A model generated the notes under the pieces. The model was not told where the DNA came from. It searched no databases and worked only from the letters and a program-made list of their open reading frames with translations. From positions 22,321-86,320 of IMG/VR virus record IMGVR_UViG_3300023184_009648: a DNA stretch of 64,000 nt; one strand, given 5' to 3'. Made by a program: the position numbers and the translations under genes. The DNA comes from a virus. Positions 1-64,000 of the stretch are shown in pieces; position 1 is the first letter of the stretch; each line of letters opens with the position of its first letter.

Positions 1-2
1 TG

Positions 3-158
3 GAATTATCTCGATTGTTAAATTCATTTAGTGGAAAAGTTGTCTTAAGTGGTTGCATATCACCTCTTTATAAAAGATTTTATAAAAATTGGAATATTTT
101 TAAAAAGAAGATAAATAAGTCCAACAAGGAAACTGAGATTATTTGGACTAATTTTTAG
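3..158 (+). CDS. DNA adenine methylase, C-terminal fragment (cut by window edge)
   Basis: The frame is open from the window edge to a TAG at 156-158 and gives the last 51 residues of a protein. The tail pattern (GKVVLSG, then LYKRFYKNW, then a basic stretch, then TEIIWTNF) is what D12-class N6-adenine DNA methyltransferases such as Dam show at their C-terminus, where the protein typically ends in E-x-x-W-T-N-[YF]. The catalytic DPPY motif would lie upstream of the window, so activity cannot be judged. Phage adenine methylases usually protect against restriction or mark phage DNA. The next gene begins 8 nt after the stop. Confidence 0.6.
   Translation, partial: ELSRLLNSFSGKVVLSGCISPLYKRFYKNWNIFKKKINKSNKETEIIWTNF
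110..117 (+). promoter_or_regulatory. Possible late promoter box (GATAAATA)
   Basis: GATAAATA lies within the end of the methylase gene, about 48 nt before the ATG at 166. It matches the T4 late-promoter core TATAAATA at seven of eight positions. In AT-rich DNA this can occur by chance, so support is weak. Confidence 0.3.
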
Positions 159-165
159 AGGTTCA

Positions 166-402
166 ATGCAGTGTAATATGCCTAATTGCAAAAATTTGAG
201 TGCAAAAAAACTATGTAGCACAGAAATAGTCAATGGTGTTCATACAGGATTGCTAACCTTTTATGCCTGTCCAAATCATCCTCCTCTAGAGGTTTATCAA
301 CAAGTCAAAAAAACTTTTGAGGCAAAAGCTGCAAGTTTGCAAATTTCCAATCCTTTAAAAGAAGTAAAGATGCATAAGAATACTGCTTCACCAGCTAAAT
401 AA
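166..402 (+). CDS. Small Cys-containing protein of unknown function
   Basis: 78 residues, with a GAGG ribosome site 5 nt before the ATG. The N-terminal half has four cysteines (C3, C8, C17 and C35) and a PNHPP segment just after C35, so a small zinc-binding fold is possible, though the spacing is not a standard ribbon. The C-terminal third is Lys/Ala-rich and probably flexible. It is the first gene of a tightly packed run (166-3563) that continues with four cargo-like genes and two sugar transferases. I do not recognise the family. Confidence 0.6.
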   Translation: MQCNMPNCKNLSAKKLCSTEIVNGVHTGLLTFYACPNHPPLEVYQQVKKTFEAKAASLQISNPLKEVKMHKNTASPAK

Positions 403-405
403 GTT
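394..405 (+). promoter_or_regulatory. Late-promoter-like box 4 nt before an ATG
   Basis: GCTAAATA followed by AGTT and the ATG at 406. No Shine-Dalgarno sequence is present. The box is the weakest match of a group of seven with the same spacing to the start codon. It overlaps the stop codon of the preceding gene. Confidence 0.35.
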
Positions 406-612
406 ATGTTACCGGGATTCAAACAATGGTTAGAAGAACTACTCTCTAAGGATAGTCCTTCTTCTGCAGGCGATTTGGATGACAGTCAATCCAATTCTGA
501 TCGTGCTTTTGGCCGTAGTGGCGCAAAAAGCAAAAATTTTGCTCCCGGCAAGCCAGAAAATATTACGATCCGCAATCCTGAAAAAATGTTTGGCAAGAAG
601 GAAAAGTCATGA
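406..612 (+). CDS. Small cargo-like protein with targeting-type N-terminus
   Basis: 68 residues. The N-terminus (MLPGFKQWLEELL) fits the shared signature described in the findings: F5, W8, then an L-x-E site at 9-11 where a T4 gp21-type prohead protease could cut. The rest is Ser/Asp-rich and then Lys-rich, with no predicted globular core. There is no Shine-Dalgarno site; a promoter-like box sits 4 nt upstream of the ATG. The stop overlaps the next start (ATGA, 609-612), so the two are probably translationally coupled. Function unknown; packaging into the head is an inference. Confidence 0.6.
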   Translation: MLPGFKQWLEELLSKDSPSSAGDLDDSQSNSDRAFGRSGAKSKNFAPGKPENITIRNPEKMFGKKEKS

Positions 613-920
613 ATTTTCAACGCTTGTGGGAAAGCATAGAATTAGCAAAAGAAAAAAAGCAGCCTGTGGAAAATAAGGCTACATCAGCTATCCGCACGGG
701 AATTGGGATTGATGAAAATTTTTGGGACAATTTTCTTCTTCTTCTAAATAATGCTGAAGGTTTAGGAGAGCTTCTTGATGTTGATGCAGATGTAATTGGA
801 ACATGGGCAAATAAAATCAATAATGCTCGCAAACAAGTTTCTGATTCTGATGATCAAGAAGATGTAAAGAAAAATAAAAAACTTATAAAAACAAGCATTC
901 CTGAGGGTGAACCAAAATGA
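609..920 (+). CDS. Cargo-like protein, unknown function
   Basis: 103 residues, starting in the ATGA overlap with the preceding gene and preceded by AAGGA. The N-terminus MNFQRLWESIE is a variant of the targeting-like signature with L6-x-E8. Residues about 35-75 are predicted helical (DENFWDNFLLLLNNAEG), and the tail is Lys/Asp-rich. Its stop again overlaps the start of the next gene, so genes 406-1273 behave as a coupled translation unit. No family recognised. Confidence 0.65.
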   Translation: MNFQRLWESIELAKEKKQPVENKATSAIRTGIGIDENFWDNFLLLLNNAEGLGELLDVDADVIGTWANKINNARKQVSDSDDQEDVKKNKKLIKTSIPEGEPK

Positions 921-1273
921 AAAGTTTTTCTCAATGGAAAATGCAAGAAGCACAAAACCCTGTTTGGGAAAATCTTAAATCAACTAATTTAAATGTTAAC
1001 GATAGTGTTCGCCAATTAGCTTTGCCTAAACTGGAAAAAATTCAAGAAGAATTAGTGCGTCGATTAGTTGGTCAAAAAATTCAAAGTTACCGTGATGTGC
1101 CACCAAATTTACGAGATATGTATGCCCAAACACTTGTCTCTTGTATTTTAGAAATTTTTTACCCCAACACAACAGCCCCTACAGATATAGAAATACCAAA
1201 ATTAAAACGATCAACTGAACCTGTTTATTTACCACAAGATCAGTTTGTAACACCAGCAGCATCAAAGGGATAA
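917..1273 (+). CDS. Cargo-like protein, unknown function
   Basis: 118 residues with GAGGGTG upstream and an ATGA overlap with the preceding stop. It begins MKSFSQWKMQEA, with M9-x-E11 as possible processing site. The central part (residues 30-90) looks like a compact helical domain (KLEKIQEELVRRLVGQ; YAQTLVSCILEIFYP), followed by a Pro/Thr-rich tail. Its place between other signature-bearing genes suggests that the group is expressed and perhaps packaged together. No recognised family. Confidence 0.65.
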   Translation: MKSFSQWKMQEAQNPVWENLKSTNLNVNDSVRQLALPKLEKIQEELVRRLVGQKIQSYRDVPPNLRDMYAQTLVSCILEIFYPNTTAPTDIEIPKLKRSTEPVYLPQDQFVTPAASKG

Positions 1274-1274
1274 A

Positions 1275-1715
1275 ATGAAAAGTTTTTATGAATTTTGTCG
1301 TTTATTAGAGAACAATCAAATTGCATCAGCTGGTGATATGCCAGCAGAAAAAGCTGTTGGTGCTGGTCAAATGCCTCCTGTTTCTGGCGAGCCTCAACCT
1401 CAAATGCAGCAAGATGAGCCAGAACAAATTCAACCTAAAATACCAACTGCTCCGGGTGGACCTGAAGAAGCCAAAACTCTTGAAGATGTTGGAAATGCTA
1501 TTCGTAAAGTTTTAGAAGAGAAGCTTTTTCCTGCACTTGATAAAAAACAAATTAGCAAAGAAGTTGCAATGGAATTGTACAATACAATTGCATCTGAAAT
1601 ATCTAATCGTTATGGCATAACCGCATCTAAGACAAATCAAGGAATGAATAATGCCATGGCTACTAATTCAGAACCTCGTTCTCCTTCTCCAAAGCAACCT
1701 ACGGCACAAGGCTAA
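1275..1715 (+). CDS. Cargo-like protein with Pro/Gln-rich linker
   Basis: 146 residues, AAGGGA ribosome site. The N-terminus MKSFYEFCRLLENN carries the signature with an L10-x-E12 site. Residues about 20-65 are Pro/Gln/Gly-rich and disordered. Residues about 70-115 form a helical segment (NAIRKVLEEKLFP; MELYNTIASEISNRYG), and the tail is again Ser/Pro-rich. This layout of tag, linker and small helical domain recurs in other signature-bearing genes here (46008-46604, 56647-57099). The stop overlaps the next start as TAATG. Confidence 0.65.
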   Translation: MKSFYEFCRLLENNQIASAGDMPAEKAVGAGQMPPVSGEPQPQMQQDEPEQIQPKIPTAPGGPEEAKTLEDVGNAIRKVLEEKLFPALDKKQISKEVAMELYNTIASEISNRYGITASKTNQGMNNAMATNSEPRSPSPKQPTAQG

Positions 1716-2599
1716 TGAAACATCGTGGTAGAATTCAAAGCGATGAAGAAAAACAAAGACGGATTGAGCAAGCATTAAAAAATCGCCGCCATCCGCCACA
1801 ACCTATCAAATTGCCTAATCCAGAACCACGCCGTGTTGTTAGTCGCATTCATCGTTCTGGAACAATAATAAAATCTAAACCTTTAATAATTAGACCATTT
1901 TCTCCATTTACTGCAACATTCAAGCACTCAGGTGATCTTGGAGATTTATGGTATAGTTTGCCAGTAATACGGTATCTTGGAGGTGGATCACTTTATTTAA
2001 ATCCTGATGGTCTTAAAACTAGAAAACCTGACGGTACAATAAGCGGTCTTAATCCAGAACTTATAAAGATGAGCATTCCATTATTAGAATTGCAACATTA
2101 CATAAAAAAAGTAGAAAAATGGAATCAGCATCAAAAAGTATCTCTTGATATTGATATATTTAGAAAAATATTTCCTCCAAAGCCAAGCTTGTGTGAAAAA
2201 ATTTTAGCTTCTTTTTCTGTTCCTTTTTCTGAGATACAGAAACCTTGGATTGAATGTGATTCTAAAAATATAGCCAAGGTTGTTTTTAACCGATCTTTTA
2301 GATACAGAAATGAAAATACAAAATACAAAGAAATACTTGCAGACAATAAAGAAAGTTCTGTTTTTATAGGTCTTCCAGAAGAGCATCAAGACTTTGAAAG
2401 CAAATTTGGAAAAATTGATTATTATAAAATTAAAGATTTTCTTGAAATGGCACAAATTATAAACGGAGCAGAATTATTTGTAGGAAACCAAAGTAGTTCA
2501 TTAGCTTTAGCAATAGCTATGCACAAACCATTCATTCAAGAAGCTTACATCCATGGAGCAGATTGCAAAATTGAAATTTCTAATGCAAAATACATGTAA
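1715..2599 (+). CDS. GT9/heptosyltransferase-like glycosyltransferase
   Basis: 294 residues. After a basic Arg/Pro-rich N-terminus (1-60), residues 71-90 read like the first Rossmann unit of a GT-B sugar transferase (HSGDLGD then YSLPVIRYLGGG). Near the C-terminus VGNQSS (256-261) followed by LALAIAMHKP matches the second-domain nucleotide-sugar loop of ADP-heptose:LPS heptosyltransferases (GT9). It overlaps a pyruvyltransferase-like gene, pointing to a two-gene glycan modification unit. The acceptor is unknown: host polysaccharide, virion protein or phage DNA are all possible. Fold assignment is fairly safe; substrate is not. Confidence 0.65.
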   Translation: MKHRGRIQSDEEKQRRIEQALKNRRHPPQPIKLPNPEPRRVVSRIHRSGTIIKSKPLIIRPFSPFTATFKHSGDLGDLWYSLPVIRYLGGGSLYLNPDGLKTRKPDGTISGLNPELIKMSIPLLELQHYIKKVEKWNQHQKVSLDIDIFRKIFPPKPSLCEKILASFSVPFSEIQKPWIECDSKNIAKVVFNRSFRYRNENTKYKEILADNKESSVFIGLPEEHQDFESKFGKIDYYKIKDFLEMAQIINGAELFVGNQSSSLALAIAMHKPFIQEAYIHGADCKIEISNAKYM

Positions 2600-3563
2600 A
2601 TTTTTACTTACTGGCGCAAATAAAAACAATTCTACTGATGGTGTAATTGTCAGTGGAATCACACATATACTTAAAAACTTTTTTCCAAATTGCAAAACAG
2701 ACTATATTACTCTGCAAGATTTAATCCCCATGGAAAAAAGCAAATTACTAACAGAAAAAAAATATGACATGTTATTTGTTTGCGGAACTCCATGGTTGTG
2801 GCATAATTTTCAAGTTTCTACAAAGTATAAAAATTTAATCAGATTATTTGAAGCACATCCAGAATGTAAAAAAATTTTTTTGGGTGCTGGGTCATGTTTA
2901 AATATTTCAGATATCAACAGTGATATTTTAAAAAGTTCAGAAGAAATTAACGGCATTCAAAAATTGTATCTACAATGTATCAACATTGTAAGAGACAATA
3001 TTGCACATGAACTTCTTCAAAATGCCAAAGTAAATTCTACATTATTGCCATGTCCATCTTATTTTTGCTATGGCACAGAATCTATCAACGAAGGACTTAG
3101 AAAAAATAATGTACTTGTTTATATTGATCCTCGAAAATCTATATCTGAATCGGGGTGGCAATGCTCTAAAAAATTAGATCATTTTAATGAATTGAATTTA
3201 TACTTTTACAATCAATTTAAACCAAAAGTATATGTTGCAAATAGATTAGATATCGAAGGAGCTATGTCTGCTGGTTTGCCAAGACCGTTATTGTTAAAAA
3301 ACTACTATCAAACTTTAAAAGTTATGGAAGAAGCTGATTATGTACTTTCTTCTCGTGTTCATTGTGCAGTTCCGGGTTTTGTACAAGGAAAAGCAATTGG
3401 TTTAATTCCTATTGATAGTCGCAGTAAAACTCTTGAAGATTTTGGTTGCTTAATGATTGATGATGTGAAAGATTTTGCAAAACTAAAACATGAAAAACGC
3501 CATTTTTTAAATGCACTAAAAACTTATAAAGAATTGTTGATTCCAATGACAGAAAACAATTGA
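2583..3563 (+). CDS. Polysaccharide pyruvyl transferase-like protein
   Basis: 326 residues from the ATG at 2583; an ATG at 2553 would add ten residues and enlarge the overlap. The later start puts the first beta strand (FLLTGANKNNSTDG) at the N-terminus, as is usual for the WcaK/CsaB family. Residues 256-285 carry the family hallmark: SSRVHC with H260, then VQGKAIGLIP and SRSKTLEDFG. A paired RDNIAHELL segment lies mid-protein. Such enzymes attach ketal pyruvate from PEP to sugars in cell-surface polymers. With the preceding GT9-like gene it probably decorates a glycan. Confidence 0.7.
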   Translation: MQNTCKFLLTGANKNNSTDGVIVSGITHILKNFFPNCKTDYITLQDLIPMEKSKLLTEKKYDMLFVCGTPWLWHNFQVSTKYKNLIRLFEAHPECKKIFLGAGSCLNISDINSDILKSSEEINGIQKLYLQCINIVRDNIAHELLQNAKVNSTLLPCPSYFCYGTESINEGLRKNNVLVYIDPRKSISESGWQCSKKLDHFNELNLYFYNQFKPKVYVANRLDIEGAMSAGLPRPLLLKNYYQTLKVMEEADYVLSSRVHCAVPGFVQGKAIGLIPIDSRSKTLEDFGCLMIDDVKDFAKLKHEKRHFLNALKTYKELLIPMTENN

Positions 3564-3608
3564 ATGTAAAAGAGTCATATATAATTTATAAAAACATAAA
3601 GAGGTAAT

Positions 3609-4049
3609 ATGCAAAAAGATTTAACCACTGATGAAGTGCAAGAAGCTTTAAAAAAGCTAAATATTTTTCTAGACGATGCAAAAAAACAATGGGATGCTCA
3701 AAATCCCAATCCCAAAAGTTGGTTTGGGATTAACCGTGGTGTTTTGTTAAAAGCAACAACTTTTCTTACATGCATCACCGATGAACTTATTCAATATGTT
3801 GAAACGATTATTGATAAAGGACCAGATAAAAGAGCAGCTGTTATTTTAACAATGGGACAATTATTTGATTATGTAATGCAATCATTTGCACCCTTGTGGC
3901 TCAAGCCTATGCTGCCTGCAATGAAACAAATTGTTGTTACCATTGTTATTGGAAACTTAATTGAATTTATTGTGGCAAAATACAGAGCAGGATATTGGAA
4001 AATGGAGCAAAAAAATGAGTCTGTCAATCAACCTATCAGCGCTAATTAA
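3609..4049 (+). CDS. Conserved phage-type protein, possibly membrane-associated
   Basis: 146 residues, AAAGAGG ribosome site. The N-terminal 35 residues are charged and helical, with a Trp/Pro/Asn-rich break (QNPNPKSWFG). Residues about 45-140 contain amphipathic helices and a hydrophobic stretch (MKQIVVTIVIGNLIEFIV, about 112-129) that could dip into a membrane. The arrangement recalls uncharacterised proteins of other large phages; a holin role is possible but not supported by a clear pair of membrane spans. The subtilase gene starts inside its 3' end. Confidence 0.55.
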   Translation: MQKDLTTDEVQEALKKLNIFLDDAKKQWDAQNPNPKSWFGINRGVLLKATTFLTCITDELIQYVETIIDKGPDKRAAVILTMGQLFDYVMQSFAPLWLKPMLPAMKQIVVTIVIGNLIEFIVAKYRAGYWKMEQKNESVNQPISAN

Positions 4050-4986
4050 CAAAATTGGGTTACTTCCATTCACAAGAGAAGAAGTTCTTTCTGTTCAAGA
4101 TGTAGAACAGAGATCCGGTTGGGAAATTACTGCTTTTGATCTTCCTGAGTCTTGGAACTACACTCAAGGAGAAGGTGTTGTTGTAGCCGTACTAGACACT
4201 GGGGCTGATCTTAATCATCAAGACCTTGCCCCCAACCTTCTTCAAGGTAAAAACTTCGTTGATCCAAGCAAACCTCCCCAAGATGATAATGGCCATGGCA
4301 GTCATGTATCAGGAATTATTTGTGCCTTAAATAACAATATTGGGATTGTAGGCGTTGCACCCAAAACTAAAGTAATGCCAGTGAAAGTTCTTGATTCATT
4401 GGGAAATGGTAATTTAGATGTAGTAGCAGAAGGAATTAGATGGGCAACAAATCAAGGAGTAGATTTTATTACTATGTCGCTTGGTTCGCCATCACAAATA
4501 CCTGTTGTAGAAGATGCAATAAAATACGCAACTGATCGTGGAGTTATTATTTGGTGTGCCGCAGGAAATGCTGGTAAAACTCGTCAAATATTTTATCCAG
4601 CAGCTTATCCGCAATGCATTGGTATTGGAGCAATTGACGAAAGCTTTAATCGTGCAGACTTTAGCTGTACTGGTCCAGATCTTGATTTTGTAGCACCGGG
4701 TGTAAAGATTTTGAGCACCGTACCAGACAATTGGTATGCAGTACTTTCTGGTACAAGCATGGCAAATCCTTTTGCCGTAGGTATTGGATGCCTTCTATTA
4801 TCATATAAGCGTAAAACAGGAATGAATTTACGACTCAATAATGCCCAAGATTACATTGAAGCATTGAAGCAATATACTATTCCAACCACAAACCCTAATT
4901 TTGGAAATCAACATTTTTTTGAAGGATTTGGAATCATTGACGCTCGTAAAATGAATGAATGGATTGCGTCACACAACAATAGTTAA
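4015..4986 (+). CDS. Subtilisin-like serine protease (S8, intracellular type)
   Basis: 323 residues from the ATG at 4015, which has a GGAG site 8 nt upstream; the frame stays open further 5' but lacks such a site. The whole catalytic triad is present: D61 in AVLDTGAD, H94 in GHGSHVSG, S248 in GTSMANP, plus the oxyanion N185 in AAGNAG. There is no signal peptide. An LLPF motif at 16-19 sits where Bacillus intracellular subtilisins carry the LIPY/F motif that blocks the active site until it is cut off, so this may be made as an inactive precursor. Phage subtilases are uncommon. It converges on the channel operon with a 4-nt overlap. Confidence 0.9.
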   Translation: MSLSINLSALINKIGLLPFTREEVLSVQDVEQRSGWEITAFDLPESWNYTQGEGVVVAVLDTGADLNHQDLAPNLLQGKNFVDPSKPPQDDNGHGSHVSGIICALNNNIGIVGVAPKTKVMPVKVLDSLGNGNLDVVAEGIRWATNQGVDFITMSLGSPSQIPVVEDAIKYATDRGVIIWCAAGNAGKTRQIFYPAAYPQCIGIGAIDESFNRADFSCTGPDLDFVAPGVKILSTVPDNWYAVLSGTSMANPFAVGIGCLLLSYKRKTGMNLRLNNAQDYIEALKQYTIPTTNPNFGNQHFFEGFGIIDARKMNEWIASHNNS

Positions 4987-5594
4987 TCTTTTTCTGGTAA
5001 TTTAATTGGTGGAAGTTCATAAAGCATAAACTCTTGTTCTTGACTCAAACTTCCATCTTTTCCTTGGCCTTTTTTTCCATCTTCTTTGCCATATCCCTCA
5101 GGATTTTGCTGTCCTTCACCTTTTGCTTTGCCTTGAGAACCACCAACCTTTTTACCTTTAGCTAAAGATTGCATGGCTTGTTGAACTTTTTCATGTGTTT
5201 CACGAGTATAAGGAAGTCTATAAACTCGTGGTTCATCAGAATTTTTTTTAGATGAAAAAGGAGCTAGCCAAGAATTGGGTTTAGTTTCAACAATTTCATT
5301 TTCATCATCAAGAGCGTTGGCCCAAATAAGAATATAACCCTTTTTATTGAAATCACTGTTAGATGGCTCATGAACAAAAGCCCAAAGCATGCCAAATTTT
5401 TTTGGCAAAGGCGATTCAGCAGCCCACCCAGATATATTTCCTAAACTGTTCCAGATTACAAAATTAAAATAAAGAACAAGAGGAACTGCTATAACTTTAA
5501 TTAACCAATGTCCTTTGCCAAGAATAATAAACCAAAGCAATACTGCACAAATAACTACAAAGGTGAATGGTATGCCAATTAAAGATAAATCCAT
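4983..5594 (-). CDS. Two-span membrane protein of the channel operon
   Basis: 203 residues, GGAAGC ribosome site, 2 nt after the preceding stop on its strand. Two hydrophobic segments (about 5-25 and 31-50) anchor the protein. Residues 60-135 look like a folded soluble domain (WAFVHEPSNSDFNKKGYIL; VYRLPYTRETHEKVQ), and 145-185 is a low-complexity Gly/Lys/Gln stretch. It is the last gene of the minus-strand operon 8582-4983, so it probably works with the TolQ/TolR-like pair as an accessory subunit. No family recognised. Confidence 0.65.
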   Translation of the reverse strand: MDLSLIGIPFTFVVICAVLLWFIILGKGHWLIKVIAVPLVLYFNFVIWNSLGNISGWAAESPLPKKFGMLWAFVHEPSNSDFNKKGYILIWANALDDENEIVETKPNSWLAPFSSKKNSDEPRVYRLPYTRETHEKVQQAMQSLAKGKKVGGSQGKAKGEGQQNPEGYGKEDGKKGQGKDGSLSQEQEFMLYELPPIKLPEKD

Positions 5595-5596
5595 GT

Positions 5597-6214
5597 TTAG
5601 CTTCCTTTTTGCTTAAGAGCCTGCGTTAATGATTTTGGCAGTGTATTATGACTCACCATATCACCAGATTTGTTTAGTTTAAAACGCAATAAAGTTTTTT
5701 CGTCTCCTGATTTTTCAAGTATCAATTCATTTACAATCAATGTTTTTACTTGTGGATTTAACTTTTCGACCATAACACTAACTTTACAAGGTTTTGGATC
5801 ATTTTTACGATAGGCGTGAGCATTTATGCAATATTCACCTTCTTCAAAGCCACGAAGTGTGACGATCTCTCTGTTATATGGATATCTAATTTGTCCATTT
5901 GGGGTTTCTACAAAATCATTTCTATGACCAAGATCATCTCGATCAAGATGCATGAGTCCATCTTCTCTACGACGGAAACAAACAAGTGCACCTCTTGGAT
6001 CTTCTACATAAAGATCAATATCATCATCCATTTCGTCGTTCCAAGACAAAGTTATCATATATTCTGCTTTGATTTGCACAGAAGATTTTTTATTTTCTTT
6101 GTCTACATTTATCATCGCAAAAGCCAAAACAAACATAGCTGTAAAAGCAAGAAGCATATTAAAAAGAAGATCAAGAAAAGAAGTGTTGCAGCTATAAAGC
6201 CTTTTCATCTGCAT
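5597..6214 (-). CDS. TolR/MotB-like anchor with YfaP-type external domain
   Basis: 205 residues from the ATG at 6214 (GAGGAG site); an ATG at 6208 is equally plausible, and an in-frame GTG at 6226 is less so. One membrane span (about 13-36, LDLLFNMLLAFTAMFVLAFAMIN) follows a short cytoplasmic tip, as in ExbD/TolR/MotB. The external part (50-150) has WNDEMDDDIDLYVEDPRG, LDRDDLG and a C-terminal EGEYCINAHAY, the pattern of DUF2135/YfaP-like beta domains rather than the usual TolR or OmpA domain. The conserved membrane Asp of ExbD/MotB is not obvious except D15. It overlaps the channel gene, implying a complex. Confidence 0.65.
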   Translation of the reverse strand: MQMKRLYSCNTSFLDLLFNMLLAFTAMFVLAFAMINVDKENKKSSVQIKAEYMITLSWNDEMDDDIDLYVEDPRGALVCFRRREDGLMHLDRDDLGHRNDFVETPNGQIRYPYNREIVTLRGFEEGEYCINAHAYRKNDPKPCKVSVMVEKLNPQVKTLIVNELILEKSGDEKTLLRFKLNKSGDMVSHNTLPKSLTQALKQKGS

Positions 6215-6725
6215 TGGACTCCTCACTTATATGATTTTTAAAAACTTCTAATCTTTGAGCGAAAAGAAAATACTGTAGCTTAAGCAACTGCCCGCAAATC
6301 AAACCAACAAGTGTGGTGTAAAGTGCTGTTGCCATGCTTTTTCCCAATTCAGAAAGAAGTCCTTGTACTGTTTTTATATTTTGAAGATCAAGTGTTTCAA
6401 ACCCTGTAAGCATCATAATGAAACCTATAATAGTGCCTAACATGCCAAGGTTCAGGCAAAACTCACTCATAAACCAACCTAGTTCTTCACGACGAGCAAA
6501 AAGTTCATAGGTTTCTTTATCCATACTTTTACGGCCTCCCATATTGAGAATATGATTGCCACAGTTTGTAGATTGAATGACAAATATCAAAAATGTAAAA
6601 GCACTAAGATAACTTGCATCCTTTGACCAAATAGTTTGTGGAATTTGCAAAAAAAATGCATAAGCAGTACCAACAATCATCAAAATATAAAATAACCACC
6701 ACTTAAGAAATGTTTCATTTCGCAT
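6192..6725 (-). CDS. MotA/TolQ/ExbB-like proton-channel subunit
   Basis: 177 residues, AGGAGA ribosome site. Four hydrophobic segments (about 8-26, 38-52, 89-107, 131-150). The last two with their surroundings match the MotA/TolQ/ExbB core: LGMLGTIIGFIMML, a loop of about 20 residues containing VQGLLSELGKSMATAL, then YTTLVGLICGQLL. Family members form pentameric channels that couple proton flow to movement of a periplasmic partner, here presumably the overlapping TolR-like protein. It is shorter than TolQ (about 230). Such modules also occur in Zorya anti-phage systems, but no ZorC/D/E-like helicase is seen here. Confidence 0.8.
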   Translation of the reverse strand: MRNETFLKWWLFYILMIVGTAYAFFLQIPQTIWSKDASYLSAFTFLIFVIQSTNCGNHILNMGGRKSMDKETYELFARREELGWFMSEFCLNLGMLGTIIGFIMMLTGFETLDLQNIKTVQGLLSELGKSMATALYTTLVGLICGQLLKLQYFLFAQRLEVFKNHISEESNADEKAL

Positions 6726-7215
6726 CTTTAATCTCCTTTTTTAACTCTTCAATTTTATTTTTTAACATTGCAGCAATTTCATAATTTTCAACTTTTACAG
6801 CTTTAACTATTTTTTCTTCCAATATTTGAATTTGTTCTTTGATGTTTTCTAAAAAATAATGATCTTCAAAATTTTTGGGCATTTTGCCTACATGCTTACA
6901 TGATTTCTGACAACGGCTAAATATTTGTAAGGCAATAGTTTTATGAGCATCGTAACAATCAGGACAACCAAAAAAATGTTTACTAGCAATTTCTGTTAAT
7001 GATGTTCCACAAAATTTACAAATATATTTTTGTAATTTTGATGCGTCTTGTAAAATAAACATATTTAAATTATTTTTCAGTTGGCAAATTAGAAAATAAG
7101 ATGGGCCACATACTTGACAAGCGTCACAATTTATTTCAATGTTATTTTCTAATTTTGGAACCTGCATATTTTTGGGATTGGGGCAGGGATTGTTGGTGAA
7201 AGGACAATTATCCAT
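6715..7215 (-). CDS. McsA-like zinc protein with UVR motif
   Basis: 166 residues, AAAGGA ribosome site. Multiple Cys pairs (C30/C33/C36, C66/C69, C84/C87, C102/C106) are followed by a C-terminal UVR-type helical hairpin at 137-160 (VKAVKVENYEIAAMLKNKIEEL). This order of zinc knuckles then UVR is that of McsA, which in Bacillus activates the arginine kinase McsB and interacts with ClpC. No kinase is present in the window. In this phage it might adapt host Clp protease or serve as a scaffold for the neighbouring membrane module; both are guesses. The end overlaps the channel gene by 11 nt. Confidence 0.65.
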   Translation of the reverse strand: MDNCPFTNNPCPNPKNMQVPKLENNIEINCDACQVCGPSYFLICQLKNNLNMFILQDASKLQKYICKFCGTSLTEIASKHFFGCPDCYDAHKTIALQIFSRCQKSCKHVGKMPKNFEDHYFLENIKEQIQILEEKIVKAVKVENYEIAAMLKNKIEELKKEIKDAK

Positions 7216-7218
7216 GCT

Positions 7219-7749
7219 TTATTCCTTTTTAGAAGTTAAATTATTTTTAAATTTCAAAGCTTTATTCTGCAAAGATTTTTTTTCAGGTTCTGTGATATCA
7301 TTTTTTAAAATGATCAAAACATTTTCAACAAATTGACAATAAGAATTTACAAATTCACGACGAACTTCAAGCAAATCATTATAATAACTTTGCACTTGTT
7401 TTTTTGTTAAAGTTGATTTGTATTCTGGATCATTAAACTTATCTATCTCTTTGGCCCAAATGCTTTGAAGTTTTTCAGATTGCTCCAATAATTGATTAGC
7501 TAAAACAATTATAAAAACATGTTGTTGAAGATTTGATAATTCAGTAAAAGATTTTGTTTTATTGTCGTCCTTATCAGTTACCTCTATGGTTTTCCAAAAC
7601 TCAGTATTAAAAATTCGTTTGTTATAGCGTCGATTTAATTCAATAACAGACTCATAATTTTCAGCTTTTGCCTGAAATTGAGGCTGGTCTGCAAAATTGC
7701 ATATTATGAGCAAAAAAGCAATAGCTGTTATCATTTGCACTCTTTTCAT
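7219..7749 (-). CDS. Secreted or periplasmic protein with signal peptide
   Basis: 176 residues. A basic start followed by a hydrophobic core (MKRVQMITAIAFLLIICNFA) is a signal peptide with possible cleavage around residues 21-31. The mature part is charged and helical (LSNLQQHVFIIVLANQLLEQSEKLQ) and may form a coiled coil. The start codon overlaps the stop of the preceding gene, so it is translated by coupling. Export to the periplasm fits the TolQ/TolR-like channel encoded downstream, possibly as a periplasmic partner. No family recognised. Confidence 0.65.
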   Translation of the reverse strand: MKRVQMITAIAFLLIICNFADQPQFQAKAENYESVIELNRRYNKRIFNTEFWKTIEVTDKDDNKTKSFTELSNLQQHVFIIVLANQLLEQSEKLQSIWAKEIDKFNDPEYKSTLTKKQVQSYYNDLLEVRREFVNSYCQFVENVLIILKNDITEPEKKSLQNKALKFKNNLTSKKE

Positions 7750-8582
7750 TAAGGCAAAGCTGTGCCTGATACTCTCATTGTAAATCCATCATCCTGAGTA
7801 GCAGCAGCATTAGGTGGAACAACACGCTTTATCCAAACAGGTATAACATCTAGATTTCTAATTTGTCCAACTTGAAATGCAGAGGTACTAAAAACAACAT
7901 TTGTAGGAGGAGTTATTTCTGTATCAATAGAATCAGCTTCACTGTTAATAGGACTCCCGCTAACAGCTTTATAAATATTTAAAACTGGCTGAGAATAACC
8001 ACTATAAGTTAAATTGTTATTTGTTTCAACTAAAATTTCATGAAATCGATATCCAGCCAAGCCAATAAAATTTATTTCAAATGTTGTAGAATCTGAAATA
8101 GAATCATAACTGCCAGAAACTGTTATATCTTCAAGATTTGGAACGGTTCTAAGAGCACTTTGAATGTTCAGTGCCCAATCTACGACACTGACACTCCAAT
8201 TTGCAACAAGACCACCATGAACACTAGTGTCTGAATAAGAAAAAACATTATTGCCACCGGTAATAGTAGATGCATTGGTTACCGTGATAAACTGACGATC
8301 ATTTTGTAATAAATACCCAAGATTAACATCAGCACCAGATGGAACATCATATTGAACAAAAATAGATGCATTATACAAAGTCTCAGTAAGATTATCATTG
8401 CTAAGATAAATACAACGATATTTAGTAGAACCAGCAGTTGCTTCACTTGTTGATACATCCTGAAACAATGTGGTTCCAGCAATAGGATTTACAGACGGAG
8501 CACCGCCAAGAGAGGCATTAGGATCAGTATTTGTCAATCCGCCTGAAAGTAAAAACTTTAAATCTCCTGCTCCAATTAACAT
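7749..8582 (-). CDS. Virion-type beta-rich structural protein
   Basis: 277 residues, GAGGAAG site. The N-terminal block (KFLLSGGLTNTDPNASLGG, then LFQDVSTSEATAGSTKYRC, YLSN) is a pattern I recognise from uncharacterised structural proteins of many tailed phages. The remainder is Ser/Thr/Asn-rich with alternating hydrophobics, as in beta-sandwich fibre or decoration proteins. It is the first gene of the operon containing the ion-channel module, an odd pairing of a likely virion component with host-envelope proteins. Role in the particle unknown. Confidence 0.6.
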   Translation of the reverse strand: MLIGAGDLKFLLSGGLTNTDPNASLGGAPSVNPIAGTTLFQDVSTSEATAGSTKYRCIYLSNDNLTETLYNASIFVQYDVPSGADVNLGYLLQNDRQFITVTNASTITGGNNVFSYSDTSVHGGLVANWSVSVVDWALNIQSALRTVPNLEDITVSGSYDSISDSTTFEINFIGLAGYRFHEILVETNNNLTYSGYSQPVLNIYKAVSGSPINSEADSIDTEITPPTNVVFSTSAFQVGQIRNLDVIPVWIKRVVPPNAAATQDDGFTMRVSGTALP

Positions 8583-8950
8583 TAAGCTTCCTCGTTGAGA
8601 TTCCTAGAAATTATATAAGAAACATTACGGCTACTGTAGTCAGCAACATTAAGAATTTCGTCAACGGTCAGTCAATGCCATATATATTTAAAATTTTTTC
8701 ACCATATTTTTTCAACCTATTTGGTGAAATCTGATTATGATGAAAAGTATAATAAATTTTTGCTTGTGATCGCCCTATTAAAAGGGATAATTTCAGCGAT
8801 TTTCACATCGAAATCATGCAAATAAAGCTGAATAAGCTTAGCATTATCTCCGCTAATATCGATGAAACAACGAAATCCATGCATAACATATGTACTGAAT
8901 AGATACTTTTTTTACTAAAATTGGTTGTCCGTTTTATTTAATCATATAAA
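8583..8950. other. 368-nt divergent intergenic region
   Basis: This is the only stretch over 300 nt without a confidently called gene. It separates the leftward operon from rightward genes and contains AT-rich promoter-like boxes (TATATAA around 8609-8620 for the leftward unit). There is also an interrupted repeat TTCACCA/TGGTGAA (8697-8728) and one possible 49-codon gene on the minus strand (8735-8884). I see no RNA gene in it. Confidence 0.6.
8735..8884 (-). CDS. Possible 49-residue protein
   Basis: An open frame on the minus strand begins MHGFRCFIDISGDN and continues with a plausible amphipathic composition (KLIQLYLHDFDVKIAEI). The amino-acid pattern looks coding, but no ribosome site precedes the ATG and nothing overlaps it to support coupling. 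Unknown function; it could equally be chance in a regulatory region. Confidence 0.35.
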   Translation of the reverse strand: MHGFRCFIDISGDNAKLIQLYLHDFDVKIAEIIPFNRAITSKNLLYFSS

Positions 8951-8980
8951 ATGGTTTATCTGTCTTACCGGAAAGGCGGT

Positions 8981-9808
8981 ATGCAAATCCTTAATACAGA
9001 CAATGCAAGTGAAGGTCTTCGCTTACCGCTCAAGACCTATAAACGAAATATTGTTTGGTATAATGAACCAAATAGTTATACTATTTTACAAATTTATAAG
9101 AAGGGACTTGAATACGCATTGGTTTCAGACAAATACCAACAATGCCACCAATTTGTGTGGTGTAAAGATTTTTTACACGATGTTGTTCATGCTACCGTGA
9201 ATAATTTTGGGTTTGAATTGTATGGATTTTTATATAGCCCTTTAAATGATCCAAAACCTTGTTTAAAAGAAATAAGGCTTCTTATAAGTAATTCTAAAGA
9301 TAAAAAACTTGCTTCTCTAATTCCATCTTGTGTTGATTTTTTAAATCAAATTGAAGCTCGGATTAAAATGTCAAAAACAATTGTGCGAAAAGTAGCCAAT
9401 CCACAATGTGATCGTAAAAAAACTGGTGTTTTTCTTTTTCAAGGCAACAGTCGTTGGTTGATGTCTCCTCCGATGTTGTCGCTTTATACTTGGTTAATAA
9501 GAATAGGATTATGTCATAAAATAGGAACATCATTTAAAGAAACAATCAAAGCTCTAAAAGAGAAAACTATTAGCCCATATCAAGTTAAAGATGCTCAATG
9601 GATTAAAGATTGTGAAGTTGCATTGCACAAAATTATTCGACTAGGTGATAAAAAAATATTTTATCGTGATATAAAAATGAATTATCCCGAGTCGCTTAAT
9701 ATAGATGAAGTTCACAATCGATTGGGTATTCTTTCATACTCATTTGATATTATCGTGCATTCGCTTAAGCAAAAAGTGCCAATTCCATATTGGCATCGAT
9801 TGCGTTAG
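8981..9808 (+). CDS. Conserved protein of unknown function upstream of the amidoligase
   Basis: 275 residues from the ATG at 8981, chosen because GGAAAGG precedes it; an ATG at 8951 has no such site. The protein is mixed alpha/beta, with a conserved-looking core around FLFQGNSRWLMSPPMLSLY and a C-terminal segment LGDKKIFYRDIKMNYP. I have a general memory of similar phage proteins with the NSRW-x-SPPM pattern but no function. It runs in the same direction as the amidoligase 25 nt downstream and may be part of that unit. Confidence 0.65.
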   Translation: MQILNTDNASEGLRLPLKTYKRNIVWYNEPNSYTILQIYKKGLEYALVSDKYQQCHQFVWCKDFLHDVVHATVNNFGFELYGFLYSPLNDPKPCLKEIRLLISNSKDKKLASLIPSCVDFLNQIEARIKMSKTIVRKVANPQCDRKKTGVFLFQGNSRWLMSPPMLSLYTWLIRIGLCHKIGTSFKETIKALKEKTISPYQVKDAQWIKDCEVALHKIIRLGDKKIFYRDIKMNYPESLNIDEVHNRLGILSYSFDIIVHSLKQKVPIPYWHRLR

Positions 9809-9832
9809 TTTTCTTTTTAACAAGGAGCTTTT

Positions 9833-10750
9833 ATGGAATTCACTTTCGGAACTGATCCTGAATTTATGGTCTCTCGTTGGGATGATCTGCAAAGTGCTAT
9901 TTCTTTACTTCCCAGAAAAGAAGCTGCACTTAGTCGAAATGGTAGTAAATTTTATTATGATAATGTTCTTGCAGAAATTGCTGTTAAACCCAGCAAAAAT
10001 CGAGCAGAAGCAACTGAAAATATATGTAAAGCATTACAAAATCTTTCTAAGATCCTTAAACCTGCTCGCTTTACCATTCAAGCATCAGCTAAATATCCAA
10101 TCAAACAACTTAATGACAAAGACGCAAGGATTGCTGGTTGTAATCCAGAATGGGACGCATATACTTTGCGTTGTATTTTGCCGCCTGATGAAGTTATTTC
10201 TAAAACAGCTTTTAGAACTGCTGGGGGGCATATTCACATTGGAGCTAAGGATTTTTCTGATTCAATAAACGCATTAAATGCCATTCGCATGATGGACTTG
10301 TTTATTGCTATTCCTGCCTTGTTAATGGATACAGATGAAACTTCCAAAGATCGCCGTAAAGTTTACGGACATGCTGGCAGTCATCGTGGCACTGATTATG
10401 GATTTGAGTATCGAACTCTTGGTAATTTTTGGCTCTCTAGCCCTAATCATGTTAATTTGATTTATGATTTAACATCTTTCGTTCTGGATTTTGTAAAAGA
10501 AGAAATGCATAAAAAGTTTTGGTCATTTGATGAATCTTTATTGCAAAAAGGAGATCCTTGCAAAGCATTTAAATGCACAGGCTATGATGTAAAACTATTG
10601 TGCAAATGTATCAATACATGCGATAAAAAGCAGGCAGAAAAATTTATGCTTATTGTTCAAAACTATTTGCCTGACAACCTAGTTCAAGAAATTGAAAAAT
10701 TATCCAGCAATCCCTTGCCTGATCCATATGAGGCATGGGGCATTTCATGA
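9833..10750 (+). CDS. Phage amidoligase (COOH-NH2 ligase type 2)
   Basis: 305 residues, AAGGAG site. GTDPEF at 6-11, the Arg/Glu-rich EIAVKPSKNRAEA segment at 48-60, GGHIHIG at 131-137 and EYRTLGNFW at 192-200 are the hallmarks of the phiEco32-like COOH-NH2 ligase family. These are glutamine-synthetase-fold amidoligases that form amide bonds between carboxyl and amine groups at ATP cost. In phages they are thought to modify peptides or cell-wall material. The following gene overlaps it and encodes a serine hydrolase; a class II amidotransferase is encoded at 44880-45992. Both are partner types expected from amidoligase neighbourhood studies. Confidence 0.85.
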   Translation: MEFTFGTDPEFMVSRWDDLQSAISLLPRKEAALSRNGSKFYYDNVLAEIAVKPSKNRAEATENICKALQNLSKILKPARFTIQASAKYPIKQLNDKDARIAGCNPEWDAYTLRCILPPDEVISKTAFRTAGGHIHIGAKDFSDSINALNAIRMMDLFIAIPALLMDTDETSKDRRKVYGHAGSHRGTDYGFEYRTLGNFWLSSPNHVNLIYDLTSFVLDFVKEEMHKKFWSFDESLLQKGDPCKAFKCTGYDVKLLCKCINTCDKKQAEKFMLIVQNYLPDNLVQEIEKLSSNPLPDPYEAWGIS

Positions 10751-11400
10751 TTGTTTTCAAGCACACTGTCAGTGTGCCAAAAAATAAAAAAAGAGGCGTT
10801 CTTGTTTTATTTTCCGGTCGAGGCTCTAAAGCCAAATATTTGCTTAATACTTATGCAAATACCGGAGGACTGCAAGAATTCCTCTTAATTGGTGTTGATC
10901 CAGAAAAAGAGTGGTATCCCTTACCAAATGGTAAAGATGATCAATTACAAGCTATTATCGGATTGCAAGAAACAATAATTAAACTTAAAAGTTTCTTACA
11001 AAACCTGCAAACAGAATATGACTTTAAACCAGAACAAACTGTATTGGCAGGGTTTTCTGCAGGAGCCGTAGTTGCTTTGCAGTTGGCTTTAACTGGAATA
11101 GAAGAATATAACATGGTTATATCACACAATGGTGCAATTTTTCAACCTGATGAAATTCCACCTGCTTCTAAAAAAACAATCTTTGTGTTGCTGCATGCTC
11201 AAGATGATGATTGTTTTAAATGGATGGAAAGATACATTCCAACAAAACAAGGATTAAACAATAAAGGTCATAAAATTGTGGCTATTGAAAGACCTATTGG
11301 GGGACATAAAATTCATGAAAACGACATTGTTACTATGGGGAAGCATTTAAAAACTAGATTCAATTATTATTCGAACTACAATCAGGAATGTTCATTTTAA
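10747..11400 (+). CDS. Alpha/beta-hydrolase (phospholipase/carboxylesterase-like)
   Basis: 217 residues from the ATG at 10747, which shares ATGA with the amidoligase stop. The nucleophile elbow GFSAG (S104), an Asp cluster after LLHAQ (D153-155) and H187 in GGHKI give a complete Ser-Asp-His triad in the right order. Length suits the carboxylesterase/thioesterase group of about 220 residues. Coupling to the amidoligase suggests it acts on the same substrate, for example removing an ester or thioester, or reversing the modification; that is inference. No signal peptide. Confidence 0.8.
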   Translation: MIVFKHTVSVPKNKKRGVLVLFSGRGSKAKYLLNTYANTGGLQEFLLIGVDPEKEWYPLPNGKDDQLQAIIGLQETIIKLKSFLQNLQTEYDFKPEQTVLAGFSAGAVVALQLALTGIEEYNMVISHNGAIFQPDEIPPASKKTIFVLLHAQDDDCFKWMERYIPTKQGLNNKGHKIVAIERPIGGHKIHENDIVTMGKHLKTRFNYYSNYNQECSF

Positions 11401-12110
11401 TAATCTAAAATTTTTCGCAACTCCCGCACATTATCTCGTAGATCAATTTTTCGACAACCTCTACATAACCAGCGACTATTCATAGATTGTAAAACTCTTA
11501 CCTCAAGCATTAAGCGTTTTTTGTGCATGAAATACTTGTTCAAACAATTATTACATTGTGTGTTTATATGATTACTTTTTTTGCGACGAAGAGTTCTTTT
11601 TTTTGATTTATTTAAAACCTTGACAATTTCAGGTTGTTTTTTATTTCTAAGATAAAAATTTAGTAGCTCAGGAGGCATGGGAGGTATAGGGAATTTACTT
11701 CCAAAAAGCCAATTGTATTGAGTGCCATCTTCGTGAATAGATGGAGGAACAACAGACTGATGTTTATGTGCTCTAAATTCTATGCCACCAACGACAAGAC
11801 GAGTTAAATTTGGGTCAGGGTTAATGAATAAGTTGTGAATCGACTTAGAGCTACGAAATTTGGGCCTTATTGCTCCATCAATCATGCGTTCCAATAAATC
11901 ATTTGCTTCTTCAGTATCGCCTTCTACATCGACAATATCGCCGAGTAAAATGCCCATGTTATAATTTCCTGTCTGAAAATGTGGTCGCCAGCGTTCCACA
12001 CTCCAATTTTCATTCCAACCTACAGCAATAGGCTTTTTTGTGTCAGGATGTACTGCTATAGGACGCAATCCTGCGGCAGTATATTTGTCAAAAAAAGCTA
12101 AAATATGCAT
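11397..12110 (-). CDS. Prim-pol domain protein with C-terminal zinc motif
   Basis: 237 residues. Residues 5-140 match the bifunctional DNA primase/polymerase N-terminal domain: AGLRPIAVHPDTKKP, the acidic motif DVEGD (D61, E63, D65), the SIHNLF motif (H92) and the FRAHKHQSVVPPS motif before TQYNW. After a basic linker (168-183) four cysteines (C186/C189, C216/C219) likely bind zinc. There is no helicase domain, so it is shorter than plasmid-type primases. It may prime phage DNA synthesis or be a nucleotide-binding relic. It has no obvious ribosome site and overlaps its 3' neighbour by 4 nt. Confidence 0.75.
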   Translation of the reverse strand: MHILAFFDKYTAAGLRPIAVHPDTKKPIAVGWNENWSVERWRPHFQTGNYNMGILLGDIVDVEGDTEEANDLLERMIDGAIRPKFRSSKSIHNLFINPDPNLTRLVVGGIEFRAHKHQSVVPPSIHEDGTQYNWLFGSKFPIPPMPPELLNFYLRNKKQPEIVKVLNKSKKRTLRRKKSNHINTQCNNCLNKYFMHKKRLMLEVRVLQSMNSRWLCRGCRKIDLRDNVRELRKILDY

Positions 12111-12176
12111 AAAAAAGCCATAATTTTTACATGGGTGCGATTATTTTTACTTTACTGTATTAGATGGAGGTTTGCA

Positions 12177-13082
12177 ATGAAAATTACAGCGCTCGTGACA
12201 GGAGCAACAGGATTTATTGGTAGCCATTTGTGCAATTGGTTGCATTCAAACAATTATAAGGTTTATGCTATTGGCATCCAAAAAGAAAACCGCCCCAAAT
12301 GTGAAAAATTATTTAAAGTACCTGTTGATGAAATACCTTGGCATAAATTACCAAATATTGATGTTTGCTTTCATCAAGCAGCAAACAACAACACAACTGA
12401 TTCAGATTTTGAAAGCATGTATGAATCAAATGTAAATCAAACAATTAGATTATTTGATTTACTTCACAATTTAAAAAACTGTAAAAAATTTGTCTATGCA
12501 TCTAGTTGTTCTATTTATGGAAAACAACCAGCCCCTTACATAGAAGAAAAAACTAGACCAAATCCTTTAAACGCCTATGCTCAATCTAAGTTACTTCTTG
12601 AAGAATATGCAGAGCAGTTTTCTGAAGAAAATGACGCAGTAATTGTTGGCCTTAGATACACAAATGTTTTTGGACCTAATGAAGGACATAAAAAACTTAG
12701 AGCAAGCATGATACATCAAATCATTGAAACAGTTGTTGAAAATAAACAACCAAATTTATTTAAATGGGGAGAACAAAAAAGAGATTGGGTTTATATAGAT
12801 GATGTTGTGAATGCTAATATTTTAGCAAGTAAGGCAAAAAAATCTGCAGTTTACAATGTAGGATCGGGAAAATCTGAAGCATTTATCCACTTGTTGCAAT
12901 TTATTTCAAAAACAACTGGTAAAAAAATAAAACCTATTTTTAAAGATTGCCCTTTTGAAGCGGCATATCAAAAACATGTTGAAGTTGATTTATCTTTGAT
13001 TAAAAAAGAATTAGGATATAAGCCAAAATGGTCTGTAGATAAAGGCATACAAGACATGTATAAAAAAAGAGACGGAAAATAA
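12177..13082 (+). CDS. NAD-dependent epimerase/dehydratase, HldD-like
   Basis: 301 residues; the ATG at 12177 is preceded by GGAGG and places GATGFIG (9-15) at the N-terminus as usual. Active-site residues S109/S110 and Y134-x-x-x-K138 are present. GLRYTNVFGPNEGHK followed by ASMIHQI and KRDWVYIDDV resembles ADP-glycero-manno-heptose 6-epimerase more than generic sugar epimerases. HldD makes the LPS heptose donor, which would suit the GT9-like transferases in this window. Substrate is inferred from motif resemblance only. Confidence 0.8.
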   Translation: MKITALVTGATGFIGSHLCNWLHSNNYKVYAIGIQKENRPKCEKLFKVPVDEIPWHKLPNIDVCFHQAANNNTTDSDFESMYESNVNQTIRLFDLLHNLKNCKKFVYASSCSIYGKQPAPYIEEKTRPNPLNAYAQSKLLLEEYAEQFSEENDAVIVGLRYTNVFGPNEGHKKLRASMIHQIIETVVENKQPNLFKWGEQKRDWVYIDDVVNANILASKAKKSAVYNVGSGKSEAFIHLLQFISKTTGKKIKPIFKDCPFEAAYQKHVEVDLSLIKKELGYKPKWSVDKGIQDMYKKRDGK

Positions 13083-13100
13083 TTCCGTCTCTTTTTTTAT
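13062..13100 (+). terminator. Intrinsic terminator, usable in both directions
   Basis: AGAGACGGAA and TTCCGTCTCT form a 10-bp stem with an AATAA-type loop, flanked by an A-run on the left and a T-run on the right. It ends the epimerase gene and can also serve the converging His/Asp-repeat gene. Confidence 0.85.
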
Positions 13101-13112
13101 ATAAATATAAAA

Positions 13113-14165
13113 TTAACCATCAGAACGAACAGCTTGATACAAGTTATTGGTATCAATAGAAGTGAAAAGACCATCACTAAATTTATGGTTAGGGTCAATT
13201 CCCATCATATTTCTAACGCTGTTCCACCAAGCATCCTCAGAAGATTCATCCTTCTTTTCAGCTTTCTTCTCAGCCTTTTTCTTAGCATGCATTAACTTGA
13301 AATCTTTGGCATCAATTTTGCCATCTTTATTTATGTCTAGTTTATGTTGACCACCCTTGAGCATCTTCTTCTTAGACATCATGGGTTTAGAAACTTTGGC
13401 ACTTTCTTCATCGCCGTCTTCTTCTTCATGATCTTCGTGATCGTCATGATCTTCGTGATCGTCATGATCTTCATGATCGTCATGATCTTCATGATCGTCA
13501 TGATCTTCATGATCTTCATGATCTTCATGATCTTCGTGATCGTCATGATCGTCATGATCTTTTTCTTCCTCTTCATGATCTTCGGCATCTTCAGGAGTAT
13601 TAGGACCTTCGTCTGAATACATTTTCTTTTTGGACTTCATGCAAGAAGATTTTTCTTTCTTATCTTCTTTTTTATCCTTATCTTTTTCTTTTTCTTTTTT
13701 GTCTTTAGACTTTTCTGATTCATCATCTTCATCAGACCATCCATCTTCTCCATCCATCTTCTTTTTAGACATCATTCCTTTGCCACACATCATGCATTTT
13801 TTTGCCCAAGCTTTAGCTTTTACACCACACAGCTTGCCACATGATGAGCAAAGACCAGCTTTATCTTTTTTAGATTTTTCTTCGTCATGATCTTCATGAT
13901 CTTCATGATCTTCGTCTTCGTCATTATCGACATCAACATCAACATCAATTTCTTCGTCATCTTTTTTGGGTTCGTCCTTCTTTGAAGAAGGATCAACGAT
14001 TTCGCCATCACCTGTGGGCATCTTTTTCTTTTTCTTCTTATCATGTTTAGCTTCTTCAAAACCAAACTGAGTAACAATGCCTAAATTATTAGGGCTGTAT
14101 AAGCCTAAATTAAAACTGGAAAGTGCAGATTCATTCAATGACTTCCAATGTTTATATGACAACAT
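13113..14165 (-). CDS. His/Asp-rich repeat protein with EF-hand loop and zinc motif
   Basis: 350 residues from the ATG at 14165 (AGGGAAA site). That start also reveals the targeting-like N-terminus MLSYKHWKSLNE with L10-x-E12. Features in order: acidic Asp/Val run, two CxxC pairs in the first half, long Lys/Asp/Glu tracts, an array of DHED/DHDD repeats, a canonical EF-hand loop at 277-288 (DINKDGKIDAKD), Lys-rich helix, and a folded-looking C-terminus (AWWNSVRNMMG). Everything suggests metal binding and high charge. If packaged, it could carry or buffer divalent metal around DNA. Function is inferred from composition. Confidence 0.75.
   Translation of the reverse strand: MLSYKHWKSLNESALSSFNLGLYSPNNLGIVTQFGFEEAKHDKKKKKKMPTGDGEIVDPSSKKDEPKKDDEEIDVDVDVDNDEDEDHEDHEDHDEEKSKKDKAGLCSSCGKLCGVKAKAWAKKCMMCGKGMMSKKKMDGEDGWSDEDDESEKSKDKKEKEKDKDKKEDKKEKSSCMKSKKKMYSDEGPNTPEDAEDHEEEEKDHDDHDDHEDHEDHEDHEDHDDHEDHDDHEDHDDHEDHDDHEDHEEEDGDEESAKVSKPMMSKKKMLKGGQHKLDINKDGKIDAKDFKLMHAKKKAEKKAEKKDESSEDAWWNSVRNMMGIDPNHKFSDGLFTSIDTNNLYQAVRSDG
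13425..13572. repeat. Tandem repeat coding for alternating DHE/DHD
   Basis: A 9-bp unit (GATCTTCAT and GATCGTCAT variants on the plus strand) is repeated about sixteen times and encodes the DHED/DHDD array of the minus-strand gene. A shorter block of the same unit lies at about 13886-13915. Such repeats expand and contract by slippage, so copy number probably varies between relatives. Confidence 0.9.
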
Positions 14166-14260
14166 GTTGTTTTCCCTTTTTTTTGTGCGGGTAAATGTCT
14201 TAAGAGACATAGCTTTAATCTATATATGTCGAGTAAAATTATTTTGCCCAAGGAATCCTT

Positions 14261-15067
14261 ATGAGAAAATTCATGCTTGGTGCAATATTTGTATTGGGAT
14301 TTTTTATAATATTTTCAATATATCAACATAAAAATAAAAAATCACCTTTTGATCTAGACTGTGAAACATTAAATCCAGAAAATAAAAATTATAAAAACCC
14401 TGTAGTTTTTGCACTTATTGATAAAATCAATGATAAAAACAATAGAATTTATAACATTTATGTAAAACAAATGCCCATATGGCTAACCATAAACAATATA
14501 ACATTCAAAGCTCGTGGTGAATTAGCTCATCAAAAAGACAAGCTTTTTCGACTTCATATTAACACAATCATTACTGGCAAAGAAATGGATTTAGGATCAA
14601 ATAATGATATATTTTGGTTCTGGTCTAAACGAATGGAACCATCTTATCTTTATTATTCTCGTCATGAAAATATTTCTAAAACAAATCTTAAAACTCCTCT
14701 CAACCCAATGTGGATGATTGAATCGCTTAATTTTAACTTAATTGATAAGGGAACAATTCAAGCGATGATAGAAAAAAATGAAATGTATTACATTTATCAA
14801 AACAGAACCAGTGCTTCAGGCGAACCCATAATCCTTATTACAATATTAGACCCAAAAAGTGAAAGTGTGATTGGTCGCCTAATGCTCAATCAAATAAAAG
14901 AAAATATTGTAACAATTACCTATAAAAACAAAAGTATGAAAACAATTTGGCACAATGAAGCAATATCCATGGAATGGGATATGAGCAGTATTTGCTACAA
15001 TACAGAATTGCCGGGAAAATTATGGATTTTACCTGATTATAAAAACAAATTTGACATTGGAAAATAA
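14261..15067 (+). CDS. Membrane-anchored or lipoprotein-like envelope protein
   Basis: 268 residues, AAGGAA site. An N-terminal hydrophobic segment (4-20) could be an anchor or signal; a Cys follows at residue 34. The body has a repeated beta pattern with the stretch GKEMDLGSNNDIFWFWSK then SYLYYSRHE, which I associate with LolA-like envelope proteins found in Planctomycetes and related bacteria. This suggests a host-derived gene acting at the envelope. Family recall is from memory and should be treated as moderate. It stands alone between two terminators. Confidence 0.55.
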   Translation: MRKFMLGAIFVLGFFIIFSIYQHKNKKSPFDLDCETLNPENKNYKNPVVFALIDKINDKNNRIYNIYVKQMPIWLTINNITFKARGELAHQKDKLFRLHINTIITGKEMDLGSNNDIFWFWSKRMEPSYLYYSRHENISKTNLKTPLNPMWMIESLNFNLIDKGTIQAMIEKNEMYYIYQNRTSASGEPIILITILDPKSESVIGRLMLNQIKENIVTITYKNKSMKTIWHNEAISMEWDMSSICYNTELPGKLWILPDYKNKFDIGK

Positions 15068-15095
15068 AAATGCCGCTTTATTAAAGCGGCATTTT
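15067..15095 (+). terminator. Intrinsic terminator, bidirectional
   Basis: AAAATGCCGCTTT pairs with AAAGCGGCATTTT across an ATT loop (13-bp stem), with A-run and T-run flanks. It lies between the converging genes 14261-15067 (+) and 15118-15354 (-). Confidence 0.85.
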
Positions 15096-15117
15096 GCATA
15101 ACAACAAATATAGTTGA

Positions 15118-15354
15118 TTATTTGTTAAATGCTTTGCGAATAGCGTTTCGTCGCAAAGCTTGAACTTTGCGTTTTTCAGCTGCTATACCGCCTTGATTCA
15201 AAGGTTGTTGCGGTGGAATTGCTTGCTGAGCCCTTTGTTGAGTTGGACTCATAGAAGCCGCAATTCCTCCTTGAGTGCTGCGTGCTGAAGTAATAGAACG
15301 AACTATAGGAGTTCTAGATTTATACTTAACTCCTTTATTGCAAGAACAAGCCAT
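15118..15354 (-). CDS. Small Gln/Pro-rich basic protein
   Basis: 78 residues, GAGGAAAA site. It starts MACSCNKG with a CxC pair, has a Gln/Pro-rich middle with two GGIAA repeats, and a basic C-terminal helix (EKRKVQALRRNAIRKAF). It appears to form a two-gene unit with the 59-residue gene just upstream. Both start with a CxCK-like motif near the N-terminus. No family recognised. Confidence 0.6.
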   Translation of the reverse strand: MACSCNKGVKYKSRTPIVRSITSARSTQGGIAASMSPTQQRAQQAIPPQQPLNQGGIAAEKRKVQALRRNAIRKAFNK

Positions 15355-15368
15355 TTTTCCTCCATCGG

Positions 15369-15548
15369 CTACAGAGATGATCTTAACCGTGTTTTATAAG
15401 TTTTAGACTTTCGAACATATACTGCTTTAATGATATTTTCCAAATCCTTTTGGTAATCATCTAAAGACTCGATGGAAACAGTGGGTATAATAGTTTTGAC
15501 TGATGTTTTAGTCTTACAACTACAATTATTTGTTGATACTGCTTCCAT
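15369..15548 (-). CDS. Small protein, 59 residues
   Basis: An open frame from the ATG at 15548 to TAG at 15369. It begins MEAVSTNNCSCK and contains a helical acidic segment (SLDDYQKDLENIIKAVYV) and a basic tail. A GATAAATA box ends 4 nt before the ATG; a GAGGG sequence lies 11 nt upstream, rather far for a ribosome site. The next minus-strand gene begins 14 nt after its stop. Unknown function. Confidence 0.6.
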   Translation of the reverse strand: MEAVSTNNCSCKTKTSVKTIIPTVSIESLDDYQKDLENIIKAVYVRKSKTYKTRLRSSL

Positions 15549-15560
15549 GATGTATTTATC
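15549..15560 (-). promoter_or_regulatory. Late-promoter-like box 4 nt before an ATG
   Basis: On the minus strand GATAAATA is followed by CATC and the start codon at 15548. If used as a T4-type late promoter, transcription would begin at or next to the ATG. Confidence 0.4.
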
Positions 15561-15576
15561 CCTCAGAGGTTAAAAT

Positions 15577-17094
15577 ATGGTAGTGAGCCATGAAGAAACA
15601 AAAGAACTTGTGGAACAAGCCTTTAATCTTGCTTGTAAAAAATTTGCGGAACAAAAATATGAACAAACAGTTGTTATTCTCGACCAAGCTCTTAAAGTAG
15701 ACCCTAAAAACGCCAATATTCTTCAAATTTTAGGATTGGCCTACCATGCTTTAAAAAACAATGAAAAAGCCAGAGAACACTTATTTGCATCTTTGCTTAT
15801 AGAACCCAATAATTCTGAAACTTTGAATAATATTGGGCTTAGTTATTCTAACACATATGATTATGACAAATCAATTGATTACATCAATAAAGCTATTTGT
15901 TTAAAACCTGAAAATCCATCTCTTTACAGCAATTTAGGATTGCAATATCGTCATTTGCAGCAATATGAAAAAGCAATTGAATGTTTTAATAAATCATTAT
16001 CTTTAAGAGAAGACGCAACTGCGTATGCCATGCTTGGTGGTTGTTATGGAGAAATGAAAAATCTTCAAAAAGCCAAGGAAATGATATACAAAGCATTAAA
16101 AATAAATCCTAATTTTGCAGCTGCTCATGTTGATTTAGCATCGATTTTACAGCTTGAAGGCAACTGGACTGAGGGATTCAATGAATATGAATGGAGATAC
16201 ACGGTTTATGACCAATTGAAACAATGGGAACGCATTTATGATCCAATCAAAAAATGGAAAGGCCAAAATATTCAAAACAAAATAATTATCGTTCACACCG
16301 AACAAGGCCATGGAGATGCAATTCACTTCAGTCGTTATTTGTCTAATTTAAAATATTTAAAACCAAAAAAAATCATATTGCATTGTGGAAAATCACTCGA
16401 ACGCCTTTTTGAAGAAATGGCAAATTTTATATTTACTATTGATCCTGTGCAATTGCCAGAGTATAAAAACGCCAAAGACAATCTGATTCCCGAACACGAT
16501 TATCATTGTTCCATCTTGAGTTTACCTTATTTGCTTGGATTTCCTCCAGTGCCAGCAACGCCTTATTTGTTTAGCAAAAAAAAGTTTGATATGTCAAATT
16601 ATAAAAATGATTATAAAATTGGAATTGTATGGGCTGGAAATCCACAACACTCTCAAGATCGATGGCGATCTTGTAAATTGGAAATGTTTAAGGAAATTAG
16701 TCAAATTTCAGGAGTTAAACTTTTCAGCTTGATGAAAGACACAAGGTCTCGTGCTTATGTTACGCAAAATCAACCTATTGATTTAAGTGAAAACACAGAA
16801 GACATGAAGATTGTAGATATGTCAAGTTATATGGAAGACTTTCAAAGCACAGCTGACATTATTTCATCTCTCGATCTAATAATTGGCGTAGATACAAGCG
16901 TAATTCACTTGGCTGGAGCTCTTGATAAACCAACTATTGCTTTAATTGCATGGAATTGTGATTGGCGTTGGACAATAGATGGCGATAAGAGTATTTGGTA
17001 TAGAAGCTTGAAACTTGTTCGCCAAACTAAAAAAGGCGAATGGGATGATGTTTTTGAAAAAGCAAAACAAGAAGTTTTAAAATTAGTGAAATAA
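15577..17094 (+). CDS. TPR protein with GT9-like glycosyltransferase domain
   Basis: 505 residues, GAGG site. The N-terminal half (about 10-215) is five to six tetratricopeptide repeats (for example AREHLFASLLIEPNNSETL and AIECFNKSLSLREDATAY). Residues about 230-505 resemble the heptosyltransferase fold: HTEQGHGDAIHFSRY, GIVWAGNP, and GVDTSVIHLAGA (437-448). TPR-plus-transferase proteins of this layout modify proteins or surface glycans, as in flagellin glycosylation. A second copy with the same architecture lies at 61777-63147. Stands alone on the plus strand. Confidence 0.75.
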   Translation: MVVSHEETKELVEQAFNLACKKFAEQKYEQTVVILDQALKVDPKNANILQILGLAYHALKNNEKAREHLFASLLIEPNNSETLNNIGLSYSNTYDYDKSIDYINKAICLKPENPSLYSNLGLQYRHLQQYEKAIECFNKSLSLREDATAYAMLGGCYGEMKNLQKAKEMIYKALKINPNFAAAHVDLASILQLEGNWTEGFNEYEWRYTVYDQLKQWERIYDPIKKWKGQNIQNKIIIVHTEQGHGDAIHFSRYLSNLKYLKPKKIILHCGKSLERLFEEMANFIFTIDPVQLPEYKNAKDNLIPEHDYHCSILSLPYLLGFPPVPATPYLFSKKKFDMSNYKNDYKIGIVWAGNPQHSQDRWRSCKLEMFKEISQISGVKLFSLMKDTRSRAYVTQNQPIDLSENTEDMKIVDMSSYMEDFQSTADIISSLDLIIGVDTSVIHLAGALDKPTIALIAWNCDWRWTIDGDKSIWYRSLKLVRQTKKGEWDDVFEKAKQEVLKLVK

Positions 17095-17122
17095 AAAGGC
17101 GTGTCTTTAAAAGACACGCCCT
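17092..17122 (-). terminator. Intrinsic terminator for the minus-strand gene
   Basis: GGCGTGTCTT and AAGACACGCC (17098-17120) form a 10-bp stem with a TAA loop. The T-run follows the stem only when read leftward, so it mainly terminates the gene at 17143-17499. Confidence 0.8.
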
Positions 17123-17142
17123 TCTAAAAAGTCAAAATAAAC

Positions 17143-17499
17143 TTACGAACGAGACGAATTGCTACACTGAGTTGCACTTGAACCAGAAGATTTTTGAGTC
17201 TTCTGAGTCTTTTGAGTCTTTTGAGAAGACTTAGTTGCAACAGAAGACTTCTTAGCCGCCTTCTTTGCATTTGCAGCAATAGTATTTGCATCAACAATAG
17301 TTACATCACTGTAACCAAGAGCCTTAGCTACATTTCGAGCACGCCCAGCAACAGCAGAGCGAGTCGGAAAACGGGTGGTATTATCGGCTTGACGAACCAA
17401 CTTAGTAGGCCGAACACCAAGAATATTGGCGGTACCTTCGTAATAGTCTCCAGCAGTAGACTTACAAACTGAAACACGGACGGAAAGAGTATTGCTCAT
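17143..17499 (-). CDS. Small basic protein with Ser/Thr/Gln/Lys tail
   Basis: 118 residues from the ATG at 17499; the frame is open further upstream to an ATG at 17544, but GAAAGG near 17515 favours the internal start. Residues 1-70 look folded (SVRVSVCKSTAGDYYEG; NVAKALGYSDVTIVDA). The last 50 residues are low complexity with a repeated QKT triplet. Codons are enriched for C-ending forms compared with neighbours, suggesting high expression. Possibly a DNA-associated or virion protein; no family recognised. Confidence 0.6.
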   Translation of the reverse strand: MSNTLSVRVSVCKSTAGDYYEGTANILGVRPTKLVRQADNTTRFPTRSAVAGRARNVAKALGYSDVTIVDANTIAANAKKAAKKSSVATKSSQKTQKTQKTQKSSGSSATQCSNSSRS

Positions 17500-17592
17500 A
17501 GTAACTCGTTTGCCTTTCTTAAATAGCGAATAAATTAACCACACTCGTGATTAAAACGCTGCATTCAATATTATGTTTAATAAAATAACAAG

Positions 17593-18300
17593 TCAAGTAA
17601 ATTTCTTACAATCGAAGCTTTGCGAATCAAAATTACGCAATTTAGTTGATGAAATACGATCAGGAATATGTAAAGTGCCACAATTAGTAAAGGTGGGTAT
17701 AAGCATATAACGATTTTTAGGACGCTGACGCTTTTGAAAAAATTCTTCAATAGACTTGCGATATTTTTGAAAAAATTCTGCTGTATCAATTCCATGTACA
17801 TTATTTTTTAAATTAAAACAAACAAGTATGTTTACTATCGTGCGGTAAACATCATCAATTGTTTGATGCTTTTTTCCTCCACCAATTTGTGCAAAGTTAA
17901 TAAACCATAGATAAGTGTCTGGGTCATATAAGAACGCTGGATTTGTCAATCCAGTCTGTCTATGTGATTCAATACAATCTTCAATCTCGCTTAACCACAT
18001 TTTTTCGCTTGTATTGCTCAAGTATTTGTAATAATACAGCCATGCAATAATAGCTCGAAAACTAAGAATCAATATATCTTTGCAATTTTTGGTGTGAAAA
18101 CCATTTCTTAAACAAAAAGCACAATAATAACCATTACCACCACTCATTTTCTCACATATTTCACGATTTAAATCATTTGAATGACACTTTTTTCTACAAA
18201 AACTACAATAACGAATAAATACATCAAATAACTCACCTGTAATAGTAGGTGGTAAAATTTCTAGATCTATTTGACTTACTGACAATTTTTGCAGCTTCAT
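17593..18300 (-). CDS. Zinc-binding protein of unknown function
   Basis: 235 residues. Cysteine pairs YCSFC with a following C, and YYCAFC within residues 30-70 (plus His residues), suggest one or two zinc sites. Residues 75-160 are helical and aromatic-rich. Residues 160-220 contain a basic KRQRPKNRYML segment. It resembles uncharacterised proteins found in other large phages. It has no clear ribosome site and sits alone between a downstream intergenic region and the divergent 18378 gene. Confidence 0.55.
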   Translation of the reverse strand: MKLQKLSVSQIDLEILPPTITGELFDVFIRYCSFCRKKCHSNDLNREICEKMSGGNGYYCAFCLRNGFHTKNCKDILILSFRAIIAWLYYYKYLSNTSEKMWLSEIEDCIESHRQTGLTNPAFLYDPDTYLWFINFAQIGGGKKHQTIDDVYRTIVNILVCFNLKNNVHGIDTAEFFQKYRKSIEEFFQKRQRPKNRYMLIPTFTNCGTLHIPDRISSTKLRNFDSQSFDCKKFT

Positions 18301-18377
18301 GAATCACCAGATTTAAAAAAACCTGCATAGATATTATTAAGTGAGTCAGTTCACTCAAGCTTGAGATGAGGAAAAAA

Positions 18378-18602
18378 ATGAAAACATTCGTTCAATGGGC
18401 TGAAACAGTAAAGAAAGAACTTCCAGTTTATGTGCAAGACGAGGCGACTCGTCGTGCCGGTATTGCATATTGGGCTTACCCTGATGCTTATATTCGCAAT
18501 CAATATCCCGATTCTTGGTTCACTCCTTATGCTGCTGATGCTGCTTTCAAGCTAGGCTATGCAAAAGGTGGTCCAAAAGCTGGTAAGGAAATTGCGGGTT
18601 AA
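18378..18602 (+). CDS. Cargo-like protein, tandem paralogue 1
   Basis: 74 residues from the ATG at 18378 (GAGG site); an in-frame ATG at 18366 is less likely. It begins MKTFVQWAE and continues KELPVY, then a conserved GIAYWAYPDAYIRNQYPDSWF block. The next gene encodes the same order of motifs, so the pair arose by tandem duplication. The Tyr/Trp/Pro-rich block resembles nothing I know. The stop TAA overlaps the next ATG, implying coupled translation. Confidence 0.65.
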   Translation: MKTFVQWAETVKKELPVYVQDEATRRAGIAYWAYPDAYIRNQYPDSWFTPYAADAAFKLGYAKGGPKAGKEIAG

Positions 18603-18910
18603 TGAAAACTTTTTTACAATGGGCTGAAATTAAACATCGGGAACTTCCTGTCTATCAGACAGATGAAGGCGGTGGCAGCACAGCACGCAACGGCATAGCT
18701 TATTGGGCTTACCCAGACGGCTATATTCGTTCACACTATCCTGATGCTTACTTTATGAGTCGTGCTCCTGACGCTCTTTGGAAAATGTCTCCCGGACCTC
18801 CAATTACGCCTCATAAACATCATGTTCATCACATGACGCCACCTGATTATGCGATTGGACCTGATGGACAGGTAAGAAAAGAAAAAGAAGTCGAATACGA
18901 AACTGATTGA
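18602..18910 (+). CDS. Cargo-like protein, tandem paralogue 2
   Basis: 102 residues. It shares with the preceding gene the start MKTFLQWAE, the ELPVY motif and the GIAYWAYPDGYIRSHYPDAYF block, and adds a His/Pro-rich extension (ITPHKHHVHHMTPP) and an acidic tail. The extra His cluster could bind metal. A terminator follows at 18943. Function unknown; virion packaging is an inference from the N-terminus. Confidence 0.65.
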   Translation: MKTFLQWAEIKHRELPVYQTDEGGGSTARNGIAYWAYPDGYIRSHYPDAYFMSRAPDALWKMSPGPPITPHKHHVHHMTPPDYAIGPDGQVRKEKEVEYETD

Positions 18911-18942
18911 TTTACTCATTTACCATGTGTAAAAGGAGTACC

Positions 18943-18975
18943 GATGCCGTCCGAAAAGACGGCATCAGCTTTTTA
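18943..18975 (+). terminator. Intrinsic terminator
   Basis: GATGCCGTC and GACGGCATC form a 9-bp stem around a CGAAAA loop, followed by AGCTTTTTA. It ends the two-gene paralogue unit. Confidence 0.8.
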
Positions 18976-18980
18976 TAGTT

Positions 18981-19316
18981 TTAACTTTTAGCTTTATCAA
19001 TTCTTTTTTTGTGATCATCATCAGTCATGCTGGTTTTTTCATTTGGGATCATATGTGGAACTCGATCCCAATAACCCCATTGATCTTCGTTTTGTGGATT
19101 TTGAAAAACCATACCTTTTTTCCAATATTTATTTAAAAGTTCTTCGACTCTCTGTTTAGAAAGACCCGATTCTTTAGCAATAGCTGCAATTGATCGCCAT
19201 TGCCACTTGGCATTTCGAGAAAGAGCAATAAAAAATTCTTGTTCTTCATCCCCAGATTTACAGCCTTGTGGATACACATCCCACCAGTTGGGAAGTTTTT
19301 TACTGGTAGCATTCAT
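18981..19316 (-). CDS. Winged-helix-like small protein
   Basis: 111 residues, GAGGAG site. Residues about 36-72 have the spacing of a helix-turn-helix with recognition helix (RSIAAIAKESGLSKQRVEELL) and a following wing (WKKGMVFQNP). The Trp-rich flanks (NWWDVYP; QWGYWDR) suggest a small winged-helix domain. It could be a transcription regulator or a nucleic-acid-binding component of a larger complex. It is divergent from 19415-19900. Confidence 0.6.
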   Translation of the reverse strand: MNATSKKLPNWWDVYPQGCKSGDEEQEFFIALSRNAKWQWRSIAAIAKESGLSKQRVEELLNKYWKKGMVFQNPQNEDQWGYWDRVPHMIPNEKTSMTDDDHKKRIDKAKS

Positions 19317-19414
19317 GAAAATCTCCTCAGAAACTAAAAACAGTTCATACTATAATATCGAGGTGTTTGGAGAAAATATTATTTCTTCAGCCCCACACAC
19401 AAAAAGAAGGTAAA

Positions 19415-19900
19415 ATGAAATATACATCGAAAATGAATCGTCACGAAAGGCGTCAAGCACAAATAGCAAAATTGGAAAACAATTTAATTGGCACTGGACT
19501 CTATATTTATGAAAATAATACAGCAGGTGACCTTAAACTCCCAAAGCCCACTGCCAGCGGAGTTCGTGTTGTTGGTCCAAGAAAAAGATTTCAAGGGGAT
19601 AGCTACTTTATGCAGTTAGTTGGACATCCAATGAATCTTTTAAGACTTGTTGAAGAAATCCAACCCAAAATGACAACGCAAGACATTGCGGAAAAAATTA
19701 AAAAGGAGAATGCCGTGGCAGGAGAAAAACTTATTCTGGATCAACCAGATACCATTACAAACAAGGGTAAAGTTGAACATGTTGTTTCAGACGAACAATC
19801 TAAGCCCCTTAATGACAATAATCTTTCTGGACAGCCTCAGCCCGAGGTGCTTTTAAATGAACAGCCTCTTGCTGGTTTAGAAATAATTAAAAAAACTTAA
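19415..19900 (+). CDS. Uncharacterised protein, possibly virion-associated
   Basis: 161 residues from the ATG at 19415, chosen for the GAAGG site; the frame is open further upstream but only offers a TTG. A basic start (MNRHERRQAQIAKLE) leads to a compact segment (GVRVVGPRKRFQGDSYFMQLVG, MNLLRLVEEIQP) and an extended polar C-terminal third. It runs in the same direction as the cysteine peptidase-like gene 50 nt on. No family recognised. Confidence 0.55.
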   Translation: MKYTSKMNRHERRQAQIAKLENNLIGTGLYIYENNTAGDLKLPKPTASGVRVVGPRKRFQGDSYFMQLVGHPMNLLRLVEEIQPKMTTQDIAEKIKKENAVAGEKLILDQPDTITNKGKVEHVVSDEQSKPLNDNNLSGQPQPEVLLNEQPLAGLEIIKKT

Positions 19901-19939
19901 TGAATTGAAGGTCTTTGTAGGTTGTAATAGTGCTAATGA

Positions 19940-19951
19940 CTATATACCTGC
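19940..19951 (+). promoter_or_regulatory. TATATA box 5 nt before an ATG lacking a ribosome site
   Basis: CTATATA, then CCTGC, then the ATG at 19952. No Shine-Dalgarno sequence. Same geometry as the ATAAATA-type boxes but with a variant core. Confidence 0.35.
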
Positions 19952-20431
19952 ATGGGCAATCGTTGGATTCGACAACGCAATGGGACTACATGTGGTCCCA
20001 TTGCTATTATGAACCTCCTCAAATGGCTAGGTCGGCCAATTACCTATCATAAAGATTATAAATATTATAAGAAAAAATGCCGTTGCAAAGAGTATGGAAC
20101 AGAACTAAGTGATTTTGTATCAGTACTTTATGGAATAGAAGGCATAAAAATAAGTCCAAGAACTGTTCCAAATATAGGCGTAATTGATGAGGCTATTTCT
20201 CAAGGCCGAGCCGTAGTAATGAAATCCGCCCTTATAGAAGGCGGCGAAATTTTAGGTCATTATTTTATTGTCACAGAAAGAACTGACAAATCATTTTTTT
20301 GCGTAAATGTTAACAACAAACATAGCTGGATTTCTAAACCAGCTTTTAGAAATCAATATCTACAACATCACGCACATTATTGCTATTTGTGTGGTATAGC
20401 ACCATATTGCTGGATTATTAGGGCAGAATAG
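19952..20431 (+). CDS. C39-like cysteine peptidase
   Basis: 159 residues. QRNGTTCGPIAIMNLLKWLG at 8-27 is the nucleophile helix of C39-type papain-fold peptidases (C14), H103 in LGHYFIV is the catalytic His, and N119/N121 in the following strand could complete the triad. C39 domains usually cleave leader peptides after double glycine; a phage copy might mature virion or host peptides, or act as a lysis-related hydrolase. No signal peptide. It converges on the Nudix gene with a 14-nt overlap. Confidence 0.65.
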   Translation: MGNRWIRQRNGTTCGPIAIMNLLKWLGRPITYHKDYKYYKKKCRCKEYGTELSDFVSVLYGIEGIKISPRTVPNIGVIDEAISQGRAVVMKSALIEGGEILGHYFIVTERTDKSFFCVNVNNKHSWISKPAFRNQYLQHHAHYCYLCGIAPYCWIIRAE

Positions 20432-20906
20432 TAGGGTCTCTATATTGAACCCAATCGGAAAAAGATTTTCTGAAATGGTACAAAATTTTACGCTTAAAAA
20501 ATGGCCAAGATTCTTTAAAGCTAGAGTGTAATTTTAAATTTTCTACTTCATCAATGTTAACCCAAACACTATCACTATGTTCGTCAGAAATACTTACTTT
20601 AAAAGGTTTATCAATAGCATAAAAAAAAGTAGTAAAACGAAATCTTCCATCAATATCTTCATAATCACCAAAACGATAACCTTCAAAATTTCCACATTCT
20701 TCAATAGCTTCTCGTTTGGCAGCATCTATAGTACTTTCGCCTTGTTCAACTTTTCCACCGGGTATGCACCAGCTTTCAAAGTGATTTCCTTTAGTGGCTC
20801 GTTTCAATAAAAGAATTTTTTGGCCATCAGTGAAAAGAATGCCAGCACCTGATTTGCCCCAATATTTTCTTCCATCTCTACCAATCCGATGATACTGTTC
20901 GTTCAT
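20418..20906 (-). CDS. Nudix hydrolase
   Basis: 162 residues. The Nudix box is complete at 51-73: G51, E57, R65-E66, E69-E70 and G72 in the required G-x5-E-x7-R-E-U-x-E-E-x-G spacing. The preceding WCIPGG is typical. Nudix enzymes hydrolyse nucleoside-diphosphate compounds; T4-like phages carry one (NudE) acting on ADP-ribose and FADH2-type substrates, and NAD-capped RNA decapping is another possibility. The substrate cannot be read from sequence. The start overlaps the end of the preceding minus-strand gene. Confidence 0.85.
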   Translation of the reverse strand: MNEQYHRIGRDGRKYWGKSGAGILFTDGQKILLLKRATKGNHFESWCIPGGKVEQGESTIDAAKREAIEECGNFEGYRFGDYEDIDGRFRFTTFFYAIDKPFKVSISDEHSDSVWVNIDEVENLKLHSSFKESWPFFKRKILYHFRKSFSDWVQYRDPTILP

Positions 20907-21496
20907 CGCTTTGGACCTCTCTTCAACGGAACCGGTTTAAGCTTTTCTATTTGTCGATCTGGCTGATCTTTAAAATAATGCATTGTATTAGTTAATTCAC
21001 GGCTAATTTCAGATGCAGAAGTGCCTGTGCATTTTGTGGAGTTTTGTAATGAAACTGTTTTACGATCACGGTTGTAAAATCCTTTACTCAAAACAAAACA
21101 TCTAAGTTCAGGATGCCAAGTTACAACGCCTACCCATTCACCATCATCCCAATTACGAGATGAAACAATTAGGCGTAAAGGTTTTTCACTATAAACATGT
21201 TTTGTGTGATAACCTTGATTTTTCATTGCAGCACTAATATAGCCAAGACAAATGCGAGCAAAACCTTCAAGGGCTTCGTCGGCTTTTGTACGATAATTGA
21301 CCTCAACACTGTAGCGTGAGGTTTCAACAGCTTCTACTAGGTTTTTTTGACGATATTCTTGAAAAGTCTTCATAGAACCACGAAGAGTGGCTCCAAAATA
21401 TTCTTTGCAAATTTGAACAAAATCTTCTTGTGAGACTTCTTTAGGCATAAAGTCTGCAAGACTCTGTTCCTTGCGCCAATTAAAAAAATCTTTCAT
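20903..21496 (-). CDS. Cargo-like protein with two targeting-like motifs
   Basis: 197 residues from the ATG at 21496 (GGAGA site). The N-terminus is MKDFFNWRKEQ, and a second copy-like motif MKTFQEYRQKNLVEAVE begins at residue 42 with L53-x-E55. Residues 60-190 are a mixed alpha/beta domain (SRYSVEVNYRTKADEALEG; RLIVSSRNWDDGEWVGVV). The internal motif suggests a fusion of a tag-bearing leader onto another tagged protein, or that translation can begin internally. Function unknown. Confidence 0.65.
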   Translation of the reverse strand: MKDFFNWRKEQSLADFMPKEVSQEDFVQICKEYFGATLRGSMKTFQEYRQKNLVEAVETSRYSVEVNYRTKADEALEGFARICLGYISAAMKNQGYHTKHVYSEKPLRLIVSSRNWDDGEWVGVVTWHPELRCFVLSKGFYNRDRKTVSLQNSTKCTGTSASEISRELTNTMHYFKDQPDRQIEKLKPVPLKRGPKR

Positions 21497-21510
21497 CTTT
21501 GTCTCCATCT

Positions 21511-21522
21511 ACTATATATTGC
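21511..21522 (+). promoter_or_regulatory. TATATA box 4 nt before an ATG lacking a ribosome site
   Basis: ACTATATATTGC directly precedes the ATG at 21523. No Shine-Dalgarno sequence is visible. The box lies between two divergent cargo-like genes. Confidence 0.35.
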
Positions 21523-22167
21523 ATGAAGATTTCTAATTTTAAACAATGGCTTCAAGAGCAAGAAAGATCTGGTGATTTTTTTGAAACCACCATTGGAACT
21601 GAAGAAGTTGAAGCTGGACAAATTGAAAGTATTTATTCTAAAGCCAAAATTTCAGTAATGATGGTTCGTCTTTATGATCAAATGACTGGTCAAAAACTCT
21701 TGACAAATATATCAACAATTGCCAATTTATCTGGAAGTGCTTATGGCGTTTATGTTAGCAGCGAAAATAAAAAAGCAATTGGTTCAGATGTCATAAATCA
21801 AATTAAACTTATTTATCCTAATGACCCAGCCTTAGGTCAAAAACTACAAAAACTGCCGAAGAAAACAATTGCTCAATACATTCCTCAGATTGATCCCAAA
21901 AAAATCATTCCTTCAGATGTGATTCATGTTGATGTTTTAAAGCACATGAGAGAATTAGGTGATACACCAGCAGCTATTGTTGAAATTGCATCAACAATTG
22001 TTCATGAAGCAACACATGTTAAAGAATTTGAAGAAATTGGTAGTACCCGAGATGGTCCGGGAACTGCTGTTGATGTGGCAGAAAAAAGTTTTAAAAATTG
22101 GGCCAAACAAAATTGGCCAATGTTAAGTCAAAAATTTAATTTTCAAGGACCATTTCCTTTTAAATAA
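21523..22167 (+). CDS. Cargo-like zinc metallopeptidase (HExxH)
   Basis: 214 residues from the ATG at 21523; the frame continues upstream only to a TTG. It begins MKISNFKQWLQEQE with an L10-x-E12 site. Residues 155-170 contain IASTIVHEATHVKEFEE, a gluzincin-type HEATH zinc site (H161, E162, H165) with downstream Glu candidates for the third ligand. The middle (40-150) is a soluble alpha/beta region. A metallopeptidase carrying a head-targeting tag could be injected with the DNA and act early on host proteins; that is inference. It ends one base before the converging neck gene. Confidence 0.65.
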   Translation: MKISNFKQWLQEQERSGDFFETTIGTEEVEAGQIESIYSKAKISVMMVRLYDQMTGQKLLTNISTIANLSGSAYGVYVSSENKKAIGSDVINQIKLIYPNDPALGQKLQKLPKKTIAQYIPQIDPKKIIPSDVIHVDVLKHMRELGDTPAAIVEIASTIVHEATHVKEFEEIGSTRDGPGTAVDVAEKSFKNWAKQNWPMLSQKFNFQGPFPFK

Positions 22168-23046
22168 TTACATCATTCTAGGTCCAAGCAAATCGCCAAA
22201 GCGAACCAAGAGACGATCTTCAAAATCTTTCTTTTCTTGAAGACCTTCAGCAAGAATGATAGCTCCATCTAACTGAACGCCGCCATTAGGACCCGGAGGA
22301 TTTCCAATCCTACTTCTAATGCGACCTAAAATTATTTTAGCAAAAGCAAGTGCACCTTCTTGCATTGCTTGTGTAACCATTTTAAAATCGGGTTTTTTAG
22401 GAAGGTAACGAACTGCAACAGGATAATTACGATATGGAACTGGATAAATCTTGATGTGTTCATAACCACCAAGAAACTCCCATCCGCCTTGCTGACCTGA
22501 TATTCGGTTATACATATCTTCATATTGTTTGTAAAGAACCCAATCACTCATTTTGCCCCAAACTGGTTGTTGAGGGTTGATACCACCGGCAATACTTCCG
22601 TAAGCTCCTGCTCCCATGTATTCAAGGGGAATCACACCACCAAGATCAGAAGCACTAAAGGCGTAATTGGCTGTTTCTTTATATGAAACACTTCGAATAA
22701 ATCCTACATCTACTGGCATTTTATAAACACTTTGACCTGCATTTGTGTAAAAAGTATAGTATTGAAAATATTCCATAGGAGCATAATCTTCAAAAATTTG
22801 AAGAGCAAAATCTATACAATTTTCAAGTTGTTGATCATCTATTTCTAGTGGAAGAACTGGAGCTCCGAGCATAGTAAGAACATAATCTTTAATTTGCTCT
22901 CGAACCTTAGCTCTATTACGACGAGGACCAATTCGATCAAGTGGATCAGTGGGGCCAAGATTGTTACAACCCGTACCACAAGAAAGTGCATTATATTGAT
23001 CTTGGGTCGGTCTAGGAATAAAAAGGGTGTTACTCATGGCTTCCAT
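22168..23046 (-). CDS. gp13: Neck protein, T4 gp13-like
   Basis: 292 residues; an ATG three codons in is an alternative start. Residues 45-80 (REQIKDYVLTMLGAPVLPLEI, DDQQLENCIDFALQIFEDY) and the C-terminal block (AFAKIILGRIRSR, GGVQLDGAIILAEG, DFEDRLLVRFG) follow the layout I know from gp13 head-completion proteins of T4-like cyanophages. The middle IKIYPVPYRNYPVAV strand also fits. gp13 closes the filled head and binds the tail-terminating complex. It lies on the minus strand away from the tail genes at 30-35 kb. Confidence 0.65.
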   Translation of the reverse strand: MEAMSNTLFIPRPTQDQYNALSCGTGCNNLGPTDPLDRIGPRRNRAKVREQIKDYVLTMLGAPVLPLEIDDQQLENCIDFALQIFEDYAPMEYFQYYTFYTNAGQSVYKMPVDVGFIRSVSYKETANYAFSASDLGGVIPLEYMGAGAYGSIAGGINPQQPVWGKMSDWVLYKQYEDMYNRISGQQGGWEFLGGYEHIKIYPVPYRNYPVAVRYLPKKPDFKMVTQAMQEGALAFAKIILGRIRSRIGNPPGPNGGVQLDGAIILAEGLQEKKDFEDRLLVRFGDLLGPRMM

Positions 23047-23127
23047 ATGAAAAATTGTGTTTAGTTATGGTTATATATTCTATCGAGTTGAGATATTTGA
23101 ATTTCAAGAACACTCCAAAGGTAAGTT

Positions 23128-25938
23128 ATGCAAACATCATTCAGAGAATTTCTATTTCAAGCCATTGAAAAAGATGGAGCTTATAAGTTTTTAAAGCCAA
23201 CGATTCGTAAAATCGATGAAATGGCTTTATACGGGGATGTTTCTCGTATGCCAATCAATATCGACAAAGATGATATTGATTTTTTAAAACAATTTCCACA
23301 TCAGTATTGGCCCGAGGCGATGCATCAAAGATATCAATATCTTTTTCATGCAATTAAAAAACAACATGAAACTCGTAAAGCAATGGGGTGGGATGAATTA
23401 GAAGATGCTATTATTGATGCTATGAAAACTGGCGATTATTCTAAGTTAGAAACCCTTGAAGAGCCTCTTGCTTTAGACAAAAAAGAAATAGAAAAAATTA
23501 AAGAATTCAAACCAGAGTATACCGCCACTCTTGAAGACGATGAAATAGAAAAAATCGCAGACAAAATTGCATGGGAACATTTAAAAAAATCTACAGATTT
23601 TGTTGATGACCCAGAAACTCTTGAGTTTTCTTTTAAAGAAAAACTACTTCATCCAACAACTGGTAAGCCTATTAAAACTCGTACTCAACGGCGTTTTACA
23701 AAAACAGCTAAGCCATTCTTAAATCGTCTTTATCATAAAATTGAGCGCACCGCTGGATTGCCTCATATATCGGGTTCCGGTCTTGAAGGAGAAATTGCAA
23801 AGTATGGCTATGATCTTCGTAACCCGATTGAAGATCCAGAAGGAGCTCATGCTACCACTGGATTTGCTATTCCTAAACTTGGAGCAATTAAAGATCGTAT
23901 GCGTGCTTTTATGAATTTAAACGCACACAGCATGTTTGGAAAAATTGATGATCCTGATGTTGTTTGGAAGCCTGTTAATGCAGAAGATAGTGAAACTGCT
24001 GAACAATATCTTAATGTTTATCGCAAAGAATTTGAAGCTCAGCTTAAGAAAAACAAAAATTTGACAATGGATCAGGTTCAATCTCAGGCTCGGAAGCTAT
24101 CAAAGGAAAAATTAGCTGAAAAATTTCCTAATGGAACACTTCGTGGCCCTGCATATCCGGGCGTCGAAGGTGCTGAAAATGGTTTTCCAGTAACATTTAA
24201 GCGCAAAGAAAATGGTGAAATTCAAGTAATAAATCCACCACTCTATATGCCTTTCAAAAAAATGCCTAATGGCGAACTTGCTCCTTATCCTGAGGTAAAA
24301 TCCGCCCATTTCTACCGACCTCTTAGAGACAGTGAATATGTGCGAGATGATCAAGGAAACAAAGTTAAAGATGAAAACGGTAATTTTAAAACAACAGTAA
24401 ACCCTGAAAAATTAACTGGTCACAAAAAAGACCATGTTAAAATTGATGATGATGAATTTCAATATGGAATCGATATTCAAAAAGATGCTGCGATTGATCC
24501 TAATCATAACACTCAAAAGAAAGATTTTTTAGTTCGTGGAACATCCGAATACGAAGAAGCTTTTAGTAAAGTTTTTGCAAATCAATCTGAAGTTGATGTT
24601 GTAAATGGAAGAATGGTTGATGCTCCTCACAGTGGTCTCTATCGAGATATTATACAAGGAATTTTAAATTGCGTTCGCAACAAATGTGGAGACATGACTG
24701 ATTTTGAAGCTGCAATTATGATGCAGAATATATCACAAATTCATGGTTTGATCTATATGTCTATGCTTGAAAGTCTAAATCTAAAAAAACAAGCTAGAAG
24801 CTTAAGTGATAAAAATAATCGTGTAGAATGGGCTTTCAAAAAGGCTTCATCTTATGCTCAAAAAGATCATGGTGGAGGCACACGCCGTCTTCGTGCTCTT
24901 AGCGATGCTGCTCGTGCTACACAAACTCGTCGTCACACAACAAGGCGTCGTTTCGACACTTCGGGAATGAAATTCCCTTATCGAATTGAAAACTACAATA
25001 AGTTTCTTCAAGATCTTGCTGACTTGCGTGAGCGTGCTGCAAAGGCTGATGCTGAAGCAAAACAAGCTGTAGCAGCTGTGTCTCGTCGTCGTTCTGCATC
25101 AGAAGGAATTGGAAATTTACTCACAACATCTTTGCAAGACCGTGCTAAAGTAGCTGATGACCTTGTATTGTTATTAGCTGTTATTCACCAAGAGTTTGGC
25201 GAAGGCACAACTGATTCTCAAAAATACGCAGAAGACACAATTAAGTCTTTCATTGAACAAGGTATGGACTCTATTCAACTTGTAACAGCTTTTCAAAATT
25301 TAGATGTTGTTAAAAAGGCAAAAGAAGAACTCAAGGTTGAACCAGATGTTGGCTCTACCGAAGAACCTAAAGTCAGTACTGATTCTGATATGCAAAGAGA
25401 AATTAGAGATGCTAACAACATCTTTGGCAACGATTTCAATATTGATTTGCAAAGGGTTTCTGGAAACAAACAACATCCTGAAATTTTATCAAAATACAAA
25501 GCAACCATCTCCGGAGCTCTTAGTCGATATGTAAGCACAGAATTAAAACAAAAAATTAAAGGTGAACATCAATGGCTTAGCATGCCCGAAGGTGCTGAAG
25601 ATCTAGACAAAGTTCTTAAAGCCGTTCAAAAGGCAATTGATGAACGCATGGCTATGCCAGAATTACCTAGAGGTGCAGAAACAGGAGGACAAGCTCGTGT
25701 TCGCATAGGAACAGATTCCGGCAAAAACTGGTTTCAAAATCTTCAATCACAAACACCAGAAGGCTATTTTCATGTAGCACATGATCCAATTTTTCATAAA
25801 AGGGCTCCAGTAGAAAAATTAAAAGATTTGAAAAATTATTTTAATCAAAACGCAGATAAATTTCACCCTGAAGACCATGCATCAGCATTGAATGCATTAG
25901 ATGCAGCAATCAGAGAAAAAAAGGTGACTAATGGCTAA
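23128..25938 (+). CDS. Very large cargo-like protein of unknown function
   Basis: 936 residues, AAAGGT site. The N-terminus MQTSFREFLFQAIE is a variant of the shared signature. Other visible regions: acidic helical domain (100-200), SGLEGEIAKYGYDLRNP then GFAIPKLGAIKDRMRAFMN (about 210-270), a charged LRDSEYVRDDQGNKV linker, a helical block with RNKCGDMTDFEAAIMMQ (about 520-560), an Arg-rich stretch (RRHTTRRRF), and coiled-coil-like helices to the end. No enzyme motif is recognised. Size and tag make it a candidate for a major ejected protein, comparable in role (not sequence) to T4 Alt. The next gene overlaps its end. Confidence 0.65.
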   Translation: MQTSFREFLFQAIEKDGAYKFLKPTIRKIDEMALYGDVSRMPINIDKDDIDFLKQFPHQYWPEAMHQRYQYLFHAIKKQHETRKAMGWDELEDAIIDAMKTGDYSKLETLEEPLALDKKEIEKIKEFKPEYTATLEDDEIEKIADKIAWEHLKKSTDFVDDPETLEFSFKEKLLHPTTGKPIKTRTQRRFTKTAKPFLNRLYHKIERTAGLPHISGSGLEGEIAKYGYDLRNPIEDPEGAHATTGFAIPKLGAIKDRMRAFMNLNAHSMFGKIDDPDVVWKPVNAEDSETAEQYLNVYRKEFEAQLKKNKNLTMDQVQSQARKLSKEKLAEKFPNGTLRGPAYPGVEGAENGFPVTFKRKENGEIQVINPPLYMPFKKMPNGELAPYPEVKSAHFYRPLRDSEYVRDDQGNKVKDENGNFKTTVNPEKLTGHKKDHVKIDDDEFQYGIDIQKDAAIDPNHNTQKKDFLVRGTSEYEEAFSKVFANQSEVDVVNGRMVDAPHSGLYRDIIQGILNCVRNKCGDMTDFEAAIMMQNISQIHGLIYMSMLESLNLKKQARSLSDKNNRVEWAFKKASSYAQKDHGGGTRRLRALSDAARATQTRRHTTRRRFDTSGMKFPYRIENYNKFLQDLADLRERAAKADAEAKQAVAAVSRRRSASEGIGNLLTTSLQDRAKVADDLVLLLAVIHQEFGEGTTDSQKYAEDTIKSFIEQGMDSIQLVTAFQNLDVVKKAKEELKVEPDVGSTEEPKVSTDSDMQREIRDANNIFGNDFNIDLQRVSGNKQHPEILSKYKATISGALSRYVSTELKQKIKGEHQWLSMPEGAEDLDKVLKAVQKAIDERMAMPELPRGAETGGQARVRIGTDSGKNWFQNLQSQTPEGYFHVAHDPIFHKRAPVEKLKDLKNYFNQNADKFHPEDHASALNALDAAIREKKVTNG

Positions 25939-26197
25939 TTGGATGGATTATTTAATGAACCCTCGTGGCCACATGATTAAAAAGGCCATGTTTGAAGTTC
26001 TTAAAGAAAGATATAGTCAAAATGAAAGCATAATAGAAAGAGTTAGCGCACATCTAGTAACAGAAGATGATGTTAAGTCTTTTTACAAATTGATAACAGA
26101 TGTATATGAAAAAGCTTATTTCAAAGCTGTTCAGGACCATAGAGAGCAATTGGAAAAAGCTGGATTAGCCGCTAAAATAGTGCCTAATAAATCTTAA
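25931..26197 (+). CDS. Small helical protein coupled to the large cargo-like protein
   Basis: 88 residues, AAGGTGA site, overlapping the preceding stop by 8 nt. It is almost entirely helical (KKAMFEVLKERYSQNESIIERV; YKLITDVYEKAYFKAVQDHREQLE). The tight coupling suggests a partner or chaperone of the 936-residue protein. No family recognised. It converges on the next minus-strand gene with a 4-nt overlap. Confidence 0.6.
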   Translation: MANWMDYLMNPRGHMIKKAMFEVLKERYSQNESIIERVSAHLVTEDDVKSFYKLITDVYEKAYFKAVQDHREQLEKAGLAAKIVPNKS

Positions 26198-26886
26198 TTT
26201 TCTTCGAAAGATGGCTGATAATCTGAAATTAAACAATTCAGAAGCCAGCCATTTGCTTTTTGTTCTTTTTTTCTTACACGCCACCAGCGTTTAAAATTTG
26301 TTTTAGGATATAAAACACTACCTTCACCAATATCGGTGGCATCTGTCCAAATAATCATACCCATATCTTCTTGTTGAAGAATTATACCTTCAAAAGAAGT
26401 AGGATTACCGTATTGGATAGTTTGAAAAACATCACCATAAAGATCGTCTTTTTTTGTGCGGATTTTTGCTGGCAAACAATGAATAAAAACTTTTTCAAGT
26501 TGTTCTTTTTGAATTTCTTTTTCTCGCTGTTTATCAGGAATTACTACAGTTTTGCGATCTACAAATTCCTGTTGTGCATTGGCAGATAAATCCTGCTTAG
26601 GTTGATCAGATGCTGGTTCTATAATTTTAATATCATGCTTTAAAGTCGTATCCTTTTTAGGTGGGATAATTTTTATAGGAGGTTTAGTTTCTTTTAATTC
26701 GTCCAAAAATGTTTTTTTAATATTGAGATCAGTACTTATGGGATTTATTTCCATAGTATTTTTGTATTTTTCTGAATCCCATTTCATATTGTGAAGTTGA
26801 AAATTAGACCATGTATCCTGTTCTTTCATGGCTGGATTAGGGCCAAAAAGCTTATATACAGATCCGTCTTTATTATACAGTGCCAT
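26194..26886 (-). CDS. Virion-type protein with MALxNxDG N-terminus
   Basis: 230 residues. The start MALYNKDGSVYKLFGPNP resembles the start of 28442-28984 (MALKNLDGTPYQVRG), suggesting a shared N-terminal element. Residues 40-130 are Lys/Pro/Asp-rich and extended. Residues 135-230 form a beta-rich domain (KTNFKRWWRVRKKEQKANG). This layout fits a structural protein with a conserved N-terminal arm. Identity unknown. Confidence 0.5.
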   Translation of the reverse strand: MALYNKDGSVYKLFGPNPAMKEQDTWSNFQLHNMKWDSEKYKNTMEINPISTDLNIKKTFLDELKETKPPIKIIPPKKDTTLKHDIKIIEPASDQPKQDLSANAQQEFVDRKTVVIPDKQREKEIQKEQLEKVFIHCLPAKIRTKKDDLYGDVFQTIQYGNPTSFEGIILQQEDMGMIIWTDATDIGEGSVLYPKTNFKRWWRVRKKEQKANGWLLNCLISDYQPSFEEN

Positions 26887-27010
26887 AAATGAGCCTGTTT
26901 CTGTGAAAGGTTGTTAGAATATTGTAGATAAAATACTATCTATTTTGATAAGACAACAAAAACAGTTTGAATAAAAATGTCTTATATTCAATTGAACACA
27001 AGGATTTAAA

Positions 27011-27436
27011 ATGGCTTTAGTTGTACCAAATACTGCCGATGTGTTGATGCTTAAGTTTATTGTGAATCAACTTAAACAAGATGGTTCATCTGGAGATCCA
27101 TCTGGTGAACGCTTATTGAAACTATTCACCAATAATATCGTACCATCAAAAACAACAGTGCTCGGTGATGTTACGGAAGCAACTCAATCTGGATATACAG
27201 CTACAACTTTGTCTGGTGCAAACTGGACAGTTTCCACATCTACAGCAGGAACAAACTCGGCTGTTTATACTGAAAAAGTTTTTACTTTCACCACAGCGGC
27301 AACAGTTTATGGATACTATGTTACCAATCTTGGAGGAGGCGAATTACTTTGGGTCGAAAGATTTTCAACAGCGCCTTTTAGTTTACCTAGTGGCGGTGGA
27401 GAAATTGGCGTTACTGCCAGATTGACTTTAGACTAA
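27011..27436 (+). CDS. Virion structural protein (beta-rich)
   Basis: 141 residues, AAGGA site. The pattern MALVVPNTADVLMLKFIV, LKLFTNNIVPSKTTV, GYTATTLSG, VYGYYVTN, LLWVERFSTAPF recurs in structural proteins of many tailed phages (I recall it in siphophage and podophage genomes). Its exact place in the particle, decoration or tail-associated, is not established to my knowledge. It is followed by a cargo-like gene and another virion-type gene in the same direction. Confidence 0.6.
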   Translation: MALVVPNTADVLMLKFIVNQLKQDGSSGDPSGERLLKLFTNNIVPSKTTVLGDVTEATQSGYTATTLSGANWTVSTSTAGTNSAVYTEKVFTFTTAATVYGYYVTNLGGGELLWVERFSTAPFSLPSGGGEIGVTARLTLD

Positions 27437-27508
27437 AAATTTTTTGGATATAGTCTTTTTATTTAAAAAAACAAAATACAAAGGTAAATAAAGTTAAAGA
27501 GGTAAATC

Positions 27509-28423
27509 ATGCGTATCCCAGAATTTAAGAGTTGGTTTGTTGAGCAAGAAACATTTACTTTTATTGAGGTCATCCGTGAGGTTCTTGAATTAAGAAATCT
27601 TACTGAGAGCATTCAAGCTCTTGAAGATGAAATTTCTAAGGCAACTGGCGTTCAAGCAAACTGGGTAAATATTTTAGGAGCTAAAGCCATGCGTAGTGGC
27701 AGATTTTCGCCAAGAGATTTGCGTGGCGAACATGCTGCATTCGAAGCTCTTACTAGAATTCTTATGGATCTTCAACCGGGTAAAAATTTAAAAAATACAG
27801 TTGATGAAATTGGTGATCGTTTAGCTGATAATCCAGAGCGAAAAAACAAAGAAATCATTGCTCTTTTAACTTCAGTTGCAGGAAAAAGAGGCATTGATGT
27901 TCGCAAGCGCATTACAAGCAAAGATGATGAAGGTGCTCCTATAGGGGTTGGATCTATTGATAGCGAAGAGGGAATGGGAGCTATGCACACGGCTCTTAGT
28001 GGCCGAAGAGGCGGAAGCGTAACTGGTGCTGATTTGAGCGAATTTGAGGAAATGATGATCAATGCTCTTCGCCAAATGCAACAGGGAGCAACTCGTCCTA
28101 CCCAAGAACGCCTTGAGCAAGCTATTAAAATTGTTCCAGATCGTCTCAAAGGCATGACGGATACTGAGCTTGCTGCTCATCACAATTTAAGCGATTCAAG
28201 AGTTGAACAAATTATGCAAGACATTTTTGCTGCTATGGAAAAGGCAGCCCAACAACTTGGCGAGCCATGGATTAGTCAAGTCCGTCGTCAGTTGGCAATG
28301 CGTCGAAGGCCTCGTGCTGTTGTAGAGCCTACTTCAGCTAGTTCTTCTATTGGTTCGTCAACAGCTACCGCTCATCCTGCACCTTCACCGTTGATTCACG
28401 GGTCTGCTGAAACAGGACTGTAA
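27509..28423 (+). CDS. Cargo-like protein with sigma-region-4-like HTH
   Basis: 304 residues, GAGGT site. It begins MRIPEFKSWFVEQE with an F10-x-E12 site. The central region is helical and charged. Around residue 215 TDTELAAHHNLSDSRVEQIMQD has the spacing of a sigma70 region 4 or LuxR-type helix-turn-helix, followed by a basic RRQLAMRRRPR segment and a Ser/Ala/Pro-rich tail. A packaged DNA-binding or sigma-like protein could reprogram transcription right after injection. The HTH assignment is by eye. Confidence 0.6.
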   Translation: MRIPEFKSWFVEQETFTFIEVIREVLELRNLTESIQALEDEISKATGVQANWVNILGAKAMRSGRFSPRDLRGEHAAFEALTRILMDLQPGKNLKNTVDEIGDRLADNPERKNKEIIALLTSVAGKRGIDVRKRITSKDDEGAPIGVGSIDSEEGMGAMHTALSGRRGGSVTGADLSEFEEMMINALRQMQQGATRPTQERLEQAIKIVPDRLKGMTDTELAAHHNLSDSRVEQIMQDIFAAMEKAAQQLGEPWISQVRRQLAMRRRPRAVVEPTSASSSIGSSTATAHPAPSPLIHGSAETGL

Positions 28424-28441
28424 TCTATCGAGGAGGACAAG

Positions 28442-28984
28442 ATGGCCTTAAAAAATCTCGATGGAACACCATATCAAGTAAGAGGCAGCTATCAGATGTA
28501 TGATCCAAATGATCGTACACATGATTTGTTTAATCTTTGGGATCAAGAAGCAATTAAAAGAGGCGGCTCTCCAATTTACTATTACGAGGTCATCATTTCT
28601 CCAAATATGATTGACCCCATTTATCTTGAAGCTCGCAACAAATTGTTTTCAAACAATCCAGTACAATTGTGGTGTAATTATGAGCCTATTCCATCTCAGA
28701 ATCTTATCAATCAATTTGGAATAGATGCTCCAGATGAAATGAAATTTGAATTAAATTACAGAGCCCTTTTACAAGCTGTGGGACATCCTCCCAAGATTGG
28801 ATCTCGTTTATTCACTCCTCATTTGCGAGAAAATTGGGTAATTGTACAAAGAAATCTTGGTGAGTTTAAAATGTGGGGAGCTTTGCGTATTGAATTGATA
28901 TGTCAAAGATTTCAAGAAGATGTTGTTACTGGCGATGGTAAGGTTTCTCAAAAAGAACCTGATCTTAAAATTAAAATTGTATAA
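28442..28984 (+). CDS. Virion-type protein, possibly a head-tail connector component
   Basis: 180 residues, GAGGAGG site. MALKNLDGTPYQVRGSYQ opens the protein; GGSPIYYYEVIIS, DPIYLEARNKLF, WCNYEPIPSQN and MWGALRIELICQRF follow. The compact alpha/beta sequence and position shortly before the gp15-like gene fit a connector or neck component, but I cannot match it to a T4 protein with confidence. Shares its N-terminal element with 26194-26886. Confidence 0.5.
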   Translation: MALKNLDGTPYQVRGSYQMYDPNDRTHDLFNLWDQEAIKRGGSPIYYYEVIISPNMIDPIYLEARNKLFSNNPVQLWCNYEPIPSQNLINQFGIDAPDEMKFELNYRALLQAVGHPPKIGSRLFTPHLRENWVIVQRNLGEFKMWGALRIELICQRFQEDVVTGDGKVSQKEPDLKIKIV

Positions 28985-28993
28985 AGGAAAATA

Positions 28994-29308
28994 ATGCTAT
29001 CATTCTATGAATTAAACCAAAAAATGATTAAAGAAGCTGGTCCGGGTATGGTAGCTGGTCCGGGCATGGCGGCTGGTATGGCTGGTGCTCCACAACAATC
29101 TTTGGCAGCCCAACCACCTGATCCTGCTATAATAAGTCTTCAAAAGGCTCTAACACAAATTAAAGATCCTCAAACAAAAAGTTCTTTATCAAATTTGGTT
29201 AATACAGCACTAAGTCAAAAAACATTAACAGGAAAAGTTCCACCTACAGCACAACAACTTAAAGCTGCTCAAACGATGCAAGCATACCAACCAACAAAAA
29301 CGACTTAA
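28994..29308 (+). CDS. Cargo-like protein with Gly/Met/Pro repeat
   Basis: 104 residues, AAGGAA site. MLSFYELNQKMIKE carries an I12-x-E14 site. Residues 15-33 repeat GPGM and AAGM units, then a helical segment (AIISLQKALTQIKDPQTKSSL) and a Gln/Thr-rich tail. Small, disordered and tagged, it resembles other signature-bearing proteins in the window. Function unknown. Confidence 0.6.
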   Translation: MLSFYELNQKMIKEAGPGMVAGPGMAAGMAGAPQQSLAAQPPDPAIISLQKALTQIKDPQTKSSLSNLVNTALSQKTLTGKVPPTAQQLKAAQTMQAYQPTKTT

Positions 29309-29310
29309 TG

Positions 29311-29475
29311 TTATTTGTTAAATGACAGATTAAATTTAGGTTTATAAAGTGCTGGTTTATTTACTTTAGAAATAAAAACAAAAGGCAATTTTGGCTTTTT
29401 GAAATAAGTAATCGGTTCGCCCGGAATATAAAGGTGGCGTCGTTCAGTCTTTTTTTTGATCCGAAAACCCTTCAT
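29311..29475 (-). CDS. Small basic protein, 54 residues, overlapping the next gene
   Basis: An ATG at 29475 with GGAAG upstream opens a 54-codon frame inside the 3' end of the minus-strand gene 29444-30295 and runs past it. The product starts MKGFRIKKKTERRH and continues with Pro/Lys/Phe-rich strands (PKLPFVFISKVNKPALYKP). The ribosome site and use of the otherwise empty 136-nt gap make it credible. No family recognised. Confidence 0.55.
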   Translation of the reverse strand: MKGFRIKKKTERRHLYIPGEPITYFKKPKLPFVFISKVNKPALYKPKFNLSFNK

Positions 29476-30295
29476 TTTTCTTCCTTATAATTGGCTTAGT
29501 TTTAAACTTCATTACTTGTGGAGTGAGCAATTTATTATCTATTTCATCTAAAAATCGATTGACCCCATCTAACCCTTTTTTAACAAATATGTTATTTAGA
29601 ATTTTATATTTATCATTAAAATTGTGCCCAATATAATCATGCCAATTGTTTTTGGATATTTTATGAGCATATTTGTTAATATTTTCATCTAAAAAATTTC
29701 TTTTAAAGGCTTCTTCTGAAGACATTTCTTTTATATCATATGAAATTCTTTGAGGTAGAATTAAAATTTGTCCAAAAGGTTCACCTTTACGGAATATAAG
29801 AGTCTGATCAGGCAATGGGTTTTTAAAAACTACAAAAAATATTTTTGGCCACCATGTTGTTGAAAGATGACCGGGAATACAACATGGAACTGTATTGGTG
29901 TGATCAGTATAAAAGCGTGGATGGGGTTCTGTTCTCAAAACATAACCATTTGGTACTTTTATATCTAGGCACGATGACATGCCAAAATGACCCGGAGCAA
30001 AAGTCATAAAAGGTGGCATTGTCATGTGAGGAAGTCGTATGGCATCCTTACTAAAATCACCAGAAAAAACAACCTTACCATCAACTATAGTAACATGACA
30101 CTCGCCTTCAAATGTGTAAATAAGTTCAAGACCATATGTGGAAGCTTCTACATATGGAGTGCAATGCCAAGGCTGTGGAACATCTCCATCAGTGTGGGCA
30201 TTTTTATCACCTGCCCATCCGGGTATTTGTAATTTAATTTGTTGAGGTGGTATTCCTTGATCCCAACATCGATATGTCAAAGGGATTTTTTCCAT
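29444..30295 (-). CDS. Uncharacterised cupin-like protein (DUF6065-type)
   Basis: 283 residues, GGGAAG site. LTYRCWDQGIPPQQIKLQIPGWAG at the start, then beta strands (GLELIYTFEGECHVTI; GYVLRTEPHPRF) and WWPKIFFVVFKNPL, FRKGEPFGQILILPQ. This matches my memory of the DUF6065 group, predicted beta-barrel proteins seen in phages and bacteria with no known reaction. His and Glu residues in the strands could form a cupin metal site. The C-terminal third is helical and basic. Confidence 0.55.
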   Translation of the reverse strand: MEKIPLTYRCWDQGIPPQQIKLQIPGWAGDKNAHTDGDVPQPWHCTPYVEASTYGLELIYTFEGECHVTIVDGKVVFSGDFSKDAIRLPHMTMPPFMTFAPGHFGMSSCLDIKVPNGYVLRTEPHPRFYTDHTNTVPCCIPGHLSTTWWPKIFFVVFKNPLPDQTLIFRKGEPFGQILILPQRISYDIKEMSSEEAFKRNFLDENINKYAHKISKNNWHDYIGHNFNDKYKILNNIFVKKGLDGVNRFLDEIDNKLLTPQVMKFKTKPIIRKKNEGFSDQKKD

Positions 30296-30335
30296 ATTTA
30301 CTTCCCGAATGAATAACTAAACCAGAGGATTATAA

Positions 30336-31340
30336 ATGGGCACTGATTCACCGAATCATAATCAACAGAGAGATTACTCGCAATGCAATGATAAGTCAAG
30401 TCCACCAGACTTGAACTTAGATTCTTCTCCTCCATATTGCGAAAATCCAATTGACGCAAATATAGATGCTGAAAATAAACGACGCATCAATGACGATAGT
30501 TTTAATTGGCTAAAAGACCAAACCATGAAAAAAACTGGATTTGGTGCTCGTGTTGATGGCGATGCTATGCAGCGTGGCCAAATCATCAATGATCCTGATC
30601 GACCTGAACGAGAGGTCATTTATCGTTATTCCAAATCAATTCGTGGTACAGATGAAGCAATGTTGGACATGTTTCGTAATGTAGTTGTTTTAGATGAAGA
30701 CGGCAAAGCATGGCCTATTCCTATAATGCTTGGCCCTCCAGAAAAAGCTGTAGCAGCAATTGTTCAAGAAAATGTACGCAAAGATGAAACTCTTGTTGTT
30801 AATCGTTTGCGTCTGCCTCTTATGGCATTAACGCAAACTAATATTGAATATGATACAACAAGATACATTTATCACAAAGCTATAAATTTTTGGCGTGATG
30901 CAACTGGCAAGCCGGGTAAACATATTAGTGAAAAATATAATCGAGATACAGTTTTTGGAACAGCTGCAGGCATTCCAGTAAACATTAGTTATCAACTAAC
31001 AGCATGGACAATGTATCGAGAAGATATGAATCAAATAGTTGAACAAATTATGACAAAATTTAGTCAACTGGCATACATACGAGTGACTGGTGTACCTTGG
31101 GAAATTGCCGTCAAGCTAGATTCAACTGCAAACAACCTGAATGCTGAACCGGGTAACCAAGCAATCAGGATAATTAAATTTGAATTTAATATGACAGCCC
31201 AAACATATATACCTCAACCAATTGTACGAAAGAAAGCAGTGCTGAAAACAAAAATTGATTTTGTTGACGGCTTGAATGAAGAGACCATAACGGCAGTGTT
31301 AGCGAGAATTGAAGCCTCAGTAAAGGAACTAGAATGTTAG
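30336..31340 (+). CDS. gp15: Tail completion/sheath stabiliser, T4 gp15-like
   Basis: 334 residues, GAGG site. The N-terminal 60 residues are polar and disordered. The core shows the gp15 family order: MFRNVVVLDEDGKAWPIPIML with GPPEKAV, then RLRLPLMALTQTNIEYDTTRY, then GIPVNISYQLTAWTMYREDMNQIVEQIM. In T4 gp15 forms a hexameric ring that stabilises the tail end and joins head to tail. Its position directly before sheath and tube genes supports the call. The next small gene overlaps its end. Confidence 0.75.
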   Translation: MGTDSPNHNQQRDYSQCNDKSSPPDLNLDSSPPYCENPIDANIDAENKRRINDDSFNWLKDQTMKKTGFGARVDGDAMQRGQIINDPDRPEREVIYRYSKSIRGTDEAMLDMFRNVVVLDEDGKAWPIPIMLGPPEKAVAAIVQENVRKDETLVVNRLRLPLMALTQTNIEYDTTRYIYHKAINFWRDATGKPGKHISEKYNRDTVFGTAAGIPVNISYQLTAWTMYREDMNQIVEQIMTKFSQLAYIRVTGVPWEIAVKLDSTANNLNAEPGNQAIRIIKFEFNMTAQTYIPQPIVRKKAVLKTKIDFVDGLNEETITAVLARIEASVKELEC

Positions 31341-31555
31341 AGATTACAAATCGAAAACGACATCCAGTACAGTTATTGATTAGGTCTAGGAGGGCCAGTC
31401 GTTCTTTCACAACTCTCAATCTTCCGGGAGTGGGAGCAGGAAAAAATATTTTATTTTTAGAAGATGAAAGATCAACTACATACATAGATAAAGCAGCAAA
31501 CGATGGATTGATTTCCATTAAGCACATAAACAACACGATTCGAAAGGGAGAATAA
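31334..31555 (+). CDS. Small protein between gp15-like and sheath genes
   Basis: 73 residues, AAGGA site, overlapping the preceding gene by 7 nt and ending 4 nt before the sheath start. MLEITNRKRHPVQLLIRSRR and FTTLNLPGVGAGKNILFLED suggest a small beta-sheet fold with a basic start. Its fixed position in the tail operon implies a structural or assembly role, but I do not recognise it. Confidence 0.6.
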   Translation: MLEITNRKRHPVQLLIRSRRASRSFTTLNLPGVGAGKNILFLEDERSTTYIDKAANDGLISIKHINNTIRKGE

Positions 31556-31559
31556 GACA

Positions 31560-33929
31560 ATGGCGATTCTAAAAGGGTTTCCCCCCTCTAACACAATAAG
31601 CCCCAGTGTTAGAATCACTGAAAAAGACCTAAGCTTCATCGCTCCAGACCAATCCTTCCATAGGGCTGGTTTGATCGGCTTTGCTTCTAAGGGTCCTGTA
31701 AACTTACCGACTTCTATTAGCACAAGTCGTCAACTTCATACCATCTTTGGCAATCCTCATCCTGATTCAGGCGACCCTTTCCTTCTTTATGCCGCTGATC
31801 AGTATCTTTTGGTTGCTAGCGAATTGTATGTTGTTCGTGTTGCTGACATCGATCCTGTTAGCGATGAACAAGCCACAACAGCTACTGTTGATGTACCTAC
31901 AGCAGGTACTTTAATTGAGATTGAATCTGCAACTGCTGGACCTTATACATTTGATGATGATTCATTCTTCCGTTGGAAGTTAAATGGATCTCTTTCCACA
32001 AAGACTCTTGTGATTCTTGCTGGAACTTATGATGTTTCTGAAGTTGTTGATGGACTTAACTCCCAAATAGACTTTGAAAACGATGGCATTCAGTTTTATC
32101 TTACCGATGAAAACGACGATAATAGTCCTATTGGCGTTCGCACTCTTTGGGCTTATGGACCAGACTCTTCACTAGAAATGATTTCTGTTCAGAACTCAAT
32201 TTATGGTGGATTAGTTTCTGGAGATCCTATTCGTGACAACCCTACAGGTCTTGGAACGGATATGACTGGTGCTGAAGTTACAGGCTCTTTGACAAAATAT
32301 CCCAACAATGGATATCAAGTAGCTGGCCAATATGATTTATCCGCTTTAAGTGACCTGAACCTAGAAATCGTTATTGACGGCACTGATAATGTACTCATCG
32401 ATCAAGTTGTTCAAACAATTACTATCGATGCAGCTGATCAAAATATCGCTACAATCGTTGCTGCAATCAATGCTCAACGCACAGAAGAGGCTGGAACTCT
32501 TCCGGGTGGTTGGGAAGCCATGGTTGATGGCGACAGCTTAAAATTCATGACAAAGAGTTATGGTGCTGACGCTCGTTTACGCATTAAGCCAACAAGCACT
32601 GCCACAGACATTTTTGGTCTTTCTACCACAACTAAAGTTGGGGTGACTACTGAAGGCGTGTCTGGAGATGTAGGCATTGAAACATTTGGTTTAGTTAATG
32701 GAGGTCCTAATAACTCTGGCCTTCTTACATTTACAATTAACGCTGACTCACCCGGTATTGATGGCAACTTGACCCAAGTTGTCATTAAAAACAACATTTA
32801 TGATAGGTACTTTAATGTTGAAGTATATAACAATTCAATTCAAGTTGAAGCTTGGGGTGGTCTTACAAAGGATTCTGCCAGTCGCTTCTATGTTGAAACC
32901 TATCTTGCTCTAGTGTCGGATTATGTTCGTGTAATCGACAACACTACCGAACTTGCAGGTCCTCTTGATGGCACCTATTCCTTGTCTGGTGGATCTGATG
33001 GTATTCCCGCCGATCCTGATCAACAAGATGTGCTCCTCATGGGCAGCCCTGTTGGTTTTACTGGCATCTATACCTTAAGCGAACCAGAACAAGTTGACAT
33101 CGACTTGATCGCAGTTCCCGGACATTCCAGCACTGCTGTTGTACAAGAGCTTCTTGCATTCTGCCGTGATTATCGTCAAGATTGCTTGGCAATTATTGAT
33201 GCTCCTTTCGGCCTAACCGTAAAAGAAGTTGTAGATTGGCAAAATGGAACACATCCATTGAACAATGTACGCTTCGATTCCGATTTCGGTGCTCTTTACT
33301 GGCCTTGGGTCAAAATTTATGACTCATTTAACAAGGTTGATGTTTGGTGTCCTCCTAGCGGTTCCATCATGGCAACCATTGCTCGTAGCGACTTCCTTGG
33401 TGCACCTTGGTTCGCTCCTGCAGGTTTGACTCGTGGACTCGTTCCAAATGTGACCGATGTTTATAATCGTCCTACTTTGGAAGAGCGTGACTTAATGTAT
33501 GGCAATCGCAACTGTGTAAATCCTATTGTGCAGTTCACAGACAGTCAAGGGTTTGTGGTGTTTGGTCAAAAGACTCTCCAACGCCGTCCAACCGCTTTGG
33601 ACAGAGTGAATGTTCGACGCTTGATGTTCTACATCGAGAAAAAGATTCGCACCTCTAGCCGTGTTCTCTTGTTCGATCCAAATGATGATGCCTTCCGCAG
33701 AACATTTACCCGTATTGCAGAAGAAATCCTTCGTGAAGTTCGTGTGGGTCGTGGTCTAAATGACTACATTATTCAAGCTGATACCACTTTGAATACTCCC
33801 GATGTGATCGACCGCAACGAGTTCCGTGCAAGAATTGGCGTACAACCCACTCGTGCAGCTGAGTTCATGTTCATCGAGTTCTCGATCCACAGAACTGGCT
33901 CTTTTACTGAAAACGCTGAAACCTTCTAA
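31560..33929 (+). CDS. gp18: Contractile tail sheath protein
   Basis: 789 residues. The N-terminus (NTISPSVRITEKDLSFIAP, AGLIGFASKGPVNLPTSI) and the C-terminal sheath core (VNVRRLMFYIEKKIRTSSR, TFTRIAEEILREVRVGRGL, EFMFIEFSIHRTGSF) are diagnostic of gp18-type sheaths. The middle holds inserted surface domains (about 100-470), making it longer than T4 gp18 (659). Codon use in the 3' half is visibly richer in C-ending codons than in the surrounding genes, as expected for one of the most abundant virion proteins. The tube gene follows 23 nt later. Confidence 0.95.
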   Translation: MAILKGFPPSNTISPSVRITEKDLSFIAPDQSFHRAGLIGFASKGPVNLPTSISTSRQLHTIFGNPHPDSGDPFLLYAADQYLLVASELYVVRVADIDPVSDEQATTATVDVPTAGTLIEIESATAGPYTFDDDSFFRWKLNGSLSTKTLVILAGTYDVSEVVDGLNSQIDFENDGIQFYLTDENDDNSPIGVRTLWAYGPDSSLEMISVQNSIYGGLVSGDPIRDNPTGLGTDMTGAEVTGSLTKYPNNGYQVAGQYDLSALSDLNLEIVIDGTDNVLIDQVVQTITIDAADQNIATIVAAINAQRTEEAGTLPGGWEAMVDGDSLKFMTKSYGADARLRIKPTSTATDIFGLSTTTKVGVTTEGVSGDVGIETFGLVNGGPNNSGLLTFTINADSPGIDGNLTQVVIKNNIYDRYFNVEVYNNSIQVEAWGGLTKDSASRFYVETYLALVSDYVRVIDNTTELAGPLDGTYSLSGGSDGIPADPDQQDVLLMGSPVGFTGIYTLSEPEQVDIDLIAVPGHSSTAVVQELLAFCRDYRQDCLAIIDAPFGLTVKEVVDWQNGTHPLNNVRFDSDFGALYWPWVKIYDSFNKVDVWCPPSGSIMATIARSDFLGAPWFAPAGLTRGLVPNVTDVYNRPTLEERDLMYGNRNCVNPIVQFTDSQGFVVFGQKTLQRRPTALDRVNVRRLMFYIEKKIRTSSRVLLFDPNDDAFRRTFTRIAEEILREVRVGRGLNDYIIQADTTLNTPDVIDRNEFRARIGVQPTRAAEFMFIEFSIHRTGSFTENAETF

Positions 33930-33952
33930 GAGATATATAAGGAGAACTTATT

Positions 33953-34597
33953 ATGGACATGGGACTAGGACAACTGGGCAATGACGCCTTAGTTTTTAAA
34001 AGAAAATATCGCTGGACACTGCAGTTGAGCCCCAACTGCGGTGGTACCATTCCCGAAGCTTTCGTAAAGGTTGCGGCTCGCCCCAGCCTAACGATTGATG
34101 AGCAGGAAATCAACTACTTGCATGGCAAGATGTGGATTCCCGGCAAAGGCACTTGGGAAACAATGTCGGTAACTTATTATGATATAGGCAATGCTGGCCC
34201 CGGCATGACTGCCTTGTTCAGTTGGTTGGCTTCTGTGTATCAATTCACAAATCCAACCACATTGTATCAAGCTTCCACCTCTGCTGGCTATGCTTGCACA
34301 GGCGTTCTCACCATGTATGATGGTGTTGGAGCCGCTATGGAAACTTGGACAATGCGTAAAATGTGGCCAACTGCTGTTAATTTTGGCGAACTAGATTATA
34401 GCAACACTGAACCTGCCACAATTGATCTTACTCTGCGTTATAGCGAAGTACAGTACACTAGTCTTTGCGGTGGCGTTCAGATCAATCCTTGCCATACTGG
34501 CTGCTCTGCTCCTAGCACAAATGGTCAGCAACAACGCAGCAATAGTGGTTCAACTGGCACTCAAGTTGTTACTGGCGGTGGATATCCAGTTATATAA
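33953..34597 (+). CDS. gp19: Tail tube protein
   Basis: 214 residues, AAGGAG site. Residues 1-165 have the gp19-type tube fold pattern (FKRKYRWTLQLSPN, ARPSLTIDEQEINYLHGKMWIPGKGTWE, MYDGVGAAMETWTMRKMWP, NFGELDYSNTEPATIDLTLRY). The last 45 residues form a Ser/Thr/Gly/Gln extension. It directly follows the sheath and shares its biased codon use. A strong terminator right after it would cap transcripts here. Paralogous to 34686-35318. Confidence 0.9.
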   Translation: MDMGLGQLGNDALVFKRKYRWTLQLSPNCGGTIPEAFVKVAARPSLTIDEQEINYLHGKMWIPGKGTWETMSVTYYDIGNAGPGMTALFSWLASVYQFTNPTTLYQASTSAGYACTGVLTMYDGVGAAMETWTMRKMWPTAVNFGELDYSNTEPATIDLTLRYSEVQYTSLCGGVQINPCHTGCSAPSTNGQQQRSNSGSTGTQVVTGGGYPVI

Positions 34598-34631
34598 AAT
34601 CTATTTTTTGGATTTATATTACTAATATATA

Positions 34632-34673
34632 AGAAACAGACCTTGTACATAATACAAGGTCTGTTTCTTTTTA
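34632..34673 (+). terminator. Strong terminator between the two tube-like genes
   Basis: AGAAACAGACCTTGTA and its complement form a 16-bp perfect stem (34632-34647 with 34653-34668) with a CATAA loop and a T-rich tail. The ribosome site of the next gene (AAGGAGG) begins 5 nt after the tail, so readthrough transcripts keep it intact. Confidence 0.9.
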
Positions 34674-34685
34674 AGGAGGTTATAT

Positions 34686-35318
34686 ATGGGAATTGATATG
34701 GGATTTGGCTTTAATATAGCCGACACAACCACTGTTTTTATGAGAAAACATCGTTGGTTGTTTAAAATTCCAGAAATCAGTGCAGAAGGCGTTGATGCAC
34801 TTCCACCTTTTAAAGGAGCAAGACCTTCTTTAAGCTTTAAAGAATTAGAAGCCAATCATCTTACAGAAACAATATATTTTCCCGGACGAGCCGATTGGAA
34901 GCCAATTCCTTTAACTCTTTACGAACTCAAAAGAGCACAAGGTAGCGGTCATAATCCAATTTGGAAATGGATAAAAGAATATTATGATCCTAAAAATGAA
35001 TCAAAAATAAAACCATCAGCAGAAGGTTTTAAAAAACCACAAGCAATTCTTGAGCTTTATGATGGTATAGGAAATGCTTGTGAAACTTGGATTTTTGAAA
35101 CTATATGGTTACAAAGTATAGAATTTGGAGATCTTGACATGGGCAATGCAGATATTATTACCTGCGATTTAACACTTAGGTTTGATCGTGCTTATTTGCA
35201 AGAAGAAGAATTAAAACCTGCTGTCAATAATCCATTAGGAGGAGGAGGAGGAGGAGAAGCAGGAGCAGTTGCCGCAGGAATTGCTGGAGGGATTTTTAGA
35301 AGTGGAGGAATTTTTTAA
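34686..35318 (+). CDS. Second tail-tube-like protein
   Basis: 210 residues, AAGGAGG site. It repeats the tube pattern: VFMRKHRWLFKIPE, ARPSLSFKELEANHLTETIYFPGRADW, LYDGIGNACETWIFETIWL, EFGDLDMGNADIITCDLTLRFD. It ends in a Gly/Ala-rich tail. Codon use is ordinary, unlike the main tube gene, and the preceding terminator would lower its transcription. A low-copy tube relative, such as a baseplate-proximal tube initiator comparable in position to T4 gp48/gp54, is a reasonable inference. Confidence 0.8.
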   Translation: MGIDMGFGFNIADTTTVFMRKHRWLFKIPEISAEGVDALPPFKGARPSLSFKELEANHLTETIYFPGRADWKPIPLTLYELKRAQGSGHNPIWKWIKEYYDPKNESKIKPSAEGFKKPQAILELYDGIGNACETWIFETIWLQSIEFGDLDMGNADIITCDLTLRFDRAYLQEEELKPAVNNPLGGGGGGEAGAVAAGIAGGIFRSGGIF

Positions 35319-35373
35319 ATCAGATAATTCAATTGTTGTAATTGATAGCGATTTATAAAAATATACAACTATT

Positions 35374-35397
35374 TTCTAATTAAATTTAGAAAATTTA
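35374..35397. terminator. Weak AT-only hairpin
   Basis: ATTTTCTAA and TTAGAAAAT can pair around a short loop in the gap between converging genes. All-AT stem, so doubtful as a terminator. Confidence 0.25.
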
Positions 35398-35441
35398 CAG
35401 CTAACGCAAAAAATTTCACTTATTTGCAAGAACAAGAATAA

Positions 35442-35714
35442 TTACTCGTCATCTTCATTTTCTTCTGATTTATCAAGTTGCATTTCTTTTTTAAGCAATT
35501 CTTGACATGCTTTTATAGCTTCTTCTAATTCTTTAGGCTTACATTTTAAAACACGACAAGCTCCACTTTTATTTAGACGACCTTTTTTAGTATAAACTTT
35601 TGAGTCGTTCAATAAAAAAGCATCGACTAATTTGCCGAATCCAGAAGCAATCAATTTCTCAATTAACTCTTGGTTTTCAATATTATCAAATAAACTTTTT
35701 CCTGATTTTGTCAT
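35442..35714 (-). CDS. Small acidic-tailed protein
   Basis: 90 residues from the ATG at 35714; the frame upstream offers only TTG. Residues 1-70 look like a small helical domain (SLFDNIENQELIEKLIASGFGKLVDAFLL; GACRVLKCKPKELEEAIKAC), and the last 15 residues are acidic. It precedes nothing else on its strand and lies 52 nt beyond the sigma gene start-to-stop direction, so it may be cotranscribed with neither. No family recognised. Confidence 0.55.
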   Translation of the reverse strand: MTKSGKSLFDNIENQELIEKLIASGFGKLVDAFLLNDSKVYTKKGRLNKSGACRVLKCKPKELEEAIKACQELLKKEMQLDKSEENEDDE

Positions 35715-35780
35715 ATAGATAGTTACCAAATAACCCCTGTTCGGGGAAGTTAAAAAATTATATACTAAATGATTTCAATA

Positions 35781-36326
35781 TCAAGTTTCGCTGACTATGT
35801 TATGTTTTTTATACAAGTTTTTTGTTTTAGTAACTTGAAATTGATGAGACATTTGAATTTGAACATGATCCAAATATTTGCGTTTTAGTTCATTATAGTT
35901 GCGTGCAGTTCTGTATAACTGTCGAAAATGATTTAGTACACAAGTAGTCATATAATTAAAAGCTTTGCCCTTTTTAGGATCAAAACGATCAATCTTTTCA
36001 AAACAAATCATTACACCTTCTTGAATGGCATCATCTTGATCAATTAAATTAAATTTTGCATATCTAACGATATTTTCAGACAATGTATAAAATGCAATTG
36101 CAAGATTTTCTTGAGCTTCAGAATATTCAACAGAAATAGAAGTAAAAGTTTTTTCTATAATAGCCCAACCTGAAGGTTGTTGATATTTGCCTCGATTTAA
36201 AGTCCTTTGTTGAGCTCCACGAATATCATCCATGAGTAGTAAATATTTTACCCGTTCTTTTTTGGCTTGCTGAAATCTAACTATAAGCTTTTCAAAAGTT
36301 TTATTGTTCAAATATTCTGTGGCCAT
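35781..36326 (-). CDS. gp55: Late-transcription sigma factor, T4 gp55-like
   Basis: 181 residues, AAGGAG site. Residues 75-150 form a sigma70 region 2: DQDDAIQEG (96-104), the core-binding helix KIDRFDPKKG (111-120), and AFNYMTTCVLNHFRQLYRT (122-140), then a basic NELKRKY. There is no region 4. This is the gp55 arrangement, which recognises the single-element late promoter TATAAATA and needs sliding-clamp activation in T4. It is the key to reading the ATAAATA boxes found in this window as late promoters. Confidence 0.8.
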   Translation of the reverse strand: MATEYLNNKTFEKLIVRFQQAKKERVKYLLLMDDIRGAQQRTLNRGKYQQPSGWAIIEKTFTSISVEYSEAQENLAIAFYTLSENIVRYAKFNLIDQDDAIQEGVMICFEKIDRFDPKKGKAFNYMTTCVLNHFRQLYRTARNYNELKRKYLDHVQIQMSHQFQVTKTKNLYKKHNIVSET

Positions 36327-36382
36327 TAAACTCCTTAAATCTGAACTTTATTTTAGTTGCAATTTAATTACTTTTTTGACAC

Positions 36383-36574
36383 ATGCTTATGAACATAGCC
36401 AAAATTTTTATTGAACTGCTTGATAAACCCGATGTTCCTCGATATTATCGTGAGCTTCAAAAGCACTACATTTCTGTTGATATGCTAGAAGAAGCAGCAG
36501 CCATAGCATCTCTACTAGAGCGTAAGTTTGAGAAAAAAAATGAAATCTCCACTGACAATTCATCTGTTGACTAA
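36383..36574 (+). CDS. Small helical protein
   Basis: 63 residues; start either the ATG at 36383 or the second ATG two codons on. It is helical throughout (AKIFIELLDKPDVPRYYRELQKHY; MLEEAAAIASLLERKF) and resembles a single TPR-like pair. The glycosyltransferase gene starts within its last 35 nt in another frame, so it is coupled to that enzyme. No ribosome site is evident. Confidence 0.5.
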   Translation: MLMNIAKIFIELLDKPDVPRYYRELQKHYISVDMLEEAAAIASLLERKFEKKNEISTDNSSVD

Positions 36575-37502
36575 AGACAATGCTGATACCATCATGTCTT
36601 GCTTAGATTCATTAAATGAATTGAATTGCGAATTATTGGTAGGAGATTTGGGCAGCAAAGACAATACTTTACATATTTGCAACAGTTATAAAGCAAAAAC
36701 AATCCGATTATCTCTTAAAGACGATATCTCTGATGCTCGCAACCATATGATTGCGACATCCACAACGCCTTGGCAAATGCTTATTGAACCATGGGAAATT
36801 TTAATTTCAGGATTAGATGAAATTAAGCAAGCAGTTGCAGGAAAAAAAGCATGTTATCGTTTTAACATTTTAGAAAATGACATTGCAAGTAAATCTTCTC
36901 GATTGTGGCATCGAAGCGAAAATAGAAAATTTGAAAATCCTATATTCTCAAGCCTTTCAGGATCATCAACAGATTTATCTGTTTTTTTAAGTTCAATCCC
37001 AAATAAAAGCTCTATTGATATCAAACAGCTTACTCAAAAATGGTATGAAAGACAACCTCTTCAAGCTGAGCCAACATATTATTTGTCTTGCATGGAACTA
37101 AAAGACAAAAATTGGGATTCATTTTTAAATTATGCTGATCTTTATTTACATCGAGAAAAGCAAAAAACTATGTCTTATTACATGACTCACTATTACATGG
37201 CAATGGTTTATCTATATGTTAAAAAAAATTATCAGTTATCTTTGAATCACATTATAATTTGCACAATTGAATATCCAACTATGGCAGAATATTGGTGTTT
37301 ATTGGCCGATATTTATTATGCATTGTCCGATTATAAAAGAGCTTATGAATTATATGAAAATGCTATTTTACTAGGACAAAGAAGAAAGAAAAATTCTGAG
37401 TGGCCTATGGAAATATCAAAATATAAAGAATATCCTGAAAAAATGATGAATGCTTGTCTTAATTTAAACAAAAATTCAAAAATTTATATCAGCAACATTT
37501 AG
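36540..37502 (+). CDS. GT2-type glycosyltransferase with TPR C-terminus
   Basis: 320 residues from the ATG at 36540; only a TTG lies upstream. Residues 1-85 show a family 2 GT-A start: LTIHLLTKDNADTIMSCLDSL, LVGDLGSKDNTLHIC, SDARNHMI. The usual DxD metal motif is not clear. Residues 165-300 contain TPR-like helices (YWCLLADIYYALSDYKRAYELYENAILLG). Proteins of this layout glycosylate peptides or surface polymers. With the other transferases it forms the sugar-modification set of this phage. Confidence 0.7.
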   Translation: MKSPLTIHLLTKDNADTIMSCLDSLNELNCELLVGDLGSKDNTLHICNSYKAKTIRLSLKDDISDARNHMIATSTTPWQMLIEPWEILISGLDEIKQAVAGKKACYRFNILENDIASKSSRLWHRSENRKFENPIFSSLSGSSTDLSVFLSSIPNKSSIDIKQLTQKWYERQPLQAEPTYYLSCMELKDKNWDSFLNYADLYLHREKQKTMSYYMTHYYMAMVYLYVKKNYQLSLNHIIICTIEYPTMAEYWCLLADIYYALSDYKRAYELYENAILLGQRRKKNSEWPMEISKYKEYPEKMMNACLNLNKNSKIYISNI

Positions 37503-37879
37503 TACAAAATATCTAATTCATTTACAATTACTGTAATCATATCTTCATAACGAGCCACTGCAAGTTGTTTTCTTCCGGGAGGTAGAGATTTCAATTTTTC
37601 TTCAAGTTCATCTTTGTGACAATTGATAACACGCCAATTGTTTTCTGCTAATTTTTTTGCTTCTTCATCAAGATTGGCTATATTTCTATTTGGATAATAT
37701 GCTTGTAATTGTTGACGAGCCTCTGTCATTAGACGCTTATAAAGCGGTACATTACAAGCACAGCCCGGATTGTTAAGGTATTTTTGAATATCTTGTTGAA
37801 AAGTAATAGGAAGACTTTCTCGAAATCGAGCATCTCTTAGAGCTTGTTTAACATCCATCAAACCAACAGATCTACTCAT
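37499..37879 (-). CDS. Conserved phage protein with GCACN motif
   Basis: 126 residues, starting in an ATGA overlap with the preceding minus-strand stop. A helical protein with NPGCACNVPLYKRLM in the middle and a basic PPGRKQLAVARYEDM near the end. I recall similar short proteins in T4-like marine phages but no function. It is the last of a four-gene minus-strand unit (38838-37499). Confidence 0.55.
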   Translation of the reverse strand: MSRSVGLMDVKQALRDARFRESLPITFQQDIQKYLNNPGCACNVPLYKRLMTEARQQLQAYYPNRNIANLDEEAKKLAENNWRVINCHKDELEEKLKSLPPGRKQLAVARYEDMITVIVNELDILY

Positions 37880-38133
37880 TTTTTGTCCTCTATATGCTTG
37901 TTTGGATCATAAGCTTTCATTGCAAATCCACATTTAGGGCAGCGAAATAATTTAGTCCGTTTTAAAAGCGGAGGATTATATTGTGTTCTGGTCTTAGGAT
38001 CATATTTAACGCCACCTAATTGAAAATTACTATTTTTTATTTGAACAAGATCATTCAAATCATCACCATTAGTGTAACGCTTATACTTACACTGTTGACA
38101 AAAAATCATGTACTTAAAATTATTATTGCTGGC
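37876..38133 (-). CDS. Small zinc-ribbon protein
   Basis: 85 residues from the ATG at 38133 (GGCGGAAA site). CQQC near the N-terminus and CPKC near residue 67 form a standard two-knuckle zinc ribbon, spaced by a basic loop (KRTKLFRCPKCGF). Such ribbons often bind RNA polymerase or nucleic acids. It overlaps the membrane-protein gene upstream by 11 nt. Function unknown. Confidence 0.6.
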   Translation of the reverse strand, partial: ASNNNFKYMIFCQQCKYKRYTNGDDLNDLVQIKNSNFQLGGVKYDPKTRTQYNPPLLKRTKLFRCPKCGFAMKAYDPNKHIEDKK

Positions 38134-38464
38134 CATTTTCCGCCTGATCAGGAAGACTAACAATTGTTGCTGCTTCCAAATAATTTAAAATAACCGCTGC
38201 TAAATTAGATAAAAATCCCCCAGCACATCCACAGGCAAAAATTTGCAATGGATTTTCTGTGAGCCAAACATAACCCATTAAAAACCCAGTCCAAGTACCA
38301 GCACAAAGATAGCAATCAACTATGCTGCCAATTTTTGGATAGCCTACTTTTTGAGAAAAGCTTTTAACAAGATCACGAAACCATTGGAGAATGGTTCCGT
38401 CTACAATAATGTGACACATGCCAACTGTACTAAAAACAAACAAAAACAAAGAAATAGCGCTCAT
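38123..38464 (-). CDS. DUF1360-like small membrane protein
   Basis: 113 residues from the ATG at 38464 (AAGGA site); a TTG further upstream is unlikely. Hydrophobic segments at about 3-20, 57-70 and 77-95 and the motif DCYLCAGTWTGF (C-x-x-C-x-G-x-W-x-G) match the DUF1360 family, found in phages and Gram-positive bacteria, function unknown. Membrane location is likely. Confidence 0.65.
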   Translation of the reverse strand: MSAISLFLFVFSTVGMCHIIVDGTILQWFRDLVKSFSQKVGYPKIGSIVDCYLCAGTWTGFLMGYVWLTENPLQIFACGCAGGFLSNLAAVILNYLEAATIVSLPDQAENGQQ

Positions 38465-38478
38465 ATTTTTTCCTTGGG

Positions 38479-38838
38479 TTAACGCCAAAATGTAATTGAT
38501 AACTGATCTTTACTGCGATGTAGACAGAAATCTTTATATTCAGTGAACTCACAAAGCCGATCAGCTTCATCCATGTTGCAATTATAATGATCGACAATCT
38601 TATGATTCAAACGCTGCAAAAGCACAGATTCACCAAAATATGTTTCTAAAGTTTTTAAATGACGCTCTTCTAATGTATTAAGAACTTCAAAAACACTTCT
38701 TTGTCCATGAGCTTTAAGTCCGGGAATTCTATATGCTAATTGCCATTGATCGAATTGTTGCCTAAACTCTGGAAGAAGTGCTTGAACTTCTTTTTTAAAA
38801 AAAATTATTTCTTCAATGTTTCGAAGATTTATTTCCAT
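38479..38838 (-). CDS. Uncharacterised helical protein
   Basis: 119 residues; charged helices (IIFFKKEVQALLPEFRQQFDQWQ; SVFEVLNTLEERHLKTLETYF) and a C-terminal part with NCNMDEADRLCEF. It is the first gene of the minus-strand unit and is divergent from the gp26-like gene, with 65 nt between them. No clear ribosome site and no recognised family. Confidence 0.6.
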   Translation of the reverse strand: MEINLRNIEEIIFFKKEVQALLPEFRQQFDQWQLAYRIPGLKAHGQRSVFEVLNTLEERHLKTLETYFGESVLLQRLNHKIVDHYNCNMDEADRLCEFTEYKDFCLHRSKDQLSITFWR

Positions 38839-38903
38839 AATACTCTGACTATTTTAACCAATGAAGGATATACTCTAAACTAGTATCCAAGGAGACTTTT
38901 CAA

Positions 38904-40064
38904 ATGGCTGATGATAATTTCCGTGTAAGAAAACCCGGTCAAGATGTTGGAAACACCAACCCCGATACTTTGGCTCAAGGTGAAACAGTTCGTGCTCAAG
39001 TTAACGAAGGTTCTACTCCACAATTTTCCGAAGGTGGATCACCCAGTGGAACTTTTCCCATGACTGGTCAGGTTCCTCCTGCATTTCAACAAGCTTTAAA
39101 TGCAGCCCGTGCAGCAAGTGATCCCAATTTTCAACCACAACAACCTAAACAAGGTTTTGGGCAAATGAATCCTAGCTCCCAAGTAAATCCCAATGCTCAA
39201 ATGAGCGCAAGTGGAATTGGACAATCTCCTGCCTTTACTAACACTCCTCAAAATCTAAGTTCCTCTGGACATTTACGAGAACTGTTGGAAACTTTAAAGG
39301 GCAACAATGCCACTTATGAAGAGATCCAATTGCCTTCTAAGGGTCGATTTTACAATGGTGAAGACGGACCTGCAGATGGAGTTGTGGCCATTAGGCCTAT
39401 GACCGGCGAAGAAGAACAAATTTTGGCTACGCCTCGTTTTGTCCGCAAAGGACAAGCAATCAATATGATTTTTCAAAAATGTCTTAGGGAAAATTATCGC
39501 CCAGATTCTCTTCTCACTGTAGATAGAACTTATTTGCTTATTTACCTTCGTGGTATTAGTTACAGCACTAATTATGATGTAGAAATCAAATGCCCAGAGT
39601 GTGAAAAGAAATTTAGCACTAGCATCGATTTAAGTTCGCTTTATGTCGAATCTTGTCCTGATGACTATGGTCCTGTGCTTCAAGATGTTTTACCAACTAC
39701 CAAGCTGCCTTTCCGCTATAAACTTTCTACCGGCAAGGACGAACAAGATATTCAAGATCATCGTGATCGTCGAATCAAGGCTTTTGGAGATGCATCGGCT
39801 GATGATACACTTCTTTACCGCACCGCAGTAATGTTAGTTGATATTGATGGCATCAATAACAAAAATGAAATTCAAATTCTGCTCAAGAGTTTGCCAATTA
39901 ACGATGTGGCCTATATTCGCAACTGCATTACTGAACCTCCTTTTGGAGTTGATACGAATATAGAAATTGTCTGCCCAAGTTGTTTACAGGAGTTCGAAAT
40001 GGATTTGCCACTTGAAGCAAATTTTTTCTTCCCTCGGCGGAAGAAGGGCAAGACCCAAGCTTAG
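38904..40064 (+). CDS. gp26: Baseplate hub assembly protein, T4 gp26-like
   Basis: 386 residues, AAGGAG site. The first 125 residues are Pro/Gln/Asn-rich and disordered, an addition absent from T4 gp26 (208 residues). The remainder has the family features: YEEIQLPSKGRFYNGEDGP, RPMTGEEEQIL, CPEC (C230/C233), and a C-terminal CPSC (C357/C360) followed by PLEANFFFPRRK. gp26 is needed to assemble the hub of the tail baseplate. A -1 slippery heptamer at 40019-40025 just before the stop would produce a 449-residue fusion with the gp51-like frame. Confidence 0.8.
   Translation: MADDNFRVRKPGQDVGNTNPDTLAQGETVRAQVNEGSTPQFSEGGSPSGTFPMTGQVPPAFQQALNAARAASDPNFQPQQPKQGFGQMNPSSQVNPNAQMSASGIGQSPAFTNTPQNLSSSGHLRELLETLKGNNATYEEIQLPSKGRFYNGEDGPADGVVAIRPMTGEEEQILATPRFVRKGQAINMIFQKCLRENYRPDSLLTVDRTYLLIYLRGISYSTNYDVEIKCPECEKKFSTSIDLSSLYVESCPDDYGPVLQDVLPTTKLPFRYKLSTGKDEQDIQDHRDRRIKAFGDASADDTLLYRTAVMLVDIDGINNKNEIQILLKSLPINDVAYIRNCITEPPFGVDTNIEIVCPSCLQEFEMDLPLEANFFFPRRKKGKTQA
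40019..40045 (+). promoter_or_regulatory. Candidate -1 ribosomal frameshift site
   Basis: A AAT TTT in the gp26 frame (40019-40025) is an X-XXY-YYZ slippery heptamer. TTCTTCC (40026-40032) and GGAAGAA (40039-40045) form a 7-bp hairpin immediately after it. The spacing is tighter than the usual 5-9 nt, so the hairpin may act differently or be incidental. Confidence 0.55.
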
Positions 40065-40252
40065 CGCTTTGGACATCTCTCGCCGAAGAAATTTTCTTCT
40101 TCCAATATCACATGGGGCTAGAAATGTCTGGCTCCATGAGACTGCCAATTAGGATGAGACGCTGGTTAATCGATAGATTTATTCAGCAAAAAGAAAACGA
40201 AAACAAAGCAATGGAAGCTGAGCAACGAAAAGCCAAATCAAGGTCTAGATAA
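40025..40252 (+). CDS. gp51: gp51-like frameshift extension
   Basis: In the -1 frame relative to gp26, 75 codons are open from the slip site to TAA at 40250-40252. The sequence looks coding: SLALWTSLAEEIFFFQYHMG, MRLPIRMRRWLIDRF, then a charged helix to the end. The pattern of Y/F-x-x-G followed by MPI or LPI and an aromatic-basic helix is what I know from gp51 hub-assembly catalysts. The only ATG in frame (40112) lacks a ribosome site and would give just 46 residues. It ends 3 nt before the next gene. Confidence 0.6.
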   Translation, partial: FLPSAEEGQDPSLALWTSLAEEIFFFQYHMGLEMSGSMRLPIRMRRWLIDRFIQQKENENKAMEAEQRKAKSRSR

Positions 40253-40255
40253 TCT

Positions 40256-40996
40256 ATGGTAAAAGAAAGAACGCAAAATCCGACTTGTGGCGACACCATC
40301 AATTTAAGGCTGTTTACTTATAACAGCAATAATAAAAGAGATGTACAGTCGATTAGTGATGTAAAAATTTACTTCATTGATGAATCTCTCAGAACTACTC
40401 ACAATCCTGAGGGATTGCATTTGATGCAAACTATAGATGGAACTGAAATAATTAAAGATGGCACAGGCCAATATAGAGTTCCACTTTATCTTGATTCAAA
40501 TCTTTACAAGATTGGCACATACAGAGATGTATGGAGTGTAGTTTTTGAGGATGGAGAATGCCCTAGTGCATCCATTCACAACAACTTTCAAATATATAGT
40601 GACTTGTGGTTTACTACTCCAACACCACCAATTTATGACTTCAAATTTGACTTTCGCCCCAACCGTATCAGGAAGGGCACTAAGCGATATATACTAATCA
40701 GTGTTACTCCCAATGTTCCACGAGGGGCTGATATCTACCCTTATTATGAATCCCTAACCGTTGTTTCTGAGCTTAGAGTGTCTATGGAATTAGCGTGCGG
40801 GGATTGTGTGCCTGCTGAAGCCGATTTGCGTGTTGTAGTAGATAGGCAACTCGTGGAATATAGGGAAAAAAGTTATGGTTATTTCTATTTAGACACAACT
40901 CTTTATGACGAAGGCATTTATAACATCTGGTTCGAAGTAGCCTTTGGAGAAAGCGTTTTTGTTTCAGAAAAGAACGCTTTGCAAATTTTCAGCTAA
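40256..40996 (+). CDS. Virion structural protein, baseplate region
   Basis: 246 residues, no strong ribosome site, 3 nt after the gp51-like stop, so probably coupled. Beta-rich: NPTCGDTINLRLFTYNS, VKIYFIDESLRTTHNPEG, DGTGQYRVPLYLDS, FKFDFRPNRIRKGTKRYILISV. I recall CGDTI-x-LR-x-x-TYN starts in proteins next to baseplate genes of other large phages. A structural role is likely; specific identity unknown. Confidence 0.55.
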   Translation: MVKERTQNPTCGDTINLRLFTYNSNNKRDVQSISDVKIYFIDESLRTTHNPEGLHLMQTIDGTEIIKDGTGQYRVPLYLDSNLYKIGTYRDVWSVVFEDGECPSASIHNNFQIYSDLWFTTPTPPIYDFKFDFRPNRIRKGTKRYILISVTPNVPRGADIYPYYESLTVVSELRVSMELACGDCVPAEADLRVVVDRQLVEYREKSYGYFYLDTTLYDEGIYNIWFEVAFGESVFVSEKNALQIFS

Positions 40997-41150
40997 TCAA
41001 GTTTACGAATTGTATAAGAAGTGGTAAGATTCTTCGTTGGCATCAAAGGGAAAATCATTAGAAAATCCCTAGTTGCCGTTGCCAATCAACGAAGTCGTCA
41101 AAAATTTTTTTATTTTTTCAGACTGATCTTGAATGTCCTGCGATGGTCTA

Positions 41151-41176
41151 TTGTCAGTAAGGGTTTGCTGACAATT
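41151..41176 (+). promoter_or_regulatory. Leader hairpin upstream of the MoxR-like gene
   Basis: ATTGTCAG and CTGACAAT pair around a 10-nt loop, ending 24 nt before the ATG at 41200 and just before the AAAAGGAG ribosome site. No T-run follows, so it is more likely an mRNA stability or control element than a terminator. Confidence 0.4.
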
Positions 41177-41199
41177 ATCAAACAAAAGGAGCTTATACA

Positions 41200-42858
41200 A
41201 TGTCTAGTGTTTTCAATGCTAAGTTAGATTTTTGGGTCAAAAATAATCAAAATGTACTTTTTATTGGCCGACATGGAGTTGGAAAAACTGCCATTGTTAA
41301 AGAAACATTTGAACGCCATGGTTTGAAGTGGAAATATTTTTCTGCGTCCACCATGGATCCTTGGGTCGATTTTGTTGGTGTACCTCGTGAAAAAACTGAG
41401 GATCAAATCCCCGAACAGTTTAATATTATCAAAGAACTAGGTCGTATCAATCAAAATTTGGCTATTGATTGGGTTGTCAATAATTGGCACATGCCTCAAG
41501 ATCAAGCAACTGTAGTAGTGCATCATGCACTTAATCGTCAAGAAGGCGTAACACACCTTGATATTGTACGCCCGTTTAGTTTTGCAACAGGCGAAGTAGA
41601 AGCTTTGTTTTTTGATGAATTTAATCGTAGTCCTAAAAAGATTAGAAATGCTGTAATGGAACTGATCCAGTTCAAATCTATCAATGGGCACAAATTCCCC
41701 AAACTTAAAATGGTTTGGGCTGCCATCAATCCTGATGAAGAAATGGATGGCGGTTCATTGAATTATGATGTAGAAAAATTCGACCCTGCTCAATTTGACC
41801 GCTTTCATGTGCCTGTAGCCATGCAATACAAATGTGATGCCGAATGGTTTCGTGCAACCTATGGACAGCGTCTTGCTGATAGTGCTATTGGCTGGTGGGA
41901 TGAGCTTAACGATGAAGAAAAAGCTAAAGTCTCTCCTCGTCGTCTTTCCTACGCTCTTGATGTTTTCAAGGCCCATGGAGACCTTCGTGATATCCTTCCC
42001 ATTAGCTGCAATGTTAGCAAATTAAACACAGCACTTAATCAAGGACCAATTACTGAACGCATGGAAGAACTTTTGACAAAGAAAGATCGTGAAGGAGCAA
42101 AAAAGTTCCTTGAAAATGAGAATAATTTTGCAAGTGCCATGAAGCACATTCCTCAATCAGCTACTTTAATGGAATTCTTCATGCCTCTCATGAGTAAAGA
42201 AAAATTGGCATCCATGATGGATATCAACGAAAAATTAGGGTCTTACATAATCTCTAACATAGATAGCGTAGAGGCATTCCACTCTGTCTGTAAAGAAGTT
42301 ATGATGGCGAACTTAAATCCTCGCCTAGTTAAGAAGATTCGTCGTGCACTAACTGAGGATAGCAACTTAGCAACTGCTTTTCAACAAGGCCCGAATAAAA
42401 AGGCAACAGTTACACGAAGTCCTGCTCCTGCGACTTACAGTAAAAGCAAAGGAGACTATAATGTTGAACTTGTTTCATTGCAAAAAAGTCCTGTTGACAC
42501 AGAACCTCAACGAGCAACAGTATTCAAAAATATATTGAATACAATTCCTAAGAAAATTGATAGCAATCAAGCATGGTCTACGCTTGAATTATTGGATAAG
42601 TTAGTTGTGCAAACATCAAACATGATCAATCCAGCAGAAAGATCAAGTTGGGAATTTGGATCTATTTTGCATAGTCCAGTATTTAATGGAAAGTTCATGG
42701 GACTTGTTAATCACTGCTTGCAAGCTATTCATGCAGAAAACGACTCTACAGTTGAACAGATATTCAAAACAGAGCGTAACGGAATCTTAAAAGGGTTATT
42801 GACTAAAATTACTGTAGCTGGACTCGAAGATCAATTGCCCAACGAAAACTTTAAGTAA
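41200..42858 (+). CDS. MoxR-type AAA+ ATPase
   Basis: 552 residues, AAGGAG site. Walker A GRHGVGKT (23-30), Walker B ALFFDE (135-140) with following FNRSP, sensor 1 WAAINPDEE, and FDPAQFDRF are those of MoxR/RavA-like chaperone ATPases. The AAA+ module ends near residue 260; the remaining half is helical with a low-complexity linker (about 385-410). Together with the downstream VWA-like gene it forms a MoxR-VWA pair, used elsewhere for metal insertion or complex assembly. The 200-nt leader upstream is unusually long for this genome. Confidence 0.85.
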   Translation: MSSVFNAKLDFWVKNNQNVLFIGRHGVGKTAIVKETFERHGLKWKYFSASTMDPWVDFVGVPREKTEDQIPEQFNIIKELGRINQNLAIDWVVNNWHMPQDQATVVVHHALNRQEGVTHLDIVRPFSFATGEVEALFFDEFNRSPKKIRNAVMELIQFKSINGHKFPKLKMVWAAINPDEEMDGGSLNYDVEKFDPAQFDRFHVPVAMQYKCDAEWFRATYGQRLADSAIGWWDELNDEEKAKVSPRRLSYALDVFKAHGDLRDILPISCNVSKLNTALNQGPITERMEELLTKKDREGAKKFLENENNFASAMKHIPQSATLMEFFMPLMSKEKLASMMDINEKLGSYIISNIDSVEAFHSVCKEVMMANLNPRLVKKIRRALTEDSNLATAFQQGPNKKATVTRSPAPATYSKSKGDYNVELVSLQKSPVDTEPQRATVFKNILNTIPKKIDSNQAWSTLELLDKLVVQTSNMINPAERSSWEFGSILHSPVFNGKFMGLVNHCLQAIHAENDSTVEQIFKTERNGILKGLLTKITVAGLEDQLPNENFK

Positions 42859-42889
42859 TTTAATATACAATCTAACCTATCATCGGTAA

Positions 42890-42922
42890 GATCAGGGGTC
42901 AAACGATCCCTGATCGTTTTTA
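42890..42922 (+). terminator. Intrinsic terminator between MoxR and VWA genes
   Basis: GATCAGGG and CCCTGATC form an 8-bp stem with a 10-nt loop, followed by GTTTTTA. It separates the two partner genes and may set their ratio. Confidence 0.75.
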
Positions 42923-42934
42923 TAAGGATGAATC

Positions 42935-44278
42935 ATGAGCTTAAATACAAATTTTTCTGTTGCTGAATCACCCAAGCACAAAGTGCGCATCACTAATGAA
43001 GAGTGGTTTGAAATTTCTCGTGCCTTGGAAGAACATCATGCTGTTTTCTACAAAGTTTGGCAAATGGGGAAGCCCATATTTGATGAATCTATTCCTACTG
43101 CTTGTGTTCAATTTGATGAACATGGCAATTTTATTATGTTTCGATTTAATCCTGAATTTTGGCAACGCCTTGATTTAAAAAACAAGCTTTGGGTAATTTG
43201 CCATGAAGCCTTGCATATTGTTTTAAATCACGGTATCCGAGCCAAAGATGCAGGCATGAATTCCAAAGCAGCTAATGTTGCCATGGACATTGTTGTCAAT
43301 CATTCTCTGAGTCGCAATTTTGGTTTTGATCGTGATGATGTTGATAACTGGGAAGAATATTGTTGGGTTGACACCATTTTTAAAGATAAAGATCCTTTAC
43401 CTCCAAACAATGAAATGTTTGAATATTATTACAATTTGTTTGAAAAAACCTATGGAGATGGTGGTCCCGGTGATGGCAGCAACAATGGCCCTCGTACCGT
43501 AGATGATCATACTGGCATGGGTGAACAATCTGGCGATTGGGGCAAAGTCATTGACCAAATCAATGAATCACTTACTGCTGAAGAAAAAGAATCTTTAAAA
43601 AGCACAATTCAAAAGCACTTCCAAAAGGAAGGTAAGCCAAATGAAGTTGAAAAAAATTCACCAGCAGGTTGTGGCACAGGAGGTCAATGGACTTTTGTTA
43701 CAGTTCCTCCCCGCAAAATAAAGCAGAAGTGGGAGACGGTAATTAAAAAGTGGGCTCGTAAATATCTGAATTTTAAAGACAAGGATGTAGAACAATGGGC
43801 TCGTATCAACCGTCGTTTTGTAATGTTGCCTAGAGACATGATTCTTCCAAGTGAAATGGAATTTGAAGATTATGATTTTGATAAAACAAAAATTGATGTT
43901 TGGTTTTATCTTGATACTTCAGGATCATGTTGGGATTTGAAAGATCGTTTTTTTACCGCAGCTGGAACTTTACCTCCAGAAAGGTTTAATGTTCGCCTTT
44001 TTTGCTTTGATACACAGGTTCAGGAAACAACCTTGGAAAGTAAAAAGGTTTATGGCGGAGGCGGAACTTGCTTTTACATTATAGAAGAGCAAATTCAAGC
44101 GACTACTTCAAAAGAAAATTGCAAATATCCTGAGGCAGTTTTCATTATTACGGATGGGTGTGGAAGCAATGTTAATCCTCAACATCCTGATCGTTGGCAT
44201 TGGTTTATTAGCGAGGGTGGAACTGAGAACTATTTGCCCAAAGACTCTCATCGCTATAAGCTAAAGGATTATGAATAA
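42935..44278 (+). CDS. VWA-like protein with metallopeptidase-like N-terminus
   Basis: 447 residues, AAGGA site. HEALHIVLNHG (H90, E91, H94) in the N-terminal half is the zinc-type motif of the DUF2201 domain, and YLDTSGS (D327 to S331) is the MIDAS start of the C-terminal VWA-like domain, with DTQV and IITDG following. A Gly/Asp/Asn-rich linker lies at 175-200. This is the standard partner of a MoxR ATPase. In phages the pair may help assemble or modify a large complex; the client is unknown. Confidence 0.8.
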   Translation: MSLNTNFSVAESPKHKVRITNEEWFEISRALEEHHAVFYKVWQMGKPIFDESIPTACVQFDEHGNFIMFRFNPEFWQRLDLKNKLWVICHEALHIVLNHGIRAKDAGMNSKAANVAMDIVVNHSLSRNFGFDRDDVDNWEEYCWVDTIFKDKDPLPPNNEMFEYYYNLFEKTYGDGGPGDGSNNGPRTVDDHTGMGEQSGDWGKVIDQINESLTAEEKESLKSTIQKHFQKEGKPNEVEKNSPAGCGTGGQWTFVTVPPRKIKQKWETVIKKWARKYLNFKDKDVEQWARINRRFVMLPRDMILPSEMEFEDYDFDKTKIDVWFYLDTSGSCWDLKDRFFTAAGTLPPERFNVRLFCFDTQVQETTLESKKVYGGGGTCFYIIEEQIQATTSKENCKYPEAVFIITDGCGSNVNPQHPDRWHWFISEGGTENYLPKDSHRYKLKDYE

Positions 44279-44282
44279 AAAT

Positions 44283-44310
44283 TGATCCCTCGAAAGAGGG
44301 ATCTTTTCAT
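44283..44310 (+). terminator. Intrinsic terminator, GAAA loop
   Basis: GATCCCTC and GAGGGATC form an 8-bp stem with a stable GAAA tetraloop and TTTTC after it; an A-run before it makes it usable leftward as well. It lies between converging genes. Confidence 0.85.
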
Positions 44311-44318
44311 TAAGCTTT

Positions 44319-44861
44319 TTATTTTTGCAACATAAAAAAAGAATCTTCAAGCTTTAAGAGATGCTCCAGTGCTATACCTGTCCATTTGCCATATTTGATT
44401 GAATATTTGAATTCACAACCTTGAAGGTCGGTTGTTAAAAGAAAGGCTAGCCAAGGCTTTCTTGTGCGTTTCCAACAAAGCATAGGCTTTCTGCCAGAAC
44501 GACGAGAATCAGCAAGTGCTTGATCCATAAAACTGTCTAATTCGCTATTTCCTCGAACAAAAACAGAATTGATATCAATTCCATCATATCCGCCCTTGCT
44601 TTCTATGGTAAATTTAAAGCCTTCAGGCACAACTAAATCACCACTATAAACTTGTTTGGCTTGTTCGGAAAGTTGAACTTTTTGACCCCATCGATTACCA
44701 GAACCAACACTTCTACTAAAACCTTTGCCAAAACGAGATGTTAATAGTTTAGACAATTCAAGCTCTACTCGATTGCCCTTTTTCTTTCCATTAACTTTGG
44801 ATTTTTTAGGTTTTAAATCATCCATGATAAAATCATCTGCATTTTCAAAATTATTGCTCAT
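44319..44861 (-). CDS. PD-(D/E)XK nuclease, Holliday-junction-resolvase-like
   Basis: 180 residues. The nuclease core is visible in order: E33/E35 in GNRVELELSKLL, SRSVGSGNRWGQ (50-60), D75 in SGDLVVP, and E87-x-K89 in TIESKGG. This resembles Hjc-type resolvases. Residues 115-150 continue the fold (MDQALADSRRSGRKPMLCW). A resolvase would fit the recombination genes gp46/gp47 in this window; T4 uses the unrelated gp49, so this would be a replacement. No ribosome site is obvious at the ATG. Confidence 0.65.
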   Translation of the reverse strand: MSNNFENADDFIMDDLKPKKSKVNGKKKGNRVELELSKLLTSRFGKGFSRSVGSGNRWGQKVQLSEQAKQVYSGDLVVPEGFKFTIESKGGYDGIDINSVFVRGNSELDSFMDQALADSRRSGRKPMLCWKRTRKPWLAFLLTTDLQGCEFKYSIKYGKWTGIALEHLLKLEDSFFMLQK

Positions 44862-44879
44862 GCCATAATAGAGTTACTA

Positions 44880-45992
44880 TTAGCGATTTATGATAGCACT
44901 AACACTTACCATATCTTGACGCATACGCTCTAAATCAACAAGTAAATTTTCATATTCATTTTTGCTTATAGATTGTTCATTAGCTAACTGCTCGCAATAT
45001 TGACGAATATTATTTACAACATCTATTATTTCATCACATTTTGAATTGACTAAATCAAGTCGCAATTCTTCAGTAGGTAATATCATTTCATTTTTAGGAT
45101 TTTTGGTTATTTGATCATTTTCGTTAAGATCTGATACGACTGTAAAATAAGGTTCATCTTTATTTAGTTTGTGATAAAGACCATCATATTCCCATATTTT
45201 TGTTTCTTTTTTATGAACTTCATAACGCTCAATATCACAGTTTTGAACTTGACTGCCTTGTAATTTAAAAGACCAAATCTGATGATGTGGAATTTCAATT
45301 ATTTTTTGACCACTAGTAAAATTACGAAGAACAGAGCATTCTGTAACAGCTTCTTCCCAAATTGATGGCTCAGAAAAGAAAAATATTTGGCCAAGTTTTT
45401 CTCTAACATCAGCCAACCAAATAGGTCGATGTTGATTGCGAAAAAGCCATAGGTTTCTTTGCCCATTTGGCAATCTTTCGCCAACACCTACAGCCATATG
45501 GCCTTCATTGATAAGACTCCAAACTTGCTTTATTCCATGAAGGCGATTTTCTCCTTCTCCTTCAATAATTCTCAATAAAATTTCTGAATCACAATCTGAT
45601 TTAGTTTCATATTTTTGTTTAAGAGGTCGATATTCACAATCATCAACTCGACCATTATGAATAAGTGCCAATGTTTTATCAGAACTGGTGAAAGGATGAT
45701 TGTTTTTATTGATTGCAGGTTCACCAACTCCTTTAGAAGCTCCACGAGCATGAACTAAAAGTAAATTTAATTTAAAAAATTCTACTGTTTTCCAAACTTC
45801 ATTTTTTATAAATTGCGATGAACGAATTGGCTCTTTGTGATAAATTACAGAACCTTCCGTTCCTGTTTCAGTACCCCAAAAACCTGTAGCATCAATGCCA
45901 CGATTTTCGCTTTTTTCAAACAATTTAGTGATTAGTTGATATGTTATTGCAGGATTTTTAGATTCCCCGACAAAACCAGCTATGCCACAAAT
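44880..45992 (-). CDS. Class II glutamine amidotransferase with AUU start
   Basis: 370 residues if begun at the ATT codon 45992-45990. The frame from there reads Cys-Gly-Ile-Ala-Gly-Phe directly after the initiator, the invariant N-terminal nucleophile motif of class II (Ntn) amidotransferases, followed by ENRGIDATGFWG, LLLVHARGASKG, LALIHNGRVDD and CDSEILLRIIEGE. No ATG, GTG or TTG exists between the in-frame stop (46008-46010) and the Cys. An AGGGGGTG ribosome site lies 4 nt before the ATT. The only other start, a TTG at 45923, would remove the catalytic Cys. The protein may supply ammonia to the phage amidoligase or act as a peptidase-type Ntn enzyme. Confidence 0.75.
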   Translation of the reverse strand: MCGIAGFVGESKNPAITYQLITKLFEKSENRGIDATGFWGTETGTEGSVIYHKEPIRSSQFIKNEVWKTVEFFKLNLLLVHARGASKGVGEPAINKNNHPFTSSDKTLALIHNGRVDDCEYRPLKQKYETKSDCDSEILLRIIEGEGENRLHGIKQVWSLINEGHMAVGVGERLPNGQRNLWLFRNQHRPIWLADVREKLGQIFFFSEPSIWEEAVTECSVLRNFTSGQKIIEIPHHQIWSFKLQGSQVQNCDIERYEVHKKETKIWEYDGLYHKLNKDEPYFTVVSDLNENDQITKNPKNEMILPTEELRLDLVNSKCDEIIDVVNNIRQYCEQLANEQSISKNEYENLLVDLERMRQDMVSVSAIINR

Positions 45993-46007
45993 AAAACACC
46001 CCCTACT

Positions 46008-46604
46008 CTAAAATGCATCCAAACCACCTGTATTACCGCCAAGAGGTGGTGCTGCCAAATCTTGACCTGTACTACCTGTAGGAGGCGTTGCTGTAGGCGT
46101 TGCATCAATATTTTGAGGTTGTTCTGGTGCTTTGCTTGATGCAACATTATTGCTTGAAGCTTCAGGTGAAGATTTCTGAATAGAATTTTGTGCCTTGTTA
46201 TTTTTTTCTGGGCCACCTACACCTTTATTATCATCAGAATTACTTTGAGACTTATCAGTTGGAGTCAATTTACTAATTGGAACTCCTAAATCTTCTACAA
46301 GTTTTTCTATCGTAGTAGAAACAGCCTGTATTGTTCCGGGTAAATCACTTTTCTTATCAATTGCCATCATTAAAGCTACAGCCGTTTTTTGAAGGGTAAC
46401 TAAATGAACTTTATCTTCTTTGGGCCAACTACTGTGTAGCACCCTGCGAATTTGATTTACAATTTGTTGAGAATATTGAGTTAAATCACGAGCTCCCATA
46501 TTTTGGGCGTCATCTCGCAATTCATGAAGAGCAGTAAGTATATCTCCTACTTTTTGAGCTAAGTAGGCCGATTCCTCTTGTAGCAAAAAATGTTTAAATC
46601 TCAT
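46008..46604 (-). CDS. Cargo-like protein with helical domain and disordered tail
   Basis: 198 residues. MRFKHFLLQEE opens it with an L8-x-E10 site. Residues 12-110 are predicted helices (AQKVGDILTALHELRDDAQ; QKTAVALMMAIDKK; VSTTIEKLVEDLG), and the last 85 residues are Ser/Asn/Pro/Gln-rich. No ribosome site; a CATAAATA box lies 4 nt before the ATG, overlapping the pyrG stop codon. So it may be transcribed separately late in infection although it directly follows pyrG. Confidence 0.65.
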   Translation of the reverse strand: MRFKHFLLQEESAYLAQKVGDILTALHELRDDAQNMGARDLTQYSQQIVNQIRRVLHSSWPKEDKVHLVTLQKTAVALMMAIDKKSDLPGTIQAVSTTIEKLVEDLGVPISKLTPTDKSQSNSDDNKGVGGPEKNNKAQNSIQKSSPEASSNNVASSKAPEQPQNIDATPTATPPTGSTGQDLAAPPLGGNTGGLDAF

Positions 46605-46616
46605 GTTTTATTTATG
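46605..46616 (-). promoter_or_regulatory. Late-promoter-like box 4 nt before an ATG
   Basis: On the minus strand CATAAATA is followed by AAAC and the ATG at 46604. No Shine-Dalgarno sequence. This is one of the clearest members of the group. Confidence 0.5.
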
Positions 46617-48255
46617 TTTGCTGTGTATCAGTTATAGTGTTTTTTTGCATTTGAACTGCAGCTTTTATGAGTCCACTAAAAATAGGTGCAGCAGCCATCA
46701 ACCGGCTTTTAAATTCTGGATGAGCCTGTGTTCCAATAAAAAATGGATGGATTGAACGATCTAATTCCATAATTTCAATCAAACCTGTAAGTGTGTGAAT
46801 ACCACTTACTTTTAATCCCTTTTTAGAATATTGATCAACATATGAAGGATTTACTTCATATCGGTGTCTATGTCTTTCAGAAATAGTTTTGGAACAATAG
46901 ATTTCAAGTGCCAAACTATCCTTAGTTAATTCACAGTCATAGCCACCTAGTCGCATATTGGCAGACTTCTTTTTAAGATTTTCTTGCCCTGCCACAAAAT
47001 GAATAACAGGATGAATAGTTTCTTTATCAAACTCTAAACTATTTGCACCTGTCAAACCGCATACATGTCGAGCAAATTCCACAACCGCCATTTGTAAACC
47101 AAGACAAATTCCTAAGAATGGAATTTTCTTTTCCCTTACATATTGAATAGCTTTGATTTTTCCTTCAGTACCCCTATTATCAAAACCTCCGGGAACAATA
47201 ATGCCATGAAGATCATCAAAAAATTTATAAATACCTCGGTTATCTTTGTATTTTTCTAATTCTTCAGCTTTAATCCACCTAATATTAACTTTGGCATCAT
47301 TTGCAACACCAGCATGTGTCAAAGCCTCTTTTAGACTCATATATGCTTCATCACAATTATCGTATTTGCCAAAAATTCCAATATTGACTTCATTAGCTTG
47401 ATTACCAACATACTTCTCAACTACTTCTCGATATTTGTGAATACGACATGAACTTCGACCAAGGCGAAATAAATCTACAAAAAGGTCATCCACATGACGA
47501 TCATAAAACTCTAAAGGAACTTTATAAATTGTAGAAACATCAGGAGCTTCAAAAACACATTCTCGTTTTACATTTGTTAACTGAGCAACTTTATTCAAGA
47601 CTGGCTCAGGGATTTTACGGTCTCCACGACAAAATATGATATCGGGTTGCAAACCATGGCGTTGCAATTCTTTAACGGCATTTTGTAATGGCTTAGACTT
47701 AAATTCTTTTATGGTTTGAACCCAAAGAACTGGGGCAACCATTACGACCAATAAATCATCTTTTAATTTTTGCTTAAATTGACGAATTGCTTCAAAGAAA
47801 ACATAACTTTCATTATCGCCAACAGTTCCACCTATTTCAGCAATTACAATATCCTTATCTTTACCCAGATCAATTAGTCGATCAATAACTTTATCGGTTA
47901 AATGAGGGCTCATTTGGATTGTTTGGCCCAAATATTTACCCGATTCTTGCTCTTCGTTTAACTCTTTGTAAAGAGTTCCTGAGGTACAAATATTATTCTT
48001 AGACATACAAATACCGGCAATTCTTTCGTAATGTCCTAGATCAAGATCTGTTTCTGTGCCATCATCGCACAAGAAACATTCTCCATGCTCCCTAGGAGCA
48101 AGAATTCCAGCGTTTGTATTCAAGTATGGATCAAACTTAATGAGATCAATCCTGTGGCCTCGTTGCTTCAAAAGAAGGCCAATACTGGATGCTGAGACCC
48201 CTTTACCTGTACCTGAAATAACTCCACCAACCACTACAATGTATTTGCAAGACAT
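46612..48255 (-). CDS. pyrG: CTP synthase
   Basis: 547 residues, full length compared with bacterial PyrG (about 545). The N-terminal synthetase domain has GGVISGTGKGVSASSIG, KFDPYLN, and EIGGTVGDNES. The C-terminal glutaminase has GGFDNRG, the nucleophile elbow GICLGLQ, and the catalytic His-Glu in AHPEF. The enzyme aminates UTP to CTP. Next to nrdAB it would raise dCTP supply during replication of a large genome. A phage-encoded PyrG is uncommon. AAGGCGG ribosome site; the gene is followed by the cargo-like gene after 7 nt. Confidence 0.95.
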   Translation of the reverse strand: MSCKYIVVVGGVISGTGKGVSASSIGLLLKQRGHRIDLIKFDPYLNTNAGILAPREHGECFLCDDGTETDLDLGHYERIAGICMSKNNICTSGTLYKELNEEQESGKYLGQTIQMSPHLTDKVIDRLIDLGKDKDIVIAEIGGTVGDNESYVFFEAIRQFKQKLKDDLLVVMVAPVLWVQTIKEFKSKPLQNAVKELQRHGLQPDIIFCRGDRKIPEPVLNKVAQLTNVKRECVFEAPDVSTIYKVPLEFYDRHVDDLFVDLFRLGRSSCRIHKYREVVEKYVGNQANEVNIGIFGKYDNCDEAYMSLKEALTHAGVANDAKVNIRWIKAEELEKYKDNRGIYKFFDDLHGIIVPGGFDNRGTEGKIKAIQYVREKKIPFLGICLGLQMAVVEFARHVCGLTGANSLEFDKETIHPVIHFVAGQENLKKKSANMRLGGYDCELTKDSLALEIYCSKTISERHRHRYEVNPSYVDQYSKKGLKVSGIHTLTGLIEIMELDRSIHPFFIGTQAHPEFKSRLMAAAPIFSGLIKAAVQMQKNTITDTQQT

Positions 48256-48350
48256 TAGCTATTCCGCCTTCAAAAATTGTTCCTTGGTAGTAGAGTATCC
48301 TTTATGCTTAACATAAAAAGAACAAAAAAACAAGGTAATTCAACAAGAAA

Positions 48351-48959
48351 TCAAGATGTACAATAAAGCATGTAAAGACAAGTGTTTTTGTGTATCATTT
48401 GAACATTTATCTTAAAGCCACAAAGACTAAATTTTTCCATAATTTCGAAACATTTTTTGTATTCATCGGCTTTATTTGCAAATAAACTCCAAACATGAAG
48501 CTCAATAGACCAATTTTTAACTTTTTTGATACATTCATCTGGTGTATTAAGAATAAACTCATACTCTCGACCTTCAATATCAACTTTCATAAAATCAATA
48601 TGTTCAAGATTAAAATCATTTAAAATACGCTCTAAATTGTAAGACTGAGAACCCAAATCTGTCATAACACAACCATAGATGGGATAAATTTTTTTGTTTT
48701 TAGTTGTATTGATTTTTAAATATTCATAAGTATCAGAGTCTGCTTCAATCGCTATGATTTTAGTCGCACCTTGACTTGCGGCATATTGACTAAAAACACC
48801 TATACTTGCTCCGCAATCAACTACTATATCGCCTTTCTTTATTTTCAACCCAAAGCGATCATACTCTTTGTCTTTCCATATTTCTTGGTAGTAGCGACCA
48901 TATTGGTCTGCAACCAATTGTCCCCATTCAGGATTAAGTTTAAAATCTGAAAATTTCAT
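48351..48959 (-). CDS. FkbM-family methyltransferase
   Basis: 202 residues from the ATG at 48959; longer frames overlap nrdA. The SAM site DCGASIG (48-54), the acidic IEADSDTYEYLKIN after strand two, and FMKVDIEGREYEFI are FkbM hallmarks. The family O-methylates sugars or small molecules. A second FkbM gene lies at 60981-61787. Its place right after nrdA is probably chance. Methylation of surface glycans built by the transferases here is a reasonable guess. Confidence 0.75.
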   Translation of the reverse strand: MKFSDFKLNPEWGQLVADQYGRYYQEIWKDKEYDRFGLKIKKGDIVVDCGASIGVFSQYAASQGATKIIAIEADSDTYEYLKINTTKNKKIYPIYGCVMTDLGSQSYNLERILNDFNLEHIDFMKVDIEGREYEFILNTPDECIKKVKNWSIELHVWSLFANKADEYKKCFEIMEKFSLCGFKINVQMIHKNTCLYMLYCTS

Positions 48960-48975
48960 TTTCACACCAATATTT

Positions 48976-50619
48976 TTACTGACAACTTTTACATTCAAGA
49001 ATATTTCGTGCAAATGCTTGGGCGGCATTTACTGAAATCTGATAATACAAGGATTTAATTCCTAATCTCCAAGCCTCAACCAACAAAGCATTCACATCCT
49101 TAGTGGAAACGCTTGGGTGTATCATAAGATTTAAAGATTGTCCTTGATCAATATATTGCTGTCTTTGTGCAGCTTGAATAATAATTTCTTTCGGACTAAT
49201 TTCCGCAAATGTCTTGAAAACATCTTTTTCTTTTTCTGAAAGAAAATCAAGATGCTGAACACTTCCTCCGTTCATGAGAATGCTCTTCCAAACATCTTCT
49301 GTATCTTTTCCTTTTTCACTCAATAGTTTTTCAAGTTCTGAATTCTTAATCGTAAATTTGCCCTTCTGCAAATCCTTGATGTAATAGTTCGTCCTATGAG
49401 GCTCTATACCTTCAGAAACTTGTCCAAGAATAAAAGCAGAAGATTTAGTAGGAGCAATTGCCATCAAGGTTGTATTACGACGATTGTAACCTTTACAAAC
49501 TTCAGGCTCACCGTATTCTTGAGCCATTTTTGCACTTGCTGCATAAGCCTTTTCTTTTATATTTTTTGCGATTTGCAAATTAGCAAATTTTGCCTCCATG
49601 CTTTCCCAAGGAATCATTTTGCTTTGCAAATAACTATGCCAACCAAGCCATCCAATTCCTAAAGCACGATGTCTTTCAGCAAAACGAACAGTTCTCTCCA
49701 TAAACTTGATGTTTTTAGCCTTTTCAATAAACTCGGTCATGACCGCATCAAGTAAATAAACTAGTAATTCAACAGCATCTGTGTCTTTCCACTCATCGTA
49801 ATGCAAAATATTCATACTACTAAGATCACAAACAAATGATTCCTCTTCGCCATCTGGAAGCATGATTTCAGAACACAAATTTGAATGTGTTATTTTAATT
49901 CCTTGGTCTTTATAGCAGTCAACGGAATTTTTGTTAACTGTGTCAATGAAAACAATATAAGGAAAACCAAGATTAGCACGAGTTTCAAGAACTTTAGCCC
50001 AAATTTTACGCTTTTCTGCGTTGCCATCGACCATTTCTTGCATCCAGTAATCTGGAACACAGATGCCGTAAGAAAGATCTTGAATTGAAAAGCCTTCAGT
50101 TCTTATTTGCAAAAATTCCATAATATCAGGATGATCAATTTGAAGATAAGCCGCAAAGTTGCCTCTTCTTGTTTTTCCTTGACTGACAACATTGATAAGG
50201 TTATCAAAAGCCTGCATGAAATGAACTGAGCCAGAGCTCTCTCCATTTTGCTTGATCTTAGCACCACGAGGTCTTAAGTTGCCGAAATATGCACTTGTAC
50301 CGCCTCCATGTTTTGTCATCATTGCAACTTCAGCCCAAGTATATGCAATTGAATCCATGGAATCGCTTATATTTGATCCAAAACAACTAATTGGCAAGCC
50401 TCTATCGTTGCCAAAATTTGTCCAAATTGGGGTACTAAAACTATACCAGCCCTTTTTAAAGTTTTCTTGGAAACGCTTGGCAAATCCCGGTTTATTCAGG
50501 ATTTTCTCAGCTGCATTACAAATTTCCACGACTCTTTCATCAACGGTTTGACCTTCAATAAGATAATCTCTTTCAAGAAAAATACGAGAAAGATCGGTAA
50601 GCCATCTATATTCTGACAT
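48976..50619 (-). CDS. nrdA: Ribonucleotide reductase class I, large subunit
   Basis: 547 residues. Catalytic residues are all present: C79 in PISCFGSN, N247-C249-E251 in SNLCSEIML, the radical-transfer tyrosines in KSLYYQI, and a C-terminal CKSC pair for re-reduction. It is shorter than E. coli NrdA (761) and has no N-terminal ATP-cone, so the usual dATP shut-off site is missing, which would favour high dNTP output in infected cells. Its start overlaps the nrdB stop as TAATG, coupling the two subunits. Confidence 0.95.
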   Translation of the reverse strand: MSEYRWLTDLSRIFLERDYLIEGQTVDERVVEICNAAEKILNKPGFAKRFQENFKKGWYSFSTPIWTNFGNDRGLPISCFGSNISDSMDSIAYTWAEVAMMTKHGGGTSAYFGNLRPRGAKIKQNGESSGSVHFMQAFDNLINVVSQGKTRRGNFAAYLQIDHPDIMEFLQIRTEGFSIQDLSYGICVPDYWMQEMVDGNAEKRKIWAKVLETRANLGFPYIVFIDTVNKNSVDCYKDQGIKITHSNLCSEIMLPDGEEESFVCDLSSMNILHYDEWKDTDAVELLVYLLDAVMTEFIEKAKNIKFMERTVRFAERHRALGIGWLGWHSYLQSKMIPWESMEAKFANLQIAKNIKEKAYAASAKMAQEYGEPEVCKGYNRRNTTLMAIAPTKSSAFILGQVSEGIEPHRTNYYIKDLQKGKFTIKNSELEKLLSEKGKDTEDVWKSILMNGGSVQHLDFLSEKEKDVFKTFAEISPKEIIIQAAQRQQYIDQGQSLNLMIHPSVSTKDVNALLVEAWRLGIKSLYYQISVNAAQAFARNILECKSCQ

Positions 50620-51593
50620 TAAAATAAATCCTCTGCTGTGAATGACTTGGTAAACTTTGAATAAGTAACTGGTTTCTTATGGAAGAAATCAGTATTAACT
50701 TCGGCATGAATTTCGTCTTCAAACCACTTGAGTTTGGTCAACTTGCTGACATCAACATCAAAATGTTTCTCAGCACCAATCATTGCTAAGCTTTCATTAA
50801 AACGATGCTTAACAAATTCTTTGACGACATCTCTCGTAAGAAATGGCAAGTCACCAGCCTCAAAAATCCAATCAACAATCTTAGATTCAGCTTCATATGC
50901 TTTTGCACAAGCTCTTTGTAGTTTTGCATAAAAATCAACATTGAACCAATCTGGAAATTCTTTCTTGATTTGCTTGATGATATAAACACCAAGAAGTGCA
51001 TGGATCGCTTCTTCTTTTTGTGTTGCTTGCACAACATTATCAATATCTTTAAGACAATTCATATGTTTGTTAAAAGATTTGATAATCAAAAATTGAGAGA
51101 ATAAGCTTACATTTTCAATAAAAATACTGAATAATGCCAAAGTAAGAGTGTAATTTTCATTGCCATTATCAGATGCACCTTTTAAATATTTAGTTAGATA
51201 ATCAACTCTACCTTGAATAACTGGATTTTGCAAAAGTTGATCAAATTCATTGTTCATTCCCAATACTTGCAATAAATGGGAATAAGCATCTGCATGACGC
51301 ACCTCTGACTCTCCAAAAGTAACTCCCACTTGTTCAAATTCTGCTTTTGGGAAACGATCTCCAAGTTTAGTCCAAAACTTTTTAACTGATACTTCAATCT
51401 GTGAAATGGCAAGCATTGCATTTTTTAATATACTTTTCTGGACATCATTAAGTTTTACATTAAAGTCGTGTATGTCGGAGATAAAATTCCATTCACTTAC
51501 AAGCCAATAACTGTGATTGATTGCATTCTTATATTCAATTATTTCTGGGTATTCAAATGGCTTAAAAGCTATTCTTTTTTCAAATATACTCAT
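50619..51593 (-). CDS. nrdB: Ribonucleotide reductase class I, small subunit
   Basis: 324 residues from the ATG at 51593, preceded by AAAGGA; the frame is open a further 11 codons. The di-iron ligands and radical tyrosine are visible: E97, H100 and Y104 in ESEVRHADAY, a Glu in FIENVSLFSQF, and E-x-x-H in KEEAIHALLG. So it is a Tyr-radical class Ia-type beta subunit. It is cotranscribed with nrdA, and with pyrG nearby forms the nucleotide supply block. Confidence 0.95.
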   Translation of the reverse strand: MSIFEKRIAFKPFEYPEIIEYKNAINHSYWLVSEWNFISDIHDFNVKLNDVQKSILKNAMLAISQIEVSVKKFWTKLGDRFPKAEFEQVGVTFGESEVRHADAYSHLLQVLGMNNEFDQLLQNPVIQGRVDYLTKYLKGASDNGNENYTLTLALFSIFIENVSLFSQFLIIKSFNKHMNCLKDIDNVVQATQKEEAIHALLGVYIIKQIKKEFPDWFNVDFYAKLQRACAKAYEAESKIVDWIFEAGDLPFLTRDVVKEFVKHRFNESLAMIGAEKHFDVDVSKLTKLKWFEDEIHAEVNTDFFHKKPVTYSKFTKSFTAEDLF

Positions 51594-51680
51594 TACAATC
51601 CTTTCCGCTACCACATTAAGTGTCAAATAATACAGGGAAGTTATCTAAACAGCAAGGGAAGAAAAATTGAAAATATTTTT

Positions 51681-53723
51681 CTAAACAACCATTTTTGCAA
51701 AACCATTTTCCATAACAAGATTAAGTTGATCTGCTGTTTGTAACATTGCTAGAAGATCAGGATCATGCGTAGTAATAAAAACTTGTTTATCTTCAGCTAG
51801 TTCTGCAATCATGTTATAGATGCCTTGTACGCCAAGAGGATCTACATTAGTGCTAACCTCATCAAGAAAAACAAGAGAGGGAGTAGCACCAGAACTCATC
51901 ATCATAATATGAGCAAAACTTTGACTCACGGCGAGATTAAGACGACGACGCTGACCAGTAGACATGGCGTGATATACATATGGATCGCCGTCTATTGGAT
52001 TCCTTTCAATCTTTTCATTAAGCTCATTGTCAAATGTAAGAGTAATGCGATTATCAATTAAAAATTGCAACCAATAATTGATACGATTGTTTAGTTCTGG
52101 CACTATACCATCAACAATCCATTTGCGAATACCTTGATCGCCAAAACCCATAATCCAGTAATCATAATAAGGCAATTCAGCTTCAAGATCTTTTATATCT
52201 GTTTCTTTATCTTGTGCTGCTTTAATTGCTTTTTCAAGTTCAAGCTCATCATTTTGAAGAATTTCTTTGAAAGGTGAATCTCCACTTAATTCCTTATTTT
52301 TATCTTCTATTTGCTGTCTAAAGTTTTGAATTTTTTGTTGAAGCAAAGCTTCTTCATCATTTGTTTTCGGTTCACGCACTTCACTGGCCGAGATTAAGTC
52401 TGATCTTAATTTGCCAAGTTCTTGATCTATATTTGAAATTTTATTCACAAATTGTGTGACAAAAACTTTAATCTTTTCTTGTTTTTCTTTTGTTGCTGTT
52501 GCTTTGATTTGAACATCATTTGCTAATTGCACAGCTTTTTCAATTTTAGAATTGATAATCTCAATATCTTTGTTCAATTGGTCAATATAAGAACTAATAT
52601 TTTCTTCAACAATTTCACCCTTACATTTGTTGCATTTAGTTCCGGGAATGTTATCTTTTAGATTTTCAATTTCTTGTTCTTTTATTTTGCGCTCTGATAA
52701 AAAAGATCTTGATTCTTTGGCAATGTCTGCATAATCATTGGCAACCGATTGTGCTTCAGTTCTAAGTTCTGTTTCTTTTTGACGAGCAAGATCAAGCTTA
52801 TTGCTAAAATCTAATTTAGATTTCTCAAGATCTGGAATTTTTTCTTTGATATCTCTTATTGTTTGTTGAGCTTGCTCGTAGGCCAACAAAGCAATACCAT
52901 TATCAGTTTTGCCAAGTCTAGCAATCAAAGAATTTAAACTTTGAACAAGTTTTTCATATTCAATTTTCTTTTCATTCTTCCAACTATTTTCTTTTTCTTT
53001 TGTAAGTTTCAGCCTATTTTCAGCACTATCCTTGCTGCCTAAAAGCAATGTGTATTCTTTGCTTTTTATGTCAATTTTATTTTTAATATCTTTGCGAAAT
53101 GCCTTGGCGTTATCGAACCATTCTCGATATTGCCCCAAGGCAAGCATGTTTTCAACCATTTCTTTTTTTTGTTTATTATCGCACTCTAAAAAACAAGCTC
53201 GTTGATCGTCTGTAAAGACACAAATGTTTATAAAAGCTTCATACGACAAGCCTATGATGTCTTCTATCTTTTTTTGAGTAGCCGCCATTGTGCCTTGCGT
53301 AATTTCTGTATCATTATCCCATGTGCCATTAGAACTTTCCCAAAGACGCAAAGAATTCTTGCGTTCGTTGCCACCTTCTTTTCTTGTGCGAATAATGCGA
53401 TAATTATCAAATATTAGTTCAACTTTTGCATCTTTTCCAATTTTATTATGCACAATATCATTAGCTCCTAATTTCTCAGGACGCTTGACTGTTTTGCCGA
53501 AAAGACTGTAGCTAATTATTTCTTGAATACTGCTTTTACCTGAACCATTGCTACTAACCTTAAGTTCATCTGAAGGAGATGAACTTTCTAATTGTTTGGC
53601 ATCTCGATTTTCACCACGAACTAGAATGATGTTTTTGTAATTATCAAAATTGATTTCAATACCTTCTGGCCCGAAAGGTAAAAAGTTATACGCCGCAGCA
53701 TATTTTATTTTTAAATTGTGCAT
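51681..53723 (-). CDS. gp46: Recombination endonuclease subunit, gp46/SbcC-like
   Basis: 680 residues from the ATG at 53723 (only a TTG further out). P-loop NGSGKSS at 59-65, zinc-hook C364-x-x-C367 in the middle of long coiled coils, signature STGQRRRLNLA and Walker B LVFLDEVSTNVD near the end. Compared with typical SbcC/Rad50, where GxNGxGKS is continuous, about 20 residues are inserted between GEN (37-39) and NGSGKSS. gp46 with gp47 resects DNA ends for recombination-dependent replication. The partner gene lies upstream, separated by a glycosyltransferase gene. Confidence 0.9.
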   Translation of the reverse strand: MHNLKIKYAAAYNFLPFGPEGIEINFDNYKNIILVRGENRDAKQLESSSPSDELKVSSNGSGKSSIQEIISYSLFGKTVKRPEKLGANDIVHNKIGKDAKVELIFDNYRIIRTRKEGGNERKNSLRLWESSNGTWDNDTEITQGTMAATQKKIEDIIGLSYEAFINICVFTDDQRACFLECDNKQKKEMVENMLALGQYREWFDNAKAFRKDIKNKIDIKSKEYTLLLGSKDSAENRLKLTKEKENSWKNEKKIEYEKLVQSLNSLIARLGKTDNGIALLAYEQAQQTIRDIKEKIPDLEKSKLDFSNKLDLARQKETELRTEAQSVANDYADIAKESRSFLSERKIKEQEIENLKDNIPGTKCNKCKGEIVEENISSYIDQLNKDIEIINSKIEKAVQLANDVQIKATATKEKQEKIKVFVTQFVNKISNIDQELGKLRSDLISASEVREPKTNDEEALLQQKIQNFRQQIEDKNKELSGDSPFKEILQNDELELEKAIKAAQDKETDIKDLEAELPYYDYWIMGFGDQGIRKWIVDGIVPELNNRINYWLQFLIDNRITLTFDNELNEKIERNPIDGDPYVYHAMSTGQRRRLNLAVSQSFAHIMMMSSGATPSLVFLDEVSTNVDPLGVQGIYNMIAELAEDKQVFITTHDPDLLAMLQTADQLNLVMENGFAKMVV

Positions 53724-53804
53724 TTTCAAAAACCTACCAGTTTACGAAAAGAAATAGTAGGCCAATACTACCTGTGAAGACAAATAGTTGCAATCCATTT
53801 TCTT

Positions 53805-54518
53805 TTACTTTTTTGATTCAGGAAAATTTAATTTGAAACGCTTAGGAGAATAAACCTGAAATGCTTGAAGATAATTGTTATAAAGTTCTGGATATCTTTC
53901 AATAAATTGCAACTTATGCCTCATTGCAAGACTTTTAAAAACATTAACAATATGAATTCCCGAAACTGGTGAACCCTTATAGGTCAATAAACCTTCTTTT
54001 TCCACAAGATTTGCGAGATCGAAACAATTGTAAATGTTAGACAATGTTCCAAAATAATCAGGAAAATAATTTCCAGCAACATAAATTGCACGATTTTCTT
54101 TAGTTGCATGACATATTGTGCGAATTGTTTTATAGTTATCCCATGCTCTACTATGTCCTGCAATAACACCAAAATTGTTACTTTTTGAAAATAATACTTT
54201 GTCTTCCAAGAGATCAAATATTTCATCAAAATTCTTCTGAAACCAGATATCAGCATCAAAATATAAGTAATTACCTTCAACTTTTTCAGAAATGGACAAC
54301 ATAGCATCGACAATGGATTGTCGATAATCTCCTTTGTCGGGACAATCCAAAACAGTTATGCCAATACCTTTTAAATATTCAGAAATATGAGTGGTAAGAC
54401 CTAAGTTGAAAACAATGGGCGTAGCTTTAGTTTGTGCAATTTCACGCAAACTGGCAATCCAAGAAATGCCCCATAGCTGCCAATACTTTTCATTTAGTCC
54501 AGTAATGACGAAATTCAC
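53805..54518 (-). CDS. GT-A glycosyltransferase-like protein (GT8-type)
   Basis: 237 residues, starting in an ATGA overlap with the gp47 stop. YLYFDADIWF (D88-x-D90) is the metal-binding DxD of retaining GT-A transferases, preceded by a start (NFVITGLNEKYWQLWGISW) typical of GT8-like enzymes, and followed by GNYFPDYFG. It sits between gp47 and gp46, an odd place for a sugar enzyme. It might glucosylate modified phage DNA bases, as T4 enzymes do, or surface glycans; neither is shown. Confidence 0.65.
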   Translation of the reverse strand: MNFVITGLNEKYWQLWGISWIASLREIAQTKATPIVFNLGLTTHISEYLKGIGITVLDCPDKGDYRQSIVDAMLSISEKVEGNYLYFDADIWFQKNFDEIFDLLEDKVLFSKSNNFGVIAGHSRAWDNYKTIRTICHATKENRAIYVAGNYFPDYFGTLSNIYNCFDLANLVEKEGLLTYKGSPVSGIHIVNVFKSLAMRHKLQFIERYPELYNNYLQAFQVYSPKRFKLNFPESKK

Positions 54519-55579
54519 TGCTGCTCCAATTTTTCACAGATTTTTTTGCCTAGTTGTAGGAGTTTATCTCGATCCAAACCTGTATGGCCGACTTGGTCAG
54601 CATATTTGGCGAGCATTTCATCACCCTTGTATAAAATAGCTTTGGCATCATGAATTACATGTTCGTCGATAATTTTTTTTTGCTTTTTTATTTCTAAACT
54701 AGCAAATGAAGCGTTTTCATTCATTTCTTTTTTTAATTTAATTAGATCAGTTGATCCAATATCATCGACTCTAATCTGCACATAATTCCCTTCTAAATCA
54801 TATTTGTCTCTTTCATCAGCGTTGATTACTAAATGCTTTGGACTAAAATTATTTTGAATATATTCTTTTTTTTGAGTTGTTCCGTTAAAAATGATAATAT
54901 GTTTTTCTTGATATGCCTCTCCAAAACTTAACTCTAAAGGCGAGCCAATATATTCTACCTTATTATTGACTCTTTGCTCAGCATGATAATGTCCAAGAAA
55001 AACATGTTTATAATCACTAAAAATAGAAGAACTAACACGAACCATGTCGCCATCATGTTCAATTGCAACATCTGCCTGCTGACTACCATGTAAAATAGCA
55101 CCATCTAAAGCGATATGTCCAAGAGCATATTCAGTCATGCTGTGTAAATTTTTAAATTCTTGTAAAGATTCTATTGGATTGTGAGTGAATGGAATAAAAT
55201 CCCAATTATGACCAGCTATTTCATGACGCTCTGGCTTCGATACTATATGCATTCCCGGCAATGCTGATAGCGGTGTTACGCTACTAACTGTGGTTTTTTC
55301 ATTAAACCAAAGATCATGATTGCCCAAAAGAAGATATTGACGAAACTTGCCTTTGATCATCCACTTGGCAAAAACTTCAAAAACTTTTTGATAAGTGTAT
55401 ACTTCAATTTTTTGACGATCATGAAATAAATCACCACCAAACAAAATATTAGTTATTCCTCGATCTTCAGCCGTTTTAAAAACCCATTCAAGTGCAGCAA
55501 GACAATCTTCCAGCCTTTTTTGACTGCGTTTATGGGGATGTACATGAATATCGCTATAAAGTAAAATATCATCAGACAT
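54515..55579 (-). CDS. gp47: Recombination nuclease subunit, gp47/SbcD-like
   Basis: 354 residues, AGGAGT site. Metallophosphoesterase motifs in order: YSDIHVHP (D10, H12), GGDLFHD (D50), GNHD (N87, H88), HGSQ, and GHYHAEQ. This is the Mre11/SbcD nuclease core; the C-terminal third is the capping domain. It works with gp46 (51681-53723) to process DNA ends and, in T4, host DNA. Length matches T4 gp47 (339). Confidence 0.9.
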   Translation of the reverse strand: MSDDILLYSDIHVHPHKRSQKRLEDCLAALEWVFKTAEDRGITNILFGGDLFHDRQKIEVYTYQKVFEVFAKWMIKGKFRQYLLLGNHDLWFNEKTTVSSVTPLSALPGMHIVSKPERHEIAGHNWDFIPFTHNPIESLQEFKNLHSMTEYALGHIALDGAILHGSQQADVAIEHDGDMVRVSSSIFSDYKHVFLGHYHAEQRVNNKVEYIGSPLELSFGEAYQEKHIIIFNGTTQKKEYIQNNFSPKHLVINADERDKYDLEGNYVQIRVDDIGSTDLIKLKKEMNENASFASLEIKKQKKIIDEHVIHDAKAILYKGDEMLAKYADQVGHTGLDRDKLLQLGKKICEKLEQQ

Positions 55580-55658
55580 AAATTGACTCCTATCTTTAAA
55601 ATATTGTCCACGAATTTCTTTAACATTGCAAGATGAACTTGGAAAATGAATTATCAGA

Positions 55659-55671
55659 CATAAATATCATG
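55659..55671 (+). promoter_or_regulatory. Late-promoter-like box 5 nt before an ATG
   Basis: CATAAATA, then TCATG, then the ATG at 55672. No Shine-Dalgarno sequence nearby. A further in-frame ATG at 55633 lies upstream of the box, so use of the box implies the 55672 start. Confidence 0.45.
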
Positions 55672-55989
55672 ATGACTACATTTAAACAATTTTTTATGGA
55701 AGCCGATGCACCACCTCCACCACCAGCAGGCGGTGGTGCTCCACCTACATCCCCAGCACCTCCACCCCTTCCAGCAGGCGGTGGTGCTCCACCTATGCCA
55801 ATGCCTAGTGGCGGTGGTTTAGGCGGTGGTTTAGGCGGTGGTCTTGGAGGCCCTCCTCCTAGTGGTGGAGCAGGTGGTCCCCAATCTGCTGCAAAAAAAT
55901 TGAAGGCCTATAATGTTTGGGATGTTTGGAATAATCTTTTAAATAAAGGTGATAAAGAAACTGCCCAAAATACCGAGGAACAAAAATAG
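55672..55989 (+). CDS. Cargo-like Pro/Gly-rich protein
   Basis: 105 residues from the ATG at 55672; the frame also has ATGs at 55669 and 55633. The chosen start gives MTTFKQFFMEADAP with an F8-x-E10 site. Residues 14-75 are Pro and Gly repeats: two copies of PAGGGAPP, then GGGLGGGLGGGLGG. A short helical end (AAKKLKAYNVWDVWNNLLNKG) follows. The repeats are nearly identical at the DNA level. Such linkers can space the tag from a C-terminal binding helix. Confidence 0.6.
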   Translation: MTTFKQFFMEADAPPPPPAGGGAPPTSPAPPPLPAGGGAPPMPMPSGGGLGGGLGGGLGGPPPSGGAGGPQSAAKKLKAYNVWDVWNNLLNKGDKETAQNTEEQK

Positions 55990-56000
55990 ACGAGATACAT

Positions 56001-56450
56001 ATGAGCGATAAGTCGCCTCCCCTGTCCGCCGAACAAATAGAATTTGCCTGCCGCATGATGCGACAATGGCTAGAAGTGTGTGAAGAAAATGGTCGCAGTC
56101 TCAATGCTTCCAGCATCGATCATTCATCTTTACTTCGTAGATTGTTATCAGGTAAAAAAGCACTTCCCTATCCTCCACCCATGAGATTTGGCTATCCTGC
56201 TTGGGAACTTGTCGAAGCAGAAGAAATTGAAATTCAAGAGTTGATAGAAAATGAACACGGCATTCAAATAGATCAACATCAAGGATATTCATGGATAAAT
56301 TTTGATAAAAAAATAATTCAATATGATCGTCTTAATTTGCAATACCAATATTTAGAACGAGAAGTTATTCCTGATCCCTCAGTAATAAAAGAAGGTCTTG
56401 ACCCTAAAGAATTTAAATACATATCTAAAGTTTTGAAAAAATTATCTTAA
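56001..56450 (+). CDS. Uncharacterised protein
   Basis: 149 residues, weak GAG ribosome site, 11 nt after the preceding stop. Residues 10-60 are helical (AEQIEFACRMMRQWLEVCEENG; SSLLRRLLSGKKA), then PPPMRFGYPAWELVEAEEIEI and a charged C-terminal half. It lacks the targeting-like N-terminus of its neighbours. No family recognised. Confidence 0.55.
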   Translation: MSDKSPPLSAEQIEFACRMMRQWLEVCEENGRSLNASSIDHSSLLRRLLSGKKALPYPPPMRFGYPAWELVEAEEIEIQELIENEHGIQIDQHQGYSWINFDKKIIQYDRLNLQYQYLEREVIPDPSVIKEGLDPKEFKYISKVLKKLS

Positions 56451-56451
56451 T

Positions 56452-56464
56452 CATAAATATTTGC
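56452..56464 (+). promoter_or_regulatory. Late-promoter-like box 5 nt before an ATG
   Basis: CATAAATA followed by TTTGC and the ATG at 56465. No Shine-Dalgarno sequence. Directly after the stop of the preceding gene. Confidence 0.5.
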
Positions 56465-56650
56465 ATGATAAGTTTTAAAGAATGGCTCAAATCTATTGAA
56501 GAGGGTTTTGGCCCTTACATTGGACCTTGTATAGACACTGATAGATATCAAGTTCAAGGTGCTTGCAGTAATTACAACACGGAAGTTCAGAATAAACGCA
56601 TAAAACAAGGTTATGTTGCCCATAAAAAGGTAAAACAAAACAAAAAATGA
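56465..56650 (+). CDS. Small cargo-like protein with two cysteines
   Basis: 61 residues. MISFKEWLKSIEEG gives an I11-x-E13 site. The remainder is Gly/Pro/Tyr-containing with two cysteines (in GPCID and GACSN), which could pair, and a basic Lys/Gln tail. It has no ribosome site but a late-promoter-like box at 4-5 nt spacing. Its stop overlaps the start of the next cargo-like gene (ATGA). Confidence 0.6.
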   Translation: MISFKEWLKSIEEGFGPYIGPCIDTDRYQVQGACSNYNTEVQNKRIKQGYVAHKKVKQNKK

Positions 56651-57099
56651 AAAGTTTCAGAGATTTTATCGCCGAACAAGAGTATGCGAATCAACCTCAA
56701 TCTTCGCAACAATCAAGCTTTGCACCATCTGCTCCTATTGCTCCAATAATGCAATCTAATTTGCAAGGTCAAAAGAAAAAATGGAGTGCTTCAAAAACCG
56801 ATATAATTAAATTTTGGAGAAATTTACAAACAACAAGTCCGATTCAAGCAAAGCCAATTTTATATAATCACAAAGGTTCCACCTACGGCGAAGATGGAAT
56901 TCGAATCACTGGAAGCCCTCAGTTTATTACATCTGTGATTTCTAAGCTGAAGGATTTTTTAGGTTACGAAGGTCCCAACACTAAATTGGCCATTTCTTAT
57001 AGGGAAACTGAATCGCCCAGTAAATCTGCTGTTGGTCAAAACAAAACATCTTTTGTATTTTACATTGCAGTTAAGGAACGAGGCAAACAGTCTCAGTAA
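56647..57099 (+). CDS. Cargo-like protein, closest match to T4 internal-protein tag
   Basis: 150 residues. The first ten residues MKSFRDFIAE differ from the T4 internal protein III targeting sequence (MKTYQEFIAE, from memory) at only four conservative positions, including the same I-A-E cleavage site. A Gln/Ser/Pro linker (12-45) leads to a compact C-terminal domain (TDIIKFWRNLQTTSPIQAKP; GIRITGSPQFITSVISKLKDFLG; TSFVFYIAVKERG). Translation is coupled to the preceding gene by an ATGA overlap. Confidence 0.7.
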   Translation: MKSFRDFIAEQEYANQPQSSQQSSFAPSAPIAPIMQSNLQGQKKKWSASKTDIIKFWRNLQTTSPIQAKPILYNHKGSTYGEDGIRITGSPQFITSVISKLKDFLGYEGPNTKLAISYRETESPSKSAVGQNKTSFVFYIAVKERGKQSQ

Positions 57100-57168
57100 T
57101 TTCTTTACATATCCACATGCATTTGGTAAAGTTAGCTAGTGATTAACCATTCGAACCAAGAGAACACG

Positions 57169-57519
57169 ATGTTCGCCATCCTTTGCACAGCTGGAGAAAT
57201 GTCAATTAGCGATGTAGCAAAAGAATGTACAAATGAACAATGGGTTCCTCTTTTAGTGTATCGTAGAAAAGGTGAAACTACTCCCATTATTCCTTTGTTT
57301 ATTACACAAGATACTGCTAGAAGCTTTGCCAAGCGTAATTTACCTCCACCTCATGGAGCGGTTTTGCTAAGTGAAGAAGATATAAAAAAAATTCAATCTA
57401 AAGGTTGGATTCTAGAAATTATGGATTTTCCTAAAAAGATAAAAGAAAGAATCGATATTGATATTGGATTAGAAATTCACGAATTTATTGAAAAACCAGA
57501 TTTTCGCACAAGTCGCTAA
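57169..57519 (+). CDS. Uncharacterised protein upstream of the helicase
   Basis: 116 residues from the ATG at 57169 (AGAGAA upstream); an in-frame GTG at 57139 is less likely. Mixed alpha/beta: VAKECTNEQWVPLLVYRR, TPIIPLFITQDTARSFAKRN, and ILEIMDFPKKIKERIDID. The helicase gene follows 13 nt later, so an accessory role in replication is possible. No family recognised. Confidence 0.6.
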   Translation: MFAILCTAGEMSISDVAKECTNEQWVPLLVYRRKGETTPIIPLFITQDTARSFAKRNLPPPHGAVLLSEEDIKKIQSKGWILEIMDFPKKIKERIDIDIGLEIHEFIEKPDFRTSR

Positions 57520-57532
57520 TTAGGATTTTGAA

Positions 57533-58621
57533 ATGTTAACAAATGAACAGAAGAATGCACTTCGTCAAATAATGACGAATTTAGAACACCATTCTTATAT
57601 CACGCTTGGCGGATATGCAGGAACTGGCAAAAGTACAATTATCAAAGTTCTTTTAGAAGCTTTGAAAAGTAAGGGCTTAGGTTTTGCAAGTGCAGCTTAT
57701 ACAGGAAAAGCTTGTAATGTGTTGCGAAAAAAAGGCATACCAGCCAACACAATACATTCAACTATTTATACGCCAGTAACAAATGAAAACAACGAAACAG
57801 AATGGCAGCGTAAAAGTATAACACAATTAAAAAATGAAGGCATATATGGCTTTGTAATTGATGAAGCAAGCATGGTCTCTAAAGAAATTCATGAGGACTT
57901 AGTTGGCTTCGGTGTTCCTATAATTTATGTAGGAGATCATGGACAATTAGAGCCGATTGGTACTAAATTCAATCTGATGGAATTTCCAATGTTCAAATTG
58001 GAAACTGTACATCGCAATGCTGGAGAAATTGCTCATTTTGCAGAGCATCTTAGAAAAGGCAATTCTGCTCATACATTTCAAGGAGAAAAAAAAGTTCAAA
58101 TCATAGGCGAGTCTTCAATTGAAGATCGCCACCTTGCCGCTGTTGATCAGATCATTGTTGCATTCAATAAAACAAGAACAAAAATAAATGAACGAGTTAG
58201 AAAAGAAAAAAATATTGACATGACCTTTATTGCTAAAGGCGAAAAAATTATTTGCTTACGCAACAATAAACAATCTGGCTTGTTTAACGGCATGCAGGGA
58301 ATAGTAGATAAAGTAAGAAAAAATGATCAGTTTGATTTTGTTTCAGATGGCATCTTGTTCCAAAAAATAAAATATGATCCAGATCAATTTGGACAAGAAA
58401 CAAACAAATTTGAATTTAATCAACAAGCAAATCCTTTTGATTACGCTTATGCAATTACCTGTCACAAGGCTCAAGGCGATCAATTTGGTAACATAATTGT
58501 GTTTGAACAAGATTGCGATAAATGGAGTCATGTGCGATGGTGCTATACTGCCGCATCAAGAGCAGTTAATGGACTTATTTGGTTGAAAAAACATAGATTC
58601 ATTCCTTCGTATTTAGGTTAA
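57533..58621 (+). CDS. SF1B helicase, Dda/RecD-like
   Basis: 362 residues, AGGA site. Walker A GGYAGTGKST (26-35), motif Ia AAYTGKACNVL, motif II VIDEASM (108-114), motif III VGDHGQLEPIG, and motif VI region TCHKAQGDQFGN then YTAASRA match the Dda/RecD2 group. These 5'-3' helicases help start replication and clear bound proteins. It is shorter than T4 Dda (439), mostly by a reduced C-terminal domain. Isolated between the cargo-like cluster and a virion gene. Confidence 0.85.
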   Translation: MLTNEQKNALRQIMTNLEHHSYITLGGYAGTGKSTIIKVLLEALKSKGLGFASAAYTGKACNVLRKKGIPANTIHSTIYTPVTNENNETEWQRKSITQLKNEGIYGFVIDEASMVSKEIHEDLVGFGVPIIYVGDHGQLEPIGTKFNLMEFPMFKLETVHRNAGEIAHFAEHLRKGNSAHTFQGEKKVQIIGESSIEDRHLAAVDQIIVAFNKTRTKINERVRKEKNIDMTFIAKGEKIICLRNNKQSGLFNGMQGIVDKVRKNDQFDFVSDGILFQKIKYDPDQFGQETNKFEFNQQANPFDYAYAITCHKAQGDQFGNIIVFEQDCDKWSHVRWCYTAASRAVNGLIWLKKHRFIPSYLG

Positions 58622-58681
58622 GTTTATCGCAACAATTTTGCCACATACATAGCATTTTAAAATTTAAATAATAGTAAAAAC

Positions 58682-58689
58682 CATAAATA
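58682..58689 (+). promoter_or_regulatory. Likely late promoter box (CATAAATA)
   Basis: CATAAATA is 35 nt upstream of the AAAGGAG-preceded ATG at 58725. Unlike the group with 4-5 nt spacing, here a normal leader is formed. The box sits inside a small inverted repeat, AACCAT/ATGGTT (58679-58697). Confidence 0.5.
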
Positions 58690-58724
58690 TGATGGTTCAT
58701 TTTATTTTTTAAAGGAGTAAAAAA

Positions 58725-59252
58725 ATGGCTACATCTGCAGCTGATCTCAAACACTTAATTCTTAATGGTACAGTTACTACTAACAACCTTTCTTCTAATG
58801 TCATTCATTCATTGGTTGCGTCAGAAGACAAAACTTTAAAATTTACAAGCAGCACCATCGCTATGAGCGAAGCTGTTTGTGCTGAAAAAATTATGGTTCT
58901 TGATCGTGCCGCTGGCATGACAATTACCCTGCCTGCTTCTAGTGGCAAAGGTGCTAAGTATATTTTTGTTGTGAAGACTACCGTTACCAGCAATAATATT
59001 ATTATTAAGGCAGATAATACTAGCGATTCTTTTGTTGGCCGTGCAAATGCATCTTCTGATAATGCCACTACTACCAACAACTGTTGGAATATTACTTCTG
59101 GTGATGATACCATTACTTTAAATGGTAGCACCAAGGGTGGTTATGCCGGTGATCACATTGAAATTGTTGACCTTGGTGGCAACCTTTTCTTCGTTCAAGC
59201 TCACTTGAAACAAACCGCTACTGAAGCGACTCCTTTTAGCGCTACTGTTTAA
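58725..59252 (+). CDS. Virion structural protein, probably abundant
   Basis: 175 residues, AAAGGAG site. Beta-rich and low in charge: TLKFTSSTIAMSEAV, AGMTITLPASSGKGAKYIFVV, NIIIKADNTSDSFVG, DTITLNGSTKGGYAGDHIEIVDLGG. The GxTITLP-then-GxxYxFVV pattern is familiar from phage decoration and fibre-tip proteins. Biased codons, a late-promoter-like box and a strong terminator make this a single-gene, high-output unit. Exact location in the virion is unknown. Confidence 0.65.
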   Translation: MATSAADLKHLILNGTVTTNNLSSNVIHSLVASEDKTLKFTSSTIAMSEAVCAEKIMVLDRAAGMTITLPASSGKGAKYIFVVKTTVTSNNIIIKADNTSDSFVGRANASSDNATTTNNCWNITSGDDTITLNGSTKGGYAGDHIEIVDLGGNLFFVQAHLKQTATEATPFSATV

Positions 59253-59288
59253 GTTTAAAAATTTCTTTTTAAAAAAAGAAATCCAATT

Positions 59289-59333
59289 TTGGCGTCAGCG
59301 TTGTTCATTCAACGCTGACGCCAAAGCGTTTTA
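59289..59333 (+). terminator. Strong intrinsic terminator
   Basis: TTGGCGTCAGCGTTG and its complement form a perfect 15-bp stem (59289-59303 with 59310-59324) around TTCATT, followed by AGCGTTTTAA. The T-tract is short but the stem is very stable. It ends the virion gene. Confidence 0.8.
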
Positions 59334-59378
59334 ATGCAAAATGGCATGGATTCTCTTTTAGTGACTTAAATCTTGTGA

Positions 59379-59395
59379 TACAATCTCGGATTGTA
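59379..59395. promoter_or_regulatory. Operator-like palindrome
   Basis: TACAATC-TCG-GATTGTA is a perfect 7-bp inverted repeat with a 3-bp centre, 17 nt before the ATG at 59412 and next to its AGGAAG ribosome site. It could bind a dimeric regulator or fold in the mRNA and limit translation. Confidence 0.4.
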
Positions 59396-59411
59396 ATGAG
59401 CAGGAAGCCCG

Positions 59412-59810
59412 ATGAGAGCACAAATTATACATGTAACTGATCATGCCGTTCTCCGTTGGAAACAAAGAGTTTCTAATGGAGAGCAATTTACTGTTTATGA
59501 CATCATTGATTGCATTCGTGCCGCTCAAGTGATAAAAAAATCAGAAAATCTCCCTTTTAATACCGTTCGTCAACCTAACACTGTATACGCTCAGTTTCAA
59601 GAAGCACTTTTTATTTGTGAACCTATGGGCATTGATGAATATAAACTAATCACTGTTATTACTTATTCTGAAACATATACTGTTAAAATCAAAAAATTAC
59701 CAAAGTTTAAAAAGGTATTTGATGTAGATGAACTTGAAGAACAGCCCAAAAAGAAAATTAAAAGAAAGGCTCGAATTAAACGAGTTTATATTGAAGACGA
59801 GATTGATTAA
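59412..59810 (+). CDS. DUF4258-like small protein
   Basis: 132 residues, AGGAAG site. TDHAVLRWKQRVSNGE near the N-terminus, then YDIIDCIRAAQVI and ALFICEP, LITVITYS match the short His-Arg core of DUF4258-type proteins, a fold related to RelE/BrnT-type RNases. The last 40 residues are a Lys/Arg-rich tail (KKKIKRKARIKRVY). An RNase or RNA-binding role is possible but unproven. A palindrome overlaps its leader. Confidence 0.5.
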   Translation: MRAQIIHVTDHAVLRWKQRVSNGEQFTVYDIIDCIRAAQVIKKSENLPFNTVRQPNTVYAQFQEALFICEPMGIDEYKLITVITYSETYTVKIKKLPKFKKVFDVDELEEQPKKKIKRKARIKRVYIEDEID

Positions 59811-60409
59811 ATGCGTTTATTGATTTCTTCTTTAATCTGATCCTTGCGTTTCTTCCAATAAATAAGTGCAAGAGATTTGGCAGTAGATTCGTCAACAAGA
59901 TCGTCGTTTGTCCAAAGACCTTTTAAATTATCTTCGTAAACTTCAAGATTGTTTGGCAAAGCACGATAAACAACAATTTTTTCCAACTCTCCCATTTGAG
60001 CAGATTTTTTAGAAAAAAGTATTTGTCCCTTTTGATATTTTGATTCAGTTGGAAAACTATCTTCATGATAATTTTTACGCTCTGGAACAACTGTTTTAGG
60101 CTTAAATTCCATCATCACCAAAGCTTCATTTATTAAGTCGTTAGCTTCAGGTAATGTGCAAAGTTCCTTTTCATTAAAAAGTGAATTCAATATATCAACA
60201 TACATCACATTTGGTTGCCGATATGTATAACTGTTATTGCCAATCCAAACACGATCAATTTGAACTGGTTCGAGTTTACCCAATTCAGCTTGATGGCGAA
60301 TGTATGCAACAGAATGTCGTGCAAATTTATAGATAATCGGGATAAGCTCATGATATAAGCCCCAACTACCAGTTCTAATTTGACCGCCACCATAATAAGA
60401 ATACTTCAT
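59807..60409 (-). CDS. Uncharacterised protein
   Basis: 200 residues from the ATG at 60409; an earlier non-ATG start overlaps the upstream gene more. Mixed alpha/beta: GSWGLYHELIPIIYKFARHSVAYIRHQ, VWIGNNSYTYRQPNVMYVDILNSLF, then charged helices to the end. It overlaps no cargo or tail gene and has a weak ribosome site, so translation is probably coupled to 60417-60914. No family recognised. Confidence 0.55.
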   Translation of the reverse strand: MKYSYYGGGQIRTGSWGLYHELIPIIYKFARHSVAYIRHQAELGKLEPVQIDRVWIGNNSYTYRQPNVMYVDILNSLFNEKELCTLPEANDLINEALVMMEFKPKTVVPERKNYHEDSFPTESKYQKGQILFSKKSAQMGELEKIVVYRALPNNLEVYEDNLKGLWTNDDLVDESTAKSLALIYWKKRKDQIKEEINKRI

Positions 60410-60416
60410 ATTACGC

Positions 60417-60914
60417 TCACGCACTTAAAAGCTTAATCATTTCGTCAGCTTGACTATATTGTTGCAAAAGTAAATCATTACAACCAGTTGTCAAATCATA
60501 ATCGTACACCCACAAAGTTGTCAGACCATTGCTAATTTCAAATTTAATACGATCATCCAAATCATAGAAATAAGATTGAACGGTATAAGAAGAACAATCG
60601 GCTGTTGTGTAAACTTGATCTCCGGGAGCGTATGGTATTCTAACCTTAAGAAGTTGTAATATTTCGATATAAGCTGCACCTGAAACTTCAACGCTACCCG
60701 AAGAAACAACATTATATTCAGATGCAACTTCAGCAAAGCCATCAACAACAACGCCTTTGCTTGATTTAATGAGAATATTTTGAGCAGTGCCTTCAATAGT
60801 GACACCGCCAGAGCCAATTTGTTGGATCAGTTTACTGACAATTGCAGCACCATCAAGAACAGGCCCATTGACCTGCTGTGACAGATTTTGCATAATCCAT
60901 TGAATTAAAGGCAT
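60417..60914 (-). CDS. Beta-rich protein, possibly structural
   Basis: 165 residues, AGAGGAAC ribosome site. A helical start (LIQWIMQNLSQQ) leads to a repeated beta region with Gly/Val/Ser (GSGGVTIEGTAQNILIKSSKGVVVDG, YNVVSSGSVEVSGAAYIEI) that looks like a small beta-helix or sandwich, then a folded end. Codon use and composition resemble virion proteins. It diverges from the FkbM gene. Confidence 0.5.
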   Translation of the reverse strand: MPLIQWIMQNLSQQVNGPVLDGAAIVSKLIQQIGSGGVTIEGTAQNILIKSSKGVVVDGFAEVASEYNVVSSGSVEVSGAAYIEILQLLKVRIPYAPGDQVYTTADCSSYTVQSYFYDLDDRIKFEISNGLTTLWVYDYDLTTGCNDLLLQQYSQADEMIKLLSA

Positions 60915-60980
60915 AAATGTTCCTCTAATTTATATAGAAGACTGCACTCTTTTAAGGTAAGAGGTTTCAGAGGAACAAAT

Positions 60981-61787
60981 ATGAATTTGCTTAAAAAATG
61001 TCGATATGGCTTGATGATTTATAACAATAGTGATATTTGGGTTGGTCGAAGCTTGGAAAAATATGGTGAATTTAGCGAATCAGAAGTTCAAGTATTTCGT
61101 GATTTAATAAAACCCGGATATTCTGTGCTCGATATAGGAGCAAATATAGGATGTCACACCGTAGCTCTTTCTCGACTTGTAGGGCCAAATGGAACAGTTT
61201 TCGCATATGAACCTGAACGCAATAATTTCAATACACTCTGTGGCAATGTTTCAATCAATAATTTAAAAAATGTTTATTGTTTTCAAAAAGCAGTAGGATC
61301 AACTTCTGGCACAATTGCAGTTCCAGAATTAGATTTACAAAGAACTGTTAATTTTGGAGGTCTGTCTTTAGATCAAGATTATAGTTCTGGAGTTCACTAT
61401 CCTGTGCCTCTTATAACTCTTGATGAATGTAATTTTATTCGTTTAAATTTTATAAAAATTGACATTGAAGGGATGGAAAAACTTGCACTAGAAGGAGGCA
61501 AAGAAATAATTAAAAATCTTAAGCCTTTTCTATATGTTGAAAATGATCGTGAAGAAAAAGCCAAAGCACTAATTGATTATATTCATTCAATTGATTATGT
61601 CTGTTACAAACATCTTGCTCCGCTTTTCAATCCAAATAATTTTTTTGAAGAGCCTAATGATGTTTTTTACAACATGGTAGATGGAAAACCACTACAAATT
61701 GTATCAGGAAATTTATTTTGTCATCACAAAGACATCGAATGTCCAATTGACACAAATAAATTTGCAATGGAAAAGATCAACCCTTAA
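60981..61787 (+). CDS. FkbM-family methyltransferase
   Basis: 268 residues, AGAGGAAC site. VLDIGANIGCHTVALSRLVG (49-68) is the SAM-binding start, FAYEPERNNFNTLCGNV the second strand, and LNFIKIDIEGMEKLALEGG the FkbM signature with the acidic KIDIEG. Likely O-methylates a sugar. Its end overlaps the converging TPR-glycosyltransferase gene by 11 nt, the same kind of company as the other FkbM gene keeps in this phage. Confidence 0.8.
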   Translation: MNLLKKCRYGLMIYNNSDIWVGRSLEKYGEFSESEVQVFRDLIKPGYSVLDIGANIGCHTVALSRLVGPNGTVFAYEPERNNFNTLCGNVSINNLKNVYCFQKAVGSTSGTIAVPELDLQRTVNFGGLSLDQDYSSGVHYPVPLITLDECNFIRLNFIKIDIEGMEKLALEGGKEIIKNLKPFLYVENDREEKAKALIDYIHSIDYVCYKHLAPLFNPNNFFEEPNDVFYNMVDGKPLQIVSGNLFCHHKDIECPIDTNKFAMEKINP

Positions 61788-63147
61788 AAGGAAGAACTTT
61801 TACCAATTCATCAATAGTCGTTTCCCATGATTTATTGTAACGAAAAAGAGTAATTGAATCATACCATGGCGATGTGTTGGAATTGTCCATCCATCGCCAA
61901 TCTGTTTCTGATCCCAATAAAACCCAAGTAGCTTTGCCCATAGCACCACATAGATGTGCCAAACCAGTATCAACCGTAATTACTAAGTCCATATTTTCAA
62001 TTTCTCTAGCCAAATCTGAAAAATCTTTTATTTTATCTGAAAGATCTACAAGTTTGAGTGATTTTCGTCCTTCATCCAAATCAACAGTGCCAGTTGACCA
62101 ATTTCGAATAGCATTTGAACTTTTATTAAGGCTATAACATTCGACCTTAGAATGATTTATCAATTTGCTAAAAAGTTTAACTGGAATAGAACGATTATAA
62201 TCAAATCTATGATCAGGATTACCACTCCAACATAAACCAACTTTTATTTTCTTTGACCGAACAGCTTTAGCTTTAGTTTTAATTGTGGCTTTGATATAAG
62301 GATCAGATTTTACATCATCGGCATTATAAATTTTAAGTACACGGGGTAGACTGCAAATAGAAATGGCATAATCAGATTTAGGAGCTTTTGGCCAATTGTT
62401 GCTATTTTCTCTTGAAATAACTTCAACATCTTTGAAATTTTCTTTTATCAAATTTACAAGAGGTTCTTGAACTTCAACAATTACTTTTCCACCTAAAGAT
62501 TGAACTTTTGGCAAAAAACGAGAAAACATAATAAAATCACCTAATCCTTGTTCACTATAAACAACAAGTGATTTTTTTTTGAATTTTCTTCCATCCCATT
62601 CTTCTTGAATAAATCTTTTCTTGAAATTACCAGTTAATTCTGCTGTTCTAAATCGCCATTCATAAAAATCCCACCCTTCTTCAAACTTAGCTTGACGAAG
62701 AAGCAAAAGACCAAGATTGAAAGCACTAAAATCATGATTTGAATTGAGTTGTCGAGCAGCACGATACATATTCTCAGCATCAAGTAATCTTCCAGCACCT
62801 GCCAAAACAACGCCAGCATTGTAATAAGGATCAAGTACTTCGCCACGAGAACATTCAATTGATTTATAAGCACATTTTATCGCCTTCTCTTTATCATCGA
62901 TAACACTATAAATATGTGTTAAATTACTCCAAATAAGCCAATTTCCACGATCAATATCAAGTGCATTATATAAACATTTTAATGCTTTTTCATAATTTTT
63001 AGCATATGTTGAATATGCAAGCCCAAGACTGTTAAGAGCTTGAACCGCTACGCTTTCGCAAGACCAAATATATTCATGATCTCGCCCATTTTTGTGCAGA
63101 TTTTCACCTTCTGAATGAAGGTTATACAGTAATTTATCTAAATTCAT
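61777..63147 (-). CDS. TPR protein with GT9-like glycosyltransferase domain (second copy)
   Basis: 456 residues from the ATG at 63147. TPR repeats fill about 30-170 (ALKCLYNALDIDRGNWLIW; AENMYRAARQLNSNHDFSAFNLG). EEGWDFYEWRF bridges to a GT-B domain with VVYSEQGLGDFIMFSRFLP, VGLCWSGNPDHRFD and VDTGLAHLCGA (392-402). It shares the whole layout, including an EGxxxYEWR bridge, with 15577-17094, so the two are paralogues. The retained GDFI loop and DTGLAHL suggest both are active. Confidence 0.8.
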   Translation of the reverse strand: MNLDKLLYNLHSEGENLHKNGRDHEYIWSCESVAVQALNSLGLAYSTYAKNYEKALKCLYNALDIDRGNWLIWSNLTHIYSVIDDKEKAIKCAYKSIECSRGEVLDPYYNAGVVLAGAGRLLDAENMYRAARQLNSNHDFSAFNLGLLLLRQAKFEEGWDFYEWRFRTAELTGNFKKRFIQEEWDGRKFKKKSLVVYSEQGLGDFIMFSRFLPKVQSLGGKVIVEVQEPLVNLIKENFKDVEVISRENSNNWPKAPKSDYAISICSLPRVLKIYNADDVKSDPYIKATIKTKAKAVRSKKIKVGLCWSGNPDHRFDYNRSIPVKLFSKLINHSKVECYSLNKSSNAIRNWSTGTVDLDEGRKSLKLVDLSDKIKDFSDLAREIENMDLVITVDTGLAHLCGAMGKATWVLLGSETDWRWMDNSNTSPWYDSITLFRYNKSWETTIDELVKVLPFKG

Positions 63148-63178
63148 TTTGCTACCTAGTAAAAAAGTCAAAGCTCGT

Positions 63179-63186
63179 CATAAATA
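63179..63186 (+). promoter_or_regulatory. Likely late promoter box (CATAAATA)
   Basis: CATAAATA is followed by AGTT and an ATG at 63191 that opens only a 10-codon frame ending just before the real gene at 63226. The same AATAAGTTATG string occurs at 398-408. Confidence 0.45.
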
Positions 63187-63225
63187 AGTTATGTTTTTAA
63201 CAAATCTAATTTTAAGGGCTTAAAC

Positions 63226-63462
63226 ATGGGCGATTTATTTAGTACAAACCTAGACTTAACAATTTTAAGACATGAACATATGAAGTTAGTTGCTCAAGCT
63301 AATATACAAGCCAGAATGATCAGAATGATTGAATTGCAAGAAGAAATAGATAGATGCAAAGTAGATGTTGAAGCCCAAAACAAAGTAATTGCCGAAGCAG
63401 AAAAAAACATAACTATTCACAAAGAAGCTTTAGCTCAAAAAGCTGTTGCCCAAAAGGCATAA
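63226..63462 (+). CDS. Small coiled-coil protein
   Basis: 78 residues, AAGGG site 8 nt upstream. Nearly all helix with heptad-like spacing (RMIRMIELQEEIDRCKVDVEAQNKVIAEAEKNI) and an Ala/Gln/Lys tail. It lies 19 nt before the repetitive fibre-like gene in one transcription unit, so a trimerisation, chaperone or attachment role for that protein is plausible. Confidence 0.65.
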   Translation: MGDLFSTNLDLTILRHEHMKLVAQANIQARMIRMIELQEEIDRCKVDVEAQNKVIAEAEKNITIHKEALAQKAVAQKA

Positions 63463-63481
63463 AAAGGGGAGATATACTTAA

Positions 63482-64000
63482 ATGGCAGATATTCAAACGC
63501 AACTACCAGTAAAAATAACAGACAATACCTACACAGCAGCAATTACTGCTGCGTCAGCACTTAAAGTTGATAATTCAGGTGTTACGCAGCCGGTATCAGG
63601 CACCGTAACCGCTTCTCCAAATGGAACTTATACCGTCGCCGGTTCTGTAACGGCTACCCCAACCGGAACCTATACTGTTACCGGTGATATAACTACAACT
63701 CCCGGTGGAACTCAAACTGTTGATGGTACTGTTTCCATCGCAAATTTTCCAACCACTCAAACTATTGATGGCACCGTTACCGCTTCACCTACTGGCACTT
63801 ATACTGTTGCTGGTGGTGTTTCTGTAAGCAACTTCCCTGCCACTCAAACTATTGATGGTACTATTACAGCATCTCCTACTGGCACTTATACTGTTGCTGG
63901 TTCGGTTACTGCTACACCAACAGGCACACAAACTGTTGATGGTACTGTTACTGCTTCACCAACAGGCACTTATACTGTTGCTGGTTCAGTTACTGCTTCG
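63482..64000 (+). CDS. Repetitive fibre-like virion protein, N-terminal part (cut by window edge)
   Basis: An open frame from the ATG at 63482 (GGGGAG site) to the window end, 173 codons seen. After a unique start (MADIQTQLPVKITDN, then TAAITAASALKV) come tandem units of about 14 residues alternating between two types, such as GTVTASPTGTYTVA and GSVTATPTGTQTVD, with occasional VSVSNFPATQ variants. The NFPATQ-type unit is common in phage tail-fibre and structural proteins. The repeats should form an extended beta stalk. Length and C-terminal tip are outside the window. Confidence 0.75.
   Translation, partial: MADIQTQLPVKITDNTYTAAITAASALKVDNSGVTQPVSGTVTASPNGTYTVAGSVTATPTGTYTVTGDITTTPGGTQTVDGTVSIANFPTTQTIDGTVTASPTGTYTVAGGVSVSNFPATQTIDGTITASPTGTYTVAGSVTATPTGTQTVDGTVTASPTGTYTVAGSVTAS
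63594..64000 (+). repeat. 42-bp tandem coding repeats
   Basis: Nine to ten degenerate 42-bp units encode the stalk of the fibre-like protein. Early units use varied synonymous codons, while later ones (from about 63770) are more uniform, suggesting recent unit duplication in the distal part. Confidence 0.8.

Follow-up and report, generated by a model that had tools for sequence, protein, structure and literature searches.

A probable AUU start codon behind an extended Shine-Dalgarno sequence in a phage gene for a GlmS-type glutamine amidotransferase

Introduction

Experimentally characterized near-cognate start codons are few in bacteria: those of infC, pcnB, sigR, cvfC1, and ccpN. The AUU start of E. 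coli pcnB reportedly limits expression. Near-cognate starts are repressed by IF3, and infC starts with ATT in E. coli and with ATC in Streptomyces (PMC5472188). The sigR gene of Streptomyces has a GTC start behind a AGGAGGTG ribosome-binding site (RBS) and is also repressed by IF3 (PMC5472188). The S. aureus genes cvfC1 (AUU) and ccpN (AUA) have extended Shine-Dalgarno (SD) sequences, and in poor medium their reporters yield about 10% of what an AUG start gives (PMC13009471).

Among the papers covered by our literature searches, none describes a near-cognate (AUU) start in a phage gene. Here, we describe a family of phage amidotransferase genes in which translation very probably starts at AUU or AUC (collectively AUY) in a considerable number of members. 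The gene analyzed shares an AUU start with pcnB, for which it reportedly limits expression, but pcnB is a chromosomal single case whereas AUY is a recurrent trait of the phage family. As in infC (AUU, AUC, or AUA start), the putative start is a near-cognate codon against which IF3 discriminates (PMC9410913, PMC5472188, PMC13009471). In contrast to infC, the phage gene codes for a metabolic enzyme and not for IF3, so that infC-like autoregulation is not applicable, and its AUY state switches repeatedly on the phylogenetic tree. Like the phage gene, sigR is a non-IF3 gene with a very strong RBS (AGGAGGTG) before a non-canonical start, and it is misannotated in databases (PMC5472188). It differs in using a GUC codon, in coding for a bacterial sigma factor, and in that its IF3 effect is experimental while that on the phage gene is predicted. 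In cvfC1 and ccpN, too, an extended SD precedes a near-cognate start that is conserved (PMC13009471); these are, however, bacterial chromosomal genes and not a phage gene family.

The reading frame of the amidotransferase gene

The analyzed stretch of DNA, here called the window, comprises 64,000 nt of IMG/VR record IMGVR_UViG_3300023184_009648, which has a size of 86 kb and is possibly a fragment. No tRNA genes were found in the window. The gene for a class II (Ntn) glutamine amidotransferase is on the minus strand (44880-45992; 370 codons including the AUU start, with the stop codon at 44882-44880). From 46010, the minus strand reads TAG AGT AGG GGG TGT TTT ATT TGT GGC ATA GCT GGT TTT in the amidotransferase frame, which translates as *SRGCFICGIAGF. 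The initial annotation had reported that the only conventional start is the TTG at 45923, that the frame runs 22 codons further up to a Cys codon preceded by ATT, and that ATG, GTG, and TTG are lacking between this Cys and the in-frame stop. On the minus strand, the sequence proved to be exactly as described: the frame is closed by a UAG (46008-46010) five codons 5' of the AUU (45990-45992), and there is no ATG, GTG, or TTG from this UAG to the Cys codon (TGT, 45987-45989). It had also pointed to a sequence 4 nt before the ATT, and this, too, is present: the extended SD AGGGGGTG / AGGGGGUG occupies 46004-45997 and is followed by the spacer UUUU (45993-45996). Its pairing energy with the anti-SD is -13.2 kcal/mol, computed for a slightly narrower upstream slice than in the comparison of homologues below.

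The in-frame UAG doubles as the stop codon of a conserved upstream gene for a 198-aa protein (46008-46604, minus strand; stop 15 nt 5' of the AUU), and translational coupling of this gene to the amidotransferase is possible. Its function is not assigned; it has no PHROG matches at E<=0.001 and only sub-threshold Pfam matches. The upstream gene of the window shares the frame of the amidotransferase and ends in TAG, as would be expected if reassignment of a stop codon fused the two genes. However, TAG, TGA, and TAA all terminate conserved genes here, and relatives have either an in-frame TGA before the AUU or the upstream gene in another frame. We consider a reassignment exceedingly unlikely; like sequencing error, initiation at GUG with a frameshift, and initiation at UUG 45923, which are treated below, it was tested and rejected.

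The gene product and the position of its nucleophile

The protein matches the Pfam domain GATase_6 (E 1.6e-9) and the NCBIfam GlmS profile NF001484 (E 9.5e-13), the latter from profile position 1 onwards. This match aligns protein residues 1-170 with profile positions 1-162 of 601, its score being far below the cut-off. The profiles of AsnB and PurF also match from position 1, more weakly than GlmS. In an alignment with 10 relatives, C2, R83 (in HARGASKG), N113-G114, and D135 are invariant; R83, N113-G114, and D135 presumably correspond to residues of the GlmS glutaminase site. The structure predicted with AlphaFold2 (mean pLDDT 66) matches that of the glutaminase domain of GlmS (3ooj, E 1.1e-11; 1xff, E 3.8e-11). 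The protein thus combines the features of a class II enzyme: a Cys right after the initiator residue, the Arg, Asn-Gly, and Asp residues, and a predicted Ntn-hydrolase fold. It has the fold, the N-terminal Cys, and the catalytic residues in common with the glutaminase domains of GlmS and PurF, but it is devoid of a synthase domain and its C-terminal part is divergent. The C-terminal sugar-isomerase (synthase) domains of full GlmS are absent, and the profile match covers the glutaminase part only. The gene product is a GlmS-type class II glutamine amidotransferase.

In four phage records (OL412002.1, OQ938580.1, MH518298.3, and MW202615.1), a related amidotransferase gene directly follows one for a putative amidoligase / carboxylate-amine ligase, a hint that this ligase is the partner enzyme in some phages.

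Class II enzymes require an N-terminal Cys, which is freed either by removal of Met or by cleavage of a propeptide. A propeptide is ruled out by the stop codon just upstream and by 37 homologues which have ATG directly before the Cys. With a propeptide excluded and the Cys required at the N-terminus, the start has to be the codon immediately before the Cys, which is AUU. From the sequence, we are thus highly confident that translation begins at AUU 45992-45990, with the Cys becoming the N-terminal nucleophile once Met is removed, in line with Ntn amidotransferase chemistry. A gene caller would report the UUG at 45921-45923, the earliest conventional start in the frame. Such a start, 22 codons past the Cys, is rejected because the nucleophile and the strongly conserved motif CGIAGFVGES would be lost; moreover, the conserved SD elements precede the AUU and not this UUG. 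We regard it as very unlikely.

Start codons of homologues and their retention

A search for related loci returned 16 from IMG/VR; L001/L004, L005, and L009 have ATT before the Cys and the others have ATG. A pattern search which allowed any N-T-N codon and did not require an SD added L039 and L041 (ATT), L034 (ATC), and L028 (TTG). With a wider DNA pattern, again SD-free, 73 distinct IMG/VR homologues were collected, and these have ATG (37), ATT (21), ATC (3), GTG (6), or TTG (6). The pattern could have found ATA and CTG, neither of which occurs at the start position among the 73 homologues; it demanded T as the second base and would thus overlook ACG and the like. With ATT or ATC in 24 of 73 homologues collected without an SD criterion, the ATT of the window is more than a product of chance.

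For four members (L001, L009, L039, and L041), no other start is available, since an in-frame TGA is located two codons before the ATT and leaves a single sense codon in between. In several AUY members, the codon preceding the start is also ATT, so that the exact start is ambiguous there; the window has TTT at this position. A tandem in-frame ATT-ATT (or ATT-ATC) right before the Cys was seen in L048, L058, L065, L067, L084, L097, L098, and the cultured phages FBPa8 and O4.

The clade of the window consists of six ATT members and one ATC member (ATT in L001, L005, L009, L039, and L041; ATC in L082). Proteins of the six ATT members show 47-70% sequence identity, and only 3 of 108 codons for invariant residues share one third base among all six. 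This holds for none of 27 fourfold degenerate codons and for none of 8 Ile codons, but the start is ATT in 6/6. Retention of ATT while synonymous sites are saturated makes plain inheritance an unlikely reason for this codon.

In a tree of 25 sequences, all ATT members known at that stage, six in number, group together (92/99). In a tree of 66 sequences, computed with a short search and SH-aLRT support only, 8 switches between AUY and a conventional start are needed. Within AUY clades, AUU and AUC adjoin each other (L039/L082; L034/L045; L182 with L076/L083). A comparison with the start codons of relatives had been proposed initially, with ATG in relatives taken as refutation of the AUU start. 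Many relatives have ATT or ATC at the homologous codon; ATG relatives also exist, but as a refutation this proved too strict, since the tree shows such relatives scattered between AUY clades. Since relatives with ATG, GTG, and TTG are common, the family can do without regulation via AUY.

The sequence signature at the start

The anti-SD and the IF3 of the host are assumed to be typical. The mean duplex energy with the anti-SD is -11.6 kcal/mol for AUY homologues (n=24) and -4.5 kcal/mol for AUG homologues (n=34; Mann-Whitney p=1.4e-10, which, like the other p-values given here, is indicative only because homologues are not independent samples). The values are -7.7 for UUG homologues, -8.2 for GUG homologues, and about -5.9 kcal/mol for other genes of two of the phages (that of the window, G000, and that of L009, G004). 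AUY genes have the SD RGGUG, usually 4 nt 5' of the start codon. GGTG at -8 to -5 (GGTG-N4) occurs in 22/24 AUY homologues versus 0/34 AUG homologues (p=5e-14), and in 2/97 and 3/114 other genes. The base at -1 is a pyrimidine in 24/24 AUY members (T in 18, C in 6), including the window, versus 11/34 AUG homologues (p=4e-8), and the base at -2 is mostly T. According to the extended codon-anticodon model, with which work by Esposito from 2003 is reportedly concerned, U at -1/-2 could face A37/A38 of the initiator tRNA; the C at -1 in six AUY members does not fit this idea. AUY and AUG genes do not differ clearly in the folding of the mRNA near the start (mean -6.8 kcal/mol for AUY vs -6.1 for AUG). 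In the window, a conventional start is impossible, AUU/AUC is conserved, and an extended SD is suitably spaced.

The GTG within this signature is located exactly 7 nt 5' of AUY in 22/24 members, which would also be expected if the GUG initiated translation and a +1 frameshift followed. However, this GTG is absent in L182, O4, FBPa8, and 275E43-1 and is displaced in L151, such a product would bury the Cys behind additional residues, and the GGUG needs no other explanation than its extended complementarity to the anti-SD. We thus find initiation at the GUG highly improbable and retain initiation at the AUY codon.

Comparison with other genes of the same genomes

Non-overlapping orthologous genes were surveyed in the genomes of the window (103 genes) and of the L009 phage (123 genes), and only in the amidotransferase does the conserved part reach upstream of any conventional start such that a near-cognate start is called for. 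One other ORF in this survey extends upstream of conventional starts, and this is explained by a frameshift.

A mechanical scan was set up for a strong SD and a near-cognate codon followed by an ORF that spans 100 codons or more and has no conventional start early on. The amidotransferase was the only match in the 86-kb genome of the window and also in genome G006. In G004, the scan returned the amidotransferase and one unlikely ORF matched at two codons, and in G010, where the amidotransferase starts with ATG, it returned four unlikely matches.

On the plus strand of the window, the baseplate-hub gene (phrog_150; 38904-40064 and 40016-40249) has the in-frame heptamer A AAT TTT at about 40019-40025. 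The heptamer is present in the relatives compared and is followed by a -1 frame of 78 codons with 70-74% conservation, the first start codon of which is deep inside. This gene very likely undergoes a programmed -1 ribosomal frameshift.

Cultured phages and their annotation

A tblastn search with the protein of the window against cultured phages gave no match at E<=1e-5, and the cultured AUY cases were reached via more distant members of the family. The homologous codon is ATC in the P. aeruginosa phages O4, K4, vB_PaeM_Ty, and IME180, and ATT in P. aeruginosa phage FBPa8 and Vibrio phage 275E43-1. It is TTG in PA11, TC6, and DMTU_1, and ATG in PPAT. The amidotransferases of the P. aeruginosa phages show 89-100% sequence identity over residues 1-175. 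PA11 (NC_007808.1, TTG), O4 (NC_031274.1, ATC), FBPa8 (ON857932.1, ATT), and PPAT (MZ727333.1, ATG) are 89-99% identical, and their upstream sequences differ. In O4, K4, and FBPa8, the preceding codon is also ATT and the exact start codon is thus ambiguous. The AUC start of O4 is predicted to yield the N-terminal product CGLVGVAGAVTFNLEK, with the Cys at the N-terminus.

The occurrence of AUU/AUC at the same codon across independent contigs and cultured phages upholds the AUU initiation proposed in the initial annotation. That annotation had named a sequencing error as the main alternative. ATG might have been read as ATT by sequencing or assembly error, but nothing beyond the rarity of AUU speaks for this, and ATT/ATC is found at the homologous codon in 24 of 73 distinct homologues and in O4, K4, Ty, IME180, FBPa8, and 275E43-1. 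An error is therefore excluded for practical purposes.

The GenBank starts of 275E43-1, FBPa8, O4, K4, Ty, and IME180 are 30-111 nt downstream of the start favored here (OX241572.1, ON857932.1, NC_031274.1, MW929175.1, OQ555403.1, and MF788075.1), so that the catalytic Cys is missing from the annotated proteins.

IF3 encoded by phages

IF3 is already known from huge phages (PMC7162821). We searched 62 IMG/VR records and 5 cultured-phage records for this family. The L009 phage (G004, 225 kb), which belongs to the clade of the window, codes for a complete IF3 among phage genes (L099 / L101; G004:C1:217167-217658; TIGR00168, E 6.7e-54). IF3 proteins with 74-80% sequence identity to it occur in L102-L107. 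Seven further amidotransferase phages have IF3: L084 and L151 with AUU, and L155, L169, L184, L012, and L017 with AUG.

The IF3 of the L009 phage and those of the two further AUU phages are compatible with a dedicated circuit, in which the phage's own IF3, once made, represses the AUU gene. Among contigs of at least 100 kb, IF3 is present in 3/4 AUY cases and 5/18 others, but this association has a Fisher p=0.12. Moreover, the AUY phages O4, FBPa8, and 275E43-1 are devoid of IF3, and none was found in the 86-kb record of the window, which is possibly a fragment. We consider such a circuit unlikely. Given the cultured AUY phages without IF3 and the Fisher test, phage IF3 is an optional extra which is not required for the AUU start.

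Discussion

We propose that fMet-tRNA would initiate at AUU even though the third position is mismatched. The 30S complex would be held in place by the strong SD, perhaps aided by U at -1/-2 facing A37/A38 of the initiator tRNA, and removal of Met would leave the Cys as N-terminal nucleophile. Because IF3 destabilizes AUU/AUC complexes, output would be a fraction of the AUG level and would depend on the IF3:30S ratio. By analogy, the AUU gene probably has a low and IF3-sensitive output in vivo, and the response to IF3 levels suggested in the initial annotation is reasonable on these biochemical grounds. As a whole, this account, in which weak initiation of a GlmS-type amidotransferase at an AUU with an extended SD is policed by IF3, appears likely to us, and we hold it with good confidence. 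A weak SD before an AUG would suffice for low output as such. The gene instead combines a strong, near-consensus SD with a weak codon, from which we infer selection on the codon-recognition step policed by IF3. Selection may have favored enzyme synthesis that is limited or conditional, as for infC, pcnB, sigR, and ccpN.

Whether AUU was selected specifically as a condition-responsive control is a closer question, and we regard this as quite possible though short of probable. Alternatively, AUU may be merely a neutral or set-point means to achieve low enzyme output, with no signal via IF3. The SD strengthens as the start weakens (-4.5 for AUG, about -8 for UUG/GUG, and -11.6 kcal/mol for AUY), which could keep output constant, and near-identical proteins of Paundecimvirus-type phages use ATC, TTG, or ATG. 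Against this, AUG is always one base away, yet AUY is retained while synonymous sites saturate, and AUU and AUC adjoin inside AUY clades. A mere set point is a serious possibility, but we would not call it probable. For a condition-responsive control, phages may repeatedly have placed the amidotransferase under an IF3-gated AUU/AUC with an extended SD, its synthesis tracking the initiation machinery of host or phage during infection; we put this forward tentatively.

Annotation limited to ATG, GTG, and TTG removes the catalytic cysteine from proteins in public records. The related cultured P. aeruginosa phages, with ATC, ATT, TTG, or ATG at one codon, represent a natural experiment on the purpose of such codons. 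About one-third of the sampled phage enzyme family is on a near-cognate start; the tree shows several changes of state, and the sequence signature is unusually clear. Our analysis suggests that phages have repeatedly imposed on this amidotransferase a weak, tightly policed start signal, one that standard gene callers overlook.
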